The notes under the pieces are model-generated. The model was not told where the DNA came from. It searched no databases and saw only the letters and a program-made list of their open reading frames with translations. Positions 1 through 64,000 of a stretch of DNA of 64,000 bases are shown here, piece after piece. The DNA is from Iamia majanohamensis (lineage in GTDB: Bacteria > Actinomycetota > Acidimicrobiia > Acidimicrobiales > Iamiaceae). How positions within the stretch are numbered: position 1 is the stretch's first letter; each line of letters begins with the position of its first letter. The stretch spans positions 682,001-746,000 of the forward strand of contig NZ_CP116942.1 in NCBI RefSeq assembly GCF_028532485.1. The letters are read 5' to 3'. A program made the position numbers and the translations under genes.

Positions 1-142
1 CTGCCGCTGGGGGGTGCGGGGGGTCTCCCCCGCAGAGGCGGGTGGCTGCGAGGGACGAGCCGCCACCCGCCGGGTTCCGTCGGCGGGAGCGCAGCGACCC
101 CCCTCAGCTCGTCCGAGGAGCTCCGCTCCAAGGACGAGACCC
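1..142 (-). repeat. 3'-end interspersed repeat, copy 1 (edge-truncated)
   Basis: This stretch follows the stop codon of the AIM24 gene. Read on the minus strand, it begins with a hairpin rich in GAGCTCCTCG, then the conserved core GGCGGCTCGTCCCTCGCAG (complement at 44-64), a GGGGGAGACCCCC palindrome and a final CCCAGCGGCAG. The core is identical in copies at 18644-18664 and 46840-46860. It may act as a 3' UTR processing or termination structure. It runs off the window edge, so its full length is unknown. Confidence 0.75.
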
Positions 143-898
143 CTACCGCCCCAGCAGGCCGCCGAGGGCGCCGCCGACCCCACCGCTGCTGCTGCCGGAG
201 CCGCCGGGGCTGGTGTTGGTGCCGCCCTGGTTGGCGGTGGCCAGGTCGAACTCGGCGGGCTGGACGATGACCCAGCCCTGGCCGGAGAAGCCGACCTGGA
301 CGGCCTCGCCGCTGCCCCGGCCGATCAGGTTGTTGAACTTGAACGAGCTGATGATGTTGGTCTGGAGGTTGGCCGACCAGCACACCACGGCGTTGGAGTC
401 GACCGCGGTGGGCGCGTCGGTGGACAGGACGACCGGGGTGCCCTTGGTGGTGATGGCGACCCAGCCGGTGCCCGACACCAGGGTGTTGAAGAGGCCGCCG
501 GCGGCGATGCCGCCCCCGCCGACGAAGTGCACGTCGACGTCGAGCCCGGCCTGGTAGGCGAGCACGTTCTTGCCGTTGATGGAGATGGCGTCGCCCTCGA
601 GGTAGATGAGGTGCACGTCCGCGGCCTGGTCGGCGAAGAACACCTCGGCCTGGCCCGAGACGGTCATGGCGGCCACGCCCTCGCCCGAGAGCTTCTGCTT
701 CAGCATCTTGCTGAGGCCGCCGGCCCCCTGGTAGTCGAACTGGGCCTGGCCCTGGTAGGCGATCATCGCCCCCTGGCGGGCGACCACCGTGTCGGGGTTG
801 CCGTCCAGCCCGATGCGGACCTTCAGCATCTTGGAGTTCTGGAGGGTGAAGGCGTCGGTCTGGGTGGTCTCGGCGTTGGCGAAGATGTCGCTCTTCAT
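143..898 (-). CDS. AIM24 family protein
   Basis: A 251-aa protein that matches the AIM24 family of single-domain beta-rich proteins, a family of poorly defined function in bacteria. The domain fills residues about 10-220. It contains the phrases ARQGAMIAYQGQAQFDYQG and LIGRGSGEAVQVGFSGQG, typical of the family. The last 27 residues are a Gly/Ser-rich tail. There is no signal peptide or membrane segment, so it is probably cytosolic. The ATG start has an AGGAAG Shine-Dalgarno site just upstream, and a TAGCCT -10 box lies at 933-938, giving a short leader. Family assignment is good; the role in the cell is unknown. Confidence 0.85.
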   Translation of the reverse strand: MKSDIFANAETTQTDAFTLQNSKMLKVRIGLDGNPDTVVARQGAMIAYQGQAQFDYQGAGGLSKMLKQKLSGEGVAAMTVSGQAEVFFADQAADVHLIYLEGDAISINGKNVLAYQAGLDVDVHFVGGGGIAAGGLFNTLVSGTGWVAITTKGTPVVLSTDAPTAVDSNAVVCWSANLQTNIISSFKFNNLIGRGSGEAVQVGFSGQGWVIVQPAEFDLATANQGGTNTSPGGSGSSSGGVGGALGGLLGR

Positions 899-932
899 GG
901 GCCCGCTTCCTGTTCGAGGTCGTGAGTCCCGG

Positions 933-938
933 AGGCTA
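933..938 (-). promoter_or_regulatory. Candidate -10 box of the AIM24 gene
   Basis: TAGCCT on the minus strand, about 35 nt before the ATG at 898. It would give a leader of about 27 nt carrying the AGGAAG ribosome site, in contrast to the leaderless genes nearby. Confidence 0.4.
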
Positions 939-998
939 CGCGTGGGGCGGGTGGCTGTGGAGGGGGTCGGGTCCCCCCCCGGGGGCCGTCCCCGTCGG

Positions 999-1952
999 TC
1001 AGCCGTCCTGCGCCGCCGGGCTGCGCGTGGGCAGCACCATGTCGAGCACGCCGGCGCGGTGGCGGATGGTCAGCGACTCCACGTCGCCCAGGTGGTCGCC
1101 GTCGACCTGGTACGGGAACGGGCCGTGGCCGACGACCTCGATGGCCGAGACGTCGCGCCGCTCGTCGACGGTGCCGACGCGCCCCACGCGCCCGCCCCCG
1201 GCCACGGCGGCGCCGGCCACGCGGAGGATGGAGTCCAGGCGGAGCGAGCGGATGGTGATGGCGGTGAGGGCGGTGTCGAGCGACGCCCACGGCGCGATGT
1301 CGAGGGGGCGGTTGCCGAGGTAGGTGTACGGGTTCGTGTTGAGGACGACGGCGAACGAGGCGTCGTCGACCACCCGGTCGGCGTCGGGGCCGTCGGGGAA
1401 GCGGACCGAGAAGCGGGCCCGGGTGCGGTCGAAGTGGCGGAACCACGTGCTGAAGGCCGAGTACACGAACAGCGGGTGGCCGAGGTAGCGCTTCACCTGG
1501 GGTCGGCGCTCGACCTGCTCGATCACCGCGGCGTCGAAGCCGAGCCCGATGTGGAAGAGGAAGTAGCGCCCGTTCACCGACCCCAGCCCCACCCGTCGGA
1601 TCGACCGGGCCGCCAGGGCGTCGAGCAGCTGCCCCGTGGCCTCGATCGGGTCGTTGGCCAGCCCGATGGTGCGGGCGAAGACGTTGGTCGACCCGCCGGG
1701 GAGGGTGGCCAGCGCGGTGCCCGTGCCCACCAGCCCGTTGGCCGCCTCGTTGAGCGTGCCGTCGCCGCCCAGCACCACCACCACGTCGGCGCCGTCGGCG
1801 GCCGCCCCGCGCGCCAGGCGGGTGGCGTGGTCGCGCCGCTGGGTCTCGACCAGCTCCACGTCGTGGTCGGCCGACAGGGCCTTGCGGATCACGACGCGCG
1901 CCCGGGCCGTCACCGACGACGAGAAGGGGTTGGCGACGAGGACGAGGCGCAC
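999..1952 (-). CDS. Diacylglycerol kinase family lipid kinase
   Basis: A 317-aa soluble lipid kinase of the DAGK catalytic/YegS family, which phosphorylates lipid hydroxyl groups using ATP. The N terminus has VLVANPFSS, followed by the nucleotide-binding signature VVVLGGDGTLNEAANGL at about residues 59-75 and the family motif TLPGGSTNVFARTIGL. The C-terminal half is the beta-sandwich domain with DGDHLGDVESLTI. Length is normal. The GTG start at 1952 is preceded by TACCGT with a 9-nt spacer, so the mRNA may be leaderless. A second member of this family lies at 47941-48903. Substrate is not evident from sequence. Confidence 0.9.
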   Translation of the reverse strand: MRLVLVANPFSSSVTARARVVIRKALSADHDVELVETQRRDHATRLARGAAADGADVVVVLGGDGTLNEAANGLVGTGTALATLPGGSTNVFARTIGLANDPIEATGQLLDALAARSIRRVGLGSVNGRYFLFHIGLGFDAAVIEQVERRPQVKRYLGHPLFVYSAFSTWFRHFDRTRARFSVRFPDGPDADRVVDDASFAVVLNTNPYTYLGNRPLDIAPWASLDTALTAITIRSLRLDSILRVAGAAVAGGGRVGRVGTVDERRDVSAIEVVGHGPFPYQVDGDHLGDVESLTIRHRAGVLDMVLPTRSPAAQDG

Positions 1953-1961
1953 GGAGGGGCG

Positions 1962-1967
1962 ACGGTA
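1962..1967 (-). promoter_or_regulatory. -10 box, probable leaderless promoter of the lipid kinase
   Basis: TACCGT on the minus strand, ending 9 nt before the GTG start at 1952, with no Shine-Dalgarno site between. Confidence 0.5.
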
Positions 1968-2024
1968 GGCGACCCGCCCGGCGACCGGCGAGGGGCGGCG
2001 CCTCGGCCCGCCCGACGGTCCGCG

Positions 2025-2030
2025 TAGTGT
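2025..2030 (+). promoter_or_regulatory. -10 box, probable leaderless promoter
   Basis: TAGTGT ending 6 nt before the GTG start at 2037, with no ribosome site. It drives the two-gene membrane unit 2037-3196. Confidence 0.5.
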
Positions 2031-2036
2031 GCCGCC

Positions 2037-2318
2037 GTGGCGAGGAGGCGAGACGACCCCCGGGCGCGCCGGATCGAGCTGGGCGTCTACGCCGTGGCCG
2101 GCATCTCCTACGTGGTCACCGGCTTCTTCGTCCGCAGCGCGGTCCTGAACTGGGTCGTCGGACCGGCCTGGTTCGTGGCCTGGGTGACGCTGGTGACGCC
2201 GCTCGTGCTCCGCGTGGCGGGCATCGAGGACCCCGACGGCCCCGGGGTCCCCCTGCCGGCCTCGGCCACCCCGACCTCGGAGGCCCCGGCCCCCGACGAC
2301 GACGGGGGCCCGGGGTGA
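2037..2318 (+). CDS. Small two-span membrane protein, function unknown
   Basis: A 93-aa protein that I do not recognise. A basic N terminus (ARRRDDPRARR) is followed by two hydrophobic segments at about residues 17-34 and 40-61. The acidic, proline-rich cytoplasmic-type tail ends in PDDDGGPG. The positive-inside rule places the N terminus in the cytosol. Its TGA stop overlaps the GTG start of the next gene in GTGA, so the two are probably translationally coupled and may act together. The GTG start follows a -10 box by 6 nt. Confidence 0.75.
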   Translation: MARRRDDPRARRIELGVYAVAGISYVVTGFFVRSAVLNWVVGPAWFVAWVTLVTPLVLRVAGIEDPDGPGVPLPASATPTSEAPAPDDDGGPG

Positions 2319-3196
2319 GCTGGGCCGCCCACGAGCTCGAGAGCTACGTCATCGGGGACCACCTCAAGGTCAAGATCTCCTACCTGGCGGTGCTCATCGG
2401 CTGCCTGGCCCCGGACATGCTCACCAAGCTCCCGGTGTACGGCATCCACCTCGGCCCGCTCGACATCGACCCCCGGTCCGAGCCGTGGATCTACCACCGG
2501 GGCTGGCCCGGGGTCGGGCCCACCCACAGCTTCTTCTTCGGCGTGCTCGTGGCCCTGCTGGTGCTGTGGGTCTTCCGCAACCGGGCCTGGGCCCTGGGGC
2601 TGATGATCGGCCAGTGGGCCCACGCCCTCACCGACATCTGCGACTCGGTCGGGACCATGCTGCTGTTCCCGTTCACCACCCAGCACTACACGATCGGCAT
2701 GTGGGCCTACGCGTCGCAGCAGGGCAAGTTCGGCGACGCCGACGCCTACTACTCGAGCCTCGGCGGGGTGTGGGACATGTTCTGGCTCGTCCTCGTGCTC
2801 TTCGGGTGGAAGGCGCTGACCCGCGACTTCTTCTTCTCCCGGATCGTCGCCGACGACCCGGCGTGGCTGTGGCTCCGGCGCCGGTTCCGCCTGTCGAACC
2901 GGGCCATGCTCGCCCTCTACCGGGCGTACTTCTGCTACGGCGCGGCGCGCATCTTCGCCTGGACCACCATCGCTCGGCTGCGCTCGGGCGACCGGGCGCC
3001 CATCGACCTCACCTGGGGCGGCCCGTCCTTCGTCGACAAGGCCCCGAGCAGCTGGCCCGGGTGGGGGACCTTCCTGCTCAACACGGTGCGGGGCGTGGCC
3101 CTCCTGGTGCTCGCCCTGTGGCTGGTCTGGGTGCTGGTCGGCCGTCGGCTCTGGGAGCGGGCCGGCGAGGCCCCGCGTCGGACGGCGCCGACCTGA
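2315..3196 (+). CDS. YdjM/DUF457-like membrane-bound metal-dependent hydrolase
   Basis: A 293-aa integral membrane protein resembling the YdjM (DUF457) family of putative metal-dependent hydrolases. The N-terminal part has WAAHELESYVIGDH, then APDMLTK, HRGWPGVGPTHSFF and QWAHALTDICDS. These supply the spaced His and Asp residues expected of a metal site. Hydrophobic segments follow in the first half, in the middle (FWLVLVLFGW) and near the C terminus (GVALLVLALWLVWVLVG). The GTG start overlaps the stop of the upstream small membrane protein by 4 bp; the longer upstream open frame is not used. The substrate is unknown and the family match is by motif only. Confidence 0.7.
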   Translation: MSWAAHELESYVIGDHLKVKISYLAVLIGCLAPDMLTKLPVYGIHLGPLDIDPRSEPWIYHRGWPGVGPTHSFFFGVLVALLVLWVFRNRAWALGLMIGQWAHALTDICDSVGTMLLFPFTTQHYTIGMWAYASQQGKFGDADAYYSSLGGVWDMFWLVLVLFGWKALTRDFFFSRIVADDPAWLWLRRRFRLSNRAMLALYRAYFCYGAARIFAWTTIARLRSGDRAPIDLTWGGPSFVDKAPSSWPGWGTFLLNTVRGVALLVLALWLVWVLVGRRLWERAGEAPRRTAPT

Positions 3197-3200
3197 GCGG

Positions 3201-3914
3201 TCAGGCCCGGCCCAGGTGGGCCAGGGCGTCGCGCACCCAGTCGGTCACCACCGCGTCCGGGCCGCAGTCGAGGACCCGCTCCTGCACGGCGCGGGTGCGC
3301 ACCCAGCTGGTCACCCGCAGCCCCAGGTCGTGGCCGGCGCGGACGACCTCGGGGGTGAGCGAGACGTCGGTGACGCTGACCGCGGTGGCGCCGACCTCCG
3401 ACGCCCGGCGCAGGTAGCCGAGGGCGGCGGCCTCGACCCGGGTGTCGTGGAGCCAGGCCCGCTCGCACCCGGGAGCGGCCCGGCGGGCGACGGCGACGGC
3501 CTCCGGGTGGGTGCTCCAGAGCCGGGCCCGCGGGAGCAGGCCGGCGCCGTCGATGGCCTCGACGGCGGCGGCCATGGACGCGCCGTCCTTGACGTCGACG
3601 GCGAGGTCGAGGCGGTCGGGCAGCACCGCGAGCACGGCGGTGAGCGCGGGCAGGGCCTCCTGGGCGTCGCGCAGTCGGAGGCGGGTGAGGCGGTCCGCCC
3701 GGGTCCAGCGCACCACCCACGGCCACCCGGTCGTGCGCAGGGTGAGCGGGTCGTGGGACAGCACGGGGACGCCGTCGCGGCTGAGGCGGACGTCGACCTC
3801 GACGGCGTCGGCCCCCTGGGCGGCGGCCACCGCCACCCCCTCGCGGCTGTTCTCGGGGGCGTCGAGCGGGCAGGTGCGGTGGGCGATGACCTCGGTCGAC
3901 GGGCCCGCGGTCAT
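3201..3914 (-). CDS. Glycerophosphodiester phosphodiesterase
   Basis: A 237-aa GDPD-family TIM-barrel enzyme that hydrolyses glycerophosphodiesters to glycerol 3-phosphate and an alcohol. The signature VIAHRTCPLDAPENSREG lies at the N terminus, supplying the catalytic His-Arg and the Glu-Asn. It is followed by GADAVEVDVRLSRDGVPVLSHD, with the metal-binding Glu and Asp and the second His. The C terminus has LRVTSWVRT and DAVVTDW, typical of the barrel end. There is no signal peptide, so it is probably cytosolic. The ATG start at 3914 overlaps the stop of the upstream 95-aa gene as ATGA, which favours it over longer alternatives. Confidence 0.9.
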   Translation of the reverse strand: MTAGPSTEVIAHRTCPLDAPENSREGVAVAAAQGADAVEVDVRLSRDGVPVLSHDPLTLRTTGWPWVVRWTRADRLTRLRLRDAQEALPALTAVLAVLPDRLDLAVDVKDGASMAAAVEAIDGAGLLPRARLWSTHPEAVAVARRAAPGCERAWLHDTRVEAAALGYLRRASEVGATAVSVTDVSLTPEVVRAGHDLGLRVTSWVRTRAVQERVLDCGPDAVVTDWVRDALAHLGRA

Positions 3915-4198
3915 CTCCGGGGGCCGACCAGCGCGCCGGGGGAGGGGCCGGACCGTTCGACGGGCACCTGCGGAGGGCGGGCCGGGGCCGGGGCGTCGGC
4001 GTCGTCGGCGGCGCGCGCCCCGGGGTCGGCACCGGCGGGCTCGGGCTCCTGCGCCACGGCCTCCCCGGTGGGGGCGACGCCGGAGCGCCACCTCGCCGGC
4101 AGGAAGGGGATGCGGTCGCGGTAGCCGACCCAGGCGAAGCGCCCCATGGCCACGGCCATCGGTGCCCCCATGGCCGCGTTCCAGCAGTCACCGCACAT
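3911..4198 (-). CDS. Hypothetical 95-aa protein coupled to GDPD
   Basis: A 95-aa protein that I do not recognise. It begins MCGDCWNAAMGAPMAVAMGRF, with a CxxC pair at residues 2 and 5 that could bind metal or form a disulfide. A conserved-looking aromatic/basic stretch (WVGYRDRIPFLPARWR) follows, then a proline- and alanine-rich acidic tail. No membrane span is clear. It overlaps the phosphodiesterase start by 4 bp, so the two form one transcript. The ATG has a TAGGTT -10 box 8 nt upstream, consistent with a leaderless start. Confidence 0.65.
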   Translation of the reverse strand: MCGDCWNAAMGAPMAVAMGRFAWVGYRDRIPFLPARWRSGVAPTGEAVAQEPEPAGADPGARAADDADAPAPARPPQVPVERSGPSPGALVGPRR

Positions 4199-4206
4199 CG
4201 GACGAG

Positions 4207-4212
4207 AACCTA
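4207..4212 (-). promoter_or_regulatory. -10 box, probable leaderless promoter of the GDPD unit
   Basis: TAGGTT on the minus strand, 8 nt before the ATG at 4198. Confidence 0.5.
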
Positions 4213-4899
4213 GCCCGGCTCGGACCCCGCCTCCCGGGCGTCGTGGTCGCCCGGCGTCGGGTCCGAGGGCGGCACGGGCCACCAGCGGTCGAGGGCCGCG
4301 GCCACGCCGATCCCGGCGAGGAGGCCCAGCGCCGCCCCGCCGACGAGGTCGAGCGGCAGGTGGACACCCACGTACATGCGGGCCGCGGCGACGGCGACGG
4401 CGAGGACCACGACGGGCACCCGCCACCGGGGGAGGGCCCCGCCCACCACCACGGCCAGGGCGACGGCGATCGTGGTGTGGGCCGACGGGAAGGCCTGGTC
4501 GAACGGCTGGGCCTGGCGCCGGGCCACGTCGTCGAGCAGCAGGGTCGGCCGGGGTCGGTCCACCACGGCCTTGAGCACCGTGCTCGCAGCCCGCCCCAGC
4601 GCCCACGCCCCGGCCAGGGCCACCGCCAGGCGGAGGCGGCGGGCGACGAGGGCGATCGCCGCCAGCGCCAGGGCCCCCACGCTGGCGCCGAGGGGCATGA
4701 CCGCGACCAGGGGGAGCCCGGCGGCGCGGGGCAGGCCGTTGGTCGCGGCGAACACCGGCTCCTCGCCGGCGTGGACCCCGTCGCCGAGGGCGACGACGGT
4801 GGCGGTGGCGAGCACCACGAGCGCCCCGGCCGCCCACGCGACGCGGGGGCGGGGCCAGGGCGCAGGCGGCCCGCTCGCCGGATTTGGCCCGTCGTCCAT
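4210..4899 (-). CDS. PAP2-family phosphatase
   Basis: A membrane phosphatase of the PAP2 superfamily, about 229 aa, likely acting on lipid phosphates or undecaprenyl diphosphate. The three catalytic motifs are all present: KAVVDRPRP, PSAHTT, and RMYVGVHLPLDLVGG. Five or six hydrophobic segments surround them. The start is uncertain. ATG 4899 (MDDGPNP) is chosen because a GAGTCT -10-like box lies 8 nt upstream. An in-frame ATG at 4917 would add six residues and sit 2 bp from the divergent etfB start. It may work with lipid metabolism genes nearby (lipid kinase, GDPD), but this is inference. Confidence 0.88.
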   Translation of the reverse strand: MDDGPNPASGPPAPWPRPRVAWAAGALVVLATATVVALGDGVHAGEEPVFAATNGLPRAAGLPLVAVMPLGASVGALALAAIALVARRLRLAVALAGAWALGRAASTVLKAVVDRPRPTLLLDDVARRQAQPFDQAFPSAHTTIAVALAVVVGGALPRWRVPVVVLAVAVAAARMYVGVHLPLDLVGGAALGLLAGIGVAAALDRWWPVPPSDPTPGDHDAREAGSEPG

Positions 4900-4919
4900 C
4901 GGGCGCCAGACTCCCACCC

Positions 4920-5699
4920 ATGAACGTGGTCGTCTGTGTCAAGCAGATCCCGGACCCCGCTGATCCCGGAGCCCTCAACCCGGATCACACCCTGAAGCGG
5001 GACGGGAAGCTCATCCTCGACGAGTCTGATACCTACGGCGTTGAGATGGCGCTGCAGCTCGTCGACAAGGCCGGGGAGGGCGAGGTCACCCTCGTCTCCA
5101 TGGCCCCGAACGGCGAGGTCAGCGGCCTGCGCCAGGCCCTGGCCATGGGGGCGGCCAAGGCCATCCTCGTGAGCGACGACGCCATCGCCGGCGCCGGCGC
5201 CCTCGACACCGCCAAGGTGCTGGCCGCCGCCATCGGCAAGGCCGAGGGCTACGACCTGGTCCTCGCGGCCACCGAGTCGTCCGACGGCTACACCGGCACC
5301 GTGCCCGAGCAGGTCGCGGCGCTCCTCGACCTGCCGTCGGTCACCTTCGCCAAGGAGGTCGACATCGCCGACGGGACCGTCAAGGTCCGGCGCCAGACCG
5401 AGGAGGGCTACGACGTGTGCGAGTCCCCGCTCCCCGCCCTGGTCTCGGTGACCGCCGGCGTGGTCGAGCCCCGCTACCCCTCCTTCAAGGGCATCATGGC
5501 GGCCAAGTCCAAGCCTCTCGACACCCTGACCATCTCGGACCTCGGCATCGACGGCGACGCCGTCGGCTGGTCCGGCGCCGGCCAGGAGATCGTCGACGTG
5601 TCCCCCGCCCCCGAGCGCGAGGCCGGCGAGGTCATCGAGGACGACGGCGAGGCCCACGCGAAGATCGTCGAGTTCCTCGACGGTCTGAAGGTCCTCTGA
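4920..5699 (+). CDS. etfB: Electron transfer flavoprotein, beta subunit
   Basis: A 259-aa ETF beta (small) subunit, which binds AMP and, with EtfA, carries electrons from acyl-CoA dehydrogenases to the respiratory chain. It opens with the family start MNVVVCVKQIPDP. It has the adenine-nucleotide loop around VLAATESSDGYTGTVPEQVA and the conserved KVRRQTEEGYDVCESPLPALVSV and EPRYPSFKGIMAAKSKP stretches. Length is normal. ATG 4920 is the family start; a CAGACT box lies 7 nt upstream, so translation may be leaderless. etfA follows 17 bp downstream. Two acyl-CoA dehydrogenases at 23.7-26.2 kb are plausible electron donors. Confidence 0.97.
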   Translation: MNVVVCVKQIPDPADPGALNPDHTLKRDGKLILDESDTYGVEMALQLVDKAGEGEVTLVSMAPNGEVSGLRQALAMGAAKAILVSDDAIAGAGALDTAKVLAAAIGKAEGYDLVLAATESSDGYTGTVPEQVAALLDLPSVTFAKEVDIADGTVKVRRQTEEGYDVCESPLPALVSVTAGVVEPRYPSFKGIMAAKSKPLDTLTISDLGIDGDAVGWSGAGQEIVDVSPAPEREAGEVIEDDGEAHAKIVEFLDGLKVL

Positions 5700-5716
5700 G
5701 GACGAAAGGCAGACAC

Positions 5717-6682
5717 ATGGCACTCTCCAAGATCTGGGTCCACTGCGAGGTCTCCGAGGACACGATCGCTCCGATCACCCTCGAGGTCCTGGCCAAGGCC
5801 CGCACCCTCACCGACCAGGTCGAGGCGTTCGTCGGCGGTCCCGGCGACGCCGTGGCCGAGACCCTCGGCGCCCACGGCGTCAAGAAGGTCCACGCCACCG
5901 GCGACCTCCAGGGCGGCATGCAGGGCGTCCACGTCGCCGCCGCCCTCGCCGCCGCCATCGAGGGCGGCGAGGCCCCGGACCTCGTCATGTTCGGCTCCAC
6001 CTACGACGGGCGCGACATCGCCGCCCGCCTCTCGGTGAAGCTCGACAAGCCGGTGATCACCAACAACACCGACGTCGAGGAGGACGGCGACAGCATCGTC
6101 GTCTCCGAGCCGATCTTCGGTGGCACCGAGATCGTCAAGACCAAGTTCGCGGCCGGTGGCCCGGCCCTGGCCACCTTCCGGCCCAAGTCCTTCGAGGCCG
6201 AGGAGGCCGGTGGCGGCGCCGCCGAGGTGGCCGAGCTGGCCGTGCCCGAGGTGGGTGCCGCCGGTGCGGCCAAGATCCTCGACCGCCACATCGAGGAGAC
6301 CTCGGGTCCCAAGCTCGACGAGGCGGCCGTGGTCGTCTCGGGCGGGCGCGGGCTCGGGGAGTCCGACAAGTTCGACATGATCGAGCAGCTGGCCAAGCTC
6401 CTGAAGGGGGCGCCGGGCGCCTCCCGGGCCATCGTCGACGCCGGCTGGGTGCCCTACGCCTACCAGGTGGGCCAGACCGGCAAGGTCGTGAAGCCCACCG
6501 TCTACATCGCGGCCGGCATCTCCGGTGCCACCCAGCACATGGTGGGCATGAAGGGCTCGAAGAACATCGTGGCCATCAACAAGGACCCGGAGGCCCCCAT
6601 CTTCGGGGTCGCCGACCTGGGCATCGTGGGCGACGTCCACAAGGTGCTGCCCAAGCTCATCGAGGCCCTGCAGGCCCGCTGA
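5717..6682 (+). CDS. etfA: Electron transfer flavoprotein, alpha subunit
   Basis: A 321-aa ETF alpha (large) subunit, which binds FAD and partners EtfB. The N-terminal ETF domain starts [12 protein letters not shown]. The C-terminal FAD domain contains [15 protein letters not shown], the loop [38 protein letters not shown] and [21 protein letters not shown], all typical FAD contacts. The ATG has an AAAGG ribosome site 7 nt upstream, in line with its second position in the operon. A strong hairpin follows the gene. Function is secure; the redox partners are inferred. Confidence 0.97.
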
Positions 6683-6699
6683 GCGCCACCGACCTCGCT

Positions 6700-6730
6700 C
6701 CACGGCCCCGGGCGCGCCCCGGGGCCGTGG
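6700..6730 (+). terminator. Terminator hairpin after etfBA
   Basis: A perfect 13-bp GC stem (6700-6712 with 6718-6730) with a 5-nt loop, 17 bp after the etfA stop. No U-tract is visible, as is usual in such GC-rich actinobacteria. Confidence 0.75.
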
Positions 6731-6752
6731 CGCGCCCGACCCCGGATCGCTG

Positions 6753-7175
6753 ATGCCCCGTTCCCCCCGCACCCGGTCGCGCCGGGCCCGTCGGGCGCGC
6801 GCCGCCCGCATCGAGGCCCTCGCCGCCGGCCGCGAGGTCGCCGTGCCGTGCCGCGCCCGGCGCACCACCCCCCGCGGGTGGGGTGCCTGGGTGGACGGCA
6901 CCCTGCGCCTGCCGGGCGACCACGACGGCGGTGAGGCCGCCTTCCTCGTCGACGACCCCAGCGATGTGGCCCTCGTGACCCGGCAGGGTGAGGCACCGGT
7001 CGCCCTCGAGCCGCCCCTCGAGGTCGAGGTCCGCCCCGTCCGGTACAAGGCGGAGTCGTTCTACGGGGGCGACGCCGGGATCCTGGTCGTCACCACGGCG
7101 CGCCGCACCCTCGAGGTGGCCCTGCACGGCGACGAGGTCGAGCCCGTCGCCCGCCGCCTGGCCGACCGCGGCTGA
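6753..7175 (+). CDS. Hypothetical protein, faintly DUF2550-like
   Basis: A 140-aa protein with a strongly basic N terminus (residues 1-35 rich in Arg) and a beta-rich body. The phrase [12 protein letters not shown], then [10 protein letters not shown] and a closing [16 protein letters not shown], is reminiscent of actinobacterial DUF2550 proteins. It lacks the N-terminal membrane anchor normally seen in those. This similarity is from memory and weak. It sits alone between the etfA terminator hairpin and another inverted repeat, so it is probably transcribed by itself. Function is unknown. Confidence 0.6.
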
Positions 7176-7227
7176 GCGGGGCGGGGGCGGGGGAGCCGCC
7201 TCCCACCCCCGCCCGGCGGACGAGGCC

Positions 7228-7270
7228 CCAGCCGGCCGGCTCCCTCCCCCGGGTCCGCCCGGCCGGCTGG
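7228..7270 (+). terminator. Inverted repeat after the 140-aa gene
   Basis: Perfect 10-bp arms CCAGCCGGCC (7228-7237) and GGCCGGCTGG (7261-7270) enclose 23 nt. It sits between the 140-aa gene and the AfsR-like gene and may end transcription. Confidence 0.45.
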
Positions 7271-7324
7271 CGCGTCGTCCGCGGTCCCCGCCGGCTCGGA
7301 TCATGGGCCGCGCCGGTCACGGTA

Positions 7325-7343
7325 CGGTTAGGCGTCGGTAAAC
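7325..7343 (+). promoter_or_regulatory. Candidate SARP-type direct repeat, regulator gene
   Basis: CGGTTA at 7325 and CGGTAAA at 7336 are the same-strand repeats, 11 bp apart (one helical turn), the spacing used by SARP-type regulators. The same arrangement occurs on the minus strand at 15183 and 15172 upstream of the DyP/P450 operon. Here it lies 16 nt before the probable start, so binding could be autoregulatory. Confidence 0.5.
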
Positions 7344-7346
7344 GAC

Positions 7347-7352
7347 AGGGAG
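7347..7352 (+). promoter_or_regulatory. Ribosome binding site favouring a CTG start
   Basis: AGGGAG is 6 nt before CTG 7359. No ATG, GTG or TTG lies in this frame between the TAG at 7329 and GTG 7413, so this site decides the choice. Confidence 0.5.
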
Positions 7353-7358
7353 TGCCTG

Positions 7359-10300
7359 CTGACCACGAGCCGTGCCACCGAGGGGGAGGTCACCTTCCGC
7401 GTCCTGGGACCGGTGTCGGTCCTGGTCGGCGAGGCCGAGGTCGACCTGGGGGGTGCCCAGCGTCGGGCCGTCCTGGCCCAGCTGGCCCTCACCCCGGCGC
7501 GGGTGGTCACCTCCCCGACCCTGGTGGCGGGCCTCTGGGGCGACGACCCGCCCGACACGGCGAGGAAGGCGGTCCAGGTCCAGGTCTCCCGGCTGCGCGC
7601 CGGGCTGCCCCACGGGACCATCGCCACCCACGGCGACGGCTACCTGCTCGACGTCGACCCCCTCCGGACCGACCTCGGGCGCTTCGAGGACCTGGTGGCC
7701 CGGGCCGAGGCCCGGCGTCGGGACGGGGAGGTGGAGGCCGCCGCGGCGCTCCTGCGGTCCGCCCTCGGCCTCTGGCGGGGCCCGGCCCTGGCCGACGTGG
7801 CCGAGGCGCCCTTCGCCGTCGCCGCCTCGGCCCGCCTGGAGGGCGCCCGCTGGCACGCCCTCACCAGCCGCATCGGTGACGACCTCGCCCTGGGCCGCCA
7901 CGCCGCGGTGGTCCCGGAGCTGGAGGCGCTCGTCCACGAGCACCCGCTCCGGGAGGAGCTCTGGGCCCAGCTCATGGTCGCCCTGTACCGCACGGGCCGC
8001 CAGGCCGACGCCCTGCGCGCCTTCCACCGGGCGCGCACCGTGCTGGCCGACGAGCTGGGGCTGGCACCGGGGCCCGCGCTCTGCGACCTCGAGGCCGCGA
8101 TCCTGGCCCACGACCTGCCGGAGGTCGGGGCGCCGGGCCTCGGCGCAGGGGTGGTGCCGACCGGTGGCCCCGTCGACCTCCGTCCCCCCGACACGCTGGT
8201 GGGTCGCGACGCCGACCTCGCCACCCTGCTCGGCGCCCTCGACGCGGCCGGGAGGGGCGTCGGGCCCGGGCTGGTGGCCGTGCGCGGCGAGGAGGGCCTC
8301 GGGAAGTCGTCGCTGATCGCCACGTTCGCGGCCCGGGCCCGAGGGCGCGCGCTCGTCGTCGCCGGACGGTGCCGGGAGCACGTGGCGGTGCCGTTCGGGC
8401 CCTGGGTCGAGGTCCTCGACCAGCTCGGCGCCACGGAGGCGCTGGACGCCCTGGCCGGCCGCCCCGACGACGACACCTCGGCCGAGTGGCGGCGCACCCG
8501 CTTCTTCACCGCCGTCGTCGACTGCCTCCGCGCCGCAGGGCGCGACGTGCCGCTGGTCGTCGTCCTCGACGACCTCCACTGGTCCGACGACGGCACGGTC
8601 GCCCTGCTCCTCCACGCCCTCGACGAGCTGGCCCGGGACCCGGTCCTGGTGGTCGGGGCCTGGCGCGACCGCGAGGTCGGCGTCGGCCACCCGGTCGTGC
8701 GGGCCCTCCAGAGCGCGGCGCGCCGGGGCGCCCCCAGCCTCGAGCTGGGCCCGCTGACCCGGGCCGACATCGCCGACCTGGTCGCCGCCCTCCCCGGCCT
8801 CGACGACCCCGCCGACGGGTCCCTCGACGTGGCCGGCCACGTCCTCGACGTCACCAGCGGGGTCCCGCTGTTCGTGGCCGACGTGCTGGCCCACATGGAT
8901 CCGGGCGCGCTGGAGCGCGGCGGGGAGGACCTGGCGCCCCAGCTGCCGGAGACGGCCCGGACCATCGTCGACCGGCGCCTGAGCGAGGCCGGGCCCTCGG
9001 CCCTGCCCGTGGCCCACGTGGCCGCGGTGCTCTCCGACCCGATCGCCCCCGACGTGGTCGCCGACCTCCTGCCCGACGCCGGGCTGGCCGACGTGCTCCA
9101 CGCCCTCGACCGCCTGACGGCGGCCGGCCTCCTCCAGGACGGCCACGCCGGCCCCGTCTTCGCCCACGGCGCCTTCCGGACCGCGGTCGTCGACGACATC
9201 CCCTCGGGACGGCGCCAGGTGCTCCACGCCGCCGTCTTCCGGCGGCTGGGGGAGGCCGGGACCCCGCCGGCGGTGCTCGCCCACCACGCCGAGAGCGCCG
9301 GCCGCCTGGTGGCCGACCACGAGGCCGCCGCGGCCCTGCGACGGGCGGGCGCCGACGCGGCCGAGCGGGGCGCGTTCGTCGACGCCGCCGCGTTCTACGG
9401 GCGGGCCGTCGACCGGACGCCCGCCGGCGAGCGGAGCGCGGCCCAGGTGGCCCACGCCGACGCCCTGTGGCGGGCCGGGGACCTGGCCACGGCCAAGGCC
9501 GTCGCCGTCGCCGTGGCCGACGCCGCCGCCCGTGAGCCCTCCGCGGCCGCCGAGCACACCTGGACCGACGCCGTGGTCCTCCACGGCACCATCGGCGCGG
9601 GCTACGGCCCCGACGACGACTCGGTCCGCCTCGTGGAGGACGCCCTGGCCGGCGTGCGCGACCCCGTCGCCCGGGCCCGGCTCCACGTGGCCCGGGCCTA
9701 CCACCACGCCGCCTGGGGCTCGCCGGCGTCGGTCGCCCACGATGCCCTCCGCCGGGCCCAGGACGCCCTCCCCGACCCGTGCCCCCCCGACCTGTCCGCC
9801 GACCTGGGCTTCGCCGAGGGCCTGGCCCTGCTGGACTCGCCCGACCTCGACGTCCGGCGGGCCCACGCCGAGGACCTGATCGACCGGGGCCGCTCCCTCG
9901 ACCAGTGGCGGACGGTGGGCCGGGGCCTTCGCCTGCGGGGCATGGTGCAGCTCTCGGCGGGGGAGGTCGACGGGCTCGACGCCACCGTGGACGCCCTCAT
10001 CGACGTGGCCGAGCGGACCGGGTCCTGGATGTACGAGTCCGACGCCTGGCGGTGGCGGGCCGCCCGGGCCCTGGCGGGCCACGACCTCGCCGGTCTCGAG
10101 GCCGCCATCGGGGAGCTGGAGCGGCTGGCGGCCAGCCCCCTGGCGGGCTGGGTGATGGTGGGCACCCAGAAGGTGCTGCTCCAGCGGGCGCGGGGTGACC
10201 TCGAGGGCACGCTCGCCATGGTCGACGGCCTGCGGGCCTCGCTCCCCGACACCTCGCCCTGGCAGACCGATCGTCGACTGGCCGACCTGTACCGCCTCGA

Positions 10301-10622
10301 CCTGCTGGCGGCCATGGGCCGGACCGACGACGTGGCCGCCGAGCTCCGCGCCCTCCAACCCCACGAGGAGCTCGACCTCTGCTCCTGCCGGCGCTACCCC
10401 GCCGAGCTGGCCCTCACCGCCCGCGCCGTCGCCGTGGCCGGTCGACCCGACGAGGCCGCCGCCCTGGCCCCCCGTCTGGCGCCGTTCGCCGGCCAGCACG
10501 TCGTGCTGGGGTGGGGCGAGGGGATCATCGACACCTTCGACGCCTGCCACTCGGCCCTCCGCGCCCGCGCCGCGCCCGGTGCCGTCCCGGCCCCGGACGT
10601 GCAGGGGGAGCGGGCGACGTGA
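7359..10622 (+). CDS. AfsR/SARP-like regulator with BTAD and AAA ATPase domains
   Basis: A large (about 1087 aa) multidomain regulator. Residues about 1-100 form an OmpR-type winged helix typical of SARPs (GGAQRRAVLAQLALTP, LWGDDPPDTARKAVQVQVSRLR). A bacterial transcriptional activation domain follows (about 110-255). Next is an AAA-type ATPase with Walker A EEGLGKSSLI and Walker B VVVLDDLHWSD. The second half is helical-repeat sensor-like. The first GTG (7413) would delete the conserved FRVLGP strand of the DNA-binding domain. An AGGGAG site at 7347-7352 is 6 nt before an in-frame CTG at 7359, so a CTG start is proposed. The stop overlaps the next gene (GTGA). Confidence 0.85.
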   Translation: MTTSRATEGEVTFRVLGPVSVLVGEAEVDLGGAQRRAVLAQLALTPARVVTSPTLVAGLWGDDPPDTARKAVQVQVSRLRAGLPHGTIATHGDGYLLDVDPLRTDLGRFEDLVARAEARRRDGEVEAAAALLRSALGLWRGPALADVAEAPFAVAASARLEGARWHALTSRIGDDLALGRHAAVVPELEALVHEHPLREELWAQLMVALYRTGRQADALRAFHRARTVLADELGLAPGPALCDLEAAILAHDLPEVGAPGLGAGVVPTGGPVDLRPPDTLVGRDADLATLLGALDAAGRGVGPGLVAVRGEEGLGKSSLIATFAARARGRALVVAGRCREHVAVPFGPWVEVLDQLGATEALDALAGRPDDDTSAEWRRTRFFTAVVDCLRAAGRDVPLVVVLDDLHWSDDGTVALLLHALDELARDPVLVVGAWRDREVGVGHPVVRALQSAARRGAPSLELGPLTRADIADLVAALPGLDDPADGSLDVAGHVLDVTSGVPLFVADVLAHMDPGALERGGEDLAPQLPETARTIVDRRLSEAGPSALPVAHVAAVLSDPIAPDVVADLLPDAGLADVLHALDRLTAAGLLQDGHAGPVFAHGAFRTAVVDDIPSGRRQVLHAAVFRRLGEAGTPPAVLAHHAESAGRLVADHEAAAALRRAGADAAERGAFVDAAAFYGRAVDRTPAGERSAAQVAHADALWRAGDLATAKAVAVAVADAAAREPSAAAEHTWTDAVVLHGTIGAGYGPDDDSVRLVEDALAGVRDPVARARLHVARAYHHAAWGSPASVAHDALRRAQDALPDPCPPDLSADLGFAEGLALLDSPDLDVRRAHAEDLIDRGRSLDQWRTVGRGLRLRGMVQLSAGEVDGLDATVDALIDVAERTGSWMYESDAWRWRAARALAGHDLAGLEAAIGELERLAASPLAGWVMVGTQKVLLQRARGDLEGTLAMVDGLRASLPDTSPWQTDRRLADLYRLDLLAAMGRTDDVAAELRALQPHEELDLCSCRRYPAELALTARAVAVAGRPDEAAALAPRLAPFAGQHVVLGWGEGIIDTFDACHSALRARAAPGAVPAPDVQGERAT

Positions 10623-11545
10623 CGGTGCTGGCGCCCCCCGTCGACCCCACCCCTGCGGCGCGCCTCGACGCCCTCGTGGGCGTGCCCCTCACCCATCGCC
10701 ACCTGGACCGCTGGTGGGGCCGCCAGCACGTCGTGGAGGCGGGCCCGCCCGACGCCCCGCCCCTGGTGCTGCTGCACGGGTGGCCCCAGCACTGGTTCGC
10801 CTGGCGCCACGTCATCAGGGCCCTGGCCCACGAGGCCCGGGTCGTGGTCCCCGACACCCGGGCCTTCGGGTGGAGCCGCTGCCACCTCGACCCGCGGGCC
10901 CGGCGGGCCGTCACCACCCCGAGCCTGGCGGCCGACGTGGTCGACCTCCTCGACGACCTCGGGCTCGCCTCGGCCCACCTCGCCGGCCACGACTGGGGTG
11001 GGTGGTTCGCGTTCCACGTCGCGCTCCACCACCCGGCCCGCGTCCGCTCGCTCACCGCCGCTGCGATCATGCCGCCGTGGCTGTCGGCCGCCGGTGTCGT
11101 GCGACGGGCGGCGGGCCTCGGCTACCTGCTGCCCATGGGCCTGCTCGGGGACCGGGCCGCGCGCGACCCCCGCATCGTGTCCTGGCTGCTGCGGATCAGC
11201 ACGGGTGACGACGACGTGTGGGCGACCGACGACGGTCGCACCGCTCGGGCCCACTACACCGACCGCCTCCGCACGCCCGAGGCGCAGGAGGTGACCCGCC
11301 TGCTGTACCGACGGATGGTGGCCGTCGAGCTGCGACAGGCGTGCGGCCCCCGCCCCGACCGGCTGGCGATGCCGGCCCGCCTGGTGCTGGGCGGGCGGGA
11401 GCCCATCGCCCACCGGGACGTCTTCTGGTCGCGCACCCACCCGGGCGAGGTCGAGCTCGTCGACGCCCCCGGCGCCGGCCACTGGGTGCTCGACGAGGAC
11501 CCCGGAGCGGTGGTGGGGGCGCTGCAGGCCGCGCTGCGCGGCTAG
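10619..11545 (+). CDS. Alpha/beta hydrolase, epoxide hydrolase/dehalogenase type
   Basis: A 308-aa alpha/beta hydrolase. The HGWPQ motif supplies the oxyanion hole. The nucleophile elbow is GHDWGG, so the nucleophile is Asp rather than Ser, as in epoxide hydrolases and haloalkane dehalogenases. The C-terminal GAGHWVLDEDP carries the catalytic His. There is no signal peptide. GTG 10619 overlaps the stop of the AfsR-like regulator, so the enzyme is co-translated with it. It converges on the P450 gene, and both stop codons sit in one CTAG. An epoxide product of the neighbouring P450 or peroxidase would be a sensible substrate, but this is inference. Confidence 0.87.
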   Translation: MTVLAPPVDPTPAARLDALVGVPLTHRHLDRWWGRQHVVEAGPPDAPPLVLLHGWPQHWFAWRHVIRALAHEARVVVPDTRAFGWSRCHLDPRARRAVTTPSLAADVVDLLDDLGLASAHLAGHDWGGWFAFHVALHHPARVRSLTAAAIMPPWLSAAGVVRRAAGLGYLLPMGLLGDRAARDPRIVSWLLRISTGDDDVWATDDGRTARAHYTDRLRTPEAQEVTRLLYRRMVAVELRQACGPRPDRLAMPARLVLGGREPIAHRDVFWSRTHPGEVELVDAPGAGHWVLDEDPGAVVGALQAALRG

Positions 11546-12687
11546 CGGTCCAGGCGCACCACGAGGTGGCCCGGGAAGGGCCAGCGGCCCACGCCCGACG
11601 GCGCCGCCCCGGTGAGGGGACGGCCGCGCCGGCCCGGACGCCGCCGGGGACGACCGTCGGCCAGGGCCCGGAGGACGATCCCGGCCACCACCGTGACCTC
11701 GTGCTGGCCCATGCAGCGGTGGGGCCCGGAGCCGAAGGCGAGGTTGGCGGCGCTGGTCGGCGTGCCGGTGCCCTCGGCCCCGGCCGCGGCCCGGGTGGCG
11801 GCGAGGACGGGCCCGGCGGGGAGGCGGTGGTGCGCCCCTCCGTCACCCACCTCCACCGGGGCCCCGCACTGGCGGGGCAGGCCGGGCAGCGGGGCGCGCC
11901 GCGCGAGGGTCCGGTCGAAGAGCCAGGCCGCCTCGGTCGCCGACCCGGGACCGGCGAGCTGGATCGGGTCGTCGAGCAGCCCGTCGACGACGAGGGCCAG
12001 GCTCCAGGAGCCGAGGGCCAGGGGGCCGACGGTGAGGCCGACCAGGTCGGCGACGGCGGCGTCCACGTCGCCGCCGGACTCGGTGAGCAGGCTGGCCGCG
12101 AGCGTGCCCGGCGCCGCGTCCCGCACCGCCTCGTCCAGCGCGGGCCGGGCCCGGTCGACGGCCCGGAGGGCGGCGTCGCGCCCGCGCTGGTCGGCGCGGG
12201 CCCGTGGCGTCTCGGGCTCGAGGGCCGTGGCCAGCAGGACGAGGCGCCCGATCCGCGCCAGCGTCGGACCCCACCCGGGCAGTCCGAACCACCCCTCCAC
12301 CCACGCCGCGAGGGCGGGGTCGACCAGACCGGTGACCACGTCGAGGCGGGGCCCGGCGGCGAGGACGGCGGCGTCGGCGACCTCGGCGGCGGCGTCCTCG
12401 CCCCGCCGGCGGGCACCCGCCGAGCGATCGAGGGCCCGGGCGATGCGGGCCCGGGCGGCGGCGTGGGCCGACCCGTCGCAGGCCAACGGGAAGTCGCCCA
12501 GGCCGAGGAGGCGGCTCGCGGGGCCGTAGGTCACCAGGACCTCGGGGTGGGCGAGGAGCGCCTCGACGGTCGACCGTCGGGTGAGGACCTGGCGGAAGCC
12601 GGTGCGGCACTCGACCAGCGCGGCGGCGGGCGCGGGCAGCACGCCGCGCCACCCCAGGACGGCGAGGAGGCGGTCGGTCCGGGTCAC
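11542..12687 (-). CDS. Divergent cytochrome P450
   Basis: A 381-aa P450-like heme protein. The heme ligand loop FGSGPHRCMGQHEVTV is clear, with its Cys and downstream helix. Two other signatures are not found in their usual form. The I-helix equivalent reads VGPLALGSWSL and lacks the AGxxT acid-alcohol pair, and no normal ExxR is seen around EAAWLFDRTLARR. The enzyme may therefore use peroxide or an organic hydroperoxide rather than O2 plus a reductase, like other P450s that lost this Thr. It is the third gene of an operon with a DyP-type peroxidase, overlapping its stop by 4 bp (GTGA). No ferredoxin or reductase lies nearby. Confidence 0.82.
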   Translation of the reverse strand: MTRTDRLLAVLGWRGVLPAPAAALVECRTGFRQVLTRRSTVEALLAHPEVLVTYGPASRLLGLGDFPLACDGSAHAAARARIARALDRSAGARRRGEDAAAEVADAAVLAAGPRLDVVTGLVDPALAAWVEGWFGLPGWGPTLARIGRLVLLATALEPETPRARADQRGRDAALRAVDRARPALDEAVRDAAPGTLAASLLTESGGDVDAAVADLVGLTVGPLALGSWSLALVVDGLLDDPIQLAGPGSATEAAWLFDRTLARRAPLPGLPRQCGAPVEVGDGGAHHRLPAGPVLAATRAAAGAEGTGTPTSAANLAFGSGPHRCMGQHEVTVVAGIVLRALADGRPRRRPGRRGRPLTGAAPSGVGRWPFPGHLVVRLDR

Positions 12688-14006
12688 GGCCGGGGCCCCC
12701 GCGCCGCCATGGTCCGCAGCGCGGTGCGGCTGGGGAGCAGGACGTACTCCCCGCCCCGGGTGGTGACGAAGCTCGGCAGGGAGGGGGTGCGGACCCGGCC
12801 GCCGTCGGCGCCGGTGATGCTGGCCGGACGGGGCCCGCCGCCGACCGGGCACTGGCCGGTGAGCGGGTCGGTCTCGGCGCCCAGGCCGAAGCGGTTGCCG
12901 TCCTGGAGCCAGTGCGACTGGACGAGCTCGAACTGGCGCCGCAGGTCCGCGCACAGGGCGAGGAACAGGAGCCCCTCGGTGCCGTCGGCCTCGTCGGCGT
13001 AGGGGATGCCCCGCCGGAAGAGCTGGTGGCGGGGGACGATGCGGTCCGCGTGCTCGACGTCGTCGCGGGGGTGGGAGCGGCGGATGTGGCTCGACGGTGG
13101 CACCGCCCGGCCCTGGGGTCCGCCGTCGCGGTACAGGAAGTCGTTGGCGGGCTCCTCGCCGGGCCGCTGCCCGAGCACGGTCCCGTCGCGCCGGCGCCCC
13201 ACGATGCGGTCCGCGACGTCGTCGGCGTCGAGGCCCTCGACCCCCTCGGCCCACGACGCGCACGCGCCCCGGAAGCCCTCGACGTCCTGCTCGAGTCGAC
13301 GGACCACCAGGTAGCTGCCGTCGCGCTCGAGGTGGGCGGCGTCGGGGTGCCCGGCCACCGCCCCGCTCTCGTCGACGTGGCCGAGGAGCGCCTCGCCGGC
13401 CCGCACCGCGCGCCACCGCAGGGCCTCGCCGTCCCAGACGCCGGCGCCCGGTCGGACGGGGCGGCCCGAGCCCTCGATGGTCGGCGAGCTGATGCCGTCG
13501 CGGAAGCCGAAGGGCTCGACGCCGCCGGGACGGCTCGTGCCGGTCCAGCGCGCCGCGGAGGTCGACAGGTGGTCGACCGAGCCGGCCAGGCCGCCCCAGT
13601 CCGGCGCGTCGGCGGCGGGGACCCCCGGGCGGGGACCGACGGCGAGGACCACGGCGTGGACCGGGGGGTCGCCCGGGGCGAAGGGCGGGACCCACGTCTC
13701 CGGGGCGCTGGGGCCGACGTCGCCGTTGCGGGTGGCGGCCAGCCGCATCCCGTCGAGGAAGGCGGCGGGCAGCGCCGCCCGCGCCCGGCGGCCGACGTCG
13801 AGCAGGTCGATGCCGGCACCGGTGACGCCGAGGTTCACCGACGGTCGGTCCGAACGGGCCTGGGCCGCCGGGGTCACGGTGGCGGCCGCGGTGCCCAGGA
13901 GCCGCACCAGGTCCTGCCGGGTGGGGCAGTGGAGGAAGGCGAGGTCGAGGCGCGCCGCGGCGTGGGGGTGGAGCACGAGGCTCTGGACCTCGGTGGGGTC
14001 GATCAC
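12684..14006 (-). CDS. DyP-type heme peroxidase
   Basis: A 440-aa dye-decolorizing-type peroxidase. The hallmark GFRDGIS lies at residues 167-173, with the catalytic Asp (GxxDG). The heme-ligand region SSHIRRSHPRDD is in the C-terminal half. A second DyP-like sequence GLLFLALCADLRRQFELVQ is followed by the C-terminal GGEYVLLPS. No Tat signal is visible, so it may act in the cytoplasm. The GTG start overlaps the preceding gene's stop (GTGA), and its own stop overlaps the P450 start. The 3-gene order suggests a joint pathway. Substrate is not evident. Confidence 0.88.
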   Translation of the reverse strand: MIDPTEVQSLVLHPHAAARLDLAFLHCPTRQDLVRLLGTAAATVTPAAQARSDRPSVNLGVTGAGIDLLDVGRRARAALPAAFLDGMRLAATRNGDVGPSAPETWVPPFAPGDPPVHAVVLAVGPRPGVPAADAPDWGGLAGSVDHLSTSAARWTGTSRPGGVEPFGFRDGISSPTIEGSGRPVRPGAGVWDGEALRWRAVRAGEALLGHVDESGAVAGHPDAAHLERDGSYLVVRRLEQDVEGFRGACASWAEGVEGLDADDVADRIVGRRRDGTVLGQRPGEEPANDFLYRDGGPQGRAVPPSSHIRRSHPRDDVEHADRIVPRHQLFRRGIPYADEADGTEGLLFLALCADLRRQFELVQSHWLQDGNRFGLGAETDPLTGQCPVGGGPRPASITGADGGRVRTPSLPSFVTTRGGEYVLLPSRTALRTMAARGPRP

Positions 14007-15112
14007 CGGCGCGGCTCCCGGACCGGCCAGGTGGCGTGGCGGCGGGGCCGGGCGGCCAGGTCGCGCACGGCGGCCACGGTGCTCCCGGCGTAGCCGCAGT
14101 AGGCCATGTGGTGGCGGGAGGCGGCGGGCCGGGCGGCGAGGAGGTGGGCGGTGAGGTCGGCGTCGTCCCACCACCCCTCGGAGGGGTCCGGGGCGCCCTC
14201 GGTGCACTCGACCAGCCGGCGCAGCGTCGTCGACCCGCCGGGTGCGGTCGGGCCCAGGTGCCGGTCGGCGGCGACCGCGGCGGCCAGCACCTCCTCCGCG
14301 GTGCCGTCGTGGGTGAGGGTGACGAGCAGCCAGGACCCGGTGGGGCGGTCGAGCACGACCACCCGACCGAAGTGGACGAGCCCGGTGCGCACGAGGACCG
14401 GCTCACCCCCGTCGGGCGGGTCCTCGAGGGCGCGGGCGGCGCGCACGGCGGCCGCGGCCCGACCCTCCACGAGGGGGAGCAGCAGGGTCGTCCAGGAGGG
14501 GTGGTCGAGCCCGAGGCCGTGGCGCCGGGCCGTGGACCGGGCCCGACGGGGGTCGCGCGCCATGAGCTCCTGGAACACGTCGCCGCTGGTGAGCGACGGG
14601 TAGGCCGAGACGTAGTGGTCGGGCTCGTGGTCGGCGGCCTTGGCGTAGGCCTTGAACAGGCGCAGGTCGTCGAGGCCCGGCCACCCCGACCCCCAGGCGG
14701 TGATGGTGCGGAGGGGCCAGCCCTGGACGGCGCCGAACACCTCCAGGTAGTCGTCCCAGTCGCCGTCGAAGCTGGACTCGAAGAGCAGCTGCCAGCGCTC
14801 GTCGGGGGACCGGCGCCAGGGCCACCGCCCCGGCGGGTGGAACGGCGGCAGCAGGGACCACCGGATGGCCGAGACGAACCGGAGGCTGTCGAGGGTCCCC
14901 ACCGCGAAGCCCCGGAGGCGTCGACGGCGCAGGACCCAGAGCCAGGCGGCCAGGCCGGTGCGGCCGCCGAGGCGGAGCGGCAGCACCACGGTGAGGGCCT
15001 GGGCCCGCCCGTCGTGGCGACCGCCGTCGGGCCGGCGGGCGGGCGTCGGCGCGCCGGCAGGGTGGGAGGGGCGCGGGCCCGGGTCGACCTCCGGGTGCGC
15101 GCTCCCTCCCAC
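14003..15112 (-). CDS. Uncharacterised protein, first gene of the DyP/P450 operon
   Basis: Up to 369 aa; not assigned to a named family. The middle has WQLLFESSFDGDWDDYLEVF and VSAYPSLTSGDVFQEL, phrases that I recall from N-terminal domains of larger DyP- or lipid-peroxidase-associated proteins. That would make this a separated partner domain of the next gene's peroxidase. The C-terminal part has LVHFGRVVVLDRPTGSWLLVTLTHDGT, which looks like a ferredoxin-like alpha/beta fold. No membrane span or signal peptide is clear. The start is uncertain. GTG 15112 is the longest, but the first 40 residues are low-complexity, and translation may begin near residue 42. It overlaps the peroxidase gene by 4 bp. 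Confidence 0.65.
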   Translation of the reverse strand: MGGSAHPEVDPGPRPSHPAGAPTPARRPDGGRHDGRAQALTVVLPLRLGGRTGLAAWLWVLRRRRLRGFAVGTLDSLRFVSAIRWSLLPPFHPPGRWPWRRSPDERWQLLFESSFDGDWDDYLEVFGAVQGWPLRTITAWGSGWPGLDDLRLFKAYAKAADHEPDHYVSAYPSLTSGDVFQELMARDPRRARSTARRHGLGLDHPSWTTLLLPLVEGRAAAAVRAARALEDPPDGGEPVLVRTGLVHFGRVVVLDRPTGSWLLVTLTHDGTAEEVLAAAVAADRHLGPTAPGGSTTLRRLVECTEGAPDPSEGWWDDADLTAHLLAARPAASRHHMAYCGYAGSTVAAVRDLAARPRRHATWPVREPRR

Positions 15113-15163
15113 CCTGCCATGGTGGACGCCTGGCGCCCCCCCTCGCCGCCCCGCTGACCAGGG

Positions 15164-15183
15164 CGTTTACCGCAGCGCTACCG
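15164..15183 (-). promoter_or_regulatory. Candidate SARP-type direct repeat, DyP/P450 operon
   Basis: On the minus strand CGGTAG (from 15183) and CGGTAAACG (from 15172) repeat with an 11-bp period. The repeat CGGTAAACG is identical to the one upstream of the AfsR-like gene, with the same spacing to its partner. It lies about 50 bp before the operon's first GTG. Confidence 0.5.
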
Positions 15184-15374
15184 GTGGGCAACCGGCCCCG
15201 GCGACGCTGCACCCGGTGCCGGGGCCCCGGGTGCGCGGGCGGCCCGACGGCGGCCTCTCGTCCCCCACGATGTGAGGGGCCGGGATCCCGGCGCCGCCTG
15301 ATCGGAGCACCGTCCCCGCCATCCCCCCTTGGCGGGGGCGGTGCCCCGTCGGGACCGGCGCGGCCGCCGCGCCC

Positions 15375-16013
15375 TCAGCCCGGGATCTCGACCAGCAGGC
15401 CGCGGATGACCGCCCCGACCAGGTCGGTGACGAGCAGGTCGCGGTCGGGCCACGGGAGGCCGGGCTTGGCCACCAGCAGCGAGGCCAGGCCGTGCACGGT
15501 GGACCAGAAGAGGATGCCGAGGTGCAGCGGCCCGCGCTCGGCCAGGTCCGGTCGCACCCGCCCGGTGGCGATGAGCTCCTCGGTCGTGCGCAGCAGGAGG
15601 CCGAACGACGTCTCGTCGCTCACCATCTCCTCTGCGTACTCCTGGGCCGACAGGTCGTAGCGGGCCATGAACATGATCCGGTAGTGCTCGGGGTGGTCGA
15701 TGGCGTAGTGCACGTACGCCCGCCCCAGGGAGGCCATGCGCGCCACGACGTCCTCGTCGGTCGCGGAGGCGTCGAGGGCGGCGGCGAAGCGGTCGAAGCT
15801 CCGGTGGCAGACCTCCAGCAGGAGCCGGTCCTTGTCGGCGAAGTGCCGGTAGATCGACGGGGGCGTCACGCCCACCCGCTGGGCGACGGCGCGGATCGAG
15901 ACCGCGTCCTCCGACGCGGTCTCCACCAGCAGGTCCGAGGCCGCAGCCAGGATCTCGTCCCGCAGCCGGTCGCCCTCGCCCCGGCGGGCGCGGGTCCGGG
16001 CCGACGGGGTCAC
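15375..16013 (-). CDS. TetR/AcrR family transcriptional regulator
   Basis: A 212-aa TetR repressor. The N-terminal HTH is EILAAASDLLVETASEDAVSIRAVAQRVGVTPPSIYRHFADKDRL (residues about 17-62, split here only for description). The C-terminal ligand domain is of the WHG type, with the phrase GRAYVHYAIDHPEHYRIMF. The gene lies 19 bp downstream of the MMPL transporter and in the same direction, so it is the second gene of that operon. It likely represses the pair through the palindrome at 18326-18336, in a feedback loop common to TetR-exporter units. The inducer is unknown. Confidence 0.92.
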   Translation of the reverse strand: MTPSARTRARRGEGDRLRDEILAAASDLLVETASEDAVSIRAVAQRVGVTPPSIYRHFADKDRLLLEVCHRSFDRFAAALDASATDEDVVARMASLGRAYVHYAIDHPEHYRIMFMARYDLSAQEYAEEMVSDETSFGLLLRTTEELIATGRVRPDLAERGPLHLGILFWSTVHGLASLLVAKPGLPWPDRDLLVTDLVGAVIRGLLVEIPG

Positions 16014-16032
16014 CGGTGGCGGCCGCCGTCGG

Positions 16033-18297
16033 TCACGAGCTGCCGGCGGGTGCGGGGTGGGGCGAGCCGGGGTCCTGGCCGGTCGGGGCGCCGAGGTCGA
16101 CGTGCTCGCTCACGCCGATCCGGTCGTGCAGGCGGCGCATCCACCGGGGCGCCCACCAGTTGGCCTCGCCGGCCAGGCGCATGAAGGCGGGGACGAGGGT
16201 GCCCCGGATCACGAAGGCGTCCATGAGCACGGCCAGGGTCAGGCCCACGCCGAAGAGCTTGATGAAGCTGACCTGGCTGGTCGCGAAGGCGGTGAACACC
16301 ACCGCGATGAGCAGCGCCGCGGCGGTGACGATGCGCCCGGTGCGCTCGAGTCCGACGGCCACGGCCGAGATGTTGTCACGTCCGGCGTCGTGCTCCTCCT
16401 TGATGCGGGACAGGAGGAACACCTCGTAGTCCATCGACAGGCCGAAGGCGACGCAGAACATGAGGATCGGCGTCGTCGAGTCGAGGGTGCCGGTGGCGGT
16501 GAAGTCGAGCACGCCCGACAGGTTGCCGTCCTGGAAGATCCAGACCATGGCGCCGAAGGTGGCGGTCAGGCTGAGCAGGTTCAGCACCAGCGCCTTCACC
16601 GGCACGACCACGCTGCCGAACATCACGAACAGCAGGGCGAAGGTGATGCCGGCGATGATGCCCAGGGCCAGCGGCAGGCGGGAGAGCAGCGAGTCCCGGC
16701 TGTCGAGGAGCTGGGCCGGCTCGCCGCCGACGAGGGTGGGGAAGGGCGCGTCGGTGGCGCGCACCTCGGTGACGAGGGCCTCGCCCTCGGCCGAGATGGG
16801 CTCGACCGACGGGACGACCGACATCCACGTGCCCTCGTCGTCGGTGAAGCGGTCCGTCACCTCCGGGCCCACCGGCACCTCGGTGCCGTCGATGTAGACG
16901 CCGGTGGCCGCGTCGACCCGGCTCACGCCGTCGAGGCGCGAGAGCTCGGTCGCGTAGCCGGCGATGGCGGCGTCGAGGGCCGGGCCGGTGCCCGCCGCGG
17001 TGGTGTCGGGGGCGACCACGGCGAGGGTGCCGGACTCCTGGGAGCCGTAGTCGGCCCGCAGCACCTCGCTCACCTGCCGGCTCTCGGCCGACGGGGGGAG
17101 CACCCGGTCGTCGGGACGACCCATCTCCAGGCGGAGGAACGGGCTGCCCAGCACCAGGAGCACCCCGACGACGACCACGATGACCGGGACGGGCCGACGC
17201 ATGACGGCGGTGGCGATCCGGTGCCAGGCCCCCTCGCCCACCGGTGGGGGCGGGCGGTGGCGGAGCGAGAGGGCGTCGACGCGGGGGCCGAGCACGGCGA
17301 GGAGGGCGGGGAGCACGACCACCGCGAACAGCCCGGCCAGGGCGGCGACGGGGACCCCGGCGTAGGCGAAGGAGCGCAGGAAGGCGAGCGGGAAGACGAG
17401 CAGGGCGCACAGCGAGACGGCGACGGTGAGGGCGCTGAAGGCCACCGTGCGGCCCGCGGTGCGCACCGTCCGGACCACCGCCTCCTGAGGCGCGGCGCCG
17501 CCCGCCAGCTCCTCCCGGTACCGGGAGATGATGAAGAGGCTGTAGTCGATGGCCAGGCCCAGGCCCATGGCGGTGGTGAGGTTCAGGGCGAAGACGGAGA
17601 CCTCGGTGACCTCGGACAGGATGCGGAGCACGAGGAAGGTGCCGACGACCGACAGCGCGCCCACCACGAGCGGGAGGAGGGCGGCCACCACGCCGCGGAA
17701 GACGAACAGCAGCAGGAGCAGGGTGATGGGGATGGCGATGAGCTCGGCCCGCACCAGGTCCTGCTCCACGGTGTGGCCCACGTCGCCGAACACGGCGGCG
17801 TAGCCACCGGTGGTGACGGTGGCGCCGTCGATGGGGCCACCGAGCTCCTCGCGCAGCTCGTCGGCCCGGGTCACCACGTGGTCCTGGTCGCCCACGATGC
17901 GGGCCACGACGAGGGCGGACTCCTCCTCGGCCTCCGGCCCGGACCGGAGCGGGGCGGGCCGGCCCAGGCTCCAGTAGGAGGCCACGTCGGCCACGTCGGG
18001 CTCGGCCGCCAGGCGGGCCTCGACCTCGCCGGCCGAGGCCGCGACCTCGGCGTCGTCGACGCTCCCGCCGTCGTCCGCGGTCACGAGCAGCACCAGGTTC
18101 GGGGACCCCGTGCCGAGCTCGTCGGACAGGACGTCCTCGGCCTGCGAGGCCTCGGCCGAGGGATCGTCGAAGCCCCCGGCGGAGAGGTGCTCGGCGACCC
18201 CGCCGCCGACGGCGCCGGCGACGACGAACCCGAGGGCGGCCAGGACGAGGATCAGCCGCCGGCGCCGGACGGACAGGTGGGCGAGGCGCGTGAGCAT
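16033..18297 (-). CDS. MMPL family RND transporter
   Basis: A 754-aa integral membrane exporter of the MMPL/RND type, driven by the proton gradient. It has the expected plan: one N-terminal span (LILVLAALGFVVAGAVGG), a first extracytoplasmic domain, five spans, then the internal repeat with a second domain and five more spans. The signature AMGLGLAIDYSLFIISRYREEL is in the first half. The matching FGLSMDYEVFLLSRIKEEHDAG is in the second half. It leads the operon with a TetR regulator, so it probably exports a lipid, dye or toxic compound. The ATG has an AAGGGGA ribosome site. Confidence 0.94.
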   Translation of the reverse strand: MLTRLAHLSVRRRRLILVLAALGFVVAGAVGGGVAEHLSAGGFDDPSAEASQAEDVLSDELGTGSPNLVLLVTADDGGSVDDAEVAASAGEVEARLAAEPDVADVASYWSLGRPAPLRSGPEAEEESALVVARIVGDQDHVVTRADELREELGGPIDGATVTTGGYAAVFGDVGHTVEQDLVRAELIAIPITLLLLLFVFRGVVAALLPLVVGALSVVGTFLVLRILSEVTEVSVFALNLTTAMGLGLAIDYSLFIISRYREELAGGAAPQEAVVRTVRTAGRTVAFSALTVAVSLCALLVFPLAFLRSFAYAGVPVAALAGLFAVVVLPALLAVLGPRVDALSLRHRPPPPVGEGAWHRIATAVMRRPVPVIVVVVGVLLVLGSPFLRLEMGRPDDRVLPPSAESRQVSEVLRADYGSQESGTLAVVAPDTTAAGTGPALDAAIAGYATELSRLDGVSRVDAATGVYIDGTEVPVGPEVTDRFTDDEGTWMSVVPSVEPISAEGEALVTEVRATDAPFPTLVGGEPAQLLDSRDSLLSRLPLALGIIAGITFALLFVMFGSVVVPVKALVLNLLSLTATFGAMVWIFQDGNLSGVLDFTATGTLDSTTPILMFCVAFGLSMDYEVFLLSRIKEEHDAGRDNISAVAVGLERTGRIVTAAALLIAVVFTAFATSQVSFIKLFGVGLTLAVLMDAFVIRGTLVPAFMRLAGEANWWAPRWMRRLHDRIGVSEHVDLGAPTGQDPGSPHPAPAGSS

Positions 18298-18325
18298 GGT
18301 GTCCCCTTGGGTGACGTCGCTACCG

Positions 18326-18336
18326 TAACGGCGTTA
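18326..18336. promoter_or_regulatory. Candidate TetR operator
   Basis: TAACG-G-CGTTA is a perfect 5+1+5 palindrome. It overlaps a minus-strand TACGGT -10 box (18327-18322) of the MMPL-TetR operon, so bound repressor would block RNA polymerase. Confidence 0.5.
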
Positions 18337-18441
18337 ACCGTCGCGCTCGACGGTGCACCTGTCGAGATGACGTCCGTCACCGCCCCCTGTGACACCCCGC
18401 CCCCCACAGGAAGCGACGGCGACGACGCGAGGTCGCAGGGA

Positions 18442-18459
18442 ACCGATGGCACCGAGGGG
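18442..18459. repeat. Short repeat E, copy 1
   Basis: ACCGATGGCACCGAGGGG, identical to 18552-18569. It is preceded by GGTCGCAGGG, but the right terminal arm found in copy 2 is missing. Confidence 0.5.
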
Positions 18460-18539
18460 GCGAGCACCGCCGCGCGCGTCCGCACCCGCGCCAGCCGCTG
18501 GGGGTCAGGGCCCGCGAAGGCCGTGCGTGCCGTCGACGA

Positions 18540-18586
18540 GGTCGGCAGGGGACCGATGGCACCGAGGGGTCGATGACCTGCCGACC
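18540..18586. repeat. Short hairpin element E, copy 2
   Basis: Perfect 10-bp arms GGTCGGCAGG (18540-18549) and CCTGCCGACC (18577-18586) enclose a 27-nt centre with the ACCGATGGCACCGAGGGG repeat. Confidence 0.55.
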
Positions 18587-18592
18587 CCGCTG

Positions 18593-18741
18593 AGCCCGGC
18601 GCAGCCGCAGGGGGTCCGGGGGTCTCCCCCGGGAGAGGCGGGAGGCTGCGAGGGACGAGCCGCCACCCGCCGGGATCCCTTCGGCCTCGGCGGAGCCGAC
18701 ACGACCAGTTCGATCGAGAAGCTCCGCTTCGAGATCGAGAC
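18593..18741 (-). repeat. 3'-end interspersed repeat, copy 2
   Basis: Read on the minus strand it starts directly after the SCO1664-family TAG. It has a GAAGCGGAGCTTCTCGA hairpin, the conserved core at 18644-18664 and a CCCGGGGGAGACCCCCGG palindrome, ending near 18593. It is very similar to copies 1 and 3 over the core and palindrome; the part next to the stop codon is more variable. Confidence 0.75.
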
Positions 18742-19659
18742 CTACAACAGAGGCCAGGGGATGGCGCGGCCGGTGGGGTCGTGGGGGAGCTGGGCCGCCG
18801 AGCGGAGGACCCGGGCCCGGCGCTCGAGGCGGCCGACCTCCTCGGGGAGGAGGTGGGCGCAGACCGCGTCGGGGACGCCCTCGTCGATGAGGCCGGCGAT
18901 GGCGTCCATGAGGTCGTCGGGGATGGGCTCGCCGGCGAAGTCCCAGATCACGGTGCGGAGGCGGGCCTCGGTCGAGAAGCACAGCCCGTTGTCGATGCCC
19001 CAGATGTGGTCGTCGGCGTCGACGAGGACGTGGCCGGCCTTGCGGTCGGTGTTGTTGACCAGCACGTCGAAGACGGCCATGCGCAGCAGCTGGTCGTCGT
19101 GGCCGCCCTCGTCGCGGAGCACGAAGTAGTGCCGGGAGAAGTCGGCCTCGACGAAGCGCTGGAGGGAGCCCACGCCGAGCACGTCGTCGCGCTCGACGGT
19201 GCCCGGCACCAGGTCCCAGCCGAGGGCCCGGCTCAGCTCGTAGGCGGCCACCTCCCGGCGGTAGAGGCCCTCGGGGAAGTCCCACAGGGGGCGCTCGCCC
19301 CGGAGCGGCTTGTACACCGCCTTGAGGCCCGGGGGCAGGCCGTCGTCGTCGGCCCCCTCATCGCTGTCGTCGGCGGCCGGATCTCCGTCGTCGTGCCCCG
19401 CGTCGACGTCGCGCTCGTCGTCGTCCCGGTCGTCGTCGTCCCAGGGGTCGTCCCAGAGCTCGTCGTCGGCCGCGCCCACGCGGACCTCGGCGCCCAGGCC
19501 GGCCAGCGGGCCCTCGTCGCCGTCGGTCGGGCCGGGCTCCTCGTCGGTGAGCTCGCCGACGGAGGTGAGGAAGGTGGCGTTGCTGCTCTCGACGATGCGG
19601 CCCAGGAGCTCGAGCGGGGCGCGCCGCAGTCGCTCCAGCGGCTCCGGGGGAGTCGCCAC
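18742..19659 (-). CDS. SCO1664 family protein (PI3/4-kinase-like fold)
   Basis: A 305-aa member of an actinobacterial family related to PI3/PI4-kinase-like folds. The N terminus has LLGRIVESSNATFL, a Gly-rich loop-like start. An acidic insertion of about 50 residues follows (DDELWDDPWDDDDRDDDE). The core GLKAVYKPLRGERPLWDFPEGLYRREVAAYELS holds a Lys and Glu pair expected for ATP binding. VNNTDRKAGHVLVDADDHIWGIDNGLCF supplies the catalytic-loop Asp and Asn and the metal Asp. It is third in an operon after a histidine phosphatase and DUF3090, an order conserved in actinobacteria. Its substrate is unknown. Confidence 0.88.
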   Translation of the reverse strand: MATPPEPLERLRRAPLELLGRIVESSNATFLTSVGELTDEEPGPTDGDEGPLAGLGAEVRVGAADDELWDDPWDDDDRDDDERDVDAGHDDGDPAADDSDEGADDDGLPPGLKAVYKPLRGERPLWDFPEGLYRREVAAYELSRALGWDLVPGTVERDDVLGVGSLQRFVEADFSRHYFVLRDEGGHDDQLLRMAVFDVLVNNTDRKAGHVLVDADDHIWGIDNGLCFSTEARLRTVIWDFAGEPIPDDLMDAIAGLIDEGVPDAVCAHLLPEEVGRLERRARVLRSAAQLPHDPTGRAIPWPLL

Positions 19660-19666
19660 CGTGGTC

Positions 19667-20188
19667 CTAGCTGGGTGGGCCGTGGCCGTTGGTGCGGGGG
19701 CAGGCGTGGTCGGGGCCCATGGGGTTGCCGCAGATGGGGCACGGCGGCCGACCGGCCTCGACGATGTCGATGGTGTGGCGCACCAGGGCGGTGGTCTGGG
19801 CCCGGGTGAGGCGGACCCGCAGGCTGGTGCGGTCCGGGCCGAGGACGTCGTCGTCGTCCTCGTCGTCGAGGTCGCCCACCTCCTCGATGAGGATGACGAT
19901 GCGGTCGCTCACGTCGTCGTAGGCCACCGAGAGGGTGCCGGCCACCCACTCCGGGTCGAGGGGCGCCTCCAGGTCGAGCGCGACGGGCGACAGGTCCTCG
20001 ACGGGCGGGAGGTCGGCCAGGACGCCCTGGAGGTACTCCGAGAGCGCCGCCACCTGCTGCTTCTCGCACTTGATCGACACCTGCACGGCGCCGGCCCGGG
20101 CCTGGAAGAGGAAGGTGCGGGCGCCCGGTTCGCCCACCGCGCCGACCGTGAAGCGGTCGACCGCCTCGAAGTCGTGGCTCTCGCTCAT
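19667..20188 (-). CDS. DUF3090 family protein
   Basis: A 173-aa DUF3090 protein. It contains FTVGAVGEPGARTFLFQARAG and VSIKCEKQQVAALSEYL in the N-terminal half. RVRLTRAQTTALVRHTIDIVEAGRPPCPICGNPM ends the domain. CPICGNPMGPDHAC near the C terminus supplies three cysteines and a histidine, a likely zinc ribbon. It lies between the histidine phosphatase and the SCO1664-family kinase-like gene, 7 bp before the latter. The three form a conserved actinobacterial unit of unknown function. Cytosolic. Confidence 0.9.
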   Translation of the reverse strand: MSESHDFEAVDRFTVGAVGEPGARTFLFQARAGAVQVSIKCEKQQVAALSEYLQGVLADLPPVEDLSPVALDLEAPLDPEWVAGTLSVAYDDVSDRIVILIEEVGDLDDEDDDDVLGPDRTSLRVRLTRAQTTALVRHTIDIVEAGRPPCPICGNPMGPDHACPRTNGHGPPS

Positions 20189-20237
20189 GGCCGCCTCCGC
20201 GCGCGTCGGGCCGCGTCCCGGCCGGCCTCGTGCGCGC

Positions 20238-20882
20238 TCACGAGGGCACCAGGGTGGACAGGTCGCCGGCGGTCGTGTTGGTGGCCAGCACCACGGTGCC
20301 GGTGTCGCCGTAGGCGACCGCCGAGATCGAGCACGGCGACACCACGATGCGCTGGAAGGCGTCGAGGTGGGAGCCGAGGGCGTCGTTGAGGGCCGCCTTG
20401 ATCGGGTCGGCGTGGCTGACGAGCACGATGGTGCCGCCCGGGTGGGCGGCGCACAGCCGGCGGGTGGTGCCGACGATCCGGGCCTGCATCTCGGAGAAGG
20501 ACTCCCCGCCGGGGAAGCGGAAGCCGCTGGGGTGGCCCTGCACCGCCTTCCACTCGCGGAGCTTCCGCAGCTTCGACAGCTCGGCGCCGGTCCAGTCGCC
20601 GAAGTCGGCCTCGAGGAGCCCCTTGTCGACCTTGACCCGCAGGCCGAGCGCCTTGCCGATGGGCCTGGCCGTCTCCCGGGTGCGCTCCATGGGCGAGGCG
20701 TAGACGGCGTCGACCCGCTTCAGCCCGGCGAGGCGCTCGGCCGCGCCCTGGGCCTGGGCCACGCCCTCGTCGGCCAGGTGGAGGCCGGGGGCTCGACCCG
20801 GGAGGACGGCGCCGGTGGTGGGCGTCTTGCCGTGGCGCACGAACAGCACGCGCGTCGGCTTGGGGGCGGAGCGGGTGGCCAT
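20238..20882 (-). CDS. Histidine phosphatase, MSMEG_4193 type
   Basis: A 214-aa phosphoglycerate-mutase-like phosphatase. The catalytic RHGKTPTTG lies near residue 16, where the phospho-accepting His is flanked by Arg. YASPMERTRETA supplies the second Arg, a Glu proton donor is near FGDWTG, and VSHADPIKAAL gives the second catalytic His. It leads the DUF3090-SCO1664 operon, matching the mycobacterial MSMEG_4193 type. A TAGGTT box lies 10 nt before the ATG. Substrate unknown. Confidence 0.9.
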   Translation of the reverse strand: MATRSAPKPTRVLFVRHGKTPTTGAVLPGRAPGLHLADEGVAQAQGAAERLAGLKRVDAVYASPMERTRETARPIGKALGLRVKVDKGLLEADFGDWTGAELSKLRKLREWKAVQGHPSGFRFPGGESFSEMQARIVGTTRRLCAAHPGGTIVLVSHADPIKAALNDALGSHLDAFQRIVVSPCSISAVAYGDTGTVVLATNTTAGDLSTLVPS

Positions 20883-20892
20883 GCGACGGGCA

Positions 20893-20898
20893 AACCTA
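20893..20898 (-). promoter_or_regulatory. -10 box of the phosphatase-DUF3090-SCO1664 operon
   Basis: TAGGTT on the minus strand, 10 nt before the ATG at 20882; probably leaderless or nearly so. Confidence 0.45.
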
Positions 20899-20953
20899 GC
20901 GGCCGATCAACGCGCTCCCTCCCGAGGGTGGGAAGGGGCCGCGGGGCCGGCCC

Positions 20954-20959
20954 TAGGGT
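20954..20959 (+). promoter_or_regulatory. -10 box, probable leaderless promoter of udgB
   Basis: TAGGGT ending 6 nt before GTG 20966; no ribosome site. Confidence 0.5.
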
Positions 20960-20965
20960 CGGCAG

Positions 20966-21643
20966 GTGCCCCGTCGCGCCGACAGCCTGGACCTCCTGGA
21001 GGCCGAGATCACCTCGTGCCGCGCCTGCCCCCGCCTCGTCGCCTGGCGCGAGCAGGTGGGGCGGGAGAAGCGGGCCGCCTTCCGCGACGAGGACTACTGG
21101 GCCCGCCCGGTCCCGGGCTTCGGCGACCCCCGCGCCCACCTCGCGGTGGTGGGCCTGGCCCCGGCCGCCCACGGCGCCAACCGCACCGGGCGCATCTTCA
21201 CCGGCGACCGGTCGGGCGACGTGCTCTACGCCGCGCTCCACCGGGCCGGCTACGCCAACCAGCCGACCAGCACCGGCCGGGGCGACGGCCTGGAGCTGAC
21301 GGGGGCGTGGATCACCTGCCCGGTCCGCTGCGCGCCACCGGCGAACAAGGCCACGCCGGCCGAGCGCGACACCTGCCGGCCCTTCCTCGAGCGGGAGCTG
21401 GCCCTGCTCGCCGACGTGCGGGTGCTGCTGGTGCTGGGCGGCTTCGGCTACCAGGTGCTGTGCGGGCTGCTGGGGGTCCGGCCCCGGCCCCGGTTCGGCC
21501 ACGGCGTGGAGGTGCCCCTGCCCGACGGGCGGACGCTGCTGTGCAGCTACCACGTGAGCCAGCAGAACACCTTCACCGGCCGGCTGACCCCCGCGATGCT
21601 CGACGACGTCCTCGGCCGGGCCCGCCAGCTGTCGGCGGGCTGA
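20966..21643 (+). CDS. udgB: Type-5 uracil-DNA glycosylase (UdgB)
   Basis: A 225-aa family 5 uracil-DNA glycosylase, which removes uracil and some damaged bases from DNA. The motif VVGLAPAAHGANRTGRIFTGD is the UdgB motif 1, lacking the polar Asn/Asp of family 1. The motif 2 equivalent is CSYHVSQQNTFTGRLT. The N-terminal CRACP, with ITCPVRC and a CRPF, could hold the [4Fe-4S] cluster of this group. GTG 20966 is the only start fitting the promoter. It is divergent from the histidine phosphatase operon. A DNA-repair role is secure; the exact lesion range is not. Confidence 0.92.
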   Translation: MPRRADSLDLLEAEITSCRACPRLVAWREQVGREKRAAFRDEDYWARPVPGFGDPRAHLAVVGLAPAAHGANRTGRIFTGDRSGDVLYAALHRAGYANQPTSTGRGDGLELTGAWITCPVRCAPPANKATPAERDTCRPFLERELALLADVRVLLVLGGFGYQVLCGLLGVRPRPRFGHGVEVPLPDGRTLLCSYHVSQQNTFTGRLTPAMLDDVLGRARQLSAG

Positions 21644-21696
21644 CCTCGTCCCCGGCGGGCGCCCGGCCTGATTCGGGGGCGTCCCGGCTCTGCCGG

Positions 21697-21702
21697 TAGC
21701 GT
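21697..21702 (+). promoter_or_regulatory. -10 box, probable leaderless promoter of the lipoprotein
   Basis: TAGCGT ending 9 nt before ATG 21712. Confidence 0.45.
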
Positions 21703-21711
21703 CTCGCGCCG

Positions 21712-22116
21712 ATGTCCCGCCCCGTCCGCCCCTCCCGTCGTCCTCGGCTCCTCGTGGTCGTGCTGGGCGCCCTGCTCGTCCTCGGGGCCTGCGCCGGCCA
21801 GCGCCAGATCCCCGACCAGTACGGCGACACCACCCGCGACAACTTCCAGGAGGGGTGCGAGGAGGCGCTGACGGTCACCACCGACGACCTCGACGACAGC
21901 GAGTTCGTGGCCGAGGACATCGGCGACAGCCAGCCCTTCACCGCCGAGCGGGCCCAGGAGGTCTGCCGGTGCTCCTACGAGGGCATCTCCGGCCCCGACG
22001 GCATCCCCTTCGAGGAGTTCAAGGACATCAACGAGGCCTTCGAGGACGACCCCGGGCCGCTGCCCGAGGACGTCCAGGCCATCGTGACCGGCTGCGTGGA
22101 GTCCGACCCCGCCTGA
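21712..22116 (+). CDS. Putative lipoprotein, function unknown
   Basis: A 134-aa secreted lipoprotein. The basic n-region (SRPVRPSRRPR) is followed by a hydrophobic stretch and the lipobox VLGAC, so Cys at residue 27 would be lipidated. The mature part is acidic and has three further cysteines (GCEEAL, CRCSYEG, GCVESD), and it may form disulfides. I do not recognise the family. It stands alone, with a short hairpin after it. Confidence 0.78.
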   Translation: MSRPVRPSRRPRLLVVVLGALLVLGACAGQRQIPDQYGDTTRDNFQEGCEEALTVTTDDLDDSEFVAEDIGDSQPFTAERAQEVCRCSYEGISGPDGIPFEEFKDINEAFEDDPGPLPEDVQAIVTGCVESDPA

Positions 22117-22125
22117 GGCCCGCCC

Positions 22126-22142
22126 CCCGGCCGCCGGCCGGG
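22126..22142 (+). terminator. Weak terminator hairpin
   Basis: CCCGGCC (22126-22132) pairs with GGCCGGG (22136-22142) across a 3-nt loop, 9 bp after the lipoprotein stop. Confidence 0.4.
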
Positions 22143-22289
22143 TGATCAGCGTCGTCGGCCCCCCGCCGGTGGCGGCGCCAGCACCGGGGTGGTGGCGGCG
22201 GCGACGGCGTCGGGCCCGTCGACGAGGCACCTCGCCGTCCGGGGGGACGACGACCGTCCCGTCCTCCGGCGGTGCCTGGCGGGGGTGGC

Positions 22290-23546
22290 TCAGCCGGCGG
22301 CGTCCCCGCCCGTCGGCGTGGTCGGCGCGTCACCCGCCGGCGCCCCGTCGGTGGCGGGTGCGTCGGCCTCGGGGGCGGCGGCCTTCTTCGGGGGTGGGGG
22401 TGGCATGCGTCGGGGCTCGTCGACGGCGACGCCCTCCTTGGGCCACCGGGTGCGGCTCTTGCGGGCCAGCTTGTGCATGAGCGAGATGGCACCGGGGTCG
22501 TCGTCGCCCGGGCGGGTCTCGATGCGCCCGGCCCGGGCCATGCGCTCGATGACCTCGCGGCCCAGGTCGGTGCGGACAACGGTGAGGGTCCAGTCGTTGA
22601 ACTTCCCGATGCCGCCGGTGGAGATGTCGGCGTGCTCGGCCGCGAAGTCGGGGCAGTGGTTGCAGCCCTCGCGGGTCCAGGCGTGGCACTCCTTGAGCGG
22701 CACCTCGTGGTACTCGCCGTCGTGGGTCCAGATCTGGAAGACGCCCTTGATGTTGACCTTCTTGATCATGGCCCGGGTGAGGCCGTACTTGGCCTCGAAG
22801 AGCTCCTCGAAGATGGCGTCGTCGAAGGTCTTCGAGCAGAGCAGCCCGATGTTGAACTTGATGGGCTTGCCGACCTTCCCCGCCTTGCGGGTCCACATCA
22901 CCGGGGGGACCGACGACTGGCAGCTCATCCCCACCAGGGCCAGGTCCTGGAGGCCCCGCTCCTGGGCCTCCTTCAGGGCCAGGGTGTTGGCCGAGTAGGT
23001 GTAGCGGCTCCCGGCCGACGCCATGATCTCCTCCGGCGTGGTGGCCACCCCGGGCTTGGCCATCCAGGTGGAGCCGTCGCCCTCCAGGTAGGACACCAGG
23101 GCGCCGTCGATGTAGCGCTCCTCCAGCAGCCACAGGAGCATGGCCGAGACCAGGCCGCCGTCCTGGCCCGCCTCGTGCACGCCGTCGTCGGCGGCCCGGG
23201 TGAGGAGGATGTCGGAGTAGATCCCCGACAGCTCGTCCTCCTCGCGGGTGCGGCCGAAGAGGTGCTCGTCGGCCTGGGTCTCCCAGTGCTGGTAGCGGGG
23301 GCAGGCCCGGGTGCAGGTGGTGCAGCCCTTCTGGCCGTGGGTGCAGTCCGAGGCGCCCAGCTCGTCCTCGAGGTGGAACGGCGTGTAGCCGCCCTGGACG
23401 TGGTCGTAGCCGATGACCTCGTGGGGGCAGGAGATCACGCAGCCGGCGCAGCCGGTGCAGAGCCCGGAGGTGATGACCTCCTCGTAGAGCTCCTTCCACT
23501 GGGCGGTCCACCGGGTGCGGGTGGGCGGCGCGGCGGTGTCGGTCAT
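22290..23546 (-). CDS. FrhB-like coenzyme F420 hydrogenase/dehydrogenase beta subunit
   Basis: A 418-aa iron-sulfur flavoprotein of the FrhB/FdhB family, which passes electrons between Fe-S centres and coenzyme F420 or another flavin acceptor. The N terminus has CTGCAGCVISCP, a [4Fe-4S] motif, and then CTHGQKGCTTCTRACP, a second one. The F420/FAD region includes QDGGLVSAMLLWLLE, VGMSCQSSVPP and CNHCPDFAAEHADISTGG. An added Pro/Ala/Asp-rich tail of about 45 residues is unusual. No FrhA or FrhG is nearby, so it probably works with another oxidoreductase. A minus-strand TACGAT lies 7 nt before this ATG, favouring 23546 over 23555. Confidence 0.88.
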   Translation of the reverse strand: MTDTAAPPTRTRWTAQWKELYEEVITSGLCTGCAGCVISCPHEVIGYDHVQGGYTPFHLEDELGASDCTHGQKGCTTCTRACPRYQHWETQADEHLFGRTREEDELSGIYSDILLTRAADDGVHEAGQDGGLVSAMLLWLLEERYIDGALVSYLEGDGSTWMAKPGVATTPEEIMASAGSRYTYSANTLALKEAQERGLQDLALVGMSCQSSVPPVMWTRKAGKVGKPIKFNIGLLCSKTFDDAIFEELFEAKYGLTRAMIKKVNIKGVFQIWTHDGEYHEVPLKECHAWTREGCNHCPDFAAEHADISTGGIGKFNDWTLTVVRTDLGREVIERMARAGRIETRPGDDDPGAISLMHKLARKSRTRWPKEGVAVDEPRRMPPPPPKKAAAPEADAPATDGAPAGDAPTTPTGGDAAG

Positions 23547-23553
23547 GGTCGGC

Positions 23554-23559
23554 ATCGTA
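23554..23559 (-). promoter_or_regulatory. -10 box, probable leaderless promoter of the FrhB-like gene
   Basis: TACGAT on the minus strand, 7 nt before ATG 23546. Confidence 0.5.
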
Positions 23560-23702
23560 GGGCCGACCCGTCCGGGGCGGCGCCGGGCGGCGACGGCGGT
23601 GGCGACCGTCCCGACCCGACGAGGCGTCGCGGGCGTCCGGCGGGCGTGGGCCGAGGCCGGGCCCCGTTGGCGACCCCGGGCGCGGTCGGCCACGATGGCC
23701 CC

Positions 23703-24956
23703 ATGGACCTGACCTACCCGGACGAGGCCGAGCAGTTCCGCACCGAGATCCGCGCGTGGCTGGAGGAGAACCTGCCCGACGGCTGGTTCGACGAGGGCTT
23801 CGAGATGACCTCCGAGGAGCGTCGGGCGTTCAACGAGGAGTGGACCAAGAAGCTCTTCGCCGGCGGCTGGATCTGCGCCACCTGGCCCGAGGAGTACGGC
23901 GGCAAGGGCCTCACGCTCATCCAGGGCGTGGTGCTGTCCGAGGAGTTCTCCCGGGCCAAGGCGCCCATGCGGGCCGACTTCTTCGGCGACACCCTGGTCG
24001 GGCCCACGATCCTCCAGTACGGCACCGAGGAGCAGAAGAAGCAGTTCCTCCCCCAGATCCTGAACGGCGAGACCCGCTGGTGCCAGGGCTTCTCCGAGCC
24101 GAACTCCGGCTCCGACCTGGCCTCGCTCAAGACCACCGCCGTCCTCGACGGCGACGAGTGGGTCATCAACGGCCAGAAGGTGTGGACCACCCAGGCCCAG
24201 TTCGCCGACTACTGCTTCCTCCTGGCCCGGACGAACCCGGAGGTCAAGAAGCAGGCCGGCATCAGCTACCTGCTCGTCCCCATGCAGCAGGACGGGGTGG
24301 AGGTGCGGGGCATCGTCCAGCCCGACGGCACCGACGAGTTCAACGAGGTCTTCTTCGACGACGTCCGCTGCCCGAAGGAGAACGTCCTGGGCGGCGTCGA
24401 CAACGGCTGGACCGTGGCCAACAGCACCCTCGGCTTCGAGCGGGGCATGTCGGCCACCACCGGCCACCGCCGCTTCGAGGAGGAGTACCGCCTGCTGACC
24501 GAGGCGGCCCGGGCCAACGGCGCCATCGACGACCCCCTGGTCCGCCAGCGGCTCGTGGACTTCTACACGCGCATCCAGATCCTGCGGATCAACGGCCTGC
24601 GCAACCTCACCGGCAGCCTCACGGGGAAGCGGGACAAGGGCCTGGTCGCGCTGGGGGCCACCAACAAGATGTTCTGGTCCGAGATGCACAAGGCGTCGAT
24701 GGAGCTCGCCCTCGACATCTTCGGGGCGCAGTCGCTGCTGTCGACCGTCGGGCCCGAGGGCGGGTCGTGGCCCGGCACGGCCCGGTCGCAGGGCCGCGAG
24801 GCGTACCCCGTGAGCCCCATGGTGTCGGCCTTCTTCTTCTCCCGCTCCGAGACCATCTGGGGCGGCACCAGCCAGATCCAGCGCAACATCGTGGGCGAGA
24901 AGGTCCTCGGCCTCCCCCGCGAGCCCAAGCCCGCCGCCCCCAAGGCCGACGGCTGA
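23703..24956 (+). CDS. Acyl-CoA dehydrogenase
   Basis: A 417-aa FAD-dependent acyl-CoA dehydrogenase, the first step of beta-oxidation. The N-terminal helical domain has EEYGGKGLTLIQGVVLSEEF. QGFSEPNSGSDLASLKT and VINGQKVWTTQAQFADYCF are the FAD/substrate-binding middle domain. SETIWGGTSQIQRNIVGEKVLGLP is the C-terminal FAD signature. Its length exceeds the usual 380. It is followed by a hairpin element and a second dehydrogenase. Such pairs sometimes form alpha2beta2 enzymes in steroid and branched-chain degradation. ATG 23703 fits the family start; no strong -10 is seen. ETF at 4.9 kb is the likely acceptor. Confidence 0.93.
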   Translation: MDLTYPDEAEQFRTEIRAWLEENLPDGWFDEGFEMTSEERRAFNEEWTKKLFAGGWICATWPEEYGGKGLTLIQGVVLSEEFSRAKAPMRADFFGDTLVGPTILQYGTEEQKKQFLPQILNGETRWCQGFSEPNSGSDLASLKTTAVLDGDEWVINGQKVWTTQAQFADYCFLLARTNPEVKKQAGISYLLVPMQQDGVEVRGIVQPDGTDEFNEVFFDDVRCPKENVLGGVDNGWTVANSTLGFERGMSATTGHRRFEEEYRLLTEAARANGAIDDPLVRQRLVDFYTRIQILRINGLRNLTGSLTGKRDKGLVALGATNKMFWSEMHKASMELALDIFGAQSLLSTVGPEGGSWPGTARSQGREAYPVSPMVSAFFFSRSETIWGGTSQIQRNIVGEKVLGLPREPKPAAPKADG

Positions 24957-24970
24957 CCCTTCCCCCTCGA

Positions 24971-25014
24971 ACCTTGGACGGACTCCGCCGCACGTGGCGG
25001 GGATGCGTCCAGAG
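24971..25014. repeat. Short hairpin element B, copy 1
   Basis: TTGGACG (24974-24980) pairs with CGTCCA (25006-25011). An inner stem CTCCGCC/GGCGGGG (24983-24989 with 24996-25002) is present. It resembles the element at 26224-26266, and lies between the two dehydrogenase genes. Confidence 0.5.
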
Positions 25015-25051
25015 TTGACGGGGTCGGCGGAGCGGGGGGAGGGTGGCCGAC

Positions 25052-26179
25052 GTGACGCTCGACTTCGCCCTGCCGCCCGAGCTCGAGGCCCTCGCCGCCG
25101 AGGCGCGGCAGGTGGGGCGGGACCTGGCCGACCGGTGCGACATCCGGGAGGACTCGTGGATCGCGGGCCACGACGAGGCCGTGGCCAAGGACCTCTCGGA
25201 CCGGGGCTGGATCGGCATGACCTGGCCCGCCGAGGCGGGCGGCGGCGGCCGCACGGTCATGGAGCGCTTCGTCGTGTTCGAGGAGCTCATCGCCGCGGGC
25301 GCACCCATCGCCGCAGCCTGGTTCGCCGACCGCCAGATCGGTCCCACCTTCCTCGAGTTCGGCACCCCTGAGCAGCAGGAGCGGTTCCTGCCCGGGATCC
25401 TCTCGGGCGAGTCGATGTGGGGCATCGGCATGAGCGAGCCCGACGCCGGCTCCGACGTGGCCTCCATCCGCACCCGCGCCGTCCGCGACGGCGACGAGTG
25501 GGTCGTCGACGGCCAGAAGATCTGGACCAGCGGCGCGGCCCACGCCGACTTCGTCTACCTCGTGGCCCGCACCGACCCCGACGCCAAGCCCCACCAGGGC
25601 CTCTCCGAGCTGGTGGTCGACCTGCGCTCGCCCGGGGTCACGGTGAAGCCGATCGTCGACATGACCGCGGATGACCACTTCTGCGAGGTCTACTTCGACT
25701 CCGTCCGGGTGCCGGCGGCGAACCTGGTGGGGGAGGAGAACGGCAGCTTCAAGCAGATCATGCGCCAGATGGAGCACGAGCGGGGCGGCATCGACCGGCT
25801 GGTGTCCAACCGTCGCCTCTACGAGGACGTGCTCGCGGTGGCCGACATGTCCGACCCGCTGCTCCGCCAGGAGGCGGCGCGCCTCGAGACCGACTACCGC
25901 CTGGGCCGCCTGCTGGTGATCCGGGAGGTGCTGGGCCAGGCGCCCAAGGGCTTCTCGGCCGCGACCAAGACGTTCTGCACCGAGCACGAGCAGCGGGTCG
26001 CCGAGTTCTGCGCCCGGGCCCTCGGCCCTGCGGCCCAGGCCGGCGACCCCGGCCTGTCGGCCCGCCTGCGTCGCAACCTGGCCTACGCCCCCGCCTACAC
26101 GATCATGGGCGGGACCACGAACATCCTGCGCAACATCCTGGGCGAGCGGGTGCTCGGCCTCCCCCGCGGCCCCCGCTGA
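25052..26179 (+). CDS. Acyl-CoA dehydrogenase
   Basis: A second acyl-CoA dehydrogenase of about 375 aa. The middle domain has GIGMSEPDAGSDVASIRT and WVVDGQKIWTSGAAHADF. YTIMGGTTNILRNILGERVLGLP is the C-terminal FAD motif. It is similar in design to the preceding dehydrogenase but shorter, and may be its heteromer partner or a paralogue. The start is uncertain. A GGGGGAGG ribosome site at 25034-25041 is too close to GTG 25043 but about 10 nt from GTG 25052, so 25052 is chosen. The longer form adds three residues. Cytosolic. Confidence 0.92.
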   Translation: MTLDFALPPELEALAAEARQVGRDLADRCDIREDSWIAGHDEAVAKDLSDRGWIGMTWPAEAGGGGRTVMERFVVFEELIAAGAPIAAAWFADRQIGPTFLEFGTPEQQERFLPGILSGESMWGIGMSEPDAGSDVASIRTRAVRDGDEWVVDGQKIWTSGAAHADFVYLVARTDPDAKPHQGLSELVVDLRSPGVTVKPIVDMTADDHFCEVYFDSVRVPAANLVGEENGSFKQIMRQMEHERGGIDRLVSNRRLYEDVLAVADMSDPLLRQEAARLETDYRLGRLLVIREVLGQAPKGFSAATKTFCTEHEQRVAEFCARALGPAAQAGDPGLSARLRRNLAYAPAYTIMGGTTNILRNILGERVLGLPRGPR

Positions 26180-26223
26180 CCCACCGCCGGCGGACAGGCC
26201 CCACCACGTCCGCGAGGACCGTT

Positions 26224-26266
26224 CCTTGGACGGGTGTCGTCGCCTGGCGCGACCACGCGTCCAAGG
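26224..26266. repeat. Short hairpin element B, copy 2
   Basis: Perfect 9-bp arms CCTTGGACG (26224-26232) and CGTCCAAGG (26258-26266) enclose 25 nt. It could also end transcription of the upstream dehydrogenase. Confidence 0.6.
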
Positions 26267-26331
26267 TTCGCGGGGTGGGTCGACTTGGGGCGGTCGGAGG
26301 TGGGCGGCGATCCTGACCGGGTGATGCAGGT

Positions 26332-27048
26332 GTGAGCGTGCTCGAGGTGGTGGTGGCCATCGCCATCGTCGCCCTCGGCAGCACCGTGCAGCGCACCGTC
26401 GGGTTCGGTGCGGCGATGGTGGCCGTGCCCCTCCTGCTGCTCCTCGACCCCGCCCTCGTGCCCGGGTCCTACGTGGTGGCCAACATCGTCCTCATCGGGA
26501 TGATGGCCACCGGCACGGGGGGCCACGCCGACCGGCGGGGGGTCCGCCTGCTGGTGGTCGGCCTGCTGCCCGGCACCCTGCTCGCCGCCCTGGCCCTGAG
26601 CCTCGTGCCCGAGGACCTGCTGGCCGTGCTGGCCGGCGTCGTGGTGCTCGGCGCGGTGGCCGCCGTGGCCCTCCTCGGCGACGTGCCCCGGCGCCGACCC
26701 ACCCTCCTCGTCGGCGGGCTCCTGTCGGGGTTCATGGGCACCTCCGCCGGCGTGGGGGGACCACCCCTCGCCCTGCTCTACAGCCGGGCCCCCGGCGACG
26801 TGGTGCGGGCCACCCTCTGCCGGGTCTTCCTCGTCAGCTGGGTGTGCACCCTCACCGCACTGACCCTCACCGGCCGGCTGGGGACGGCGGAGGTGGCCCG
26901 CGGCGTGGCCATGATGCCCGGCGGCCTCCTGGGCGTGCTCGCCGGCCGGCGGGTGTCGGCCCACGTCCGCCCCGAGCAGCTGCGGGTGGCGGTGCTGGCC
27001 CTGTCGGCGACCTCGGCCGTGGTGGCCATCGCCCTTCGCCTCCTCTGA
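26332..27048 (+). CDS. TSUP (TauE/SafE) family permease
   Basis: A 238-aa membrane permease of the TauE/SafE family, which moves sulfite, sulfonates or small organosulfur anions. The N terminus has VLEVVVAIAIVALGSTVQRTVGFG, the usual first-span signature with its conserved Gly-Phe-Gly. The second repeat reads LLSGFMGTSAGVGGPPLALL, including the family's GxGGP. About seven or eight spans are expected. GTG 26332 is the first start after a short open stretch. It is a stand-alone gene, so the substrate cannot be inferred from neighbours. Confidence 0.9.
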   Translation: MSVLEVVVAIAIVALGSTVQRTVGFGAAMVAVPLLLLLDPALVPGSYVVANIVLIGMMATGTGGHADRRGVRLLVVGLLPGTLLAALALSLVPEDLLAVLAGVVVLGAVAAVALLGDVPRRRPTLLVGGLLSGFMGTSAGVGGPPLALLYSRAPGDVVRATLCRVFLVSWVCTLTALTLTGRLGTAEVARGVAMMPGGLLGVLAGRRVSAHVRPEQLRVAVLALSATSAVVAIALRLL

Positions 27049-27093
27049 CCGCGCCGGGTCCGCACCCGGTCGGGAGGTGCTTGGATCAGGGTC

Positions 27094-28521
27094 GTGCCGG
27101 CACCCCCCACCGACGACCTCCTCCGCCTCGACGTCCACGGCCTCCGGATGGCCCGGGCCGCCGCCGCCTCGGTCCGGGCCGCGGCCGAGGACCTCGGCTT
27201 CGCCCCGAGCGACGCGGCGCGGGCGGAGGACGTGGCCCGGCACCTCGGGGAGGCCGTGGCCGCCCGCGACTTCGACCGGCCGGCCGACGCCCGCTTCACC
27301 CTGTCGATCGGGGACCGCCCTGCGGCGCTCACGCTCCGCGTGGCCGACCACGGGCTGCCCGGCTCCCTCGGCGGCGAGGCCGGGGCCGAGCTCACCCGCA
27401 CGCTCGTGGCCGCCGGCGCCGACACCGTGCGGGTGGCGTCCGACGGCGACGGCAACACGGTCGCGGCCGAGGTCGCCCGGGACCCCGCGCACCTGGCCCA
27501 CCTGGTCGACGAGGAGACCCCCACCGAGGAGTCCCCGGACCTCCCTGCGCCCCGGTTCGCCCGCCTGGCGCGCCGGCACCTCGACAGCCTGGCCCGGTGC
27601 ACGTGGCGGGTCTACGGCCACAGCTACGTGGCCCGCTTCCTGTACCACCCGGAGGAGACCTGGAAGATGGTGGAGGCCGGACGGCTCCACTCGATCGTGG
27701 CCCTCGACGCCGACGACGAGGTGGTGGGCCACGTCGGCATCGAGCTGGAGCGGGCCGGCGCCGCGGTGGGCGACGCCACCCTCGCCCTGGTCGACCCCCG
27801 CTACCGGGGCCACCACGTCCTCCGGGGGACCCAGGCCGTCCGCCGCCAGGTGATGGACGACCTCGACCTCCTCGGCACCCTGGCCGAGGCGGTGACGCCC
27901 CACACCATCACCCAGCGGACCCGGGTGGAGGGCGGCGCCACCGAGACCGGCATCCTGCTCGGGTTCATCCCCGCGACCATGACCTACCGGGGGTTCTCGG
28001 CCGACGTGCAGGGCTCGAGCCGCCAGTCCGCGGTCCTCAGCTACGCCCCCCTCCGGCCGGGCCCGGCCCGCACCGTCCACCCGCCGGCGGCCTACCGCGA
28101 CGTGGTCCTCGACTGCTACGCCCGCATGGGCCTCGTCCGCACCGAGGGCACGCCCCGGGCCGGCACCGGCACGACCCGCCTCGACGTCGTCGCCGACGGG
28201 CCCCGGTCGCTCGCCACCATCGAGGTGGCGGCGGTGGGCGCCGACGCCGCCCACGTGGTCGACCTGCGCCGCCGGGAGCTCTGCGCGGCGGGGACCGAGG
28301 TGGTCCACGCCGAGCTGCCCCTCGACGACCCCGGCACCCCGGCGGCGGTGGAGGTGCTCCGCGACCGCGGCTTCCGCTACGCCGGGTTCGTCCCCGACCT
28401 CCGCGACGCGGACGTGCTGCGCCTGCAGTACCTGGACGTCGACGTCGACACGGAGATCATCCAGCTCTACACCGACGAGGCCCGGGACCTGCTGGCCCTC
28501 ACGCTGGCCGACGAGGCCTGA
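27094..28521 (+). CDS. GNAT acetyltransferase with an ATPase-like N-terminal domain
   Basis: A 475-aa protein. Residues 1-130 look like a worn HATPase_c_2 domain (GLRMARAAAASVRAAAEDLG, then HLGEAVAA and LRVADHGLPG), as in RsbW-type kinases, though the N-box Asn is not obvious. Residues about 150-280 form a GNAT-type fold, with VYGHSYVARFLYHPEETWKM and LVDPRYRGHHVLRG; the latter approximates the acetyl-CoA loop. A further domain follows, with GFRYAGFVPDL near the end, so two GNAT-like units may be present. Such fusions are known in actinobacteria and proteobacteria but their substrates are not. It ends in front of a hairpin and a tRNA. Confidence 0.75.
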   Translation: MPAPPTDDLLRLDVHGLRMARAAAASVRAAAEDLGFAPSDAARAEDVARHLGEAVAARDFDRPADARFTLSIGDRPAALTLRVADHGLPGSLGGEAGAELTRTLVAAGADTVRVASDGDGNTVAAEVARDPAHLAHLVDEETPTEESPDLPAPRFARLARRHLDSLARCTWRVYGHSYVARFLYHPEETWKMVEAGRLHSIVALDADDEVVGHVGIELERAGAAVGDATLALVDPRYRGHHVLRGTQAVRRQVMDDLDLLGTLAEAVTPHTITQRTRVEGGATETGILLGFIPATMTYRGFSADVQGSSRQSAVLSYAPLRPGPARTVHPPAAYRDVVLDCYARMGLVRTEGTPRAGTGTTRLDVVADGPRSLATIEVAAVGADAAHVVDLRRRELCAAGTEVVHAELPLDDPGTPAAVEVLRDRGFRYAGFVPDLRDADVLRLQYLDVDVDTEIIQLYTDEARDLLALTLADEA

Positions 28522-28560
28522 GCGGCCGCCGCTGCGGGTCGGGCGGCCCGACCGAGGAGG

Positions 28561-28588
28561 ACCCCGACCGGCGCACGCCGGCCGGGGT
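28561..28588. terminator. Hairpin between the GNAT gene and the tRNA
   Basis: ACCCCGACCGGC (28561-28572) pairs with GCCGGCCGGGGT with one mismatch around a 4-nt loop. It sits between converging transcripts and could stop both. Confidence 0.5.
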
Positions 28589-28599
28589 CGGTCCCGGTG

Positions 28600-28671
28600 C
28601 GCCCCCGGCAGGACTCGAACCTGCGCACACGGCTCCGGAGGCCGATGCTCTATCCGCTGAGCTACAGGGGC
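28600..28671 (-). tRNA. tRNA-Arg(CCG)
   Basis: A 72-nt cloverleaf on the minus strand. The acceptor GCCCCTG pairs with CGGGGGC with one G-T. The D arm has AGCTCAGCGGATAGAGC. The anticodon loop CTCCGGA gives CCG at 28636-28638. The T arm is GCAGGTTCGAATCCTGC. CCA is not encoded. It reads CGG codons, which are frequent in this GC-rich genome. Confidence 0.95.
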
Positions 28672-28746
28672 GGGGGTCGCAGCGTAGCAACGACGCCCCC
28701 GGTCACCCCCAAGGGATCGTGGGCCCGGCCGCCGGGGGCGCGCCCC

Positions 28747-28752
28747 TAGGAT
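28747..28752 (+). promoter_or_regulatory. -10 box, probable leaderless promoter of the response regulator
   Basis: TAGGAT ending 8 nt before GTG 28761. Confidence 0.5.
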
Positions 28753-28760
28753 GCGCCGCC

Positions 28761-29174
28761 GTGGCCCCGACCGTCCTCGTCGTCGAAGACGACCCGGTGA
28801 TCATCGACCTCCTCACCCTCACCCTGGAGCTCGAGGGCTGGACGGTGCGCAAGGCCATGGACGCCGACACCGCCCTGGCCATGGTGCACGAGGACCGACC
28901 CGACGTCGTGCTCTCGGACATCATGATGCCCGGCACCAGCGGCCTGGCCCTGGCCGCCGACATCACCGGCGACCCGGCCACCGCCGACATCCCCGTGGTC
29001 CTGCTGTCGGCCCGGGCCCTGCCCGCCGAGGTGGCCGAGGGCATCGCCGCGGGGGCGACCGACTACGTCACCAAGCCCTTCGACCCCGACAACCTCGTCG
29101 ACCGCCTCCAAGCCGTCGTCGACGGGGTCGTGCGCCGACAGGTCGGGGGCGCCGACGGCGGGACCGCGCCGTGA
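28761..29174 (+). CDS. Single-domain response regulator
   Basis: A 137-aa receiver-only protein of the CheY type. VLVVEDDPVIIDLL holds the acidic pair, VVLSDIMMPGTSG the phospho-acceptor Asp, and LLSARAL the switch Ser. YVTKPFDPDNL has the conserved Lys. There is no output domain, so it must act through protein contacts. The partner kinase is not in the neighbourhood; the MacS-like kinase at 49 kb already has its own regulator. GTG 28761 fits a leaderless promoter; an ATG at 28751 is in another frame. Confidence 0.92.
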   Translation: MAPTVLVVEDDPVIIDLLTLTLELEGWTVRKAMDADTALAMVHEDRPDVVLSDIMMPGTSGLALAADITGDPATADIPVVLLSARALPAEVAEGIAAGATDYVTKPFDPDNLVDRLQAVVDGVVRRQVGGADGGTAP

Positions 29175-29214
29175 GGCCCCGCCCGCCAGCTCACCCGGCG
29201 CGCCCCCGCCCTCG

Positions 29215-30486
29215 ATGACCGCCCTGCCCTGGGGCCTCCTGCCGGACTCGGCGGAGGTCGGGCCCGACGGTGCGCTGCGGATCGGCGGGTGCTCGCTGGC
29301 CGACCTGGCCGCCCAGCACGGCACGCCGCTGTTCGTCTACGACGAGGACCACCTGCGGGCCCGGTGCCGGGAGGCGGTGGCCGCCTTCGGCGACGGCGTC
29401 GCCTACGCCACCAAGGCCTTCCTCTGCCGGGCCATGGCCCGGCTGGCCCACGAGGAGGGGATGCACCTCGACGTGGCCACCCTCGGGGAGATGCACGTCG
29501 CCCTCTCCGCAGGGGTGCCCCCGGAGCGGCTCGTGCTCCACGGGAACAACAAGTCCTCGCTCGAGCTGTCGGCCGCCCGCCAGGCGGGCGTGGGCCGCAT
29601 CGTGGTCGACTCCGACGACGAGCTCGACCGCCTCGAGCGCCTCCATGCGGCCGACGAGCTCCGGCCCCGGGTCCTGCTGCGGGTCACACCCGGCGTCGAG
29701 GCCCACACCCACGAGTTCGTGCGCACCGGCCAGGACGACTCCAAGTTCGGCTTCACCCTGTCCACCGGCGCGGCCGCCGACGCCGTGGCCCGCTGCCGGG
29801 GCTCGGCTGCGGTCGACCTGGTGGGCATCCACTTCCACATCGGCAGCCAGGTCTTCGTGGCCGACTTCTTCCGCCAGGCGGTCGAGGTCGTCGCCCCGTG
29901 GGTCAACGACCTCGGGCTGCCGGAGCTGTCGGTGGGCGGCGGCGCCGGCGTGGCCTACGTGGCCGGCGAGGCGGCCCCCACCATCGCCGAGTGGGGCGAG
30001 GCGGTGCGCGCCGCGTGCCGGGAGGCGGGCATCACGGCACGGGTCACGGCCGAGCCGGGGCGGGCCATCGTGGCCGGCGCCGCGGTCACCGTCTACACGG
30101 TGGGCACGGTCAAGCGGCTGCCCGGCATCCGCACCTACGTCGCCGTCGACGGCGGCATGAGCGACAACCCCCGCCCCGTGCTCTACGGCTCCGGCTACGA
30201 GACGGTCCTGGTCCGGGCGCCGCGCGCCGACCGCACCCACCACGTGACCGTGGTGGGCAAGCACTGCGAGTCGGGCGACCTGCTCGTCCGCGACGCCCTG
30301 GTGCCCGAGGACCTGGCCGTCGACGACCTCCTCGTCACCCCGGTCACCGGGGCCTACGGGCACTCCATGGGCTCCAACTACAACAAGGTCCTGCGCCCGG
30401 CGGTGGTGTTCGCCTCCGGGGGGCGGGCCCGGGTCGTGGTCCGACGGGAGACGCCCGACGACCTGCTGGCCACCGACGTCGGCTGA
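29215..30486 (+). CDS. lysA: Diaminopimelate decarboxylase
   Basis: A 423-aa PLP enzyme that makes L-lysine from meso-diaminopimelate, the last lysine step. FVYDEDHLRARC begins the barrel, and VAYATKAFLC carries the PLP Lys at residue 67. LVGIHFHIGSQVF and SVGGGAGVAYV contact the cofactor phosphate. VTAEPGRAIVAGA and CESGDLL are the substrate and active-site Cys motifs from the partner subunit. Length is normal. It is separated from hom and thrC by two unrelated genes, although lysA-hom-thrC is a common actinobacterial order. The next gene starts 10 bp downstream. Confidence 0.96.
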   Translation: MTALPWGLLPDSAEVGPDGALRIGGCSLADLAAQHGTPLFVYDEDHLRARCREAVAAFGDGVAYATKAFLCRAMARLAHEEGMHLDVATLGEMHVALSAGVPPERLVLHGNNKSSLELSAARQAGVGRIVVDSDDELDRLERLHAADELRPRVLLRVTPGVEAHTHEFVRTGQDDSKFGFTLSTGAAADAVARCRGSAAVDLVGIHFHIGSQVFVADFFRQAVEVVAPWVNDLGLPELSVGGGAGVAYVAGEAAPTIAEWGEAVRAACREAGITARVTAEPGRAIVAGAAVTVYTVGTVKRLPGIRTYVAVDGGMSDNPRPVLYGSGYETVLVRAPRADRTHHVTVVGKHCESGDLLVRDALVPEDLAVDDLLVTPVTGAYGHSMGSNYNKVLRPAVVFASGGRARVVVRRETPDDLLATDVG

Positions 30487-30496
30487 GGAGGCCACC

Positions 30497-31243
30497 GTGG
30501 AGAAGGTGATCTGGGGCCTGTGGGGCCGCCGCACGGTCGACCGCTCCACCCTGCGCGACCTCCTGGTGGCCCGCCTGGCCCCCGCCCTGCTGGACGAGCC
30601 GTCGGTGCTCGGGCTGGCCCTGGCCGTCGACGACCCCGAGGCCGACGTCGAGGCACCGGTCCCGTACCCCGACGACGAGGACCCGCTGCTGGCCCTGGTC
30701 TCGGTGTGGCTCCCGGCCTACGACCACCGGGGCGCCGTCGAGGACCGCATCGCCGCCGCAGCGGCCGAGCTCGACCTCACCGTGCACGGCTACCTGGTGA
30801 GCGAGTCCCTCTACAGCGACTACGGCGACACCCCCTGGGCCGGGCCCCGCGACTGGCCCGACGGCGAGCGCTCGCCCGGTGTGCTCACCGTCGGCCTGCT
30901 CCAGCGCCCGCCCGGCCACGACCGCACCGCCTGGGTCCGGCACTGGCACGACGTCCAGTCCCCCGAGTCGGGCGAGCTCCAGCCCCGGACCCGCTACGTG
31001 CGGAACCTGGTGGCCCTGGCCCTCGACGACGGCCCACCGCTGGAGGGCATCGTGCTGGAGGGCTGGCCCTCGAACGAGCACGTGCGCGACCCCGACCTGT
31101 TCTACCGGGGCGAGGGCGACCCGGCCCGGGTGGCGGCGCACGTGGAGCGCATGCTGGCGAACGTCACCGCCTTCCTCGACCTCGGCACCTTCCGGGCCGC
31201 CACCATGGGCGAGTACCTGTTCCGCAGCCCCTCGGGCCCCTGA
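30497..31243 (+). CDS. Hypothetical protein, possible EthD-like fold
   Basis: A 248-aa cytosolic protein that I cannot assign with confidence. The N terminus MEKVIWGLWGRRTVD and the later LTVGLLQRPPGHDRTAWVRHWHDVQSPES read like two ferredoxin-like EthD repeats. Each has a hydrophobic strand and a helix, and the second has WHDVQ, which resembles the EthD H-x-x-Q region. No signal peptide or span is seen. GTG 30497 has a clear GAGGAGG site, and the gene is 10 bp after lysA, so it is probably in the lysA transcript. A metabolic role is not evident. Confidence 0.7.
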   Translation: MEKVIWGLWGRRTVDRSTLRDLLVARLAPALLDEPSVLGLALAVDDPEADVEAPVPYPDDEDPLLALVSVWLPAYDHRGAVEDRIAAAAAELDLTVHGYLVSESLYSDYGDTPWAGPRDWPDGERSPGVLTVGLLQRPPGHDRTAWVRHWHDVQSPESGELQPRTRYVRNLVALALDDGPPLEGIVLEGWPSNEHVRDPDLFYRGEGDPARVAAHVERMLANVTAFLDLGTFRAATMGEYLFRSPSGP

Positions 31244-31254
31244 GGGGACCGGCC

Positions 31255-32169
31255 TCACCAGGCCGACAGGCGGGGCACCCAGCAGTCGACCGCGTCGCGG
31301 TAGCGGGCGAAGTCGTCGCCGAAGCGGGCGGCCAGGTCCCGCTCCTCCTCGGGGCGGATCACCTGGTCCCACACCACCGCCCCGGCCAGGGCGCACACCA
31401 CCACCAGCCACGACCCGAACAGCAGGCCCACGCCGATGCTCTGGGCCACGCCGGCCACCGCCATCGGGTTGCGGACGTGGCGGTAGGGCCCGACGACCAC
31501 CAGGCGCCGGGCGGTGGAGGACGGCAGCGGCGTCCCTGCGCCGCGGAGCGACATGGCCAGGCACGACCAGAGGCCGAGCCCGCTGAACGCCACCAGGAGC
31601 GCAGCCCCCACGACCTGCGCACCGCGGCGGTCGAGGGCGGCCAGCTCGAGGCCGAAGCGGTCCTCCACGGTGGCCAGGACGACGGGCAGCCCGAGGAAGA
31701 ACGCCGTCCAGAACACGACGAGCTGGGCCAGACTGCGGACCAGGTTGGACCGGGGTGAGCGGGCCGGCGCGGGCCGGAACGAGAACGGCCCGACCGTGAA
31801 CCAGCGCCGCGGCAGGGCCCCGAGGCCGAGGGTCGTGGCCGCCGCGGTCGTGAGCACGAGGGCCGCGCCCATGGCCAGGGCGCCCCAGCCCGCCTCCCCG
31901 GTGACGAGGGCGTGGGCCCAGAGCCCGACGGTCACCACGGCCGTCCAGGCCAGCGCGACCCACCCGGCCCACCGGCGCCCGGTCGCCGCCGCGGCCGACG
32001 CGCCCGAGAAGAGCACCAGGTCGGGACCGGCCAGCGCCGCCGCCGGCAGGCCGCCGAGGGTCGCGTCGCGCAGGGCCGGCCACACCGCCACCCCGACCCA
32101 CCACGCCACCCCGGCGGCCGCCTGCACCGCGAACCAGGCCCGGGCCCGGTCGACCTCCGACGCCGCCAT
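31255..32169 (-). CDS. Isoprenylcysteine methyltransferase-like membrane protein
   Basis: A 304-aa integral membrane protein. The C-terminal region VVGPYRHVRNPMAVAGVAQ, with a later EEERDLAARFGDDFARY, is the SAM-binding signature of the ICMT/NnrU-type methyltransferases. Seven or eight hydrophobic segments precede it. The N-terminal half (residues 1-110) is hydrophobic and less conserved. The target in bacteria is usually unknown. It is divergent from hom, with facing start codons 86 bp apart. The ATG has TAGGTT 7 nt upstream. Confidence 0.84.
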   Translation of the reverse strand: MAASEVDRARAWFAVQAAAGVAWWVGVAVWPALRDATLGGLPAAALAGPDLVLFSGASAAAATGRRWAGWVALAWTAVVTVGLWAHALVTGEAGWGALAMGAALVLTTAAATTLGLGALPRRWFTVGPFSFRPAPARSPRSNLVRSLAQLVVFWTAFFLGLPVVLATVEDRFGLELAALDRRGAQVVGAALLVAFSGLGLWSCLAMSLRGAGTPLPSSTARRLVVVGPYRHVRNPMAVAGVAQSIGVGLLFGSWLVVVCALAGAVVWDQVIRPEEERDLAARFGDDFARYRDAVDCWVPRLSAW

Positions 32170-32176
32170 CGTCGGG

Positions 32177-32182
32177 AACCTA
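32177..32182 (-). promoter_or_regulatory. -10 box, probable leaderless promoter of the methyltransferase
   Basis: TAGGTT on the minus strand, 7 nt before ATG 32169. Confidence 0.5.
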
Positions 32183-32243
32183 CCGGGCCGTGCGGTGCCG
32201 GCCCCGGGCCCGAACGCCGTCCGGGGCCCACCCTGGCGCTGAC

Positions 32244-32249
32244 TACCCT
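32244..32249 (+). promoter_or_regulatory. -10 box, probable leaderless promoter of hom-thrC
   Basis: TACCCT ending 6 nt before GTG 32256. A leaderless start leaves no room for a hom leader peptide or riboswitch. Confidence 0.5.
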
Positions 32250-32255
32250 CCTGCC

Positions 32256-33587
32256 GTGGCCGAGCCCGCCGACCCCCCTGCTGCCGCCGACGTGCCCGTC
32301 GTGCGCGTGGGCCTGCTCGGCTGCGGCAACGTGGGTGCCGCCCTCGTCGGCCTGGTCGAGCGCCGGGCCGCCGCCATCGCCGGGCGCAGCGGGGTCCGCC
32401 TCGAGGTCAGCCGCATCGCGGTGCGCAGCCTCACCCGCGACCGGGGCGTCGAGGTCGCCGACGGCGTCCTGACCCGCGACGCCGCGGCCGTGGCCGTCGA
32501 CCCCGAGGTCGACCTGGTCGTGGAGGTCATCGGCGGCATCGAGCCCGCACGCGAGCTCACCCTCGCGGCCCTGGCCGCGGGCAAGCCCGTCGTCAGCGCC
32601 AACAAGGAGCTGCTCGCCAACCACGGCGGGGAGCTGGCCACGGCCGCCGAGGCCGCCGGGGTCGACCTGCTCTTCGAGGCCGCCGTCGCCGGGGGCATCC
32701 CCATCATCCGACCCCTCCGGGAGTCGCTCGCGGGCGAGGACATCGACCGGGTGATGGGCATCGTCAACGGCACCACCAACTTCATCCTCACCCGCATGAC
32801 CGAGGAGGGCGCCGACTACGCCGACGCCCTGGCCGAGGCCCAGGGCCTGGGCTACGCCGAGCGCGACCCCACCGCCGACGTGGAGGGCTACGACGCCGGG
32901 GCCAAGGCCGCCATCATCGCCAGCCTCGCCTTCGGCCAGCGGGTGGTGGCCGGCGACGTGTACCACGAGGGCATCGCCGGGCTCACCGCCGCCGACATCG
33001 ACTCGGCCACCCGGCTGGGCCACGTCATCAAGCTGCTGGCGGTGTGCGAGCGGGTCGACGGCCCCGACGGACCCGAGGTCGCGGTGCGGGTGCACCCCGC
33101 CATGGTCCCCCTCCAGCACCCGCTGGCCGGGGTCCGCGACAGCTTCAACGCCGTGTTCGTCGAGGGCGCGGCGGTGGGCGACCTCATGTTCTACGGGCGG
33201 GGCGCGGGCGGCGACCCCACCGCCTCGGCCGTGCTCGGCGACGTGGTCGACGCTGCTGTGAACCTCCGCAAGGGCACCTTCGCCACCGTCGGCATCGAGG
33301 GACGGGCCCGCATCCGGGCCATCGACGAGCAGCGCAGCCCCTTCTACGTCTCCATCGACGTGGAGGACCGGCCCGGCGTGCTCCGCTCGATCGCCGAGGT
33401 CTTCGAGCGCAACCAGGTCTCGATCCGCAGCCTGGAGCAGGACGGGGCCGGCTCCGACGCCCGCATCGTGCTCATCACCCACACCGCCCGCGAGGCCGAC
33501 CTCCAGGCCACGGTGAGCGAGCTGCGCGACCTGCCCGCCGTGCACCGCGTGGGCAGCGTGGTGCGCGTGGTCGGCGACGAGGGCTGA
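32256..33587 (+). CDS. hom: Homoserine dehydrogenase
   Basis: A 443-aa enzyme that reduces aspartate semialdehyde to homoserine. VGLLGCGNVGAALV is the NAD(P) loop. VVSANKELLANHG and AAVAGGIPIIRPLRESLAG are active-site elements; GILNGT-type MGIVNGTTNFILTRM and YAERDPTADVEGYDAGAK follow. Residues about 355-430 form the ACT domain for feedback control by threonine (FYVSIDVEDRPGVLRSIAEVF). The GTG start is set by the promoter and the family N terminus. thrC follows 8 bp later. No thrB lies in the window. Confidence 0.97.
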   Translation: MAEPADPPAAADVPVVRVGLLGCGNVGAALVGLVERRAAAIAGRSGVRLEVSRIAVRSLTRDRGVEVADGVLTRDAAAVAVDPEVDLVVEVIGGIEPARELTLAALAAGKPVVSANKELLANHGGELATAAEAAGVDLLFEAAVAGGIPIIRPLRESLAGEDIDRVMGIVNGTTNFILTRMTEEGADYADALAEAQGLGYAERDPTADVEGYDAGAKAAIIASLAFGQRVVAGDVYHEGIAGLTAADIDSATRLGHVIKLLAVCERVDGPDGPEVAVRVHPAMVPLQHPLAGVRDSFNAVFVEGAAVGDLMFYGRGAGGDPTASAVLGDVVDAAVNLRKGTFATVGIEGRARIRAIDEQRSPFYVSIDVEDRPGVLRSIAEVFERNQVSIRSLEQDGAGSDARIVLITHTAREADLQATVSELRDLPAVHRVGSVVRVVGDEG

Positions 33588-33594
33588 GCGGCCC

Positions 33595-34974
33595 GTGCGC
33601 TACGTGAGCACCCGGGGGTCCTGCCCCGCGGTCGACTTCTCCGGTGCCCTCCTCGGGGGCCTGGCCCCCGACGGCGGGCTCTACGTCCCCGAGGAGTGGC
33701 CGTCGGTCGACGTGCACCCCTCGGTCGAGCGCTACACCGACGTGGCCGTCGACGTCCTCAGCCCCTACGTGGCCCCCGACCTCGGCCGCGACGAGCTGCG
33801 GGCCATGGTCGAGGAGGCCTACGCCACCTTCACCCACGACGAGGTGTGCCCCGTCCGCCCGCTCGAGGACGGCCTCTGGCTGCTGGAGCTGTACTGGGGA
33901 CCGACCCTCGCCTTCAAGGACGTCGCCCTCCAGCTGGTGGGCCGGCTCTTCGACCGCGAGCTGGCCCGGCGCGACGAGCGGGCCACCATCCTCGTGGCCA
34001 CCTCGGGCGACACCGGCTCGGCGGCCATCGAGGCGTGCCGGGGGCGCGACCGCCTCGACATCGTCGTGCTCCACCCGGCGGGGCGGGTGAGCGAGGTCCA
34101 GCGGCGCCAGATGACCACCGTCGACGCCCCCAACGTGCACAACGTGGCCGTCGACGGGGACTTCGACGCCTGCCAGGACCTGGTGAAGGCGTCCTTCGCC
34201 GACGCCGACCTGCGCCGGGACCTGCGCCTGTCGGCCATGAACTCGATCAACTGGGCCCGGGTGATGAGCCAGGTCGTCTACTACGTCACCGCGGCGGCGG
34301 CGGTGGCGCCCGACGGGCCGGTGTCCTTCGCCGTGCCCACCGGCAACTTCGGCAACGTGCTGGCCGGGTGGGTGGCCGCCCAGGGCGGCGTCGACGTCGA
34401 CCGCCTCATCGTGGGCACCAACCGCAACGACATCGTCACCCGGTGGATCGACACCGGGGTGATGACCACCGAGGGGGTGGAGCCCACCCTCAGCCCGAGC
34501 ATGGACATCCAGTTCTCGAGCAACGTCGAGCGCTACCTCTGGGAGCTCTACGGCCGCAACGGGTCGGTGGTGGCCGAGGCCATGGGGGAGCTCCGGCAGC
34601 GGGGCCGGCTCGACATCGGGACGGCCCGCATGGAGCGGGTGCGGCGCATGTTCGCGGCGGCGAGCGTCGACGACGCCGGCACCCTGGCCGAGATCCGGCG
34701 GGTCCACGAGGAGACCGGGCGGCTGGTCGACCCCCACACCGCGGTCGGCGTGGCCGCGGCCCGGGCCGTGCCCCGCGACGCCTCGGTGCCGTGCGTGGTG
34801 CTCTCCACCGCCCACCCGGCCAAGTTCCCCGACGCCGTCGAGGAGGCCACCGGGGTCCGTCCACCGCTGCCGGCGCACCTGGCCGACCTCCTCGACCGCC
34901 CCGAGCGGGTCGAGTCCCTGCCCGACGACCCGGCCGTGCTGGCCGACCACCTCCGGGCCACCCTCGGCGCCTGA
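33595..34974 (+). CDS. thrC: Threonine synthase
   Basis: A 459-aa PLP enzyme that turns O-phosphohomoserine into threonine. It starts MRYVSTRGSCPAVDFSGALL, the longer threonine-synthase class typical of Proteobacteria and some actinobacteria. PTLAFKDVALQ gives the PLP Lys at residue 108. VATSGDTGSAAIEAC is the phosphate loop, and FAVPTGNFGNVLAGWVA follows. NRNDIVTRW and STAHPAKFPDAVEEATG are typical later motifs. It is coupled to hom. The thrB product it needs must be made elsewhere on the genome. Confidence 0.96.
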   Translation: MRYVSTRGSCPAVDFSGALLGGLAPDGGLYVPEEWPSVDVHPSVERYTDVAVDVLSPYVAPDLGRDELRAMVEEAYATFTHDEVCPVRPLEDGLWLLELYWGPTLAFKDVALQLVGRLFDRELARRDERATILVATSGDTGSAAIEACRGRDRLDIVVLHPAGRVSEVQRRQMTTVDAPNVHNVAVDGDFDACQDLVKASFADADLRRDLRLSAMNSINWARVMSQVVYYVTAAAAVAPDGPVSFAVPTGNFGNVLAGWVAAQGGVDVDRLIVGTNRNDIVTRWIDTGVMTTEGVEPTLSPSMDIQFSSNVERYLWELYGRNGSVVAEAMGELRQRGRLDIGTARMERVRRMFAAASVDDAGTLAEIRRVHEETGRLVDPHTAVGVAAARAVPRDASVPCVVLSTAHPAKFPDAVEEATGVRPPLPAHLADLLDRPERVESLPDDPAVLADHLRATLGA

Positions 34975-34980
34975 CCTCCG

Positions 34981-35026
34981 CCCCTCGCCGGCGGTCCGGG
35001 CCCCGGCCCGCAGCCCCGCCGAGGGG
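34981..35026 (+). terminator. Possible terminator after thrC
   Basis: CCCCTCG (34981-34987) pairs with CGAGGGG (35020-35026), with further GC pairing inside. It follows the thrC stop by 6 bp. Confidence 0.4.
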
Positions 35027-35043
35027 CCGCCCGGGGGTGCCGG

Positions 35044-35049
35044 TACCGT
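35044..35049 (+). promoter_or_regulatory. -10 box, probable leaderless promoter
   Basis: TACCGT ending 8 nt before ATG 35058. Confidence 0.5.
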
Positions 35050-35057
35050 CGGGCCCC

Positions 35058-35987
35058 ATGGACCTGCGCATCTTCACCGAGCCCCAGCAGGGGGCCTCCT
35101 ACGACGACCTGCTGGCCGTGGCCCGCACCACCGAGGAGGCGGGCTTCGACGCCTTCTTCCGCTCCGACCACTACCTGAAGATGGGCGACGTCTCGGGCGA
35201 CCCGGGCCCCACCGACGCCTGGATCACCCTCGCCGGCCTCGCCCGCGACACCTCCACCATCCGGCTCGGCACCCTCGTCACCGCGGCCACCTTCCGCCTG
35301 CCGGGGCCCCTCGCCATCTCCGTCGCCACCGTCGACGCCATGAGCGGGGGCCGGGTCGAGCTGGGCCTCGGCTCGGGCTGGTACGACGACGAGCACCACG
35401 CCTACGGCATCCCGTTCCCGCCGCTGGGCGAGCGCTTCGACCGCCTCACCGAGCAGCTCGAGGTGATCAGCGGCCTGTGGTCCACGCCCGTGGGCGAGAC
35501 CTTCACCCACCAGGGCGACCACTACCCGGTGACCGACTCGCCCGCCCTGCCCAAGCCCGTGCAGGACGGCGGCGTGCCGATCATCGTCGGCGGCGGCGGG
35601 CCGCGCCGGACCCCCCGCCTGGCGGCCCGCTTCGCCGCCGAGTTCAACCTGCCGTTCAGCTCCCTCGACGACACCCGGGCCGCCTTCGACCGGGTGCGGG
35701 GGGCCTGCGAGGACGCCGGCCGCGACCCCGAAACCATGACCCTCTCCGCCGCCCAGGTGCTGTGCTGCGGCGCGGACGACGCCGAGGTGGCCCGCCGGGC
35801 CGAGGCCATCGGCCGCCAGCCCGACGAGCTGCGCGAGAACGGGGCGGCGGGGACGCCCGAGCAGGTCGTGGAGCGGCTGCAGGCCTTCGCCGAGCTCGGC
35901 GCGACCCGGGCCTACCTCCAGGTCCTCGACCTCTCCGACCTCGACCACCTCCGCCTGGTGGCCGAGGAGGTCATGCCCCACGTGTGA
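35058..35987 (+). CDS. F420-dependent LLM class oxidoreductase
   Basis: A 309-aa luciferase-like monooxygenase-fold enzyme, most like those using F420. MDLRIFTEPQQGASYDDLLAVARTTEE begins the barrel, FFRSDHYLKM supplies the cofactor-binding Asp-His, and LVTAATFRLPGPLAISVATVD and VELGLGSGWYDDEH give the phosphate-binding Gly loop. VPIIVGGGGPRRTPRLAAR is typical near the C terminus. It stands alone. With the FrhB-like protein it suggests that this organism makes F420, although no F420 synthesis gene is in the window. Substrate unknown. Confidence 0.9.
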   Translation: MDLRIFTEPQQGASYDDLLAVARTTEEAGFDAFFRSDHYLKMGDVSGDPGPTDAWITLAGLARDTSTIRLGTLVTAATFRLPGPLAISVATVDAMSGGRVELGLGSGWYDDEHHAYGIPFPPLGERFDRLTEQLEVISGLWSTPVGETFTHQGDHYPVTDSPALPKPVQDGGVPIIVGGGGPRRTPRLAARFAAEFNLPFSSLDDTRAAFDRVRGACEDAGRDPETMTLSAAQVLCCGADDAEVARRAEAIGRQPDELRENGAAGTPEQVVERLQAFAELGATRAYLQVLDLSDLDHLRLVAEEVMPHV

Positions 35988-36047
35988 GGGATGCGGCCTC
36001 GGCGCGCCGGCGGTGCGGGCTGCGGCGGACGGGGCGGCGGGGGCCGG

Positions 36048-36053
36048 TAGCGT
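36048..36053 (+). promoter_or_regulatory. -10 box upstream of the 30-codon ORF
   Basis: TAGCGT ending 9 nt before GTG 36063, placing the likely mRNA start at the small ORF rather than at the DUF2510 gene. Confidence 0.4.
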
Positions 36054-36062
36054 CCGGGGCCT

Positions 36063-36155
36063 GTGAGCGAGCGCGACCAGCGGACGAGGGCGCAGCGGCG
36101 TCGTCTCGTCGCGGCTCGTCGGCGCACCCCGGCGGCCGGGCGCGGCGGCCGATGA
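36063..36155 (+). CDS. Possible small basic leader peptide
   Basis: A 30-codon ORF, VSERDQRTRAQRRRLVAA followed by a basic end (MSERDQR with fMet). Its TGA overlaps the next gene's start as ATGA, and a -10 box lies 9 nt upstream. It may be a true small gene or a leader that couples translation to the DUF2510 gene. There is no homology support. Confidence 0.35.
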   Translation: MSERDQRTRAQRRRLVAARRRTPAAGRGGR

Positions 36156-37033
36156 GCACGTCGTCGGACCTGCGGGCCCCGGGCGACCGGGCCCGCCCCG
36201 GCGCGCCGACGGGCCCGTCGGGCTGGGCGCCCGACCCCTGGCGGCGCCACCACGCCCGCTTCTTCGACGGCCACCAGTGGACCGAGCACGTCGCCGACGG
36301 CGGCGTGGCCGGGGTCGACTCCGCGCCCGTCGCCGAGCTGCCCCGGTCCCGCCCGGTGCCGCCCGACGCGGCCCCGCCCGACGGGGCCGGGCCCCGCGTC
36401 GTCGACGAGGACGCCCCCGCCGACGACCCCGGGCTCGACCGGGCCCTCCTCCTGCTCGACCTGGTGGCCGACCCCGACGGGGGGCGCGGCCTGCGCACGC
36501 CCGACGAGGCCCTGGCCGGCCGCGTCGCGGCCCCGCCGCCGTCGTGGCCCACCCGGGTCGGGCGCCGGCTCGTGTCCGCCCCCCTGGCCACCCCCAGCCG
36601 GCTGCTCGTGGCCGACGTCGCCGGGGCCACCCACCTCGAGCTCCGACGCCCCGGCCTCCGCACCGCGGCGACCGTCGACGTGACCGGCCCGTCCGGGCCC
36701 GTCGGGACGGTGGCCGCCACCTCGGTCCGGCGGGGCCTGCGCGCCGCGGTGGTGGCGGGGGACGGCACCGAGGTGGGCCGCCTCGAGCAGGTCGGCGCCG
36801 ACGCCGGCATCCTGCGCGTCGTCGGGGGCGACGACGACGTCGCCCTCGCCCGGCTCACCCCGGTGTGGGACGTGCCCGGGTCGCGCCGCCACCTCCCGCC
36901 GGGTGTCGTGCTCGTCGACCGGCGCCCGCACGAGGGCGGCCGCCGGGCCGACCCGGCCCACGGCGACCTCCTCCTCGGCGCCCTCCTCGCCCCGCTGCTC
37001 CTCCTGCCCCCGGGCGCCCCCGTCGACCGGTGA
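36152..37033 (+). CDS. DUF2510-domain protein
   Basis: A 293-aa protein. The short DUF2510 motif GWAPDPWRRHHARFFDGHQWTEHV lies at residues about 23-46, a domain found in many actinobacterial membrane or scaffold proteins. A Pro/Asp-rich linker follows. The C-terminal half is a beta-rich repeat like that of Scramblase/LURP-type domains (LLVADVAGATHLELRRPG, GTVAATSVRRGLRAAVV). It ends with a hydrophobic segment (LLLGALLAPLLLLPPGAP) that could anchor it. Its stop overlaps the next gene's GTG. Function unknown. Confidence 0.78.
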   Translation: MSTSSDLRAPGDRARPGAPTGPSGWAPDPWRRHHARFFDGHQWTEHVADGGVAGVDSAPVAELPRSRPVPPDAAPPDGAGPRVVDEDAPADDPGLDRALLLLDLVADPDGGRGLRTPDEALAGRVAAPPPSWPTRVGRRLVSAPLATPSRLLVADVAGATHLELRRPGLRTAATVDVTGPSGPVGTVAATSVRRGLRAAVVAGDGTEVGRLEQVGADAGILRVVGGDDDVALARLTPVWDVPGSRRHLPPGVVLVDRRPHEGGRRADPAHGDLLLGALLAPLLLLPPGAPVDR

Positions 37034-37776
37034 CCGGGTCGGGGGCGGGGACCCGGGGGAGAGGGCCGGCCCGCCTGTCGTCGGGCACCGCGCTGGTGCT
37101 GGTCGCGGCGGCCCTGCTGGTGGCCGCCCTGGTGGCCGTGGGCCTGGCCGGGTTGGTGCCCGAGCCCGACCTGGGCACCGGCGGGGCGCGGGTCGCCGAC
37201 GCCCGCGCCCCGGTCCCCGCCGGGGCGGTGCCCGCCCCCGGCCTGGTGGACGTCGACCCGGTGGCCACCTTCGCCACGGCCGCCCCCGCCCTGCCCGCCC
37301 TGCCCGCCGGGGACTTCACCGAGGTGGCGGGCAGGTGGGAGGTGGGCGCGGAGGGGGCCGAGGCCCGCCCCGAGGGCCGGGACCCGACCCTCGCCGTCGC
37401 CCCCGCCCCCGGCACCACCGTGGTGCAGGTCACCCTGGAGGTGCCCGCCCCCGGTGCCGGCGTCGTCACCGCCTGGGAGGGCCCGGACCGCTACGTGGCC
37501 CTGGTGGTGGACCCGTCGGGGCGCACCCTGAGCCTCGTTCGCGCCGAGGGCGACGACCGGCCCGAGGTCCTGCTTCAGGCCCGCATCGGCGCCCCGGGCG
37601 GTCGCCTGGTGCTCGCCCTCCGCCGCGACGAGGCCCGGGTGCGGGCCATCGCCAACGGCCTCGACCTGGGCGGTCGGGTGGTGGGGCCGCCCCCGGCGGA
37701 GCAGGTGGTGGGCATGGTGGCCGGGCCCGGCGACTCGGGCGCGGAGGCCCGCTTCGCCGACCTCACCGTGGCCTAG
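37030..37776 (+). CDS. Membrane-anchored hypothetical protein
   Basis: A 248-aa protein with one N-terminal span (LVLVAAALLVAALVAVGLAGLV). A large extracytoplasmic domain follows. That domain is a beta-rich, laminin-G/concanavalin-like fold (FTEVAGRWEVG, RYVALVVDPSGRTLSLVRAEGDD, VRAIANGLDLG). It overlaps the DUF2510 gene by 4 bp, so the two are coupled and could form an envelope pair. Its stop shares CTAG with the convergent glycosyltransferase. Possible sugar-binding role is inference. Confidence 0.7.
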   Translation: MTGSGAGTRGRGPARLSSGTALVLVAAALLVAALVAVGLAGLVPEPDLGTGGARVADARAPVPAGAVPAPGLVDVDPVATFATAAPALPALPAGDFTEVAGRWEVGAEGAEARPEGRDPTLAVAPAPGTTVVQVTLEVPAPGAGVVTAWEGPDRYVALVVDPSGRTLSLVRAEGDDRPEVLLQARIGAPGGRLVLALRRDEARVRAIANGLDLGGRVVGPPPAEQVVGMVAGPGDSGAEARFADLTVA

Positions 37777-39170
37777 GAGGCGGCGGTCGCCGCGTCCGTC
37801 CCGGCCTCGGCCTCGGCGGCCTGGGCCGCGCCGGCCAGGCCGTCGGTCGGGCGGGGCCCCGCTCCTCCCTCCAGCCACCGGCGCAGCAGCACGTCGGCCC
37901 CCACCCCGGCGAGGAGGCACACGGCCACGTCGCCCGGCACCCGGAAGCGCCAGATGCCGTAGACGAGAACGGCGACGGCGAGGACCACGGCGAGGGGGGC
38001 GAGCAGGGGCCCGACGGGCACGCCGCGGCGGCGCAGGTCCCAGGCCCCGACCGCGGCCAGCGCCACCAGGAGGTACCACGACCCGAGGCCCGCGGTCGCG
38101 GCCCACGACGGGAGGCCCTCCCGGAACGAGGCCAGCTCCGCCTGCTGGAAGGGGCGGAACAGGCCCGTCACCCGACCGAGGCGCGCCGCCGCCACCGCCG
38201 GGAGGTCGCCGGGGTGGTCGCGGGCGAAGGCCACGGCGTCGTCGCGCAGGGCCCGGTCGGCCTCGGAGGGCTCGGCGTCGGGGCCGATGCCGGCGCGCAC
38301 GGTGCCGTCCAGGGAGCACTGGTAGTCCCAGTAGCCGATCAGGGTCCCGGAGTAGGTCGACTCGCAGTTGCTGCTGACCAGCACCAGCCCGGCGCCGGTC
38401 GAGAGCGGGACGGGGTGGGTGAAGCGGGTCTGGTTGTAGGCCGCCCACGGCACGACCACGGCCACGGCGGCGACGAGCCCGAGGGCGCCCGCCGCCAGCC
38501 GTCCCCCGCCGGGCGCGCCGGAGGGGCGGCGGCGGGCGAGCGGCACCAGCACCACCAGCAGCAGCACCATCTCGGAGCGGGCCAGGGCGGCCAGCCCGAT
38601 GGCGGCGCCGGTGGCGGCCAGGCGGGCGAGGGTGGGGTCCTCCAGCACCCGCACCGCGCACCAGAGCACGAGGGCCACGGTGAAGGCGGTGATCGTCTCC
38701 GACAGCAGCATCCCGTCCCACAGCCACAGGTTCGGGTGCAGCGCCGCCGCCAGCCCGGCCAGCAGCCCGGCCCGGGGCCCGGCCAGGCGGCGTCCGGCCG
38801 TGAGCACCAGCACCACCGCGGCGGTGCCCAGCAGGGCCGAGACCACCAGGTGCCACGTCGGCGTGCCGGCCCCGAGGAACGACCACACGGCCAGGTAGGC
38901 GGAGTAGAGGGGCGGGTGGTCGGCGGCGGCCCGCTCCACCCCGTCGACCGCGTAGGCCAAGGGCTCGACGAAGCCCTTCCCGTCGGCGATCAGTCCGGCC
39001 TGCTCGTGGAAGTAGAACGCGTCGCCGCCGACCTCGGCGTCGCGGCGGGAGAGGGCGAAGGCCAGCCGCACACCGAGGGCGACCATGACGACGACCACCG
39101 CCAGGGTGGCGTCGTCGACGGCGGCCGCGGTCCGGCGGGCACCGGCGCGGGCCTGGGCGGCGGGGGCCAT
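37773..39170 (-). CDS. ArnT/GT39-like polytopic glycosyltransferase
   Basis: A 465-aa membrane glycosyltransferase of the GT-C type. It has about 10-11 spans. The first loop holds RRDAEVGGDAFYFHEQAG, where the acidic residues are the likely catalytic and metal site. ADHPPLYSAYLAVWSFLGAGTP is the DHPP-like conserved loop. A periplasmic stretch follows, with SNCESTYSGTLIGYWDYQCS, containing two cysteines. It likely transfers a sugar from a polyprenyl carrier to a protein or lipid. ATG 39170 has TACGGT 7 nt upstream. It is divergent from nadC. Confidence 0.85.
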   Translation of the reverse strand: MAPAAQARAGARRTAAAVDDATLAVVVVMVALGVRLAFALSRRDAEVGGDAFYFHEQAGLIADGKGFVEPLAYAVDGVERAAADHPPLYSAYLAVWSFLGAGTPTWHLVVSALLGTAAVVLVLTAGRRLAGPRAGLLAGLAAALHPNLWLWDGMLLSETITAFTVALVLWCAVRVLEDPTLARLAATGAAIGLAALARSEMVLLLVVLVPLARRRPSGAPGGGRLAAGALGLVAAVAVVVPWAAYNQTRFTHPVPLSTGAGLVLVSSNCESTYSGTLIGYWDYQCSLDGTVRAGIGPDAEPSEADRALRDDAVAFARDHPGDLPAVAAARLGRVTGLFRPFQQAELASFREGLPSWAATAGLGSWYLLVALAAVGAWDLRRRGVPVGPLLAPLAVVLAVAVLVYGIWRFRVPGDVAVCLLAGVGADVLLRRWLEGGAGPRPTDGLAGAAQAAEAEAGTDAATAAS

Positions 39171-39177
39171 CGCGGCG

Positions 39178-39183
39178 ACCGTA
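39178..39183 (-). promoter_or_regulatory. -10 box, probable leaderless promoter of the glycosyltransferase
   Basis: TACGGT on the minus strand, 7 nt before ATG 39170. Confidence 0.5.
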
Positions 39184-39264
39184 GCCCCGACCCCGGTGCG
39201 GTCCCGGTCCACGTCGGGGCGGGCGGGGGCCGGCGGCGCCGCGCCCGCGAGCGAGACTGGCGCC

Positions 39265-40140
39265 ATGTCCGCCTCCACCCCGCCCGTCACCGCCGTCCGC
39301 GAGGTCGTGGCCCGGGCCCTGGCCGAGGACCTCACGCCGCTCGGCGACGTCAGCGCCGCCCTCCTGCCGCCCGGGGCCACGGCCGAGGCCGTGCTCCGGA
39401 CCCGCCAGGACGGCGTGGTCGCCGGCACGACCTGCGTCGACGAGGTGCTGGCCCAGGTCGACGCCGCCCTCGAGGTCACCTGGGCGGTGGCCGACGGCGA
39501 CGCGGTGGCCGCCGGCGACGCCCTCGGCCACGTCCGGGGCCCGCTGGCGTCCCTGCTCACCGCCGAGCGCACCGCCCTCAACCTCCTCTGCCACCTCTCC
39601 GGCGTGGCCACCCTGACCCGCCGGTTCGTCGAGGCCGCCGGGCCCGACCTCCGGGTGTGGGACACCCGCAAGACCACCCCCGGGCTGCGGGCCCTGGAGA
39701 AGGCCGCGGTGCGGGCCGGCGGCGGCGCCAACCACCGGGGGAACCTGTCCGAGTGGGTGATGCTGAAGGACAACCACCTGGCGCTGGTCGACCTGGCCGA
39801 GGCGGTGGCCCGGGCCCGGGCGCTGTTCCCGGCCCGCACCGTGCACGTGGAGTGCGACACCCACGACGGGGTGGTCGCCGCGCTCGAGGCCGACGCCGAC
39901 GCCCTGCTGCTCGACAACATGACCCCCGACGAGGTCCGCCGCTGCGTGGCGACCGTCGACGCCCACGCGGCGGAGGGGGGGCGGCGCCGCCCCGTGGTCG
40001 AGGTCTCCGGCGGCATCACCCTCACCACCGTGGGCTCCTACGCGGGCACCGGCGCCGACCTGGTGTCCTCCGGCGCCCTCACCATGTCCGCCCCCAGCCT
40101 CGACGTGGGCCTCGACGTCACCAGCACCCACGCCCCCTGA
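39265..40140 (+). CDS. nadC: Nicotinate-nucleotide pyrophosphorylase (carboxylating)
   Basis: A 291-aa enzyme that makes nicotinate mononucleotide from quinolinate and PRPP in NAD synthesis. ALAEDLTPLGDVSAALLP starts the barrel. ERTALNLLCHLSGVAT and DTRKTTPGLRALEKAAVRAGGG provide the substrate-binding Arg/Lys and His. VMLKDNHLAL, HVECDT and LLLDNMTPDEV line the active site. Length is normal. A GAGACT box is 6 nt before the ATG. coaX follows after 111 bp. No nadA or nadB is in the window. Confidence 0.96.
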   Translation: MSASTPPVTAVREVVARALAEDLTPLGDVSAALLPPGATAEAVLRTRQDGVVAGTTCVDEVLAQVDAALEVTWAVADGDAVAAGDALGHVRGPLASLLTAERTALNLLCHLSGVATLTRRFVEAAGPDLRVWDTRKTTPGLRALEKAAVRAGGGANHRGNLSEWVMLKDNHLALVDLAEAVARARALFPARTVHVECDTHDGVVAALEADADALLLDNMTPDEVRRCVATVDAHAAEGGRRRPVVEVSGGITLTTVGSYAGTGADLVSSGALTMSAPSLDVGLDVTSTHAP

Positions 40141-40251
40141 CCCCCACGCGCACCGACGGGCAGATTTCCCGGGTCGGCGGGGCGACGAGCATGCTGGTCC
40201 GGGGTCGCCCCGGGGCGGCCGCGACCTCGTCCCGACCCCGAGGAGGCTCCG

Positions 40252-41064
40252 GTGCTGCTCGCCATCGACGTCGGCAACACCCAGACCGTCATCGGCCTCT
40301 ACCGCGGAGCCGACGCCGACGAGCCCGCCGCCGAGGGCACCTCGCGCTGCGAGCAGGGCCTGCTCGACCACTGGCGCATCGCCACCAACGCAGCCCGCAC
40401 CGCCGACGAGCACGCCCTCGTCGTGCAGGAGTTCCTCGGCTTCCACGGGTTCTCCTTCGACGACGACATCGACGGCATCGTCATCTCCTCGGTGGTGCCC
40501 CGGGCCACCGCCGCCTTCCGGGAGATGACCGAGCGCTACTTCGGGTTCCGCCCGGTGGTCATCGAGCCGGGGGTGCGGACCGGCATGCCCGTGCTCACCG
40601 ACAACCCCCGCGAGGTGGGCGCCGACCGCATCGCCAACGCGGTGGCCGCCATCGACGTCTACGGCGGGCCCGCGGTCGTCATCGACTTCGGCACGGCCAC
40701 CACCTACGACGCCATCTCGGCCGACGGCGAGCTGCTCGGCTGTGCCATCGCCCCCGGCATCGACATCAGCCTCGACGCCCTCTACCAGCGGGCCGACGCC
40801 CTCCGTCGCATCGAGCTGGTCGAGCCCCGCAGCGTGGTCGGCCGCACGACCGTCGACGCCCTCCAGGCCGGGGCCATCTACGGCTTCGCGGGCCAGGTCG
40901 ACGGCATCGTGGACCGCATGGTCGACGAGGTCGGCGACGACGCCACCATCCTCGCCACCGGCGGCCTGGCCTCCCTGATCGCCCCCTACACCCGCACCAT
41001 CGAGCACATCGAGCCCTGGCTCACCCTCCACGGGCTCCGCCTCGTGTTCGCCAAGAACCTCTGA
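40252..41064 (+). CDS. coaX: Type III pantothenate kinase
   Basis: A 270-aa ASKHA-fold kinase that phosphorylates pantothenate, the first CoA step. The nucleotide loop LLAIDVGNTQTVIGLY is at the N terminus. PVLTDNPREVGADRIANAVAA binds pantothenate and includes the GADR signature. VVIDFGTATTYDAI supplies the second phosphate loop. GTG 40252 has a clear GAGGAGG site 6 nt upstream. lysS follows 59 bp downstream, matching the common coaX-lysS order. Confidence 0.96.
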   Translation: MLLAIDVGNTQTVIGLYRGADADEPAAEGTSRCEQGLLDHWRIATNAARTADEHALVVQEFLGFHGFSFDDDIDGIVISSVVPRATAAFREMTERYFGFRPVVIEPGVRTGMPVLTDNPREVGADRIANAVAAIDVYGGPAVVIDFGTATTYDAISADGELLGCAIAPGIDISLDALYQRADALRRIELVEPRSVVGRTTVDALQAGAIYGFAGQVDGIVDRMVDEVGDDATILATGGLASLIAPYTRTIEHIEPWLTLHGLRLVFAKNL

Positions 41065-41123
41065 CCCCTGCGCCGTCGCCCGCCCGCCAGACTGCACCCA
41101 CCGTCCCCGTCCCCCCGAGCCCC

Positions 41124-42710
41124 GTGACCGACAGCCCCGAGACGCTCCCCCCGCCGACCGCCGAGGTGGCCCCGGCGCGCACCGGGGCCCGCACCGCGCT
41201 GCCGTACCGGTTCGAGGCCAGCCACACCCCCACCTCGATCAAGGCCGAGTTCGCCGGGCGGGGCGAGCCCGGCGACGAGCCCGAGGGCGCCGAGTTCCGG
41301 GTGTCGGTCGCCGGGCGCCTGGCCCTGCGCCGCGACGCCAAGAAGGTCCTGTTCGGCACGCTCGTGAACCTCACCGGCATCGACCACCGCAAGGTCGACG
41401 GGGAGGCCACCGGCAGCGACTCCGAGCGCGAGGGCCGCATCCAGGTCTTCGCCACCCGGGCCGACACGCCCGACTTCGACGCCCTGGCGGCGGTGCCCCT
41501 CGGCACCTGGATCGGCATCACCGAGGGGGCGGTGATGTGGACGAAGAAGGGCGAGCTGTCGGTGAAGGTCCTCGACTGGGTGATCCTCACCGAGCCCCGT
41601 CGGGTGTTCCCCGACAAGTGGCGGGCCCAGGACGACCCCGAGTTCCGCGCCCGGCAGCGCTACGTCGACCTCTGGGTCAACGAGTCGGCCCAGCGCACCT
41701 TCCTCGTGCGCAGCCGCCTGCTCTCGCTGACCCGGCGCTGGCTGGAGGACCGGGGCTTCCTCGAGGTCGAGACGCCCCTGCTCCACCCCGTCCCCGGCGG
41801 CGCCCTGGCCGAGCCCTTCACCACCCACCACAACGCCCTGGACCAGGACCTCTACCTGCGCATCGCCCCGGAGCTGTACCTGAAGCGCCTCGTGGTCGGC
41901 GGCCTCGAGCGGGTGTTCGAGATCGGCCGCACCTTCCGCAACGAGGGCATGTCGACCCGGCACAACCCCGAGTTCACGATGCTCGAGCTCTACCAGGCCC
42001 ACGCCGACTACGGCGACGTCATGGAGCTCACCGAGTCCCTCGTCGCCCACCTGGCCACCGAGCTCAGGGGCACCACGCAGCTGTCCTACGGGGGCCGCCC
42101 CCTCGACCTCACCCCGCCCTGGCGTCGGGCGCGCATGACCGACCTGGTCGAGGAGCAGATCGGCGTGGCCCTGTCGGTCGACCAGCCCCTCGCCGAGCTG
42201 CGGGAGGTGGCTGCGGCCCACGACGTGCCGCTGCCCGACGACGCCGGCCCCGGCAAGGCGATCCTCGAGATCTACGAGAAGACGACCGAGGGGGCCCAGT
42301 GGGACCCGGTCTTCGTGCTCGACTACCCCCAGGAGGTCTCGCCCCTGGCCCGGCCCCACCGGTCCAACGCCGGCGAGGTCGAGCGCTTCGAGGCCATCGT
42401 GGCCGGCCGGGAGCTGGCCAACGCCTTCAGCGAGCTCACCGACCCCGACGACCAGCGGGCCCGCTTCGAGGACCAGGCCCGCCAGCGCGCCGCCGGCGAC
42501 GCCGAGGCCATGGCCGTCGACGACGACTACCTGCGGGCCCTGGAGTACGGGCTGCCGCCCACCGGGGGCCTCGGCATCGGCATCGACCGCCTGGTGATGC
42601 TGCTGGTCGACGCGGCCTCGATCCGCGACGTGGTGCTGTTCCCGACCATGCGGCCCGAGGCGCCCGCCGGCCCCGGCGACGACGCCGAGGCCGCGGGGGA
42701 GGAGGGCTAG
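41124..42710 (+). CDS. lysS: Lysyl-tRNA synthetase, class II
   Basis: A 528-aa class II lysyl-tRNA synthetase. The OB-fold anticodon domain occupies about residues 35-150 (FRVSVAGRLALRRDAKKVLFG). Catalytic motifs follow: RQRYVDLWVN and the motif 1 helix, FRNEGMSTRHNPEFTMLELY as motif 2, and GLGIGIDRLVMLL as motif 3. It has the GTG start with a weak ribosome site. A CAGACT box lies upstream near 41090. The C-terminal tail is acidic. The next gene starts in its stop codon (1-bp overlap). lsr2, which often follows lysS in actinobacteria, is absent. Confidence 0.96.
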   Translation: MTDSPETLPPPTAEVAPARTGARTALPYRFEASHTPTSIKAEFAGRGEPGDEPEGAEFRVSVAGRLALRRDAKKVLFGTLVNLTGIDHRKVDGEATGSDSEREGRIQVFATRADTPDFDALAAVPLGTWIGITEGAVMWTKKGELSVKVLDWVILTEPRRVFPDKWRAQDDPEFRARQRYVDLWVNESAQRTFLVRSRLLSLTRRWLEDRGFLEVETPLLHPVPGGALAEPFTTHHNALDQDLYLRIAPELYLKRLVVGGLERVFEIGRTFRNEGMSTRHNPEFTMLELYQAHADYGDVMELTESLVAHLATELRGTTQLSYGGRPLDLTPPWRRARMTDLVEEQIGVALSVDQPLAELREVAAAHDVPLPDDAGPGKAILEIYEKTTEGAQWDPVFVLDYPQEVSPLARPHRSNAGEVERFEAIVAGRELANAFSELTDPDDQRARFEDQARQRAAGDAEAMAVDDDYLRALEYGLPPTGGLGIGIDRLVMLLVDAASIRDVVLFPTMRPEAPAGPGDDAEAAGEEG

Positions 42711-43681
42711 TGGGCCAGCGCATCCTGCTCACCGGCATGGGCGGCGAGCTCGGCACCCGCGTCACCAACCTGCTGGAGGGCGACGACACCATCGAGGCCC
42801 TGGTCGGCATCGACCTCGACCCGCCCCGCGGGCGCATCCCCCGGGCCGAGTTCCACCGGGTCGACCCCCAGGACCGGGCCCGCACCGTCGCCGTGGTGCG
42901 CGACCTGGAGCCCACCGGCGTCCTCCACCTCGGCGTCTACGAGCCGAGCGCCCGCACCTCGGCCCGTCGGGCCCCGAAGGTGAGCGAGCTGGCCGCCCTC
43001 GCCGCCCTCGGCGCCGCGGCCCAGAGCCCGAGCCTCGACCGCATGGTCATCCGCAGCGGCATCGAGGTCTACGGCCGCCCCCGGGGCGGGCCCCACAAGC
43101 CCGACGAGACCGTCGAGCCCCGGCCCACCACCCCGTGGGGGCGGGCCCTGGCCCAGGTCGAGCGCACGGCGATGGACGCGGCCCACGCCGCCGACGTGCC
43201 CCTCACCATCCTCCGCTTCGCGCCCGTCGTCGGTCCCCACATCCCGAGCCCGCTGGGCCGCATCCTGCGCCTGCCGGCCGTGCCCGTCTCGGCCGTGGCC
43301 GACCCGCCCTTCTCGCTGCTGCACCAGGACGACGCCGCGGCCGCCGCGGTGCGGGCCCTGGAGGCCGGCCTCGACGTCACCGCCAACGTGGTCGGCCCCG
43401 GCGCGGTCACCCCGACCCAGGCCGTCCGCATGGGGGGGCGCATCCCCGTCCCCACCCTCGGACCGGGGTGGCTCCCGGCCCGCCTGGCCTGCAGCGCGGT
43501 GGGGGCCCCGGTGCCCCCCCACGTGGTCGAGCTCCTGCTGCGGGGGCGCGGCGCCGACGGGGCGCGCGGCCAGGAGGCGCTCGGCCTGGAGCCGGTGCGG
43601 GCCACCGAGGAGGTCGTGCGCGACCTCTACGAGTGGGCCGAGGTCGTGCACCTCGACGTCGCCCACCGGGACGCGGCATGA
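42710..43681 (+). CDS. NAD-dependent epimerase/dehydratase (extended SDR)
   Basis: A 323-aa Rossmann-fold SDR. The N terminus LLTGMGGELGTRVTNLL is the dinucleotide loop, with GMGGELG in place of the usual GATGFLG. IRSGIEVYGRPRG holds a Tyr, but the YxxxK pair is not clear, so activity may be altered. LRFAPVVGPHIPSPLGR is typical of the C-terminal part. It overlaps lysS by 1 bp and the next gene by 4 bp. In mycobacteria a GalE-like gene and an acyltransferase sit side by side in the same way (Rv0501-Rv0502). Confidence 0.85.
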   Translation: MGQRILLTGMGGELGTRVTNLLEGDDTIEALVGIDLDPPRGRIPRAEFHRVDPQDRARTVAVVRDLEPTGVLHLGVYEPSARTSARRAPKVSELAALAALGAAAQSPSLDRMVIRSGIEVYGRPRGGPHKPDETVEPRPTTPWGRALAQVERTAMDAAHAADVPLTILRFAPVVGPHIPSPLGRILRLPAVPVSAVADPPFSLLHQDDAAAAAVRALEAGLDVTANVVGPGAVTPTQAVRMGGRIPVPTLGPGWLPARLACSAVGAPVPPHVVELLLRGRGADGARGQEALGLEPVRATEEVVRDLYEWAEVVHLDVAHRDAA

Positions 43682-44361
43682 GCGCCCCGGCACCCGTCGG
43701 GGGCCGTCCCGTGGACCCGCCCCGCCCGGCGACCGGCGTCGTCGACGTCCTCCGCCGCCGACTCGACGGGACCCACCACGTCGACGAGTGGGGCCTCGAC
43801 CCCGACCTCGTCGCCCTGGTGGCCCCGCTCACCGGGCTGCGCTGGAGCGTCGAGTGCCAGTGGACCGAGCGGCTCCCCCTCGACGGCCCCGCGGTGCTGG
43901 TGCACAACCGGGTGGCCGGCGTGTCCGAGCCGGCGGTCCTCGCCCACGGCGTGCGCGAGGCCACCGGGCGCCACGTCCGCACCCCCGGCCTGGTCGACGT
44001 GGCCCCCCTGGCCACCGTGGGCCGGATGCTGGGCGCGGTCGTCGACCGGCGCGACGAGCTCACCGGCCTGCTGCGGAGCGGGGAGCTGGTGGCCCTGCCC
44101 CTGGCCCGCACCCTCCGGTCCGGCCACGCCGGCGACCTGCCCACCGCGGCCCTGGCCCCCGCCCTCGACACCGGCGCCGCGGTGGTGCCGGTCGCCCTCG
44201 TCGGCCACGAGGTCGGCCGCCACTGGCGCCTCCTCGTGGGCGAGCCGGTGCCGACGCCCGACGGCCGGGGCCCCCTGGCCGTCGCCCAGGTGGCCGACGC
44301 CGCCCGCGACCGGGTCCAGGCCCTCCTCGACGAGGCCGTCCCCCACCGCCTCCACCCCTGA
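43678..44361 (+). CDS. PlsC-like acyltransferase with degenerate motif
   Basis: A 227-aa protein resembling lysophospholipid acyltransferases. LPLDGPAVLVHNRVAGVSEPAVLA matches the block where the catalytic HX4D normally lies, but here His is followed by NRVAG and no Asp is seen at the right place. LVALPLARTLRSGHAGDLPTAAL corresponds to the FPEGTRS block, also altered. It may be inactive or act on a different donor. ATG 43678 overlaps the SDR gene as ATGA. Its pairing with an SDR matches mycobacterial Rv0501-Rv0502. Family call is tentative. Confidence 0.6.
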   Translation: MSAPAPVGGRPVDPPRPATGVVDVLRRRLDGTHHVDEWGLDPDLVALVAPLTGLRWSVECQWTERLPLDGPAVLVHNRVAGVSEPAVLAHGVREATGRHVRTPGLVDVAPLATVGRMLGAVVDRRDELTGLLRSGELVALPLARTLRSGHAGDLPTAALAPALDTGAAVVPVALVGHEVGRHWRLLVGEPVPTPDGRGPLAVAQVADAARDRVQALLDEAVPHRLHP

Positions 44362-44412
44362 CGTAGCTGCCGCGGGGCGCCCGCACCGGCCACCCGCCCC
44401 GCCCCGCCCCTC

Positions 44413-44462
44413 GTACTGGCACGCGATCACGACGGTTCCCGGTACCGAACGCGTGCCAGTAC
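44413..44462. repeat. Short hairpin element A, copy 1
   Basis: Perfect 13-bp arms GTACTGGCACGCG (44413-44425) and CGCGTGCCAGTAC (44450-44462) enclose 24 nt with CACGACGGTTCCCG and an inner CGGT/ACCG stem. Confidence 0.65.
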
Positions 44463-44499
44463 CGGGGGACCTCGACCCGGGGGACGTCTGTGCCCGAAG

Positions 44500-44540
44500 T
44501 GGCACGCGTCCACGACGGTTCCCGGGTGCCGGGTGCGTGC
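44500..44540. repeat. Short hairpin element A, copy 2 (decayed right arm)
   Basis: TGGCACGCG, CACGACGGTTCCCG and a short GCGTGC right arm repeat copy 1, but the terminal CCA is lost. Confidence 0.55.
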
Positions 44541-44601
44541 GACGACGATCGGCGGTGGTGGGCCCGGCGGGTGGGGTTCGGGGGCGCGGGGCCGGGGGCC
44601 G

Positions 44602-44607
44602 TAGCCT
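44602..44607 (+). promoter_or_regulatory. -10 box, probable leaderless promoter of the alpha/beta hydrolase
   Basis: TAGCCT ending 6 nt before ATG 44614. Confidence 0.5.
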
Positions 44608-44613
44608 CGGGTG

Positions 44614-45453
44614 ATGGCCTACGTGCGCGGCGAGGACGGCACCCGGCTCCACTACCAGGTGTGGGGCCCCCGCCACGGCGAGCCGCTCCTGCTGGTCCAC
44701 GGCCTGGGGGCCGACCACCGGGGCTGGATCATGCAGCGCCGGGCCCTCGGGTCCCGCTACCGCTGCATCGCCTTCGACAACCGGGGGGTCGGCAGCTCCG
44801 ACAAGCCCCGGGGCCCCTACGACATGGAGGTCATGGCCGACGACGCCCTGCGCGTCCTCGAGGCCGCCGGGCACGGGTCGGCCCACGTGGTGGGCGTCTC
44901 CATGGGCGGGATCCTGTCGCAGGTCATCGCGGTGCGGAACCCGGACCGGGTGCGCAGCCTCACCCTGGCCGCCACCGCCTGCCGCCACCTCCCCTGGCGG
45001 CGCGAGCTGCTGGAGGAGTGGGTCGAGACCGCCGAGCAGCACGGCATGGGCGTGTTCGTGCGCGACAACATGCGCTGGCTCATGGGCCCCCGCTCCCTGC
45101 GGCGCATCTGGCCCCTCACCGCGGTGCTCGCCCCCCTCGTGGTGAACGTGCCGCCCCACGGGTTCGCCGCCCAGGCCCGGGCCATCCTGGCCATGGACGA
45201 CGCCCTGGCCGACGAGCTGGCCGAGGTGCGGGCCCCCACCCTCGTCACCGTGGGCAGCCAGGACATCCTCACGCCCCGGGGTGACTCCCAGGAGCTGGCC
45301 GAGCGCATCCCCACCGCCGAGCTGGTGGTGATCCGCGGCGGGGCCCACCTGGTGCAGGCCGAGCACGCCGGCACCTTCAACCGGGTCGTGCGCGCCCACC
45401 TCGACGCCCACAGCACCGGCGCCGCCGAACCCGACCTCGCAGCGACGGGCTAG
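44614..45453 (+). CDS. Alpha/beta hydrolase, serine type
   Basis: A 279-aa alpha/beta hydrolase. LLVHGLGADHRGW has the oxyanion HG motif. HVVGVSMGGILSQV gives the nucleophile Ser in GVSMGG. TVGSQDILTP holds the Asp, and IRGGAHLVQAEHAG the His. It resembles pimeloyl-type carboxylesterases. Substrate unknown. It is directly followed by the left end of an IS110 element, so any downstream neighbour may have been displaced. The ATG is preferred over GTG 44611 because it fits a leaderless promoter. Confidence 0.9.
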   Translation: MAYVRGEDGTRLHYQVWGPRHGEPLLLVHGLGADHRGWIMQRRALGSRYRCIAFDNRGVGSSDKPRGPYDMEVMADDALRVLEAAGHGSAHVVGVSMGGILSQVIAVRNPDRVRSLTLAATACRHLPWRRELLEEWVETAEQHGMGVFVRDNMRWLMGPRSLRRIWPLTAVLAPLVVNVPPHGFAAQARAILAMDDALADELAEVRAPTLVTVGSQDILTPRGDSQELAERIPTAELVVIRGGAHLVQAEHAGTFNRVVRAHLDAHSTGAAEPDLAATG

Positions 45454-45479
45454 AGGTTTCGTCGTCACTCGGTCGCTGG

Positions 45480-45707
45480 CAGTGATGCTGGTGGGTGGGA
45501 GCTCCGGGCTCGGGTCTGCCTCTGTCGCTGGCTGGCTTCGTGTCCTTTGAGCGATCTGGCGTCTTGGTGCCCGGAGCTCCCGTTGCACTCACCGGTCGAG
45601 CGTCCGTGACCTCATAGGAGCCTGCGCTACCAGGCGCCCATCACTGTCTTGTCCGCTGTCTCGGCGGGTGCGTGCCACCACCCCCTGACAGTTGGAAAGA
45701 GAAGGTG
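45480..45707 (+). ncRNA. Candidate bridge RNA region of the IS110 element
   Basis: In IS110-group elements a structured guide (bridge) RNA is made from the non-coding left end, upstream of the transposase. This stretch has the right place and size. It contains a perfect 13-bp inverted repeat, GGGAGCTCCGGGC (45497-45509) with GCCCGGAGCTCCC (45569-45581), that could close one loop. Target- and donor-guide loops were not resolved by eye. Confidence 0.4.
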
Positions 45708-46769
45708 ATGACGATGACCACCATCGCAGACGCGACGGTGTTGGTGACCGTTGGTGTGGACACCCATGCCGATGCTCATGTGGCTGCGGTGCTCGACGAG
45801 CGGGGTGTCTTGGTCGGGACCCGGTCGTTTCCCTCGACACGGGCCGGGCATGGCCAGCTGGTGATCTGGGCTGCGGGCTTCGGTCGACCCGAGGCGTTCG
45901 GTGTGGAGGGGACCGGGGCGTGGGGTGCGGGTCTGGCCCGTCACCTCGGCGCCCTGGGCTACGTGGTGGTCGAGGTCGATCGCCCGGATCGCACCGATCG
46001 GTACCACCGGGGCAAGACCGACGTCTTCGACGCAGAAGCGGCGGCCCGGGCGGTGCAGTCAGGGCGGGCGACCACCGTCCCCAAAGCGCGCAACGGGCTG
46101 GTGGAGGCCATCCGGGTCCTGCGGGTGGCACGGGGCTCAGCGGTCGGGGACCGGGCCGGGGCGATCAACCGGCTCAAGAGCCTTGTGTCCACCGCACCAG
46201 ATGACCTGCGGGACCGGTTGCGCAACCTCGACAACCAGACCCTGGTCAGGATCTGCGCCGGGTTCCGCCCCTGCGGGGTCACCGATCCCCTCAATGCCAC
46301 CAAGCACGCCCTGCGGTCCCTGGCCCGCCGCATCACCCAGCTCACAGACGAGATCGATGACCTCGATGCCCAGCTCGAGCCGCTCGTGACCGCCGCCGCA
46401 CCACCCGCTCTGCTGGAACGGGTCGGGGTCGGCATCGACGTCGCTGGCCAGCTGCTGGTCACCGCCGGCGACAACCCCGACCGGCTCCACAGCCCAGGAG
46501 CCTTCGCCATGCTCTGCGGCGTCGCCCCCATCCCCGTCGCCTCGGGCAAGACCAGCACCCACCGTCTCAACCGCGGCGGTGACCGCGCCGCCAACGCAGC
46601 GATCTACCGCATCGCGTTGTGTCGCATGCGCTGGGATCCCGACACCCAGGCCTACATCGCCAAGAAGATCGCCGAGGGCAAGACCAAGCGGGGCGCCATC
46701 AGATGCCTCAAGCACCACATCTCCCGAGAGATCTACAAAGACCTCCGACCCCCCACTTGCCATCCATAG
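45708..46769 (+). CDS. IS110 family transposase
   Basis: A 353-aa DEDD-type recombinase. VTVGVDTHADAHVAAV carries the first Asp, AFGVEGTGAWGAGLA the Glu, and DVFDAEAAARAV the later Asp pair. The C-terminal Transposase_20 domain has PIPVASGKTSTHRLNRGGD, with the Ser nucleophile region, and IRCLKHHISREIYKDL. No frameshift or stop is seen, so it may be active. ATG 45708 follows GAAAGAGAAGG; GTG 45705 and ATG 45714 are alternatives. Codon use is less GC-biased than its neighbours, as expected for transferred DNA. Confidence 0.93.
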   Translation: MTMTTIADATVLVTVGVDTHADAHVAAVLDERGVLVGTRSFPSTRAGHGQLVIWAAGFGRPEAFGVEGTGAWGAGLARHLGALGYVVVEVDRPDRTDRYHRGKTDVFDAEAAARAVQSGRATTVPKARNGLVEAIRVLRVARGSAVGDRAGAINRLKSLVSTAPDDLRDRLRNLDNQTLVRICAGFRPCGVTDPLNATKHALRSLARRITQLTDEIDDLDAQLEPLVTAAAPPALLERVGVGIDVAGQLLVTAGDNPDRLHSPGAFAMLCGVAPIPVASGKTSTHRLNRGGDRAANAAIYRIALCRMRWDPDTQAYIAKKIAEGKTKRGAIRCLKHHISREIYKDLRPPTCHP

Positions 46770-46914
46770 GAGCATCGCTCCCTCCGTTCCGACGAGCTGA
46801 GGGGGCTCGCTGCGCTCGCGCCGAACGGTCCCGGCAGGGGGCGGCTCGTCCCTCGCAGCCCCCTGCCTCCTCCCGGGGGAGACCCCCGGACCCCCAGCGG
46901 CAGAGCCGGCCCTC
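46770..46914 (+). repeat. 3'-end interspersed repeat, copy 3
   Basis: It starts at the transposase TAG. From GACGAGCTGAGGGGG onward it is nearly the same as copy 1 and includes the core at 46840-46860. It ends with GGGGGAGACCCCC and CCCAGCGGCAG. Its orientation is that of the upstream gene, as in the other copies. Confidence 0.75.
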
Positions 46915-46962
46915 ACGCCACAGGACGACCCACGTCTCACGTCGGCCCACCCCGTCCCGAAG

Positions 46963-47004
46963 TGGCACGCGATCACGACGGTTCCCGATGCCGGACGCGT
47001 GCCA
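46963..47004. repeat. Short hairpin element A, copy 3
   Basis: TGGCACGCG (46963-46971) and CGCGTGCCA (46996-47004) enclose 24 nt, the same size as copy 1, with the shared CACGACGGTTCCCG centre. Confidence 0.65.
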
Positions 47005-47079
47005 GGTCGGTGAGGTCCGGGGCCCCGCGAGCGCAGGGACCCTCTGGTCGGACGACGGGTCGAGGGCGCGACGCACCTG

Positions 47080-47220
47080 GAGCCCGGCGCAGCCGCTGGG
47101 GGTCTGGGGGCGGAGCCCCCAGGGGAACGGGAGCCGGTCCAGCTTGCTGGTCGGCGACCTGGGTGCGAGCGGAGCGAGCTCGACCAGCTCGAGCGAAGAG
47201 CTTGCTCTGAGCTCGAAGAC
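47080..47220 (-). repeat. 3'-end repeat, variant copy 4
   Basis: On the minus strand it begins at the response regulator stop with a GAGCTC-rich hairpin region, then GGGGGCTCCGCCCCC and CCCAGCGGCTGCGCC. It lacks the GGCGGCTCGTCCCTCGCAG core, so it is a diverged or separate subfamily. Confidence 0.55.
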
Positions 47221-47856
47221 CTACTCGATGCCGTGCTCGAGGGCGTAGCGGATGAGCTCCTGCTTCCGGGAGAGGTGGAGCTTGCCGAGGATGTTGCGCA
47301 CGTGGTTCTCCACCGTCTTCTCGGCGATGAAGAGCTCCTCGCCGATCTGGCGGTAGGTGTGGCCCTTGGCCACCTGCTGGAGCACCTCGCGCTCGCGCTC
47401 GGAGAGGGCCTGGGTCGCACCCCCGCCGCCCGTGCTCAGCCGTCGGAACTCGCCCAGGACGAGGGCGGCCAGGCTGGGGGAGAAGACGGGCTCGCCCTGG
47501 GCCGCCTGCCAGAGGGCGCGCCGCAGCTCCTCCGACGACGTCGACTTCACCAGGTAGCCGACGGCCCCGGCCGCCACCGCGTCGAGCAGGTCGCGCTCGG
47601 CCTCGCTGACCGTGAGCATGACGATGGGGACGTCCTCGCCGCAGGTGCGGGCCACCTTGGTCCCGCCCCCGCCGGGCATGTGGAGGTCGCACACCACCAG
47701 GTCGGGGCGGGTCGTGCCGATGACCTCGATGGCCTCGTCGGCGTCGGCCGCCTCGCCCACCACGTGGAAGGAGCCCCCGAGGTCGGCCCGCAGCCCCGAC
47801 CGCCAGATCTGGTGGTCGTCGGCCACGACCACGCGCACCGCGTCGAGCTTCGCCAT
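47221..47856 (-). CDS. MacR/NarL-type response regulator
   Basis: A 211-aa NarL-family regulator. VRVVVADDHQIWRSGLRADLG begins the receiver; LVVCDLHMPGGGG holds the phospho-Asp, and YLVKSTSSEEL the Lys. The LuxR HTH, LSEREREVLQQVAKGHTYRQ followed by NILGKLHLSRKQELIRYAL, is at residues about 148-205. The likely partner is the sensor kinase at 48925-50010, on the same strand but parted by a divergent lipid kinase gene. A GAGACT box lies 6 nt before the ATG, so the mRNA may be leaderless. Confidence 0.93.
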   Translation of the reverse strand: MAKLDAVRVVVADDHQIWRSGLRADLGGSFHVVGEAADADEAIEVIGTTRPDLVVCDLHMPGGGGTKVARTCGEDVPIVMLTVSEAERDLLDAVAAGAVGYLVKSTSSEELRRALWQAAQGEPVFSPSLAALVLGEFRRLSTGGGGATQALSEREREVLQQVAKGHTYRQIGEELFIAEKTVENHVRNILGKLHLSRKQELIRYALEHGIE

Positions 47857-47926
47857 CGGGCGAGTCTCCCACGCCCCGTGCGCACCGCTGTCGGCCGCCC
47901 CGGGAGGAGGTGGCCCTGGGTGGGGC

Positions 47927-47932
47927 TACCGT
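47927..47932 (+). promoter_or_regulatory. -10 box, probable leaderless promoter of the second lipid kinase
   Basis: TACCGT ending 8 nt before GTG 47941. Confidence 0.5.
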
Positions 47933-47940
47933 CACCGCTC

Positions 47941-48903
47941 GTGCAGATCGAGGTCGTCGTCAACTGCGGTGCGGGCTCGGTCGACGGGACCGAGGCCGAG
48001 GCCCAGCGGGACGAGATCGTCGAGGCCTTCGCCCCCCTCGGGGTGGAGCCCCGGGTCGGGCTGGTCGTGGGCGCGGCGCTGGAGGCGGCGGTCCGCGCCG
48101 CGGTCGAGCGCGGCGCCGACGTGGTCGTCATGGCGGGGGGCGACGGCACCCTGGGGACGGCGGCCGCCGCCCTCTCCGGCTCCGACGCGGTGCTCGGCGT
48201 GCTGCCGCTCGGGACGTTCAACCACTTCGCCAAGGACCTCCAGATCCCGCTCGACCTGGCCGAGGCGGCCCGCGTGGCGGTGGAGGGCGAGACCGCCACG
48301 GTGGACATCGGCGAGGTGAACGGCCGGGCCTTCGTCAACAACTCGTCCATCGGCGTCTACCCGGTGATGGTCGACCTGCGCGACGAGATCCGCAGCAGCC
48401 GCGGCTGGGGCAAGGTGCGCGCCGTGCCCGTCGCCGTCGCCCGCGTCCTGCGCCGCTTCCCGACCCGGCGGATGCGGATCTCGGCCGACGGCGAGCAGTG
48501 GTCGCTGCGCACGCCCTTCGTGTTCGTGGGCAACAACTCCTACGAGGTCGGCCCCGCCGGCATCGGCGCCCGCACCAACATGGACGGGGGCATGCTCTGC
48601 TGCTACGTGGCCAAGGTGGAGTCCCGCTCCGGCTTCGCCCGCATGGCCTTCCAGGCCGCGACCCGGGGGGCGTCGGCGGCCCCGACGCTGGAGTCGGTGT
48701 GCTCCGGCGACGTGCGCATCGAGGCCGGTGGCCACCGGGTGCTGGTGGCCATCGACGGCGAGATCGCCACCCTGCGGTCGCCGCTCGTCTACGAGGTCCG
48801 GCCCGCGGCCCTGCAGGTGCGGGTCCCGGTCGGCTCCCAGCCCGTGGGCGACCCGCCCGTCGGGCCCGACGCCGAGTCCGGGGTCGAGGCCGAGGACGAG
48901 TGA
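47941..48903 (+). CDS. Diacylglycerol kinase family protein
   Basis: A 320-aa lipid kinase-like protein of the DAGK catalytic/YegS family. VVVNCGAGSVDG begins it, VVVMAGGDGTLGTAAAAL is the nucleotide loop, and VLPLGTFNHFAKDLQIPLD is the family motif (LPxGTxNHFA). NGRAFVNNSSIGVYP, and DGGMLCCYVAK follow. It belongs to a different branch from the enzyme at 999-1952. It lies between the response regulator and its kinase, on the opposite strand to both. GTG 47941 is fixed by the promoter spacing. Substrate unknown. Confidence 0.9.
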   Translation: MQIEVVVNCGAGSVDGTEAEAQRDEIVEAFAPLGVEPRVGLVVGAALEAAVRAAVERGADVVVMAGGDGTLGTAAAALSGSDAVLGVLPLGTFNHFAKDLQIPLDLAEAARVAVEGETATVDIGEVNGRAFVNNSSIGVYPVMVDLRDEIRSSRGWGKVRAVPVAVARVLRRFPTRRMRISADGEQWSLRTPFVFVGNNSYEVGPAGIGARTNMDGGMLCCYVAKVESRSGFARMAFQAATRGASAAPTLESVCSGDVRIEAGGHRVLVAIDGEIATLRSPLVYEVRPAALQVRVPVGSQPVGDPPVGPDAESGVEAEDE

Positions 48904-48924
48904 CCGGCCCCGGGCCCCGGCCGG

Positions 48925-50010
48925 TCAGGTCGGGAGGCGGAGGCGGACCTCGGTGCCCCGGCCCTCGGCCGAGCTGACCTCCACCCGACCGCCCACGTCG
49001 GCCATCCGGCCCCGGACCGACCCCGTGAGCCCCGTGCCGTCGGGGGTGGTGGCGGGGTCGAACCCGCACCCGTCGTCGTTGACCGACACCAGCACCGCCC
49101 CGTCCTCGTCCGGGTCGACGAACACCACCGCCCGGGTGGCGGCCCCGTGCTTGGCCGCGTTGGTGAGGGCCTCACCCACCGCCCCGGCCAGTGCGGCGAC
49201 GGCACCGGGGGCCAGGGGTCCCGGCTCGTCGACCGCGGTGACCTGGACCGCCAGGCCGTCGCGGGCCTCGGCGCGGGCCGCCACCCGGCGGAGCTCGGTC
49301 AGGAGGTCGCCCGGGGCCCGGTCGACGCCGAAGAGGAACTCCCGCAGCTCCCGCTCCTGGGTCCGGGCCAGGTCGGCCAGGTCCGGGTCCGACGAGCGGC
49401 GCTGGACCACGGCCAGGGTCTGGAGCACGCCGTCGTGGAGCGTCCGAGCCACGTCCTCCCTCGCCCGGGCGCTGGCGATCTCGGCCTCGGCCCGGCGCAG
49501 GCGGGCCATGACCAGCCCGGCGGCGCCGCCGGCGAGGGCGTAGAGCACGGTGGTGGACAGCAGCGACAGCAGGCCGGGCGAGCCGAGCTGGTCGAGGTGG
49601 GTGCCGCCCCACCGCCCCAGGCCCAGGGCCACCCCGGCGGCGACGCCGCCGACGGGGCCGAGGGCGACGCCGGCGGCGAGGGCGGCGGCCAGGGGCCACG
49701 CCGACCCCAGCGACTGGCGGTGGAAGCCGCCGTAGACCCAGCCGTCGGCGAGGAGGAGCCCGGCGGCCACGCCCACCTCGACGACCACCGCGCCGGGGTG
49801 CAGCAGCAGGCCGGGCCGGGCCCGGGCCGCCAGCCCGAGGAGGCCGGTGAGGACGAGGGCCACCAGGCACAGGGCTGTGGCCGCCCCCGGGCGGGTGAGC
49901 TCGGCCCGGGACACGACGAGGACCGTGGCCATCCAGACCCACACCAGGGCCCGGAACCCGGCCAGGCCGCCGAGCACGCCCCGCTCCAGGGGCGAGGCGG
50001 TGCGGTCCAC
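48925..50010 (-). CDS. MacS-type sensor histidine kinase
   Basis: A 361-aa HisKA_3 sensor kinase. Residues about 15-195 form a 5-6 span membrane sensor (like DUF5931). AREDVARTLHDGVLQTLAVVQ carries the phospho-His. The HATPase domain has GEALTNAAKHG (N box), VNDDGCGFDP (G1) and GTGLTGSVRGRMADVGGRV (G2). It matches the MacS family that pairs with NarL-type regulators in actinobacteria. GTG 50010 is chosen because the sensor begins there; the longer frame upstream is low complexity. The signal it senses is unknown, but a membrane stress is likely. Confidence 0.9.
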   Translation of the reverse strand: MDRTASPLERGVLGGLAGFRALVWVWMATVLVVSRAELTRPGAATALCLVALVLTGLLGLAARARPGLLLHPGAVVVEVGVAAGLLLADGWVYGGFHRQSLGSAWPLAAALAAGVALGPVGGVAAGVALGLGRWGGTHLDQLGSPGLLSLLSTTVLYALAGGAAGLVMARLRRAEAEIASARAREDVARTLHDGVLQTLAVVQRRSSDPDLADLARTQERELREFLFGVDRAPGDLLTELRRVAARAEARDGLAVQVTAVDEPGPLAPGAVAALAGAVGEALTNAAKHGAATRAVVFVDPDEDGAVLVSVNDDGCGFDPATTPDGTGLTGSVRGRMADVGGRVEVSSAEGRGTEVRLRLPT

Positions 50011-50059
50011 CCCGCCAGCATCGCAGCCGCCCGCCGGCGGCCGGCAACGGCGTCCGACC

Positions 50060-50122
50060 GGTCGGGCCAGGCACACTCCGTCGGTCCGACGGGTCGGGCC
50101 AGGCACACTCCGTCGGTCCGAC
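50060..50122. repeat. Tandem 32-bp direct repeat
   Basis: Two copies with a 32-bp period. 31 bases are identical and include GGCCAGGCACACTCCGTCGG. The repeat lies between the divergent sensor kinase and photolyase-like genes, 40 bp before the latter's promoter. It could be a regulator binding site or a simple duplication. Confidence 0.6.
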
Positions 50123-50146
50123 CCGGGGTCGCCCGCGGAGCGTCGG

Positions 50147-50152
50147 TACCGT
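50147..50152 (+). promoter_or_regulatory. -10 box, probable leaderless promoter of the photolyase-like gene
   Basis: TACCGT ending 9 nt before ATG 50162. Confidence 0.5.
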
Positions 50153-50161
50153 CGGCGGCCG

Positions 50162-51406
50162 ATGACCCCGCTGCCCGTCCCCGCCGTCGACGAGGCGGAG
50201 GCGTGGGTGGCGGCGCACCTGGGCGACCTGGCCGGCGACGAGGTGCGGCGCTCGCGCCGGTTCCGGGGCGACCAGGTCGCAGCCGACGCCGCCCTCGCCG
50301 CCCTCGACGTCACCGGCTACGCCCGCCGCCGCAACGAGGTGCTGCCCGCGGAGCGCCGGGGGGCGTCGGGGCTCTCGCCCTGGATCCGCCACGGCCTCCT
50401 CCCCCTCGGCGAGGTGTGGGCCGCGGTCGCCGACGGGCCGCCCCGCGACGTGGCCAAGTACCGCGACGAGCTGGCCTGGCAGGAGTACGCCCGCCACCTC
50501 TACGCCCGCGTCGGCCGGGCCACCGGCCGCGCCCTGCGGCACCGCCCCGAGCCGTCCGCGCCCTGGTCGGGCGAGGCGTGGGACCGGTCCATGGCCTGCG
50601 TCTCGCTCTGCCTCGACGAGCTGGAGGGCGACGGCTGGCTGGTGAACCAGACCCGGATGTGGATGGCCTCGCAGTGGACCGTGCGGGCCGGCGCCGAGTG
50701 GACCGAGGGGGAGGACCGCTTCTTCGCCCACCTCCTCGACGGCTCCCGCGCCGCGAACCGCCTGGGGTGGCAGTGGACCGTCGGCGCCGGCACCGGCCGC
50801 CCCTACGGCTTCTCCCGGCGCCAGGTCCGCCGCCGGGCGCCCGGCCTGTGCGACGGCTGCACCCACCGCGACGCCTGCCCGATCGAGGACTGGCCCACCG
50901 ACCCCGACCTGCCCAGGGTCGATGCCGAGCCCGCGCTGCGGCGCGACCCCGCCCCCGAGGCGACCGCCGGTCCCCGGGAGCCGCAGGGGGCGGGGCGGCC
51001 CGACGCGGTGTGGCTCACGGCCGAGTCGCTCGGCGACCGCGACCCGGCCGTGGTCGCCCACCCGGACCTGCCCCGGGTCTTCACCTTCGACGAGCCGCTG
51101 CTCGGTCGGCTGCGGCTCTCGGGCAAGCGCCTCGTGTTCCTGGCCGAGGCCCTCGCCGGCCACGCCGCCGCCGGGGCCGAGGTCGAGCTCCACCGCGGTC
51201 GGCCGGCCGAGGTCCTGGCCGGGCGGGCGGTGGCCGCCACCTTCGCCCCCGTCCCGGGCTGGCGCCGCCTGGCCGCGCGGGTCGACCCGGTGGCGGTGCA
51301 CCCGTGGCCCTGGCTGGTGCGCCCCGGCGCGGGCCCGGTCACCTCCTTCAGCGCCTGGCGCAAGGGGGTGGGGCGCATCCGCCCGCCCGCACCCGGGTCC
51401 CCCTGA
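50162..51406 (+). CDS. Photolyase/cryptochrome-like protein, permuted domain order
   Basis: A 414-aa photolyase-superfamily protein whose domains are in reversed order. Residues about 40-225 are the FAD-binding helical domain: SGLSPWIRHGLLPLGEVW, VNQTRMWMASQW and LLDGSRAANRLGWQWTVGAG. Next is CDGCTHRDACP, with Cys at 230, 233 and 239, which could bind a metal or Fe-S cluster. Residues about 282-355 resemble the alpha/beta antenna domain normally at the N terminus (AVWLTAESLGDRDPAVV, RVFTFDEPLLGRLRLSGKRLVFLAEAL). It may repair DNA or sense light; this is inference. It is alone, next to a sensor kinase. Confidence 0.78.
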   Translation: MTPLPVPAVDEAEAWVAAHLGDLAGDEVRRSRRFRGDQVAADAALAALDVTGYARRRNEVLPAERRGASGLSPWIRHGLLPLGEVWAAVADGPPRDVAKYRDELAWQEYARHLYARVGRATGRALRHRPEPSAPWSGEAWDRSMACVSLCLDELEGDGWLVNQTRMWMASQWTVRAGAEWTEGEDRFFAHLLDGSRAANRLGWQWTVGAGTGRPYGFSRRQVRRRAPGLCDGCTHRDACPIEDWPTDPDLPRVDAEPALRRDPAPEATAGPREPQGAGRPDAVWLTAESLGDRDPAVVAHPDLPRVFTFDEPLLGRLRLSGKRLVFLAEALAGHAAAGAEVELHRGRPAEVLAGRAVAATFAPVPGWRRLAARVDPVAVHPWPWLVRPGAGPVTSFSAWRKGVGRIRPPAPGSP

Positions 51407-51432
51407 TCGGACCCGCCTGGCAGGATGCGCCG

Positions 51433-52023
51433 GTGGAGCTGCGACGGGTGTGCGTCTTCTGCGGGTCGAACCCCGGCACCGACCCGGCCTACGTCGCCGC
51501 GGCCGAGGCCACCGGGCGGCTGCTGGCCGAGCGGGGCCTCGGGGTCGTCTACGGGGGCGGGTCGGTGGGCCTGATGGGGCGCCTGGCGCAGACGGCCATG
51601 GCCGCCGGGGGCGAGGTGGTGGGCGTGATCCCCGACTTCCTCGACCGGGTCGAGGTGGCCAAGCGCGACATCACCCGGCTGGAGGTGGCTGGCTCGATGC
51701 ACGAGCGCAAGGCGCGCATGGCCGAGCTCTCCGACGCCTTCCTCGCCCTGCCGGGCGGCATCGGCACCTTCGAGGAGGTGTTCGAGACCATGACCTGGAC
51801 CCAGCTCGGCGTGCACGACAAGCCGGTGGGCCTGGTCGACGTGGCCGGCTTCTGGTCCCCGGCCGCGGCCCTGCTCGACCGGGCCGTGGCCGACGGCTTC
51901 CTGGCCCCCGACGTCCGCGCCGCCGTCGTCGTGGCCCCCACCGCGGCCGAGGTCCTCGACGCCTTCGCCGGATGGACCCGCCCCGCCCTCGGCAAGTGGA
52001 CCGAGCGCGACGTCGAGATCTGA
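51433..52023 (+). CDS. LOG family protein (TIGR00730-like)
   Basis: A 196-aa Rossmann-like protein of the LOG family, whose studied members release cytokinin bases from nucleotide 5'-monophosphates. VCVFCGSNPGTDPAY starts it. GVVYGGGSVGLMGRLAQ and LPGGIGTFEEVFETMTWTQLG form the nucleotide-binding and catalytic PGGxGTxxE motif, and SMHERKARM contributes Arg and Lys. GTG 51433 has a CAGGAT box 6 nt upstream. It is on the photolyase-like gene's strand, 26 bp after it. Natural substrate in this bacterium is unknown. Confidence 0.92.
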   Translation: MELRRVCVFCGSNPGTDPAYVAAAEATGRLLAERGLGVVYGGGSVGLMGRLAQTAMAAGGEVVGVIPDFLDRVEVAKRDITRLEVAGSMHERKARMAELSDAFLALPGGIGTFEEVFETMTWTQLGVHDKPVGLVDVAGFWSPAAALLDRAVADGFLAPDVRAAVVVAPTAAEVLDAFAGWTRPALGKWTERDVEI

Positions 52024-52042
52024 CGGGCCCGGGCCCCGGTGC

Positions 52043-52097
52043 CGGACATGGCAGATGTCACGTCGCGGGTGGCGCAGGGCCGAACGGCCCATGTCCG
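52043..52097. repeat. Short hairpin element C
   Basis: CGGACATG (52043-52050) and CATGTCCG (52090-52097) enclose 39 nt, in the gap between the LOG gene and clpC. It matches the plan of elements A, B and E but not their sequence. Confidence 0.45.
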
Positions 52098-52196
52098 CCG
52101 GGCGACCTGGGCCGATGGAGCCACGGGGGGACACGAGGGGAGTGGGCCCGCCGCCCGCCCCCACCCTCCCGGGGCCGGGGAGGTGGAGGTGGGCGG

Positions 52197-52202
52197 TAGG
52201 CT
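52197..52202 (+). promoter_or_regulatory. -10 box of clpC
   Basis: TAGGCT, about 51 nt before GTG 52254. It would give a leader of roughly 45 nt with a GGGAGGA ribosome site. I found no clear ClgR or CtsR operator. Confidence 0.4.
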
Positions 52203-52253
52203 CCCCCCACGGATCCTGCGACGGGCCAGACGGGCCCCCTGAGGGAGGAACCA

Positions 52254-54788
<2,535 letters not shown>

Positions 54789-54805
54789 CGCCGGCCCAGA
54801 CCGCC

Positions 54806-54835
54806 ACGGAGCCCCCGGTCCGCCGGGGGCTCCGT
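54806..54835 (+). terminator. Terminator of clpC
   Basis: A perfect 13-bp stem ACGGAGCCCCCGG (54806-54818) with CCGGGGGCTCCGT (54823-54835) and a 4-nt loop, 18 bp after the stop. Confidence 0.85.
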
Positions 54836-54928
54836 CGCGTCCGGGCGGCGACGCCCGTGCGGTGGGGCCCGTCGACGGCCGTGCCCGCGTCGGGCACGCG
54901 GGTGCCGAGGCCCGCCCGCCGGGCGCGA

Positions 54929-54962
54929 CGAGGCCCCGCCGCCGATCGGCGACGGGGCCTCG
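54929..54962 (-). terminator. Terminator of dps
   Basis: A near-perfect 34-bp palindrome, with arms CGAGGCCCCG (54929-54938) and CGGGGCCTCG (54953-54962) around the inner CGCCGATCGGCG, 18 bp beyond the dps stop. It works for the minus strand and also faces clpC. Confidence 0.75.
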
Positions 54963-54980
54963 GATGTCCGTCGGTGCGGC

Positions 54981-55481
54981 TCAGCTGTCGAGCTTGCCGC
55001 CCTTGTCCTCCAGGTGGGCCCGGACGAACCAGTGGTAGAGCTCGAGGTCGTTGGTCTGGCCGATGAGCAGGTCCTCGGAGACCGGGTCGATGTCGCCGCT
55101 CAGCTTGATGGCCTTGCGGTGGTCCTCGATGACGCCGACGTAGACGTGGTCGAGGGCCTGCAGGTGGTCGTGGGTCACGGCCCGGTTGAGGCCGTAGTCG
55201 TCCCAGTGGCGGCCCTCGACGATGGCGCCGGGGGTGCCGAGGGGCTGGCCGCCGAGGGTGGCGATGCGCTCGGCCACGGCGTCGACCATCTCCGACACGC
55301 CCGCGTACTGCGGGTCGAGCATCTCGTGGACCCCGATGAAGTTGGGGCCGACCACGTTCCAGTGGATGTGCTTGAGGGTGAGGGTCAGGTCGATGAGCGC
55401 CAGCAGGCGGTCCTGCAGGGCGTCCCGGACCTTGGCGGCGTCGGCCTCCTCGAGGCCGGGAGCGGTGTAGGCGCTGGGCAT
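54981..55481 (-). CDS. dps: DNA protection during starvation protein (Dps)
   Basis: A 166-aa ferritin-like Dps protein, which forms dodecamers, binds iron and shields DNA from oxidants. KHIHWNVVGPNFIGVHEMLD and DAVAERIATLGGQPLGTPG supply the His, Asp and Glu of the intersubunit ferroxidase site. The C-terminal DLELYHWFVRAHLEDKGGKL is typical. An N-terminal extension of about 25 residues precedes the core. ATG 55481 has an AGGAGAG ribosome site. It is divergent from a DUF4235 gene and may be stress-induced. Confidence 0.94.
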   Translation of the reverse strand: MPSAYTAPGLEEADAAKVRDALQDRLLALIDLTLTLKHIHWNVVGPNFIGVHEMLDPQYAGVSEMVDAVAERIATLGGQPLGTPGAIVEGRHWDDYGLNRAVTHDHLQALDHVYVGVIEDHRKAIKLSGDIDPVSEDLLIGQTNDLELYHWFVRAHLEDKGGKLDS

Positions 55482-55597
55482 GGCTGTCTCTCCTGGGTGG
55501 GGTGGAGCGGTCGCTACCCGGGCGGCGCGCCCCCACGCAGGCGCGCCCGGGGTTTCGCGCCGGCCCGGCCGGGCAGCGGCGACCTTCGAGGGCCCGG

Positions 55598-55603
55598 TAC
55601 CGT
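55598..55603 (+). promoter_or_regulatory. -10 box of the DUF4235 gene
   Basis: TACCGT, 31 nt before GTG 55635; gives a leader of about 24 nt with a GAGGAG site. Confidence 0.4.
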
Positions 55604-55634
55604 CGGGCTCCGCGACCGAGACCCGAGGAGAGCC

Positions 55635-55925
55635 GTGGACATCGACGAGGACCAGGTCTGGAACGGCGTGGCCAGCGTGGCCGCCATCGGCGCCGTGGTG
55701 GCGACCAAGCCCCTGGTCGAGCGGCTGTGGAAGGTCGTGTTCCGGCGCGAGGCGCCGGGGAACCCGGCCCACCAGGACGTGACCTGGGGGGAGGCCCTGC
55801 TCTGGGCCCTCTTCGCCGGGGCCCTCGTCGGCGTCATCCGCCTGCTGGCCCAGCGCGCCGCGGCCGGGGCGTGGGCCAAGGCCCGCGGCGCCCACCCCCC
55901 GTCGTTGGCGTCCACCCGCCCGTAG
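55635..55925 (+). CDS. DUF4235-like membrane protein
   Basis: A 96-aa protein resembling DUF4235, a small actinobacterial membrane family. The first hydrophobic helix is VASVAAIGAVVATKPLVERLW. A central FRREAPGNPAHQDVTWGEALLWAL follows, with a Pro-rich loop, and then LFAGALVGVIRLLAQRAAA. These give two likely spans. Function unknown. GTG 55635 is supported by the GAGGAG site. It lies between dps (divergent) and the next membrane gene (convergent). Confidence 0.8.
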   Translation: MDIDEDQVWNGVASVAAIGAVVATKPLVERLWKVVFRREAPGNPAHQDVTWGEALLWALFAGALVGVIRLLAQRAAAGAWAKARGAHPPSLASTRP

Positions 55926-55952
55926 CCATCTAACCCCGGGGCCGAGGAGCTC

Positions 55953-56759
55953 CTAGCCCGACGGCGGGAGGCGTTGTGTGGCGTCCGGGTCCGCCGGCGG
56001 AGGGGCGGACGGCCGCTCCGCAGCGGTGGTGGGGTCGCCGGGGCGCGGGGGAGGCGCGCCGATGGCGGGCCCGGACGTCGGGTCCGCAGCCGCGGCCGGG
56101 GGGTCCGCCGCGTGCGCGCGGTCGTCGGCCGGGGCCGGCCCGGCCGGAGCCGACGGCGCCGCGGCGGGGCCGAACGGCGACGGCTGGGCGTGGCCGCCCT
56201 GGGCGGCGCCGACCGCGGGGGCCGCAGGGGCGGCGGCCCCGTGGTCGTGGTGGACCGTGGCGTGGCGGGGACGCGGCACGGGGCGCGCCCCGACGGCCAC
56301 GGCCACCGCGATCAGCAGCGCGGGCAGGACGCCGGCGATCGCTCCCTGGGACACGCCGAACGACACGCGCTCGGTGAAGGAGGGCGAGGCGATGGGGCCC
56401 ACGAAGCGGGCGTCGAGCAGGACGGAGGAGGCCACCGAGCCCGCGATGGCGGCGGCCATCCCGGCGCCGAAGCCTCCCACCAGCCCGGCGAGCTTGGTGG
56501 CCCGGCCGGCCAGGCCGCCGAGGAGCGCGGCGAGGACGACGAACACGACGAGCCGGGCGAGGACGGCGACGCCGACGTCGGAGAAGCGGTCGAGCACGTC
56601 CCAGGACAGGTAGCTGGTGGACGACAGCACGAGGCTGGGTCCGCTGCTCGCCCGGTCGAGGACGTCCTCGAGCAGCCGCTCGTTCACGGGGGGGTTGCCG
56701 ACGACGAGCACGAGCAGGAGGGCCGCGAGGCCGGAGAGCAGGGCGGAGGCGCGGGACAC
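55953..56759 (-). CDS. Membrane protein with proline-rich tail, function unknown
   Basis: A 268-aa protein. It has an N-terminal signal-like span (ALLSGLAALLLVLVV), a short outer loop, three or so further spans (VLARLVVFVVLAALLGGLAG, GFGAGMAAAIAGSVAS, and AIAGVLPALLIAVAVAVGA), and a long Pro/Ala-rich tail of about 110 residues. The tail ends PDATQRLPPSG and may be a cytoplasmic binding region. I do not recognise the family. It is divergent from the LAL regulator and shares a palindromic operator with it, so it could be its target. GTG 56759 has an AGGAG site. Confidence 0.65.
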   Translation of the reverse strand: MSRASALLSGLAALLLVLVVGNPPVNERLLEDVLDRASSGPSLVLSSTSYLSWDVLDRFSDVGVAVLARLVVFVVLAALLGGLAGRATKLAGLVGGFGAGMAAAIAGSVASSVLLDARFVGPIASPSFTERVSFGVSQGAIAGVLPALLIAVAVAVGARPVPRPRHATVHHDHGAAAPAAPAVGAAQGGHAQPSPFGPAAAPSAPAGPAPADDRAHAADPPAAAADPTSGPAIGAPPPRPGDPTTAAERPSAPPPADPDATQRLPPSG

Positions 56760-56789
56760 GGTGGCTCCTGGGGGAGGGGAGGGGTGCAC

Positions 56790-56830
56790 GGTACCCCTGC
56801 CCCCGGACGGGCGCAGGGGCCAGGGGTACC
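56790..56830. promoter_or_regulatory. Palindromic operator between divergent promoters
   Basis: Perfect 10-bp arms GGTACCCCTG (56790-56799) and CAGGGGTACC (56821-56830) are 21 bp apart. Each arm overlaps a -10 box: TACCCT (56827-56832) for the LAL regulator and minus-strand TACCGT (56793-56788) for the membrane gene. A protein bound here would control both promoters. Confidence 0.6.
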
Positions 56831-56838
56831 CTCCGCCC

Positions 56839-59511
56839 ATGACCGCGTCGGCCGCCCGCGCCCAGGCGGCCCTGCGGCGGGGTGACCACCTCATCGGGCG
56901 GGAGGCGACCCTCGAGCTCCTCGTGGGCGCGGCCACGGCCGGGCCCGGCGTCGTGGTCTGCGGCCCGCCCGGCGTGGGGCGCACGACGGTGCTGGCCGCC
57001 GCCCGGGCCCGGCTGGTCGAGGCGGGCACGCCCACGGTCGTGGTCCGGCCCGCCGAGCCCGGCACCGGGCCCTTCGCCGCCCTCCGGCCCGTGCTGGGCG
57101 AGGCCACCCCGACCGCGGTCGACGCCGCCTCCCTGGCCGCCGCCGGCCTCGCCCTGGAGGCCCTGGGGGCGCCCGGCGGCGAGGGGCCCCGCCTCGTGGT
57201 GGTGGTCGACGGGGTCGACGCCCTGGACGGCCCCGACGCCGCGGTGGTGCACCAGGTGGTGGCCCGCCGCCGGGCCCACCTGCTCGCCTCGGTGCGACCC
57301 CGGGAGGCGGCTCCTGCCGACGAGGTGGACCCCTGGTGGTGGGACGTCGCCGGCCGCGTGGACCTCCCCCCGCTGGAGCGGGCCGACGCCGATGCCCTGG
57401 CCGAGCGCCTGGTGGGCGGCCCGCTCGCGGCATCGGCCCGCGAGCGGCTGTGGACCTCCGCCCGGGGCCGTCCCGGCTGGGTCGTGGCCCTGGTGGCGGC
57501 CGTGCGGGACGGGGACGGGTGGGTGCGCGACGCCGGGCTGTGGGACCTGGCCGGCGACGAGGTGGTGGTCGCCGAGGTCGATCTCCTCGACCGGCTCGTC
57601 GCCCTCCCGGACGAGGTGCGGGCGGTCCTCGAGGCGCTGGCCCTGGTCGAGGCCCTCCCCATCGCGGACGCCGAGGCGCTCGGCGGTCCCGGACCCCTCG
57701 TCGAGGGCGAGCGGCGCGGCCTGGTCCGCACCGACGAGGTCGGCGACGGCCTGCGCTGCGCCCTGGCGAGCCGTCTGGTCGGATCGGCCCTGCGGTCCGG
57801 CATGGACCCGGTCGACGAGGTGGCGCGGTGGGCGCGGGTGGCCGACGTGCTCGTCGCCTCCGTCGACGCGTCACCGGCCACGGCCCTGGCCCGGGCGCGG
57901 GCGCTCGCCGGGGTGGGCCGGGCCGGGCCCCACGCCACCGACGAGGACCTCGACGTCGTCCTGGCCGGGGCCGCTGCGGCCCACACCCTCAGCCGGTGGT
58001 CCCTCGTGGTGGAGCTGGCGGGGCGGGTGTGGCGGGTCCGCGGCGACGGCGACGCGCTGGCCCTGCTGGCCGTGGCCCACGGCGAGGTCGGCGACCACGA
58101 GGCCATCCGGGCCCTGTCCGAGGAGCTCGGCACGGTCGCCGTCGCCGGCGACGCCCTGGCCTCCCACGCCACCGCCATCGCGGTGAGCCAGTTCCACTCC
58201 GACGACCCGGACGGGGCCTTCGCCACGGTCGAGCGGGCGCGGGCCGCGGCCGGGACCGGGGCCCGGGCCATGCTCGACGTGTTCGAGGGCCGCCTGCGCT
58301 CCTTCGCCGGCGACCAGGCCCGGGCCCGCGCCCTGACCGATCCCTGGTGCGACGCCGACGACCCCGAGCTGCGGGTCGAGGCCCTGACCGTGCGGGCCTC
58401 CCTCGCCGGGCTGGGCGGCGACCCGCAGGCTGCGGTGGCGGACTTCGAGCAGGCGCTGGGCCTGGCCCTGACGCTCGCCGACGCGCCGGGCAGCCTCGCC
58501 GGTGTCCCGTTCCTGTTCCGGTTGGGCGCCCTGGCCGAGGCCGGCCGGCTCGGGGAGGCCCTCGCCGGGGCCGAGGCGGTCCAGGCCGAGACGGTCCGCA
58601 GCGGCGACGCCACCTCCCGGGGGTGGGTCGCGCTCCACCTGGGTCGCTGCCACCTCGCGGTCGGGCGCCCGCAGGCCGCGGCCCGGGCCTTCGCCCAGGC
58701 CGTGACCGACCTCCGTGCGGTCCACCGGCCGGGGTGGTCGGCCCACCCCGCGGCCGGGCTGGTCGCGGCCCACGCCGCGGTCGGCGACCTGGGGGCCGCG
58801 GGGGAGGCGAGGGAGGCCTGGGCCCAGGGCCCGCCCCACGCCGTCGCCCTGTTCCGGCCCGAGGAGCTGCGCCTCACGTCCTGGCTGGCGGCGGCCGAGG
58901 GCGACGTCGCCGGCGCGGCCGACCTGCTCGAGGAGGCGGCCGACCGGGCCCGGCAGGTGGGCTCGGTGCCCTACCGGGTGGCTGCGCTCCACGACCGGGT
59001 CCGGCTCGACCCGGGCCCGGGACGGGTCGCCGCCGCCCGCGCCCTCGCCGCGCTGGCCCGCACCGCCCCTGGCGCGCTGGTCGACGCCCACGCCCGCCAG
59101 GCCCGGGCGCTGGTCGACGGTGACACCGACGCGCTGGCCGCGGTCGCAGCCACCTACGAGGTCCTCGGGGCCCGCCTCGACGAGGCCGAGACGTGGGCCG
59201 AGGTGGCGCGGCGCGCCGACGACGAGCGGGAGCGGGCCGTCGCCGCCCACCGGGTGGCCGCCGTGCTCGACCCCCTCGACCGGCCGACCACGCCGCTGCT
59301 CGCGGAGGTGGCGGGTGGCCCCGGGCTGACCGGGCGGGAGCGGGAGGTGGCGGAGATGGTCGCGGCCGGGGCCTCGCGCCGGGAGGTCGCCGAGACCCTG
59401 GTCGTGTCGGTCCGGACCGTCGACAGCCACCTCCAGCGGGTGTACCGGAAGCTGGGGGTCAGGGGCCGGGAGGGCCTCGTCGCCGCCCTCGCCCCCGACG
59501 CGGCCCGCTGA
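56839..59511 (+). CDS. LAL-type LuxR regulator with AAA ATPase
   Basis: An 890-aa large ATP-binding LuxR regulator. The N-terminal ATPase has a P-loop-like GPPGVGRTTVL at residues 42-52, with Arg in place of the Walker A Lys, so ATP hydrolysis may be weak. LVVVVDGVDALDGPD is Walker B-like. The middle is a helical repeat sensor. The C-terminal LuxR HTH is LTGREREVAEMVAAGASRRE and following, ending in RVYRKLGVRGREGLVAAL. ATG 56839 has TACCCT 6 nt upstream, so the mRNA is probably leaderless. The target may be the divergent membrane gene. Effector unknown. Confidence 0.88.
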   Translation: MTASAARAQAALRRGDHLIGREATLELLVGAATAGPGVVVCGPPGVGRTTVLAAARARLVEAGTPTVVVRPAEPGTGPFAALRPVLGEATPTAVDAASLAAAGLALEALGAPGGEGPRLVVVVDGVDALDGPDAAVVHQVVARRRAHLLASVRPREAAPADEVDPWWWDVAGRVDLPPLERADADALAERLVGGPLAASARERLWTSARGRPGWVVALVAAVRDGDGWVRDAGLWDLAGDEVVVAEVDLLDRLVALPDEVRAVLEALALVEALPIADAEALGGPGPLVEGERRGLVRTDEVGDGLRCALASRLVGSALRSGMDPVDEVARWARVADVLVASVDASPATALARARALAGVGRAGPHATDEDLDVVLAGAAAAHTLSRWSLVVELAGRVWRVRGDGDALALLAVAHGEVGDHEAIRALSEELGTVAVAGDALASHATAIAVSQFHSDDPDGAFATVERARAAAGTGARAMLDVFEGRLRSFAGDQARARALTDPWCDADDPELRVEALTVRASLAGLGGDPQAAVADFEQALGLALTLADAPGSLAGVPFLFRLGALAEAGRLGEALAGAEAVQAETVRSGDATSRGWVALHLGRCHLAVGRPQAAARAFAQAVTDLRAVHRPGWSAHPAAGLVAAHAAVGDLGAAGEAREAWAQGPPHAVALFRPEELRLTSWLAAAEGDVAGAADLLEEAADRARQVGSVPYRVAALHDRVRLDPGPGRVAAARALAALARTAPGALVDAHARQARALVDGDTDALAAVAATYEVLGARLDEAETWAEVARRADDERERAVAAHRVAAVLDPLDRPTTPLLAEVAGGPGLTGREREVAEMVAAGASRREVAETLVVSVRTVDSHLQRVYRKLGVRGREGLVAALAPDAAR

Positions 59512-59561
59512 CGCCCCGCCGACCTCGGCGGGCACGGAGGCCGGCTGTCGCAGGGGGTCCC

Positions 59562-59567
59562 TAGGGT
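59562..59567 (+). promoter_or_regulatory. -10 box, probable leaderless promoter of radA
   Basis: TAGGGT ending 7 nt before ATG 59575. Confidence 0.5.
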
Positions 59568-59574
59568 GGGCGCC

Positions 59575-60951
59575 ATGGCCCGGGCCCGCACCGTCCACCG
59601 CTGCTCGGACTGCGGCGCCACCACCCCGCAGTGGGTGGGCCGCTGCCCCGGCTGCGGGGCCTGGAGCACCCTGGAGGAGGAGGTCGCCGCCGCGCCGGTG
59701 GCCGCGCCGGCGTGGGCCGGGTGGGGCACGGAGGGCGGCGCCGAGCCGGCCCGACCCAGCACCGACGGGGGCCTGGTGGCCGTGGTGCCGCGCCCCACCG
59801 GCGTGGAGGAGCTCGACCGGGTGCTCTCCGGGGGCCTCGTCCCGGGCTCGGTCACCCTCCTCGGCGGGGCGCCGGGCACCGGCAAGTCCACCCTCGTCCT
59901 CCAGGCCTCCGCCGGGCTGGCCCGGGCCGGGGCCACCGTCCTCTACGCCTGCGCCGAGGAGAGCCCGGCCCAGGTGCGCGACCGGGCCCGACGTCTCGAC
60001 GCCCTGCACGACCGCCTCTGGCTGGTCGGGGAGTCGCTCGTCCCCCGGGTGCTGGCGGCCGTCGACGAGGTCCGGCCCGACGTCCTCGTCGTCGACTCGG
60101 CCCAGAGCGTGGCCGACCCGGAGGTGTCCTCCACCCCGGGGAGCGCGACCCAGGTCCGCGAGGTGGCCCAGCGCCTGGTGCGCGAGGCCAAGGCACGCGA
60201 CCTCGCCGTGGTGCTCATCGGCCACGTCACCAAGGAGGGCGCGCTGGCCGGGCCGCGGGTGCTCGAGCACGTGGTCGACACCGTGCTGGAGCTCGACGGC
60301 GACCGCCACCACGCCCTCCGCCTGCTGCGGGCGGTGAAGCACCGCTTCGGCTCCACCAGCGAGCTGGGCCTCTTCGAGCTGGGCGAGCGGGGCCTCGAGG
60401 GGGTCCCCGACCCGTCCGGCCTCTTCCTGGCCGACCGCCTCCCCGGCGTGGCCGGCTCCACCGTCGTCCCCACCATCGAGGGCCACCGCCCCCTGCTCGT
60501 CGAGGTCCAGGCCCTGGTGGCGTCCTCGTCGCTCAGCGAGCCCCGCCGCTCCAGCACCGGGCTCGACCGGGGCCGGGTGTCCCTGCTCCTCGCGGTGCTG
60601 GCCAAGCGCGTCGGGCTGGCCGTGGCCGGCCAGGACGTCTACGCCTTGGCCGCCGGCGGCGTCCGGGTCACCGAGCCCGGCGCCGACCTCGCCCTCGCCC
60701 TCGCCGTCACCTCGGCCACCACCAGCGTCCCGGTGCCCCCCGACGTGGTGGCCTGCGGCGAGGTCGGCCTCGCCGGCGAGGTGCGCACCGTGGCCAGCGT
60801 CGAGCGCCGCCTGTCCGAGGCGGCCCGCCTGGGCTTCACCCGGGCGGTGGTGCCCGCCTCCTCGCCCGCGCCCCCACCCGGCATCGACGTCGTGCGGGTG
60901 CGGTCGCTGAAGGAGGCGATCGCCGCGCTCCGCCTGGTGCCCGACCCCTGA
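59575..60951 (+). CDS. radA: DNA repair protein RadA
   Basis: A 458-aa RecA-like helicase that drives branch migration in recombinational repair. HRCSDCGATTPQWVGRCPGCG is the N-terminal zinc finger (split to name it). GGAPGTGKSTL is Walker A at about 97-107, and DVLVVDSAQSV Walker B. The RadA motif reads KHRFG at residues 255-259, with His in place of the usual Asn of KNRFG. The C-terminal Lon-like domain starts near LAVAGQDVYALAAGGVR. ATG 59575 fits a leaderless promoter; an ATG nine bases earlier is less likely. disA follows, a pairing known in actinobacteria and Firmicutes. Confidence 0.95.
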   Translation: MARARTVHRCSDCGATTPQWVGRCPGCGAWSTLEEEVAAAPVAAPAWAGWGTEGGAEPARPSTDGGLVAVVPRPTGVEELDRVLSGGLVPGSVTLLGGAPGTGKSTLVLQASAGLARAGATVLYACAEESPAQVRDRARRLDALHDRLWLVGESLVPRVLAAVDEVRPDVLVVDSAQSVADPEVSSTPGSATQVREVAQRLVREAKARDLAVVLIGHVTKEGALAGPRVLEHVVDTVLELDGDRHHALRLLRAVKHRFGSTSELGLFELGERGLEGVPDPSGLFLADRLPGVAGSTVVPTIEGHRPLLVEVQALVASSSLSEPRRSSTGLDRGRVSLLLAVLAKRVGLAVAGQDVYALAAGGVRVTEPGADLALALAVTSATTSVPVPPDVVACGEVGLAGEVRTVASVERRLSEAARLGFTRAVVPASSPAPPPGIDVVRVRSLKEAIAALRLVPDP

Positions 60952-60981
60952 GGGCCTGCGATCCTGGCGGTGGGCGACACC

Positions 60982-60987
60982 TACACT
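60982..60987 (+). promoter_or_regulatory. -10 box, probable leaderless promoter of disA
   Basis: TACACT ending 6 nt before ATG 60994. disA may thus have its own promoter within the radA-disA pair. Confidence 0.5.
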
Positions 60988-60993
60988 CGGGCC

Positions 60994-62067
60994 ATGTCCG
61001 CCGCAGATCGCCAGGCCATGCTGGACGCCCTGGCCCTCCTGTCACCGGGCACACCGCTGCGCGACGGCCTCGACCGCATCCTCCAGGCCGGCATGGGGGC
61101 CCTCATCGTGGTGGGTGACGGGCCTCCGGTGCTCAACATCTGCTCCGGCGGGTTCCTGCTCGACGCCGCCTACAGCCCCCAGCGCCTGTCGGAGCTGTCG
61201 AAGATGGACGGCGCCATCGTCCTCGCCCCCGACGCCAGCCGCATCGCCCGGGCCAACGTCCACCTCGTGCCCAACCCGAGCGTGGCCACCACCGAGACCG
61301 GCACCCGGCACCGCACCGCCGAGCGGGTCGGTCGCTCGATCAACGTGCCCGTCATCTCCGTCTCCCAGCGGATGAACGTGATCAGCGTCTACGTGGGCGA
61401 CGAGAAGCACCAGATCGACCCCGTCCCCCGCGTCATCGCCCGGGCCAACCAGGCCGTGCAGACCCTGGAGCGCTACAAGACCCGCCTCGACGAGGTGTCG
61501 GTCGCCCTCTCGGCCCTGGAGGTGGAGGACCTCGTCACCCTCCGCGACGTGGTCACCGTGCTCCAGCGCACCGAGATGGTGGCCCGCATCGCGGCCGAGA
61601 TCGAGGGCTACATCGTCGAGCTGGGCGACGACGGGCGCCTGGTGCGCCTCCAGCTGGAGGAGCTCACCGCCAGCATGGGCGACGACCGGCGGCTGGTGGT
61701 GCGGGACTACTTCCACGAGGAGGACTCCTGGCACCTGGCCCAGGCCCTGGGGGCCCTGGCCGACCTCTCCGACGACGAGCTGGTCGACCTCCGCCGCGTG
61801 GCCTCGGCCGTCCACCTGGCCGACGGCCCGCCCGACCTCGACCAGTCGATGTCGCCCCGCGGCTACCGGCTGCTGGCCCGCATCCCCCGTCTCCCCGAGA
61901 ACGTGATCGAGGCCATCGTCGACCAGTTCGGCGACCTGCAGAAGATCCTGCGCGCCGCCCTCGACGACCTCGACGAGGTCGCCGGGGTGGGCAAGCTCCG
62001 GGCCCGGGCGGTGAAGGACGGCCTCAGCCGCATGGCCGAGGCCAGCATCCTCGACCGCTACAACTAG
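60994..62067 (+). CDS. disA: DNA integrity scanning diadenylate cyclase DisA
   Basis: A 357-aa enzyme that makes c-di-AMP from two ATP and stops at branched DNA. The DAC domain has SKMDGAIVL with DGA at residues 72-74, and TGTRHRTAERVG with RHR at 105-107, both needed for catalysis. A helical spine follows, and the C-terminal HhH domain is FGDLQKILRAALDDLDEVAGVG and beyond. Length matches octameric DisA. It follows radA, whose product limits DisA in Bacillus and mycobacteria. A hairpin lies after it. ATG 60994 fits the promoter. Confidence 0.96.
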   Translation: MSAADRQAMLDALALLSPGTPLRDGLDRILQAGMGALIVVGDGPPVLNICSGGFLLDAAYSPQRLSELSKMDGAIVLAPDASRIARANVHLVPNPSVATTETGTRHRTAERVGRSINVPVISVSQRMNVISVYVGDEKHQIDPVPRVIARANQAVQTLERYKTRLDEVSVALSALEVEDLVTLRDVVTVLQRTEMVARIAAEIEGYIVELGDDGRLVRLQLEELTASMGDDRRLVVRDYFHEEDSWHLAQALGALADLSDDELVDLRRVASAVHLADGPPDLDQSMSPRGYRLLARIPRLPENVIEAIVDQFGDLQKILRAALDDLDEVAGVGKLRARAVKDGLSRMAEASILDRYN

Positions 62068-62112
62068 GTCGTCGTCGTCGTTCGCTAGCGAGCGAGTGAC
62101 GACGAAGACGAC
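62068..62112. terminator. Bidirectional hairpin between disA and the cyclase gene
   Basis: GTCGTC repeats after the disA stop pair with GACGAC repeats at 62092-62112, which also form the 3' coding end of the cyclase. The two stop codons are 17 bp apart, so this structure serves both. Confidence 0.5.
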
Positions 62113-62912
62113 ACCCGGCGGACCTTGCTGGCGGAGATGGGGTCGAGGCCCTTGAGGCGGTAGCGGCGGGCCCGGGTGAACTCCACGCCGCGGAGGTCGG
62201 TGGCCGCGGCCCGGACGTCGACCGAGGCCAGGGCCTCGCCCCCCTTGGCCTGCTCGGTGAGCCGGGCGGCCACGTTCACCACGTGGCCCACCACGTCGTC
62301 GTGGGTGACGACGGCGTCGCCGTGGTGCAGCCCGGCCCGCACCCGCAGGGGGCTGGGGTCCTCGCTCACCAGCTCCACCGCGGCCAGCACCGCGGCCTCG
62401 GGTGCCGGGAAGCTGAGCATCAGGCCGTCGCCCAGGCGCTTCACGATGTGGCCGCCGCGGCTCCGCACCACCGGGCCGACCCAGCGGTTGTGGGCGCCGA
62501 CGAGCGAGGCGGCGGCGTCGTCGCCCTCGGTCGCGGTGAAGCCGGTGAAGCCCTCCAGGTCGGTGAAGACCACGGTCACGGGGGTGACGGGCGACGTCCC
62601 CGTGCCCGAGGCGTCGGTGCGGGCCAGCGACATGGCCTGGAGGGCGGAGAGGCCCAGGTTGGCCAGCACCGAGGGGCGCTGCTCGGCGGTGCGCTCGAGG
62701 AAGCGCTGCACCACCTGGTTGGGGGGCGCGATCCGGGCCGGGTTGGCGGTGGGGTCGGCCAGCCAGTCCCGGTCGACGAGGCCGACGTCGACGGCCTGGG
62801 CGGCCCACTCCTCGTCCGAGCGGATCAGGCGGGCCAGGCGCTCGGTGATCGACTGGTGGAGCGATGCCACGGCGCGGGCACCGGCGTCGCGGACATCGTC
62901 GGTGGAGGCCAC
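62085..62912 (-). CDS. Class III adenylate/guanylate cyclase-domain protein
   Basis: A 275-aa soluble cyclase homologue. VTVVFTDLEGFTGFTATEGD holds the first metal Asp, and HIVKRLGDGLMLSFPAP the second metal Asp and the Lys. DVVGHVVNVAARLTEQAKGG gives the transition-state Asn and Arg. The N-terminal 100 residues are helical and may be regulatory. The C terminus is a Ser-rich run made by the terminator hairpin. The product could be cAMP. GTG 62912 has a TAGAGT box 6 nt upstream. It is convergent with disA, which makes another cyclic nucleotide. Confidence 0.9.
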   Translation of the reverse strand: MASTDDVRDAGARAVASLHQSITERLARLIRSDEEWAAQAVDVGLVDRDWLADPTANPARIAPPNQVVQRFLERTAEQRPSVLANLGLSALQAMSLARTDASGTGTSPVTPVTVVFTDLEGFTGFTATEGDDAAASLVGAHNRWVGPVVRSRGGHIVKRLGDGLMLSFPAPEAAVLAAVELVSEDPSPLRVRAGLHHGDAVVTHDDVVGHVVNVAARLTEQAKGGEALASVDVRAAATDLRGVEFTRARRYRLKGLDPISASKVRRVSSSSSLAR

Positions 62913-62918
62913 GAGGGG

Positions 62919-62924
62919 ACTCTA
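62919..62924 (-). promoter_or_regulatory. -10 box, probable leaderless promoter of the cyclase
   Basis: TAGAGT on the minus strand, 6 nt before GTG 62912. Confidence 0.5.
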
Positions 62925-62990
62925 GGAGCCCCTCCGGGTGGGGGCGCCGTCGGACGGCGCCGCGGCGGTGGCATCGGTCATGCTGGACCG

Positions 62991-63638
62991 ATGGCCTCCA
63001 CCCTCCCGTCCGGCACGCCCGTCCACGTCGCCCGCACCCCGGGTGCGGGGCGCGGCCTGGTCATCGTCCCCGACATCGGGGGCCTGCGGCCGCTGTTCAC
63101 CGAGATGGCCGACGCCCTGGCGGCCGAGCAGGGCTGGTCGGTGGCCACCTTCGAGCCGTGGCCGGGGCGCGAGGACCTCACCCTCGAGGAGCGGCTGGCC
63201 GCGGTCGGCAGCCTCGACGACGACGCCCTCCAGGCCGACGTGGCCGCCGCGGCCGACGCCCTGGAGGTCGAGCCGGTGGGCGTCATCGGCTTCTGCATGG
63301 GCGGCATGGTGGCCCTCAAGGCCGCGGCGGCGGGGCGGGTCGACCGGGCCGTGTCGTTCTACGGCATGGTCCGCCTCCCCGAGCACTGGGCGACCGCCAC
63401 CATGGGCGAGCCCCTCGACGCCCTCGCCGGCGGGGCCGCACCGGTGCTCTGCCTGGTCGGCACGGACGACCCGTGGGTGCCCGAGGCCGACGCCGCCGCC
63501 CTCGAGGCGACCGGCGCCGAGGTGGTGCGCTACCCGGGCGCCGACCACGGGTTCGTGCACGACCCCGACCGCCCGGCCCACCGGCCTGACGACGCGGCCG
63601 ATGCGTGGGCCCGGATGCTGTCGTTCCTGGGCGGGTAG
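62991..63638 (+). CDS. Dienelactone hydrolase family protein
   Basis: A 215-aa alpha/beta hydrolase. VIGFCMGGMVALKAAA gives the Cys nucleophile typical of dienelactone hydrolases. LVGTDDPWVPEAD holds the Asp, and YPGADHGFVHDPDRP the His. VIVPDIGGLRPLFTEMADALA is the N-terminal oxyanion region. Length is a little short of the usual 230-240. It is divergent from the cyclase gene. Substrate could be a lactone or ester of aromatic breakdown; this is inference. Confidence 0.9.
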   Translation: MASTLPSGTPVHVARTPGAGRGLVIVPDIGGLRPLFTEMADALAAEQGWSVATFEPWPGREDLTLEERLAAVGSLDDDALQADVAAAADALEVEPVGVIGFCMGGMVALKAAAAGRVDRAVSFYGMVRLPEHWATATMGEPLDALAGGAAPVLCLVGTDDPWVPEADAAALEATGAEVVRYPGADHGFVHDPDRPAHRPDDAADAWARMLSFLGG

Positions 63639-63652
63639 GCGCCGAGCGGGGG

Positions 63653-64000
63653 TCAGCCCACCTGGAGGGTGGCGTTGGCCTGCTCCAGGGCGACCCGCAG
63701 CTGCTCGCTGGTCGCCTCGGAGGGGGCCGCCTTGGCCGCCGCGCCGCGGGCGAGGGTGTCGACCTCCTGGCCGGCCTGGAGCCGGGGCAGGGCCTCGGCC
63801 GCGGCGCGCGCCGCAGCCATGGCCGCCACCCCGAGGCCCGAGGCGAAGGGCTGGGCCGGTGCCTCGGGCGCGTCGACCTGCGGGGGTGTGGTGACGGGCC
63901 AGGCCCGCCGGGCCCGCGGGTCGATGATGCCGTCGAAGCGGGGGGCGTGGGCGTCGCGCGCCGTGAGGCTGCCGAGGCCCCACTTCTCGCTCAGGGTGCG
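63653..64000 (-). CDS. C-terminal part of an unknown protein (runs off the window)
   Basis: 115 codons open to the window edge on the minus strand, ending in TGA at 63653-63655. The visible end reads RTLSEKWGLGSLTARDAHAP, then a basic DPRARRAWPV, a Pro/Ala linker and a helical Ala/Glu-rich tail closing NATLQVG. The start is beyond 64000. I do not recognise it. Codon bias matches neighbours, which supports a real gene. Confidence 0.55.
   Translation of the reverse strand, partial: RTLSEKWGLGSLTARDAHAPRFDGIIDPRARRAWPVTTPPQVDAPEAPAQPFASGLGVAAMAAARAAAEALPRLQAGQEVDTLARGAAAKAAPSEATSEQLRVALEQANATLQVG

Follow-up and report, generated by a model that had tools for sequence, protein, structure and literature searches.

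Genes and Repeats of the Locus

The window, a stretch of 64,000 nucleotides from the genome of Iamia majanohamensis, includes a block of five genes arranged in two convergent units, a regulator and a hydrolase on the plus strand and gene A, a DyP-type peroxidase and a P450-like protein on the minus strand, which meet tail to tail in a common CTAG (11542-11545). The features discussed here are the following.

7176..15374, no strand assigned: probable insertion relative to two congeners, containing both units and both triplets
7314..7344, plus strand: candidate operator triplet 1, CGGTCA-N5-CGGTTA-N5-CGGTAAACG, 11-bp pitch, 5' of the regulator gene; sequence read directly
7323..7328, plus strand: probable -10 element TACGGT, predicted, within triplet 1; the sole plus-strand TANNNT in 7150-7420
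7347..7352, plus strand: probable ribosome-binding site AGGGAG, predicted from sequence, 5' of the CTG start at 7359
7359..10622, plus strand: large SARP regulator, 1087 aa; Trans_reg_C DNA-binding domain, BTAD and AAA_16 (Pfam, NCBIfam)
10619..11545, plus strand: alpha/beta hydrolase; start overlaps the regulator stop (GTGA)
11542..12687, minus strand: P450-like protein, divergent, 381 aa; GTGA overlap of its start with the DyP stop
12684..14006, minus strand: DyP-type peroxidase, 440 aa; Pfam Dyp_perox_C; start overlaps the gene A stop (GTGA)
14003..14989, minus strand: gene A, about 328 aa; start codon uncertain
15056..15118, minus strand: perfect inverted repeat with 14-bp arms (15056-15069, 15105-15118), within the leader that separates gene A from triplet 2
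15164..15194, minus strand: candidate operator triplet 2, CGGTTG-N5-CGGTAG-N5-CGGTAAACG, 5' of the gene A-DyP-P450 operon; sequence read directly

The stop-start overlaps indicate two transcription units, the genes of each being presumably co-transcribed. The regulator has the N-terminal OmpR-type winged helix followed by a BTAD that defines the SARP family (PF00486, 29.2 bits against a cut-off of 26.2; PF03704, 161.7 against 22.1), and the additional nucleotide-binding domain, AAA_16 at residues 280-432, places it with the large SARPs of the AfsR/SARP-LAL type; AfsR and EmbR are its only relatives of solved structure at E ≤ 1e-5. Its reading frame is interrupted by a stop at 7329 and offers no ATG, GTG or TTG upstream of 7413, and the conserved first strand starts earlier than that, so the CTG at 7359, preceded by AGGGAG, is the likeliest translation start. 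In the other unit, the DyP protein matches peroxidase structures down to E 2.6e-31, whereas the P450-like protein gives weak P450 matches only (best E 0.02) and no Pfam match up to E 1; it contains a heme-loop-like motif, FGSGPHRCMG. Gene A is unmatched in Pfam and PDB up to E 1, and none of the five proteins was matched in a PADLOC scan.

A preliminary description of this DNA reported two sites with a common 9-bp half and an 11-bp period, and direct reading confirmed their coordinates and strands. Both of the copies that it described are present, but each site has one more copy in register, which it overlooked (CGGTCA at 7314, and CGGTTG at 15194 on the minus strand). The copies of triplet 1 start on the plus strand at 7314, 7325 and 7336 (the last, CGGTAAACG, ending at 7344), and those of triplet 2 on the minus strand at 15194, 15183 and 15172 (ending at 15164). 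The core CGGT is found in six of six repeats, every step at both sites is 11 bp, and each triplet spans 31 bp. Base 4 is T throughout, base 5 is C, T, A, T, A and A, base 6 is A or G (A in 4/6) and base 7 is variable, giving the general form CGGT-N-A/G; GTAAAC occurs twice in the window, once at each triplet. Both triplets are sense-oriented, and each lies 5' of one of the two units with stop-start overlaps. This is the format of a SARP operator, in which a unit of about 7 bp recurs as at least two direct copies at a pitch of 11 or 22 bp, here with three copies at 11 bp per site.

The genes on either side of the block (6750-7175, and a TetR gene at 15375-16013) are adjacent in G185 and G269, the two congeners compared out of three (with G304), with gaps of about 120 and 20 bp, respectively, as measured between the ends of protein matches, and no match to the five block proteins is found between them. 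Neighbors present on both sides keep their order in both congeners. Further to the left, YdjM and GDPD are unmatched in the stretches from G185 and G269, as is PAP2 in G269, so that other differences exist nearby. Since the flanks adjoin in the congeners, the P450-like protein has no match in the family outside its own genome (24 family genomes), and the best family relative of the regulator by E-value has 41% identity over residues 10-728, the block at 7176-15374 is probably a single insertion, although its loss in G185 and G269 could also account for the difference.

The ends of Tn7 carry arrays of recombinase-binding repeats, and the triplets could be end sequences of this kind that adjoin the first genes of the block incidentally. 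Their distances from the block ends are about 140 and 180 bp, they are mutually inverted, and there is a further 13-bp inverted pair near the ends (7306-7318 and 15353-15365). In 300 shuffles, however, this pair came out close to what chance would give (p 0.03), the flanks share no direct match longer than 11 bp, a length expected by chance (p 0.23), and the five genes called include no recombinase or transposase. The inward orientation is also that expected for promoters of two convergent units, and the match to SARP operators is close; we therefore regard end sequences as a distinctly unlikely explanation.

Distribution of the Triplets

The preliminary description had proposed a genome-wide search with its two-copy pattern, CGGTWR-N5-CGGTAAACG, and in exact form this pattern proves to be restricted to the present locus, with 2 matches in the 4,576,919-base genome, one at each site. 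At up to 2 mismatches it is found at 5 places, against 2 for a reversed-pattern control; at up to 3 mismatches, within the window, it is found 3 times against 2.0 expected, which is unremarkable. Because the loose two-copy pattern is at chance level, the signal resides in the exact, triplicated form. The exact triplet, CGGT-N7-CGGT-N7-CGGTAAACG, occurs twice in the genome, at the same two sites. Allowing up to 2 mismatches gives 11 places (control, 4), only these two having 0 mismatches; of the nine others, with 1 or 2, four are within long coding-like frames and five are of ambiguous position. There is no exact match in 23 other genomes of the family, one of which has a match with 1 mismatch, or in 396 other genomes of the order, and in this order-wide search the reversed control gave 0 in every case.

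In a collection of 84,980 species genomes, from which the genome under study may be absent, the exact triplet was found in 40 stretches scattered over many phyla, including one tandem array. This corresponds to fewer than one per 2000 genomes, as compared with two within 8 kb here. When the five block proteins were compared by tblastn with the stored triplet stretches, which are at most 8 kb long and in some cases have the site near an edge, the best E was 0.045. Two of these stretches, L097 and L074, were considered more closely, the latter for its reading frames; the site at L097 has no evident promoter position.

A scan that is agnostic to the core, accepting any 4-mer present in three copies at an 11-bp pitch and common to two places, detected such pairs in four of the 24 regions, and the present pair ranked first (15.1, against 11.7 for the best other region). 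The regions were the 20 kb around this locus, three more pieces of the window that overlap in part (one is 14 kb long) and 20 other stretches; seven of these surround the eight remaining BTAD genes of the genome, and 13 surround SARP-like genes in relatives. In dinucleotide shuffles of the 20 kb, the observed pair score was reached in 2 of 4000, in a test that presumes three copies at 11 bp.

The chance-level frequency of the loose two-copy pattern in the window, and the 40 exact triplets elsewhere, are what a chance resemblance has in its favor, but an element so rare in the collection occurs here at two places 8 kb apart, both promoter-positioned and sense-oriented, and this, with the shuffles and the absence of exact triplets from 396 further genomes of the order, makes chance highly improbable. 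The same counts bear on the possibility that the triplets are bound not by the SARP of the block but by some other regulator that recognizes 11-bp repeats, such as an OmpR-class response regulator of the PhoP type. At afsS, according to a review, the AfsR site is overlapped by a region to which PhoP binds; a regulator with many chromosomal targets should, however, leave many sites, whereas the genome has two exact triplets and 11 places at up to 2 mismatches, and both exact sites lie in a block that is absent from two congeners and has a SARP gene inside it. Binding by another such regulator is thus unlikely.

Searches with the regulator, gene A, DyP and P450-like proteins did not find an orthologous locus. 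With the DyP protein as query, the collection of species genomes gave 71 pattern stretches and, by tblastn, no relatives among them. The P450-like protein has matches in 14 of 397 genomes of the order, its own included, the others being weak (best per genome E 9.4e-7 to 6.7e-4, 25-44% identity, with at most four candidates per genome scored). Gene A is matched in nine of 298 genomes of the order, again including its own (at most seven candidates per genome scored), and in none of 11 other family members sampled. Gene A neighborhoods could be compared in eight stretches from seven of the eight other genomes, G137 having been dropped for a short, weak match. A homologue of gene A lies near a DyP gene in all eight. 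A STAND-type ATPase (guanylate-cyclase-like AAA or AAA-TPR) is nearby in two; the other six have no match to the regulator at E 0.01.

Promoters, Recognition Helix and Predicted Control

The probable -10 element of the regulator gene, TACGGT, lies within triplet 1. Of 23 regulator upstream regions, 13, among them the present one, have a TANNNT sequence 12-70 bp ahead of the matched start and 10 lack one there; a control window farther from the start has none in the 23, and shuffling gives a mean of 3.5 (largest 11). The classical spacing of SARP promoters, in which the 3' repeat is about 8 bp 5' of the -10 element, is not what is seen at the regulator, where the triplet covers the predicted element. 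A site over the likely -10 and start favors autorepression over classical activation and suggests that the regulator may repress its own gene through triplet 1. At the operon, triplet 2 lies about 175 nt from the likely start of gene A. The leader between them forms a strong hairpin (fold z-score -4.4; 1 of 200 shuffles as stable), and on the operon strand (minus) TANNNT is absent from 14950-15450, so that there is no recognizable -10, an absence that would fit an activator-dependent promoter but is not proof of one. The overlap of triplet 1 with a -10 element raises the possibility that the common sequence is the core promoter of a special sigma factor, its 11-bp period being incidental. TACGGT is present in triplet 1 only, however, the equivalent register of triplet 2 reading ACCGGT, -35 and -10 hexamers would not be expected to recur as three in-register copies, and the genome has just two exact sites; a sigma factor promoter is very unlikely.

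The available portions of the AfsR structure paper (PMC10936776) describe two protomers side by side on two 11-bp repeats, with base contacts made by Arg92 and Thr88, and call Thr88 highly conserved among Streptomyces SARPs. In an alignment with AfsR, the regulator retains the DNA-contact residues Gln48, Trp74, Pro79, Ser91, Arg92 and Arg94, and differs at S46G, S80D, Q81T, R87Q, T88V and K95A. If CGTT of the AfsR site is assumed to lie on CGGT, Thr88 contacts the DNA opposite base 5, and here residue 88 is Val and base 5 is variable. The correspondence is suggestive only, because base 7 is likewise variable and base 6 can be either A or G. The recognition helix as a whole, QVQVSRLR, is identical in none of 26 other SARP domains (29 loci were queried and gave 27 domains including its own; L012 and L014 gave none), which would fit a private operator. 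Upstream of 22 other regulators a triplet with a period of 11 and a CGGYNA-type core is absent in every case. These 22, with the present one, make up the 23 regions of the survey, taken from homologues with a fetched locus and an N-terminal match and without L051, whose genome (G133) lacks the triplet even when 1 mismatch is allowed. Since none of the 22 has the same recognition helix, the absence weighs little against a private operator.

We predict that both triplets are operators of the block's own SARP-AAA regulator, through which it would control itself and the oxidoreductase operon, and give this reading a probability of about 0.7. The repeats and their rarity, the gene anatomy, the SARP domain and the absence of the block from two congeners are computed results, from which we infer binding, cooperativity, the sign of regulation and a signal in the following scheme. 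One SARP protomer would occupy each CGGTNA-type repeat, the protomers lying in consecutive major grooves along a single face of the helix and binding cooperatively side by side, as do those of AfsR and PimR. Bound at triplet 2, the regulator would control the co-transcribed genes for gene A, DyP and P450, recruitment of RNA polymerase to a promoter without a good -10 being the likeliest mode; on triplet 1, over the likely -10 and start of the regulator-hydrolase unit, it would limit its own synthesis. The AAA (STAND-type) part may gate this control on a signal. It should be recognized that some points are at variance with recognition by the block's own SARP, namely T at base 4 where PimR sites have C, Val at the otherwise conserved position of Thr88, and the spacing to the -10 element at the regulator. 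The last also qualifies the earlier proposal that the block is a single regulated unit; that proposal is upheld in part by the restriction of the exact repeat to this locus, by its SARP format and by its position ahead of both units of one likely insertion that includes a SARP.

A more far-reaching view, which we put forward as tentative and rather doubtful, is that the block is a self-contained, transferable regulon, in which a SARP-STAND sensor represses itself by way of a triplet on its own core promoter and activates gene A-DyP-P450 by way of an equivalent one, and that gene A-DyP is more generally coupled to STAND ATPases of differing output types, SARP here and guanylate-cyclase-like AAA or AAA-TPR in two other genomes. 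If the operator prediction is correct, a two-site SARP regulon would be legible from sequence, a single 8-kb insertion supplying both the regulator and its matching operators, and DyP, the divergent P450 and the gene A family would be tied to one regulated unit whose joint function could be tested by induction of a single gene. The locus would also be a natural test of how residue 88 of a SARP affects specificity at position 5 of the repeat, and of whether repression results when a SARP sits over a -10 element.

Comparison with Known SARP Operators

The literature on SARPs, PimR and AfsR on which we draw, in the portions available (PMC5930380, PMC3367932, PMC10972967, PMC7040171, PMC10936776), describes SARP operators as heptameric direct repeats with 4-bp spacers, several having three copies. 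AfsR of Streptomyces coelicolor, whose operator (the afs box) is given there as CGTT(T/C)ATCGNN twice, resembles the present regulator in combining SARP DNA-binding, BTAD and ATPase parts, in its 11-bp repeats and in several conserved contact residues. The regulator differs in having Val at 88, three repeats and only two exact sites, both local, in scoring well below the AfsR equivalog cut-off (NCBIfam NF053617, 182 against 1430 bits) and in having no TPR family from Pfam at E 0.001. The operators of DnrI and ActII-ORF4 have another heptamer, of the TCGAG type, and these proteins represent the small SARPs without an ATPase part. The likeness to them is that, as far as the review text goes, some of their targets have three heptameric repeats.

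The resemblance to the SARP-LAL regulators PimR, SanG and PolR (CGGCAAG) is greater. In the accounts drawn on, their heptamers with 4-bp spacers have the same 11-bp pitch and begin with CGG, PimR has three copies in its main operator, TGGCAAGaaagCGGCAGGtgttCGGCAAG, and is a large SARP with an ATP-binding domain, and the A at position 6 of its heptamer, CGGCAAG, is kept in four of the six repeats here. Binding of PimR is reported to require at least two heptamers, and pimaricin was not detected when one of three was removed. There are differences in that position 4, a C in the consensus for PimR, is T in each of the six repeats here, that the main PimR site is 58 and 93 nt upstream of two start points whereas triplet 1 covers the likely -10 and start, and that the operon here begins with gene A, which lacks a Pfam or PDB match, and not with a pathway regulator. 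In the literature covered, mostly outside subscription journals, we found no related paper on a SARP that binds CGGTAA repeats. The exact PimR heptamer is absent here, but TGGCAAGaaagCGGCAGGtgttCGGCAAG of PimR is the closest operator match encountered, and the block of about 8 kb and its predicted site look new, though their design is familiar.

Gene A and the DyP peroxidase

Gene A, the first gene of the minus-strand operon (window 14003-14989), is without match in Pfam and the PDB when these are searched up to an E value of 1, and a DyP peroxidase lies close to its homologue in all eight stretches fetched from other genomes (L061-L068). The two constitute a conserved uncharacterised pair. 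It should be noted that, in two other genomes, the pair is adjoined by STAND-type ATPase proteins (guanylate-cyclase-like AAA; AAA-TPR):

L065 12486-15902, minus strand, one such protein
L067 4-2625 and 6286-9105, both minus strand, two such proteins

Repeats and the regulator start

Two inverted repeats are present in the block, which is probably an insertion:

15056-15118, minus strand, a perfect inverted repeat with 14-bp arms, located within the 175 nt of leader that separate gene A from triplet 2 (a predicted operator)
7306-7318 and 15353-15365, an exact inverted pair of 13 bp, GGCCGCGCCGGTC, close to both block ends (p 0.03 by shuffles)

The leader folds more favourably than almost every shuffle (z score −4.4, equalled by 1 of 200). 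Its repeat is possibly an attenuator or operator; of 136 candidate second copies in the genome 40 were scored, and none of these reached E 0.001. Judged from the sequence, CTG at 7359 appears to be the start codon of the regulator, the mechanical ORF listing, restricted to ATG, GTG and TTG, placing it too late, at 7413.

The P450-like protein

The very divergent P450-like protein (11542-12687, minus strand) has no Pfam match, and its top PDB match reaches only E 0.02. Despite these weak family matches, it contains a heme-loop-like motif, FGSGPHRCMG.
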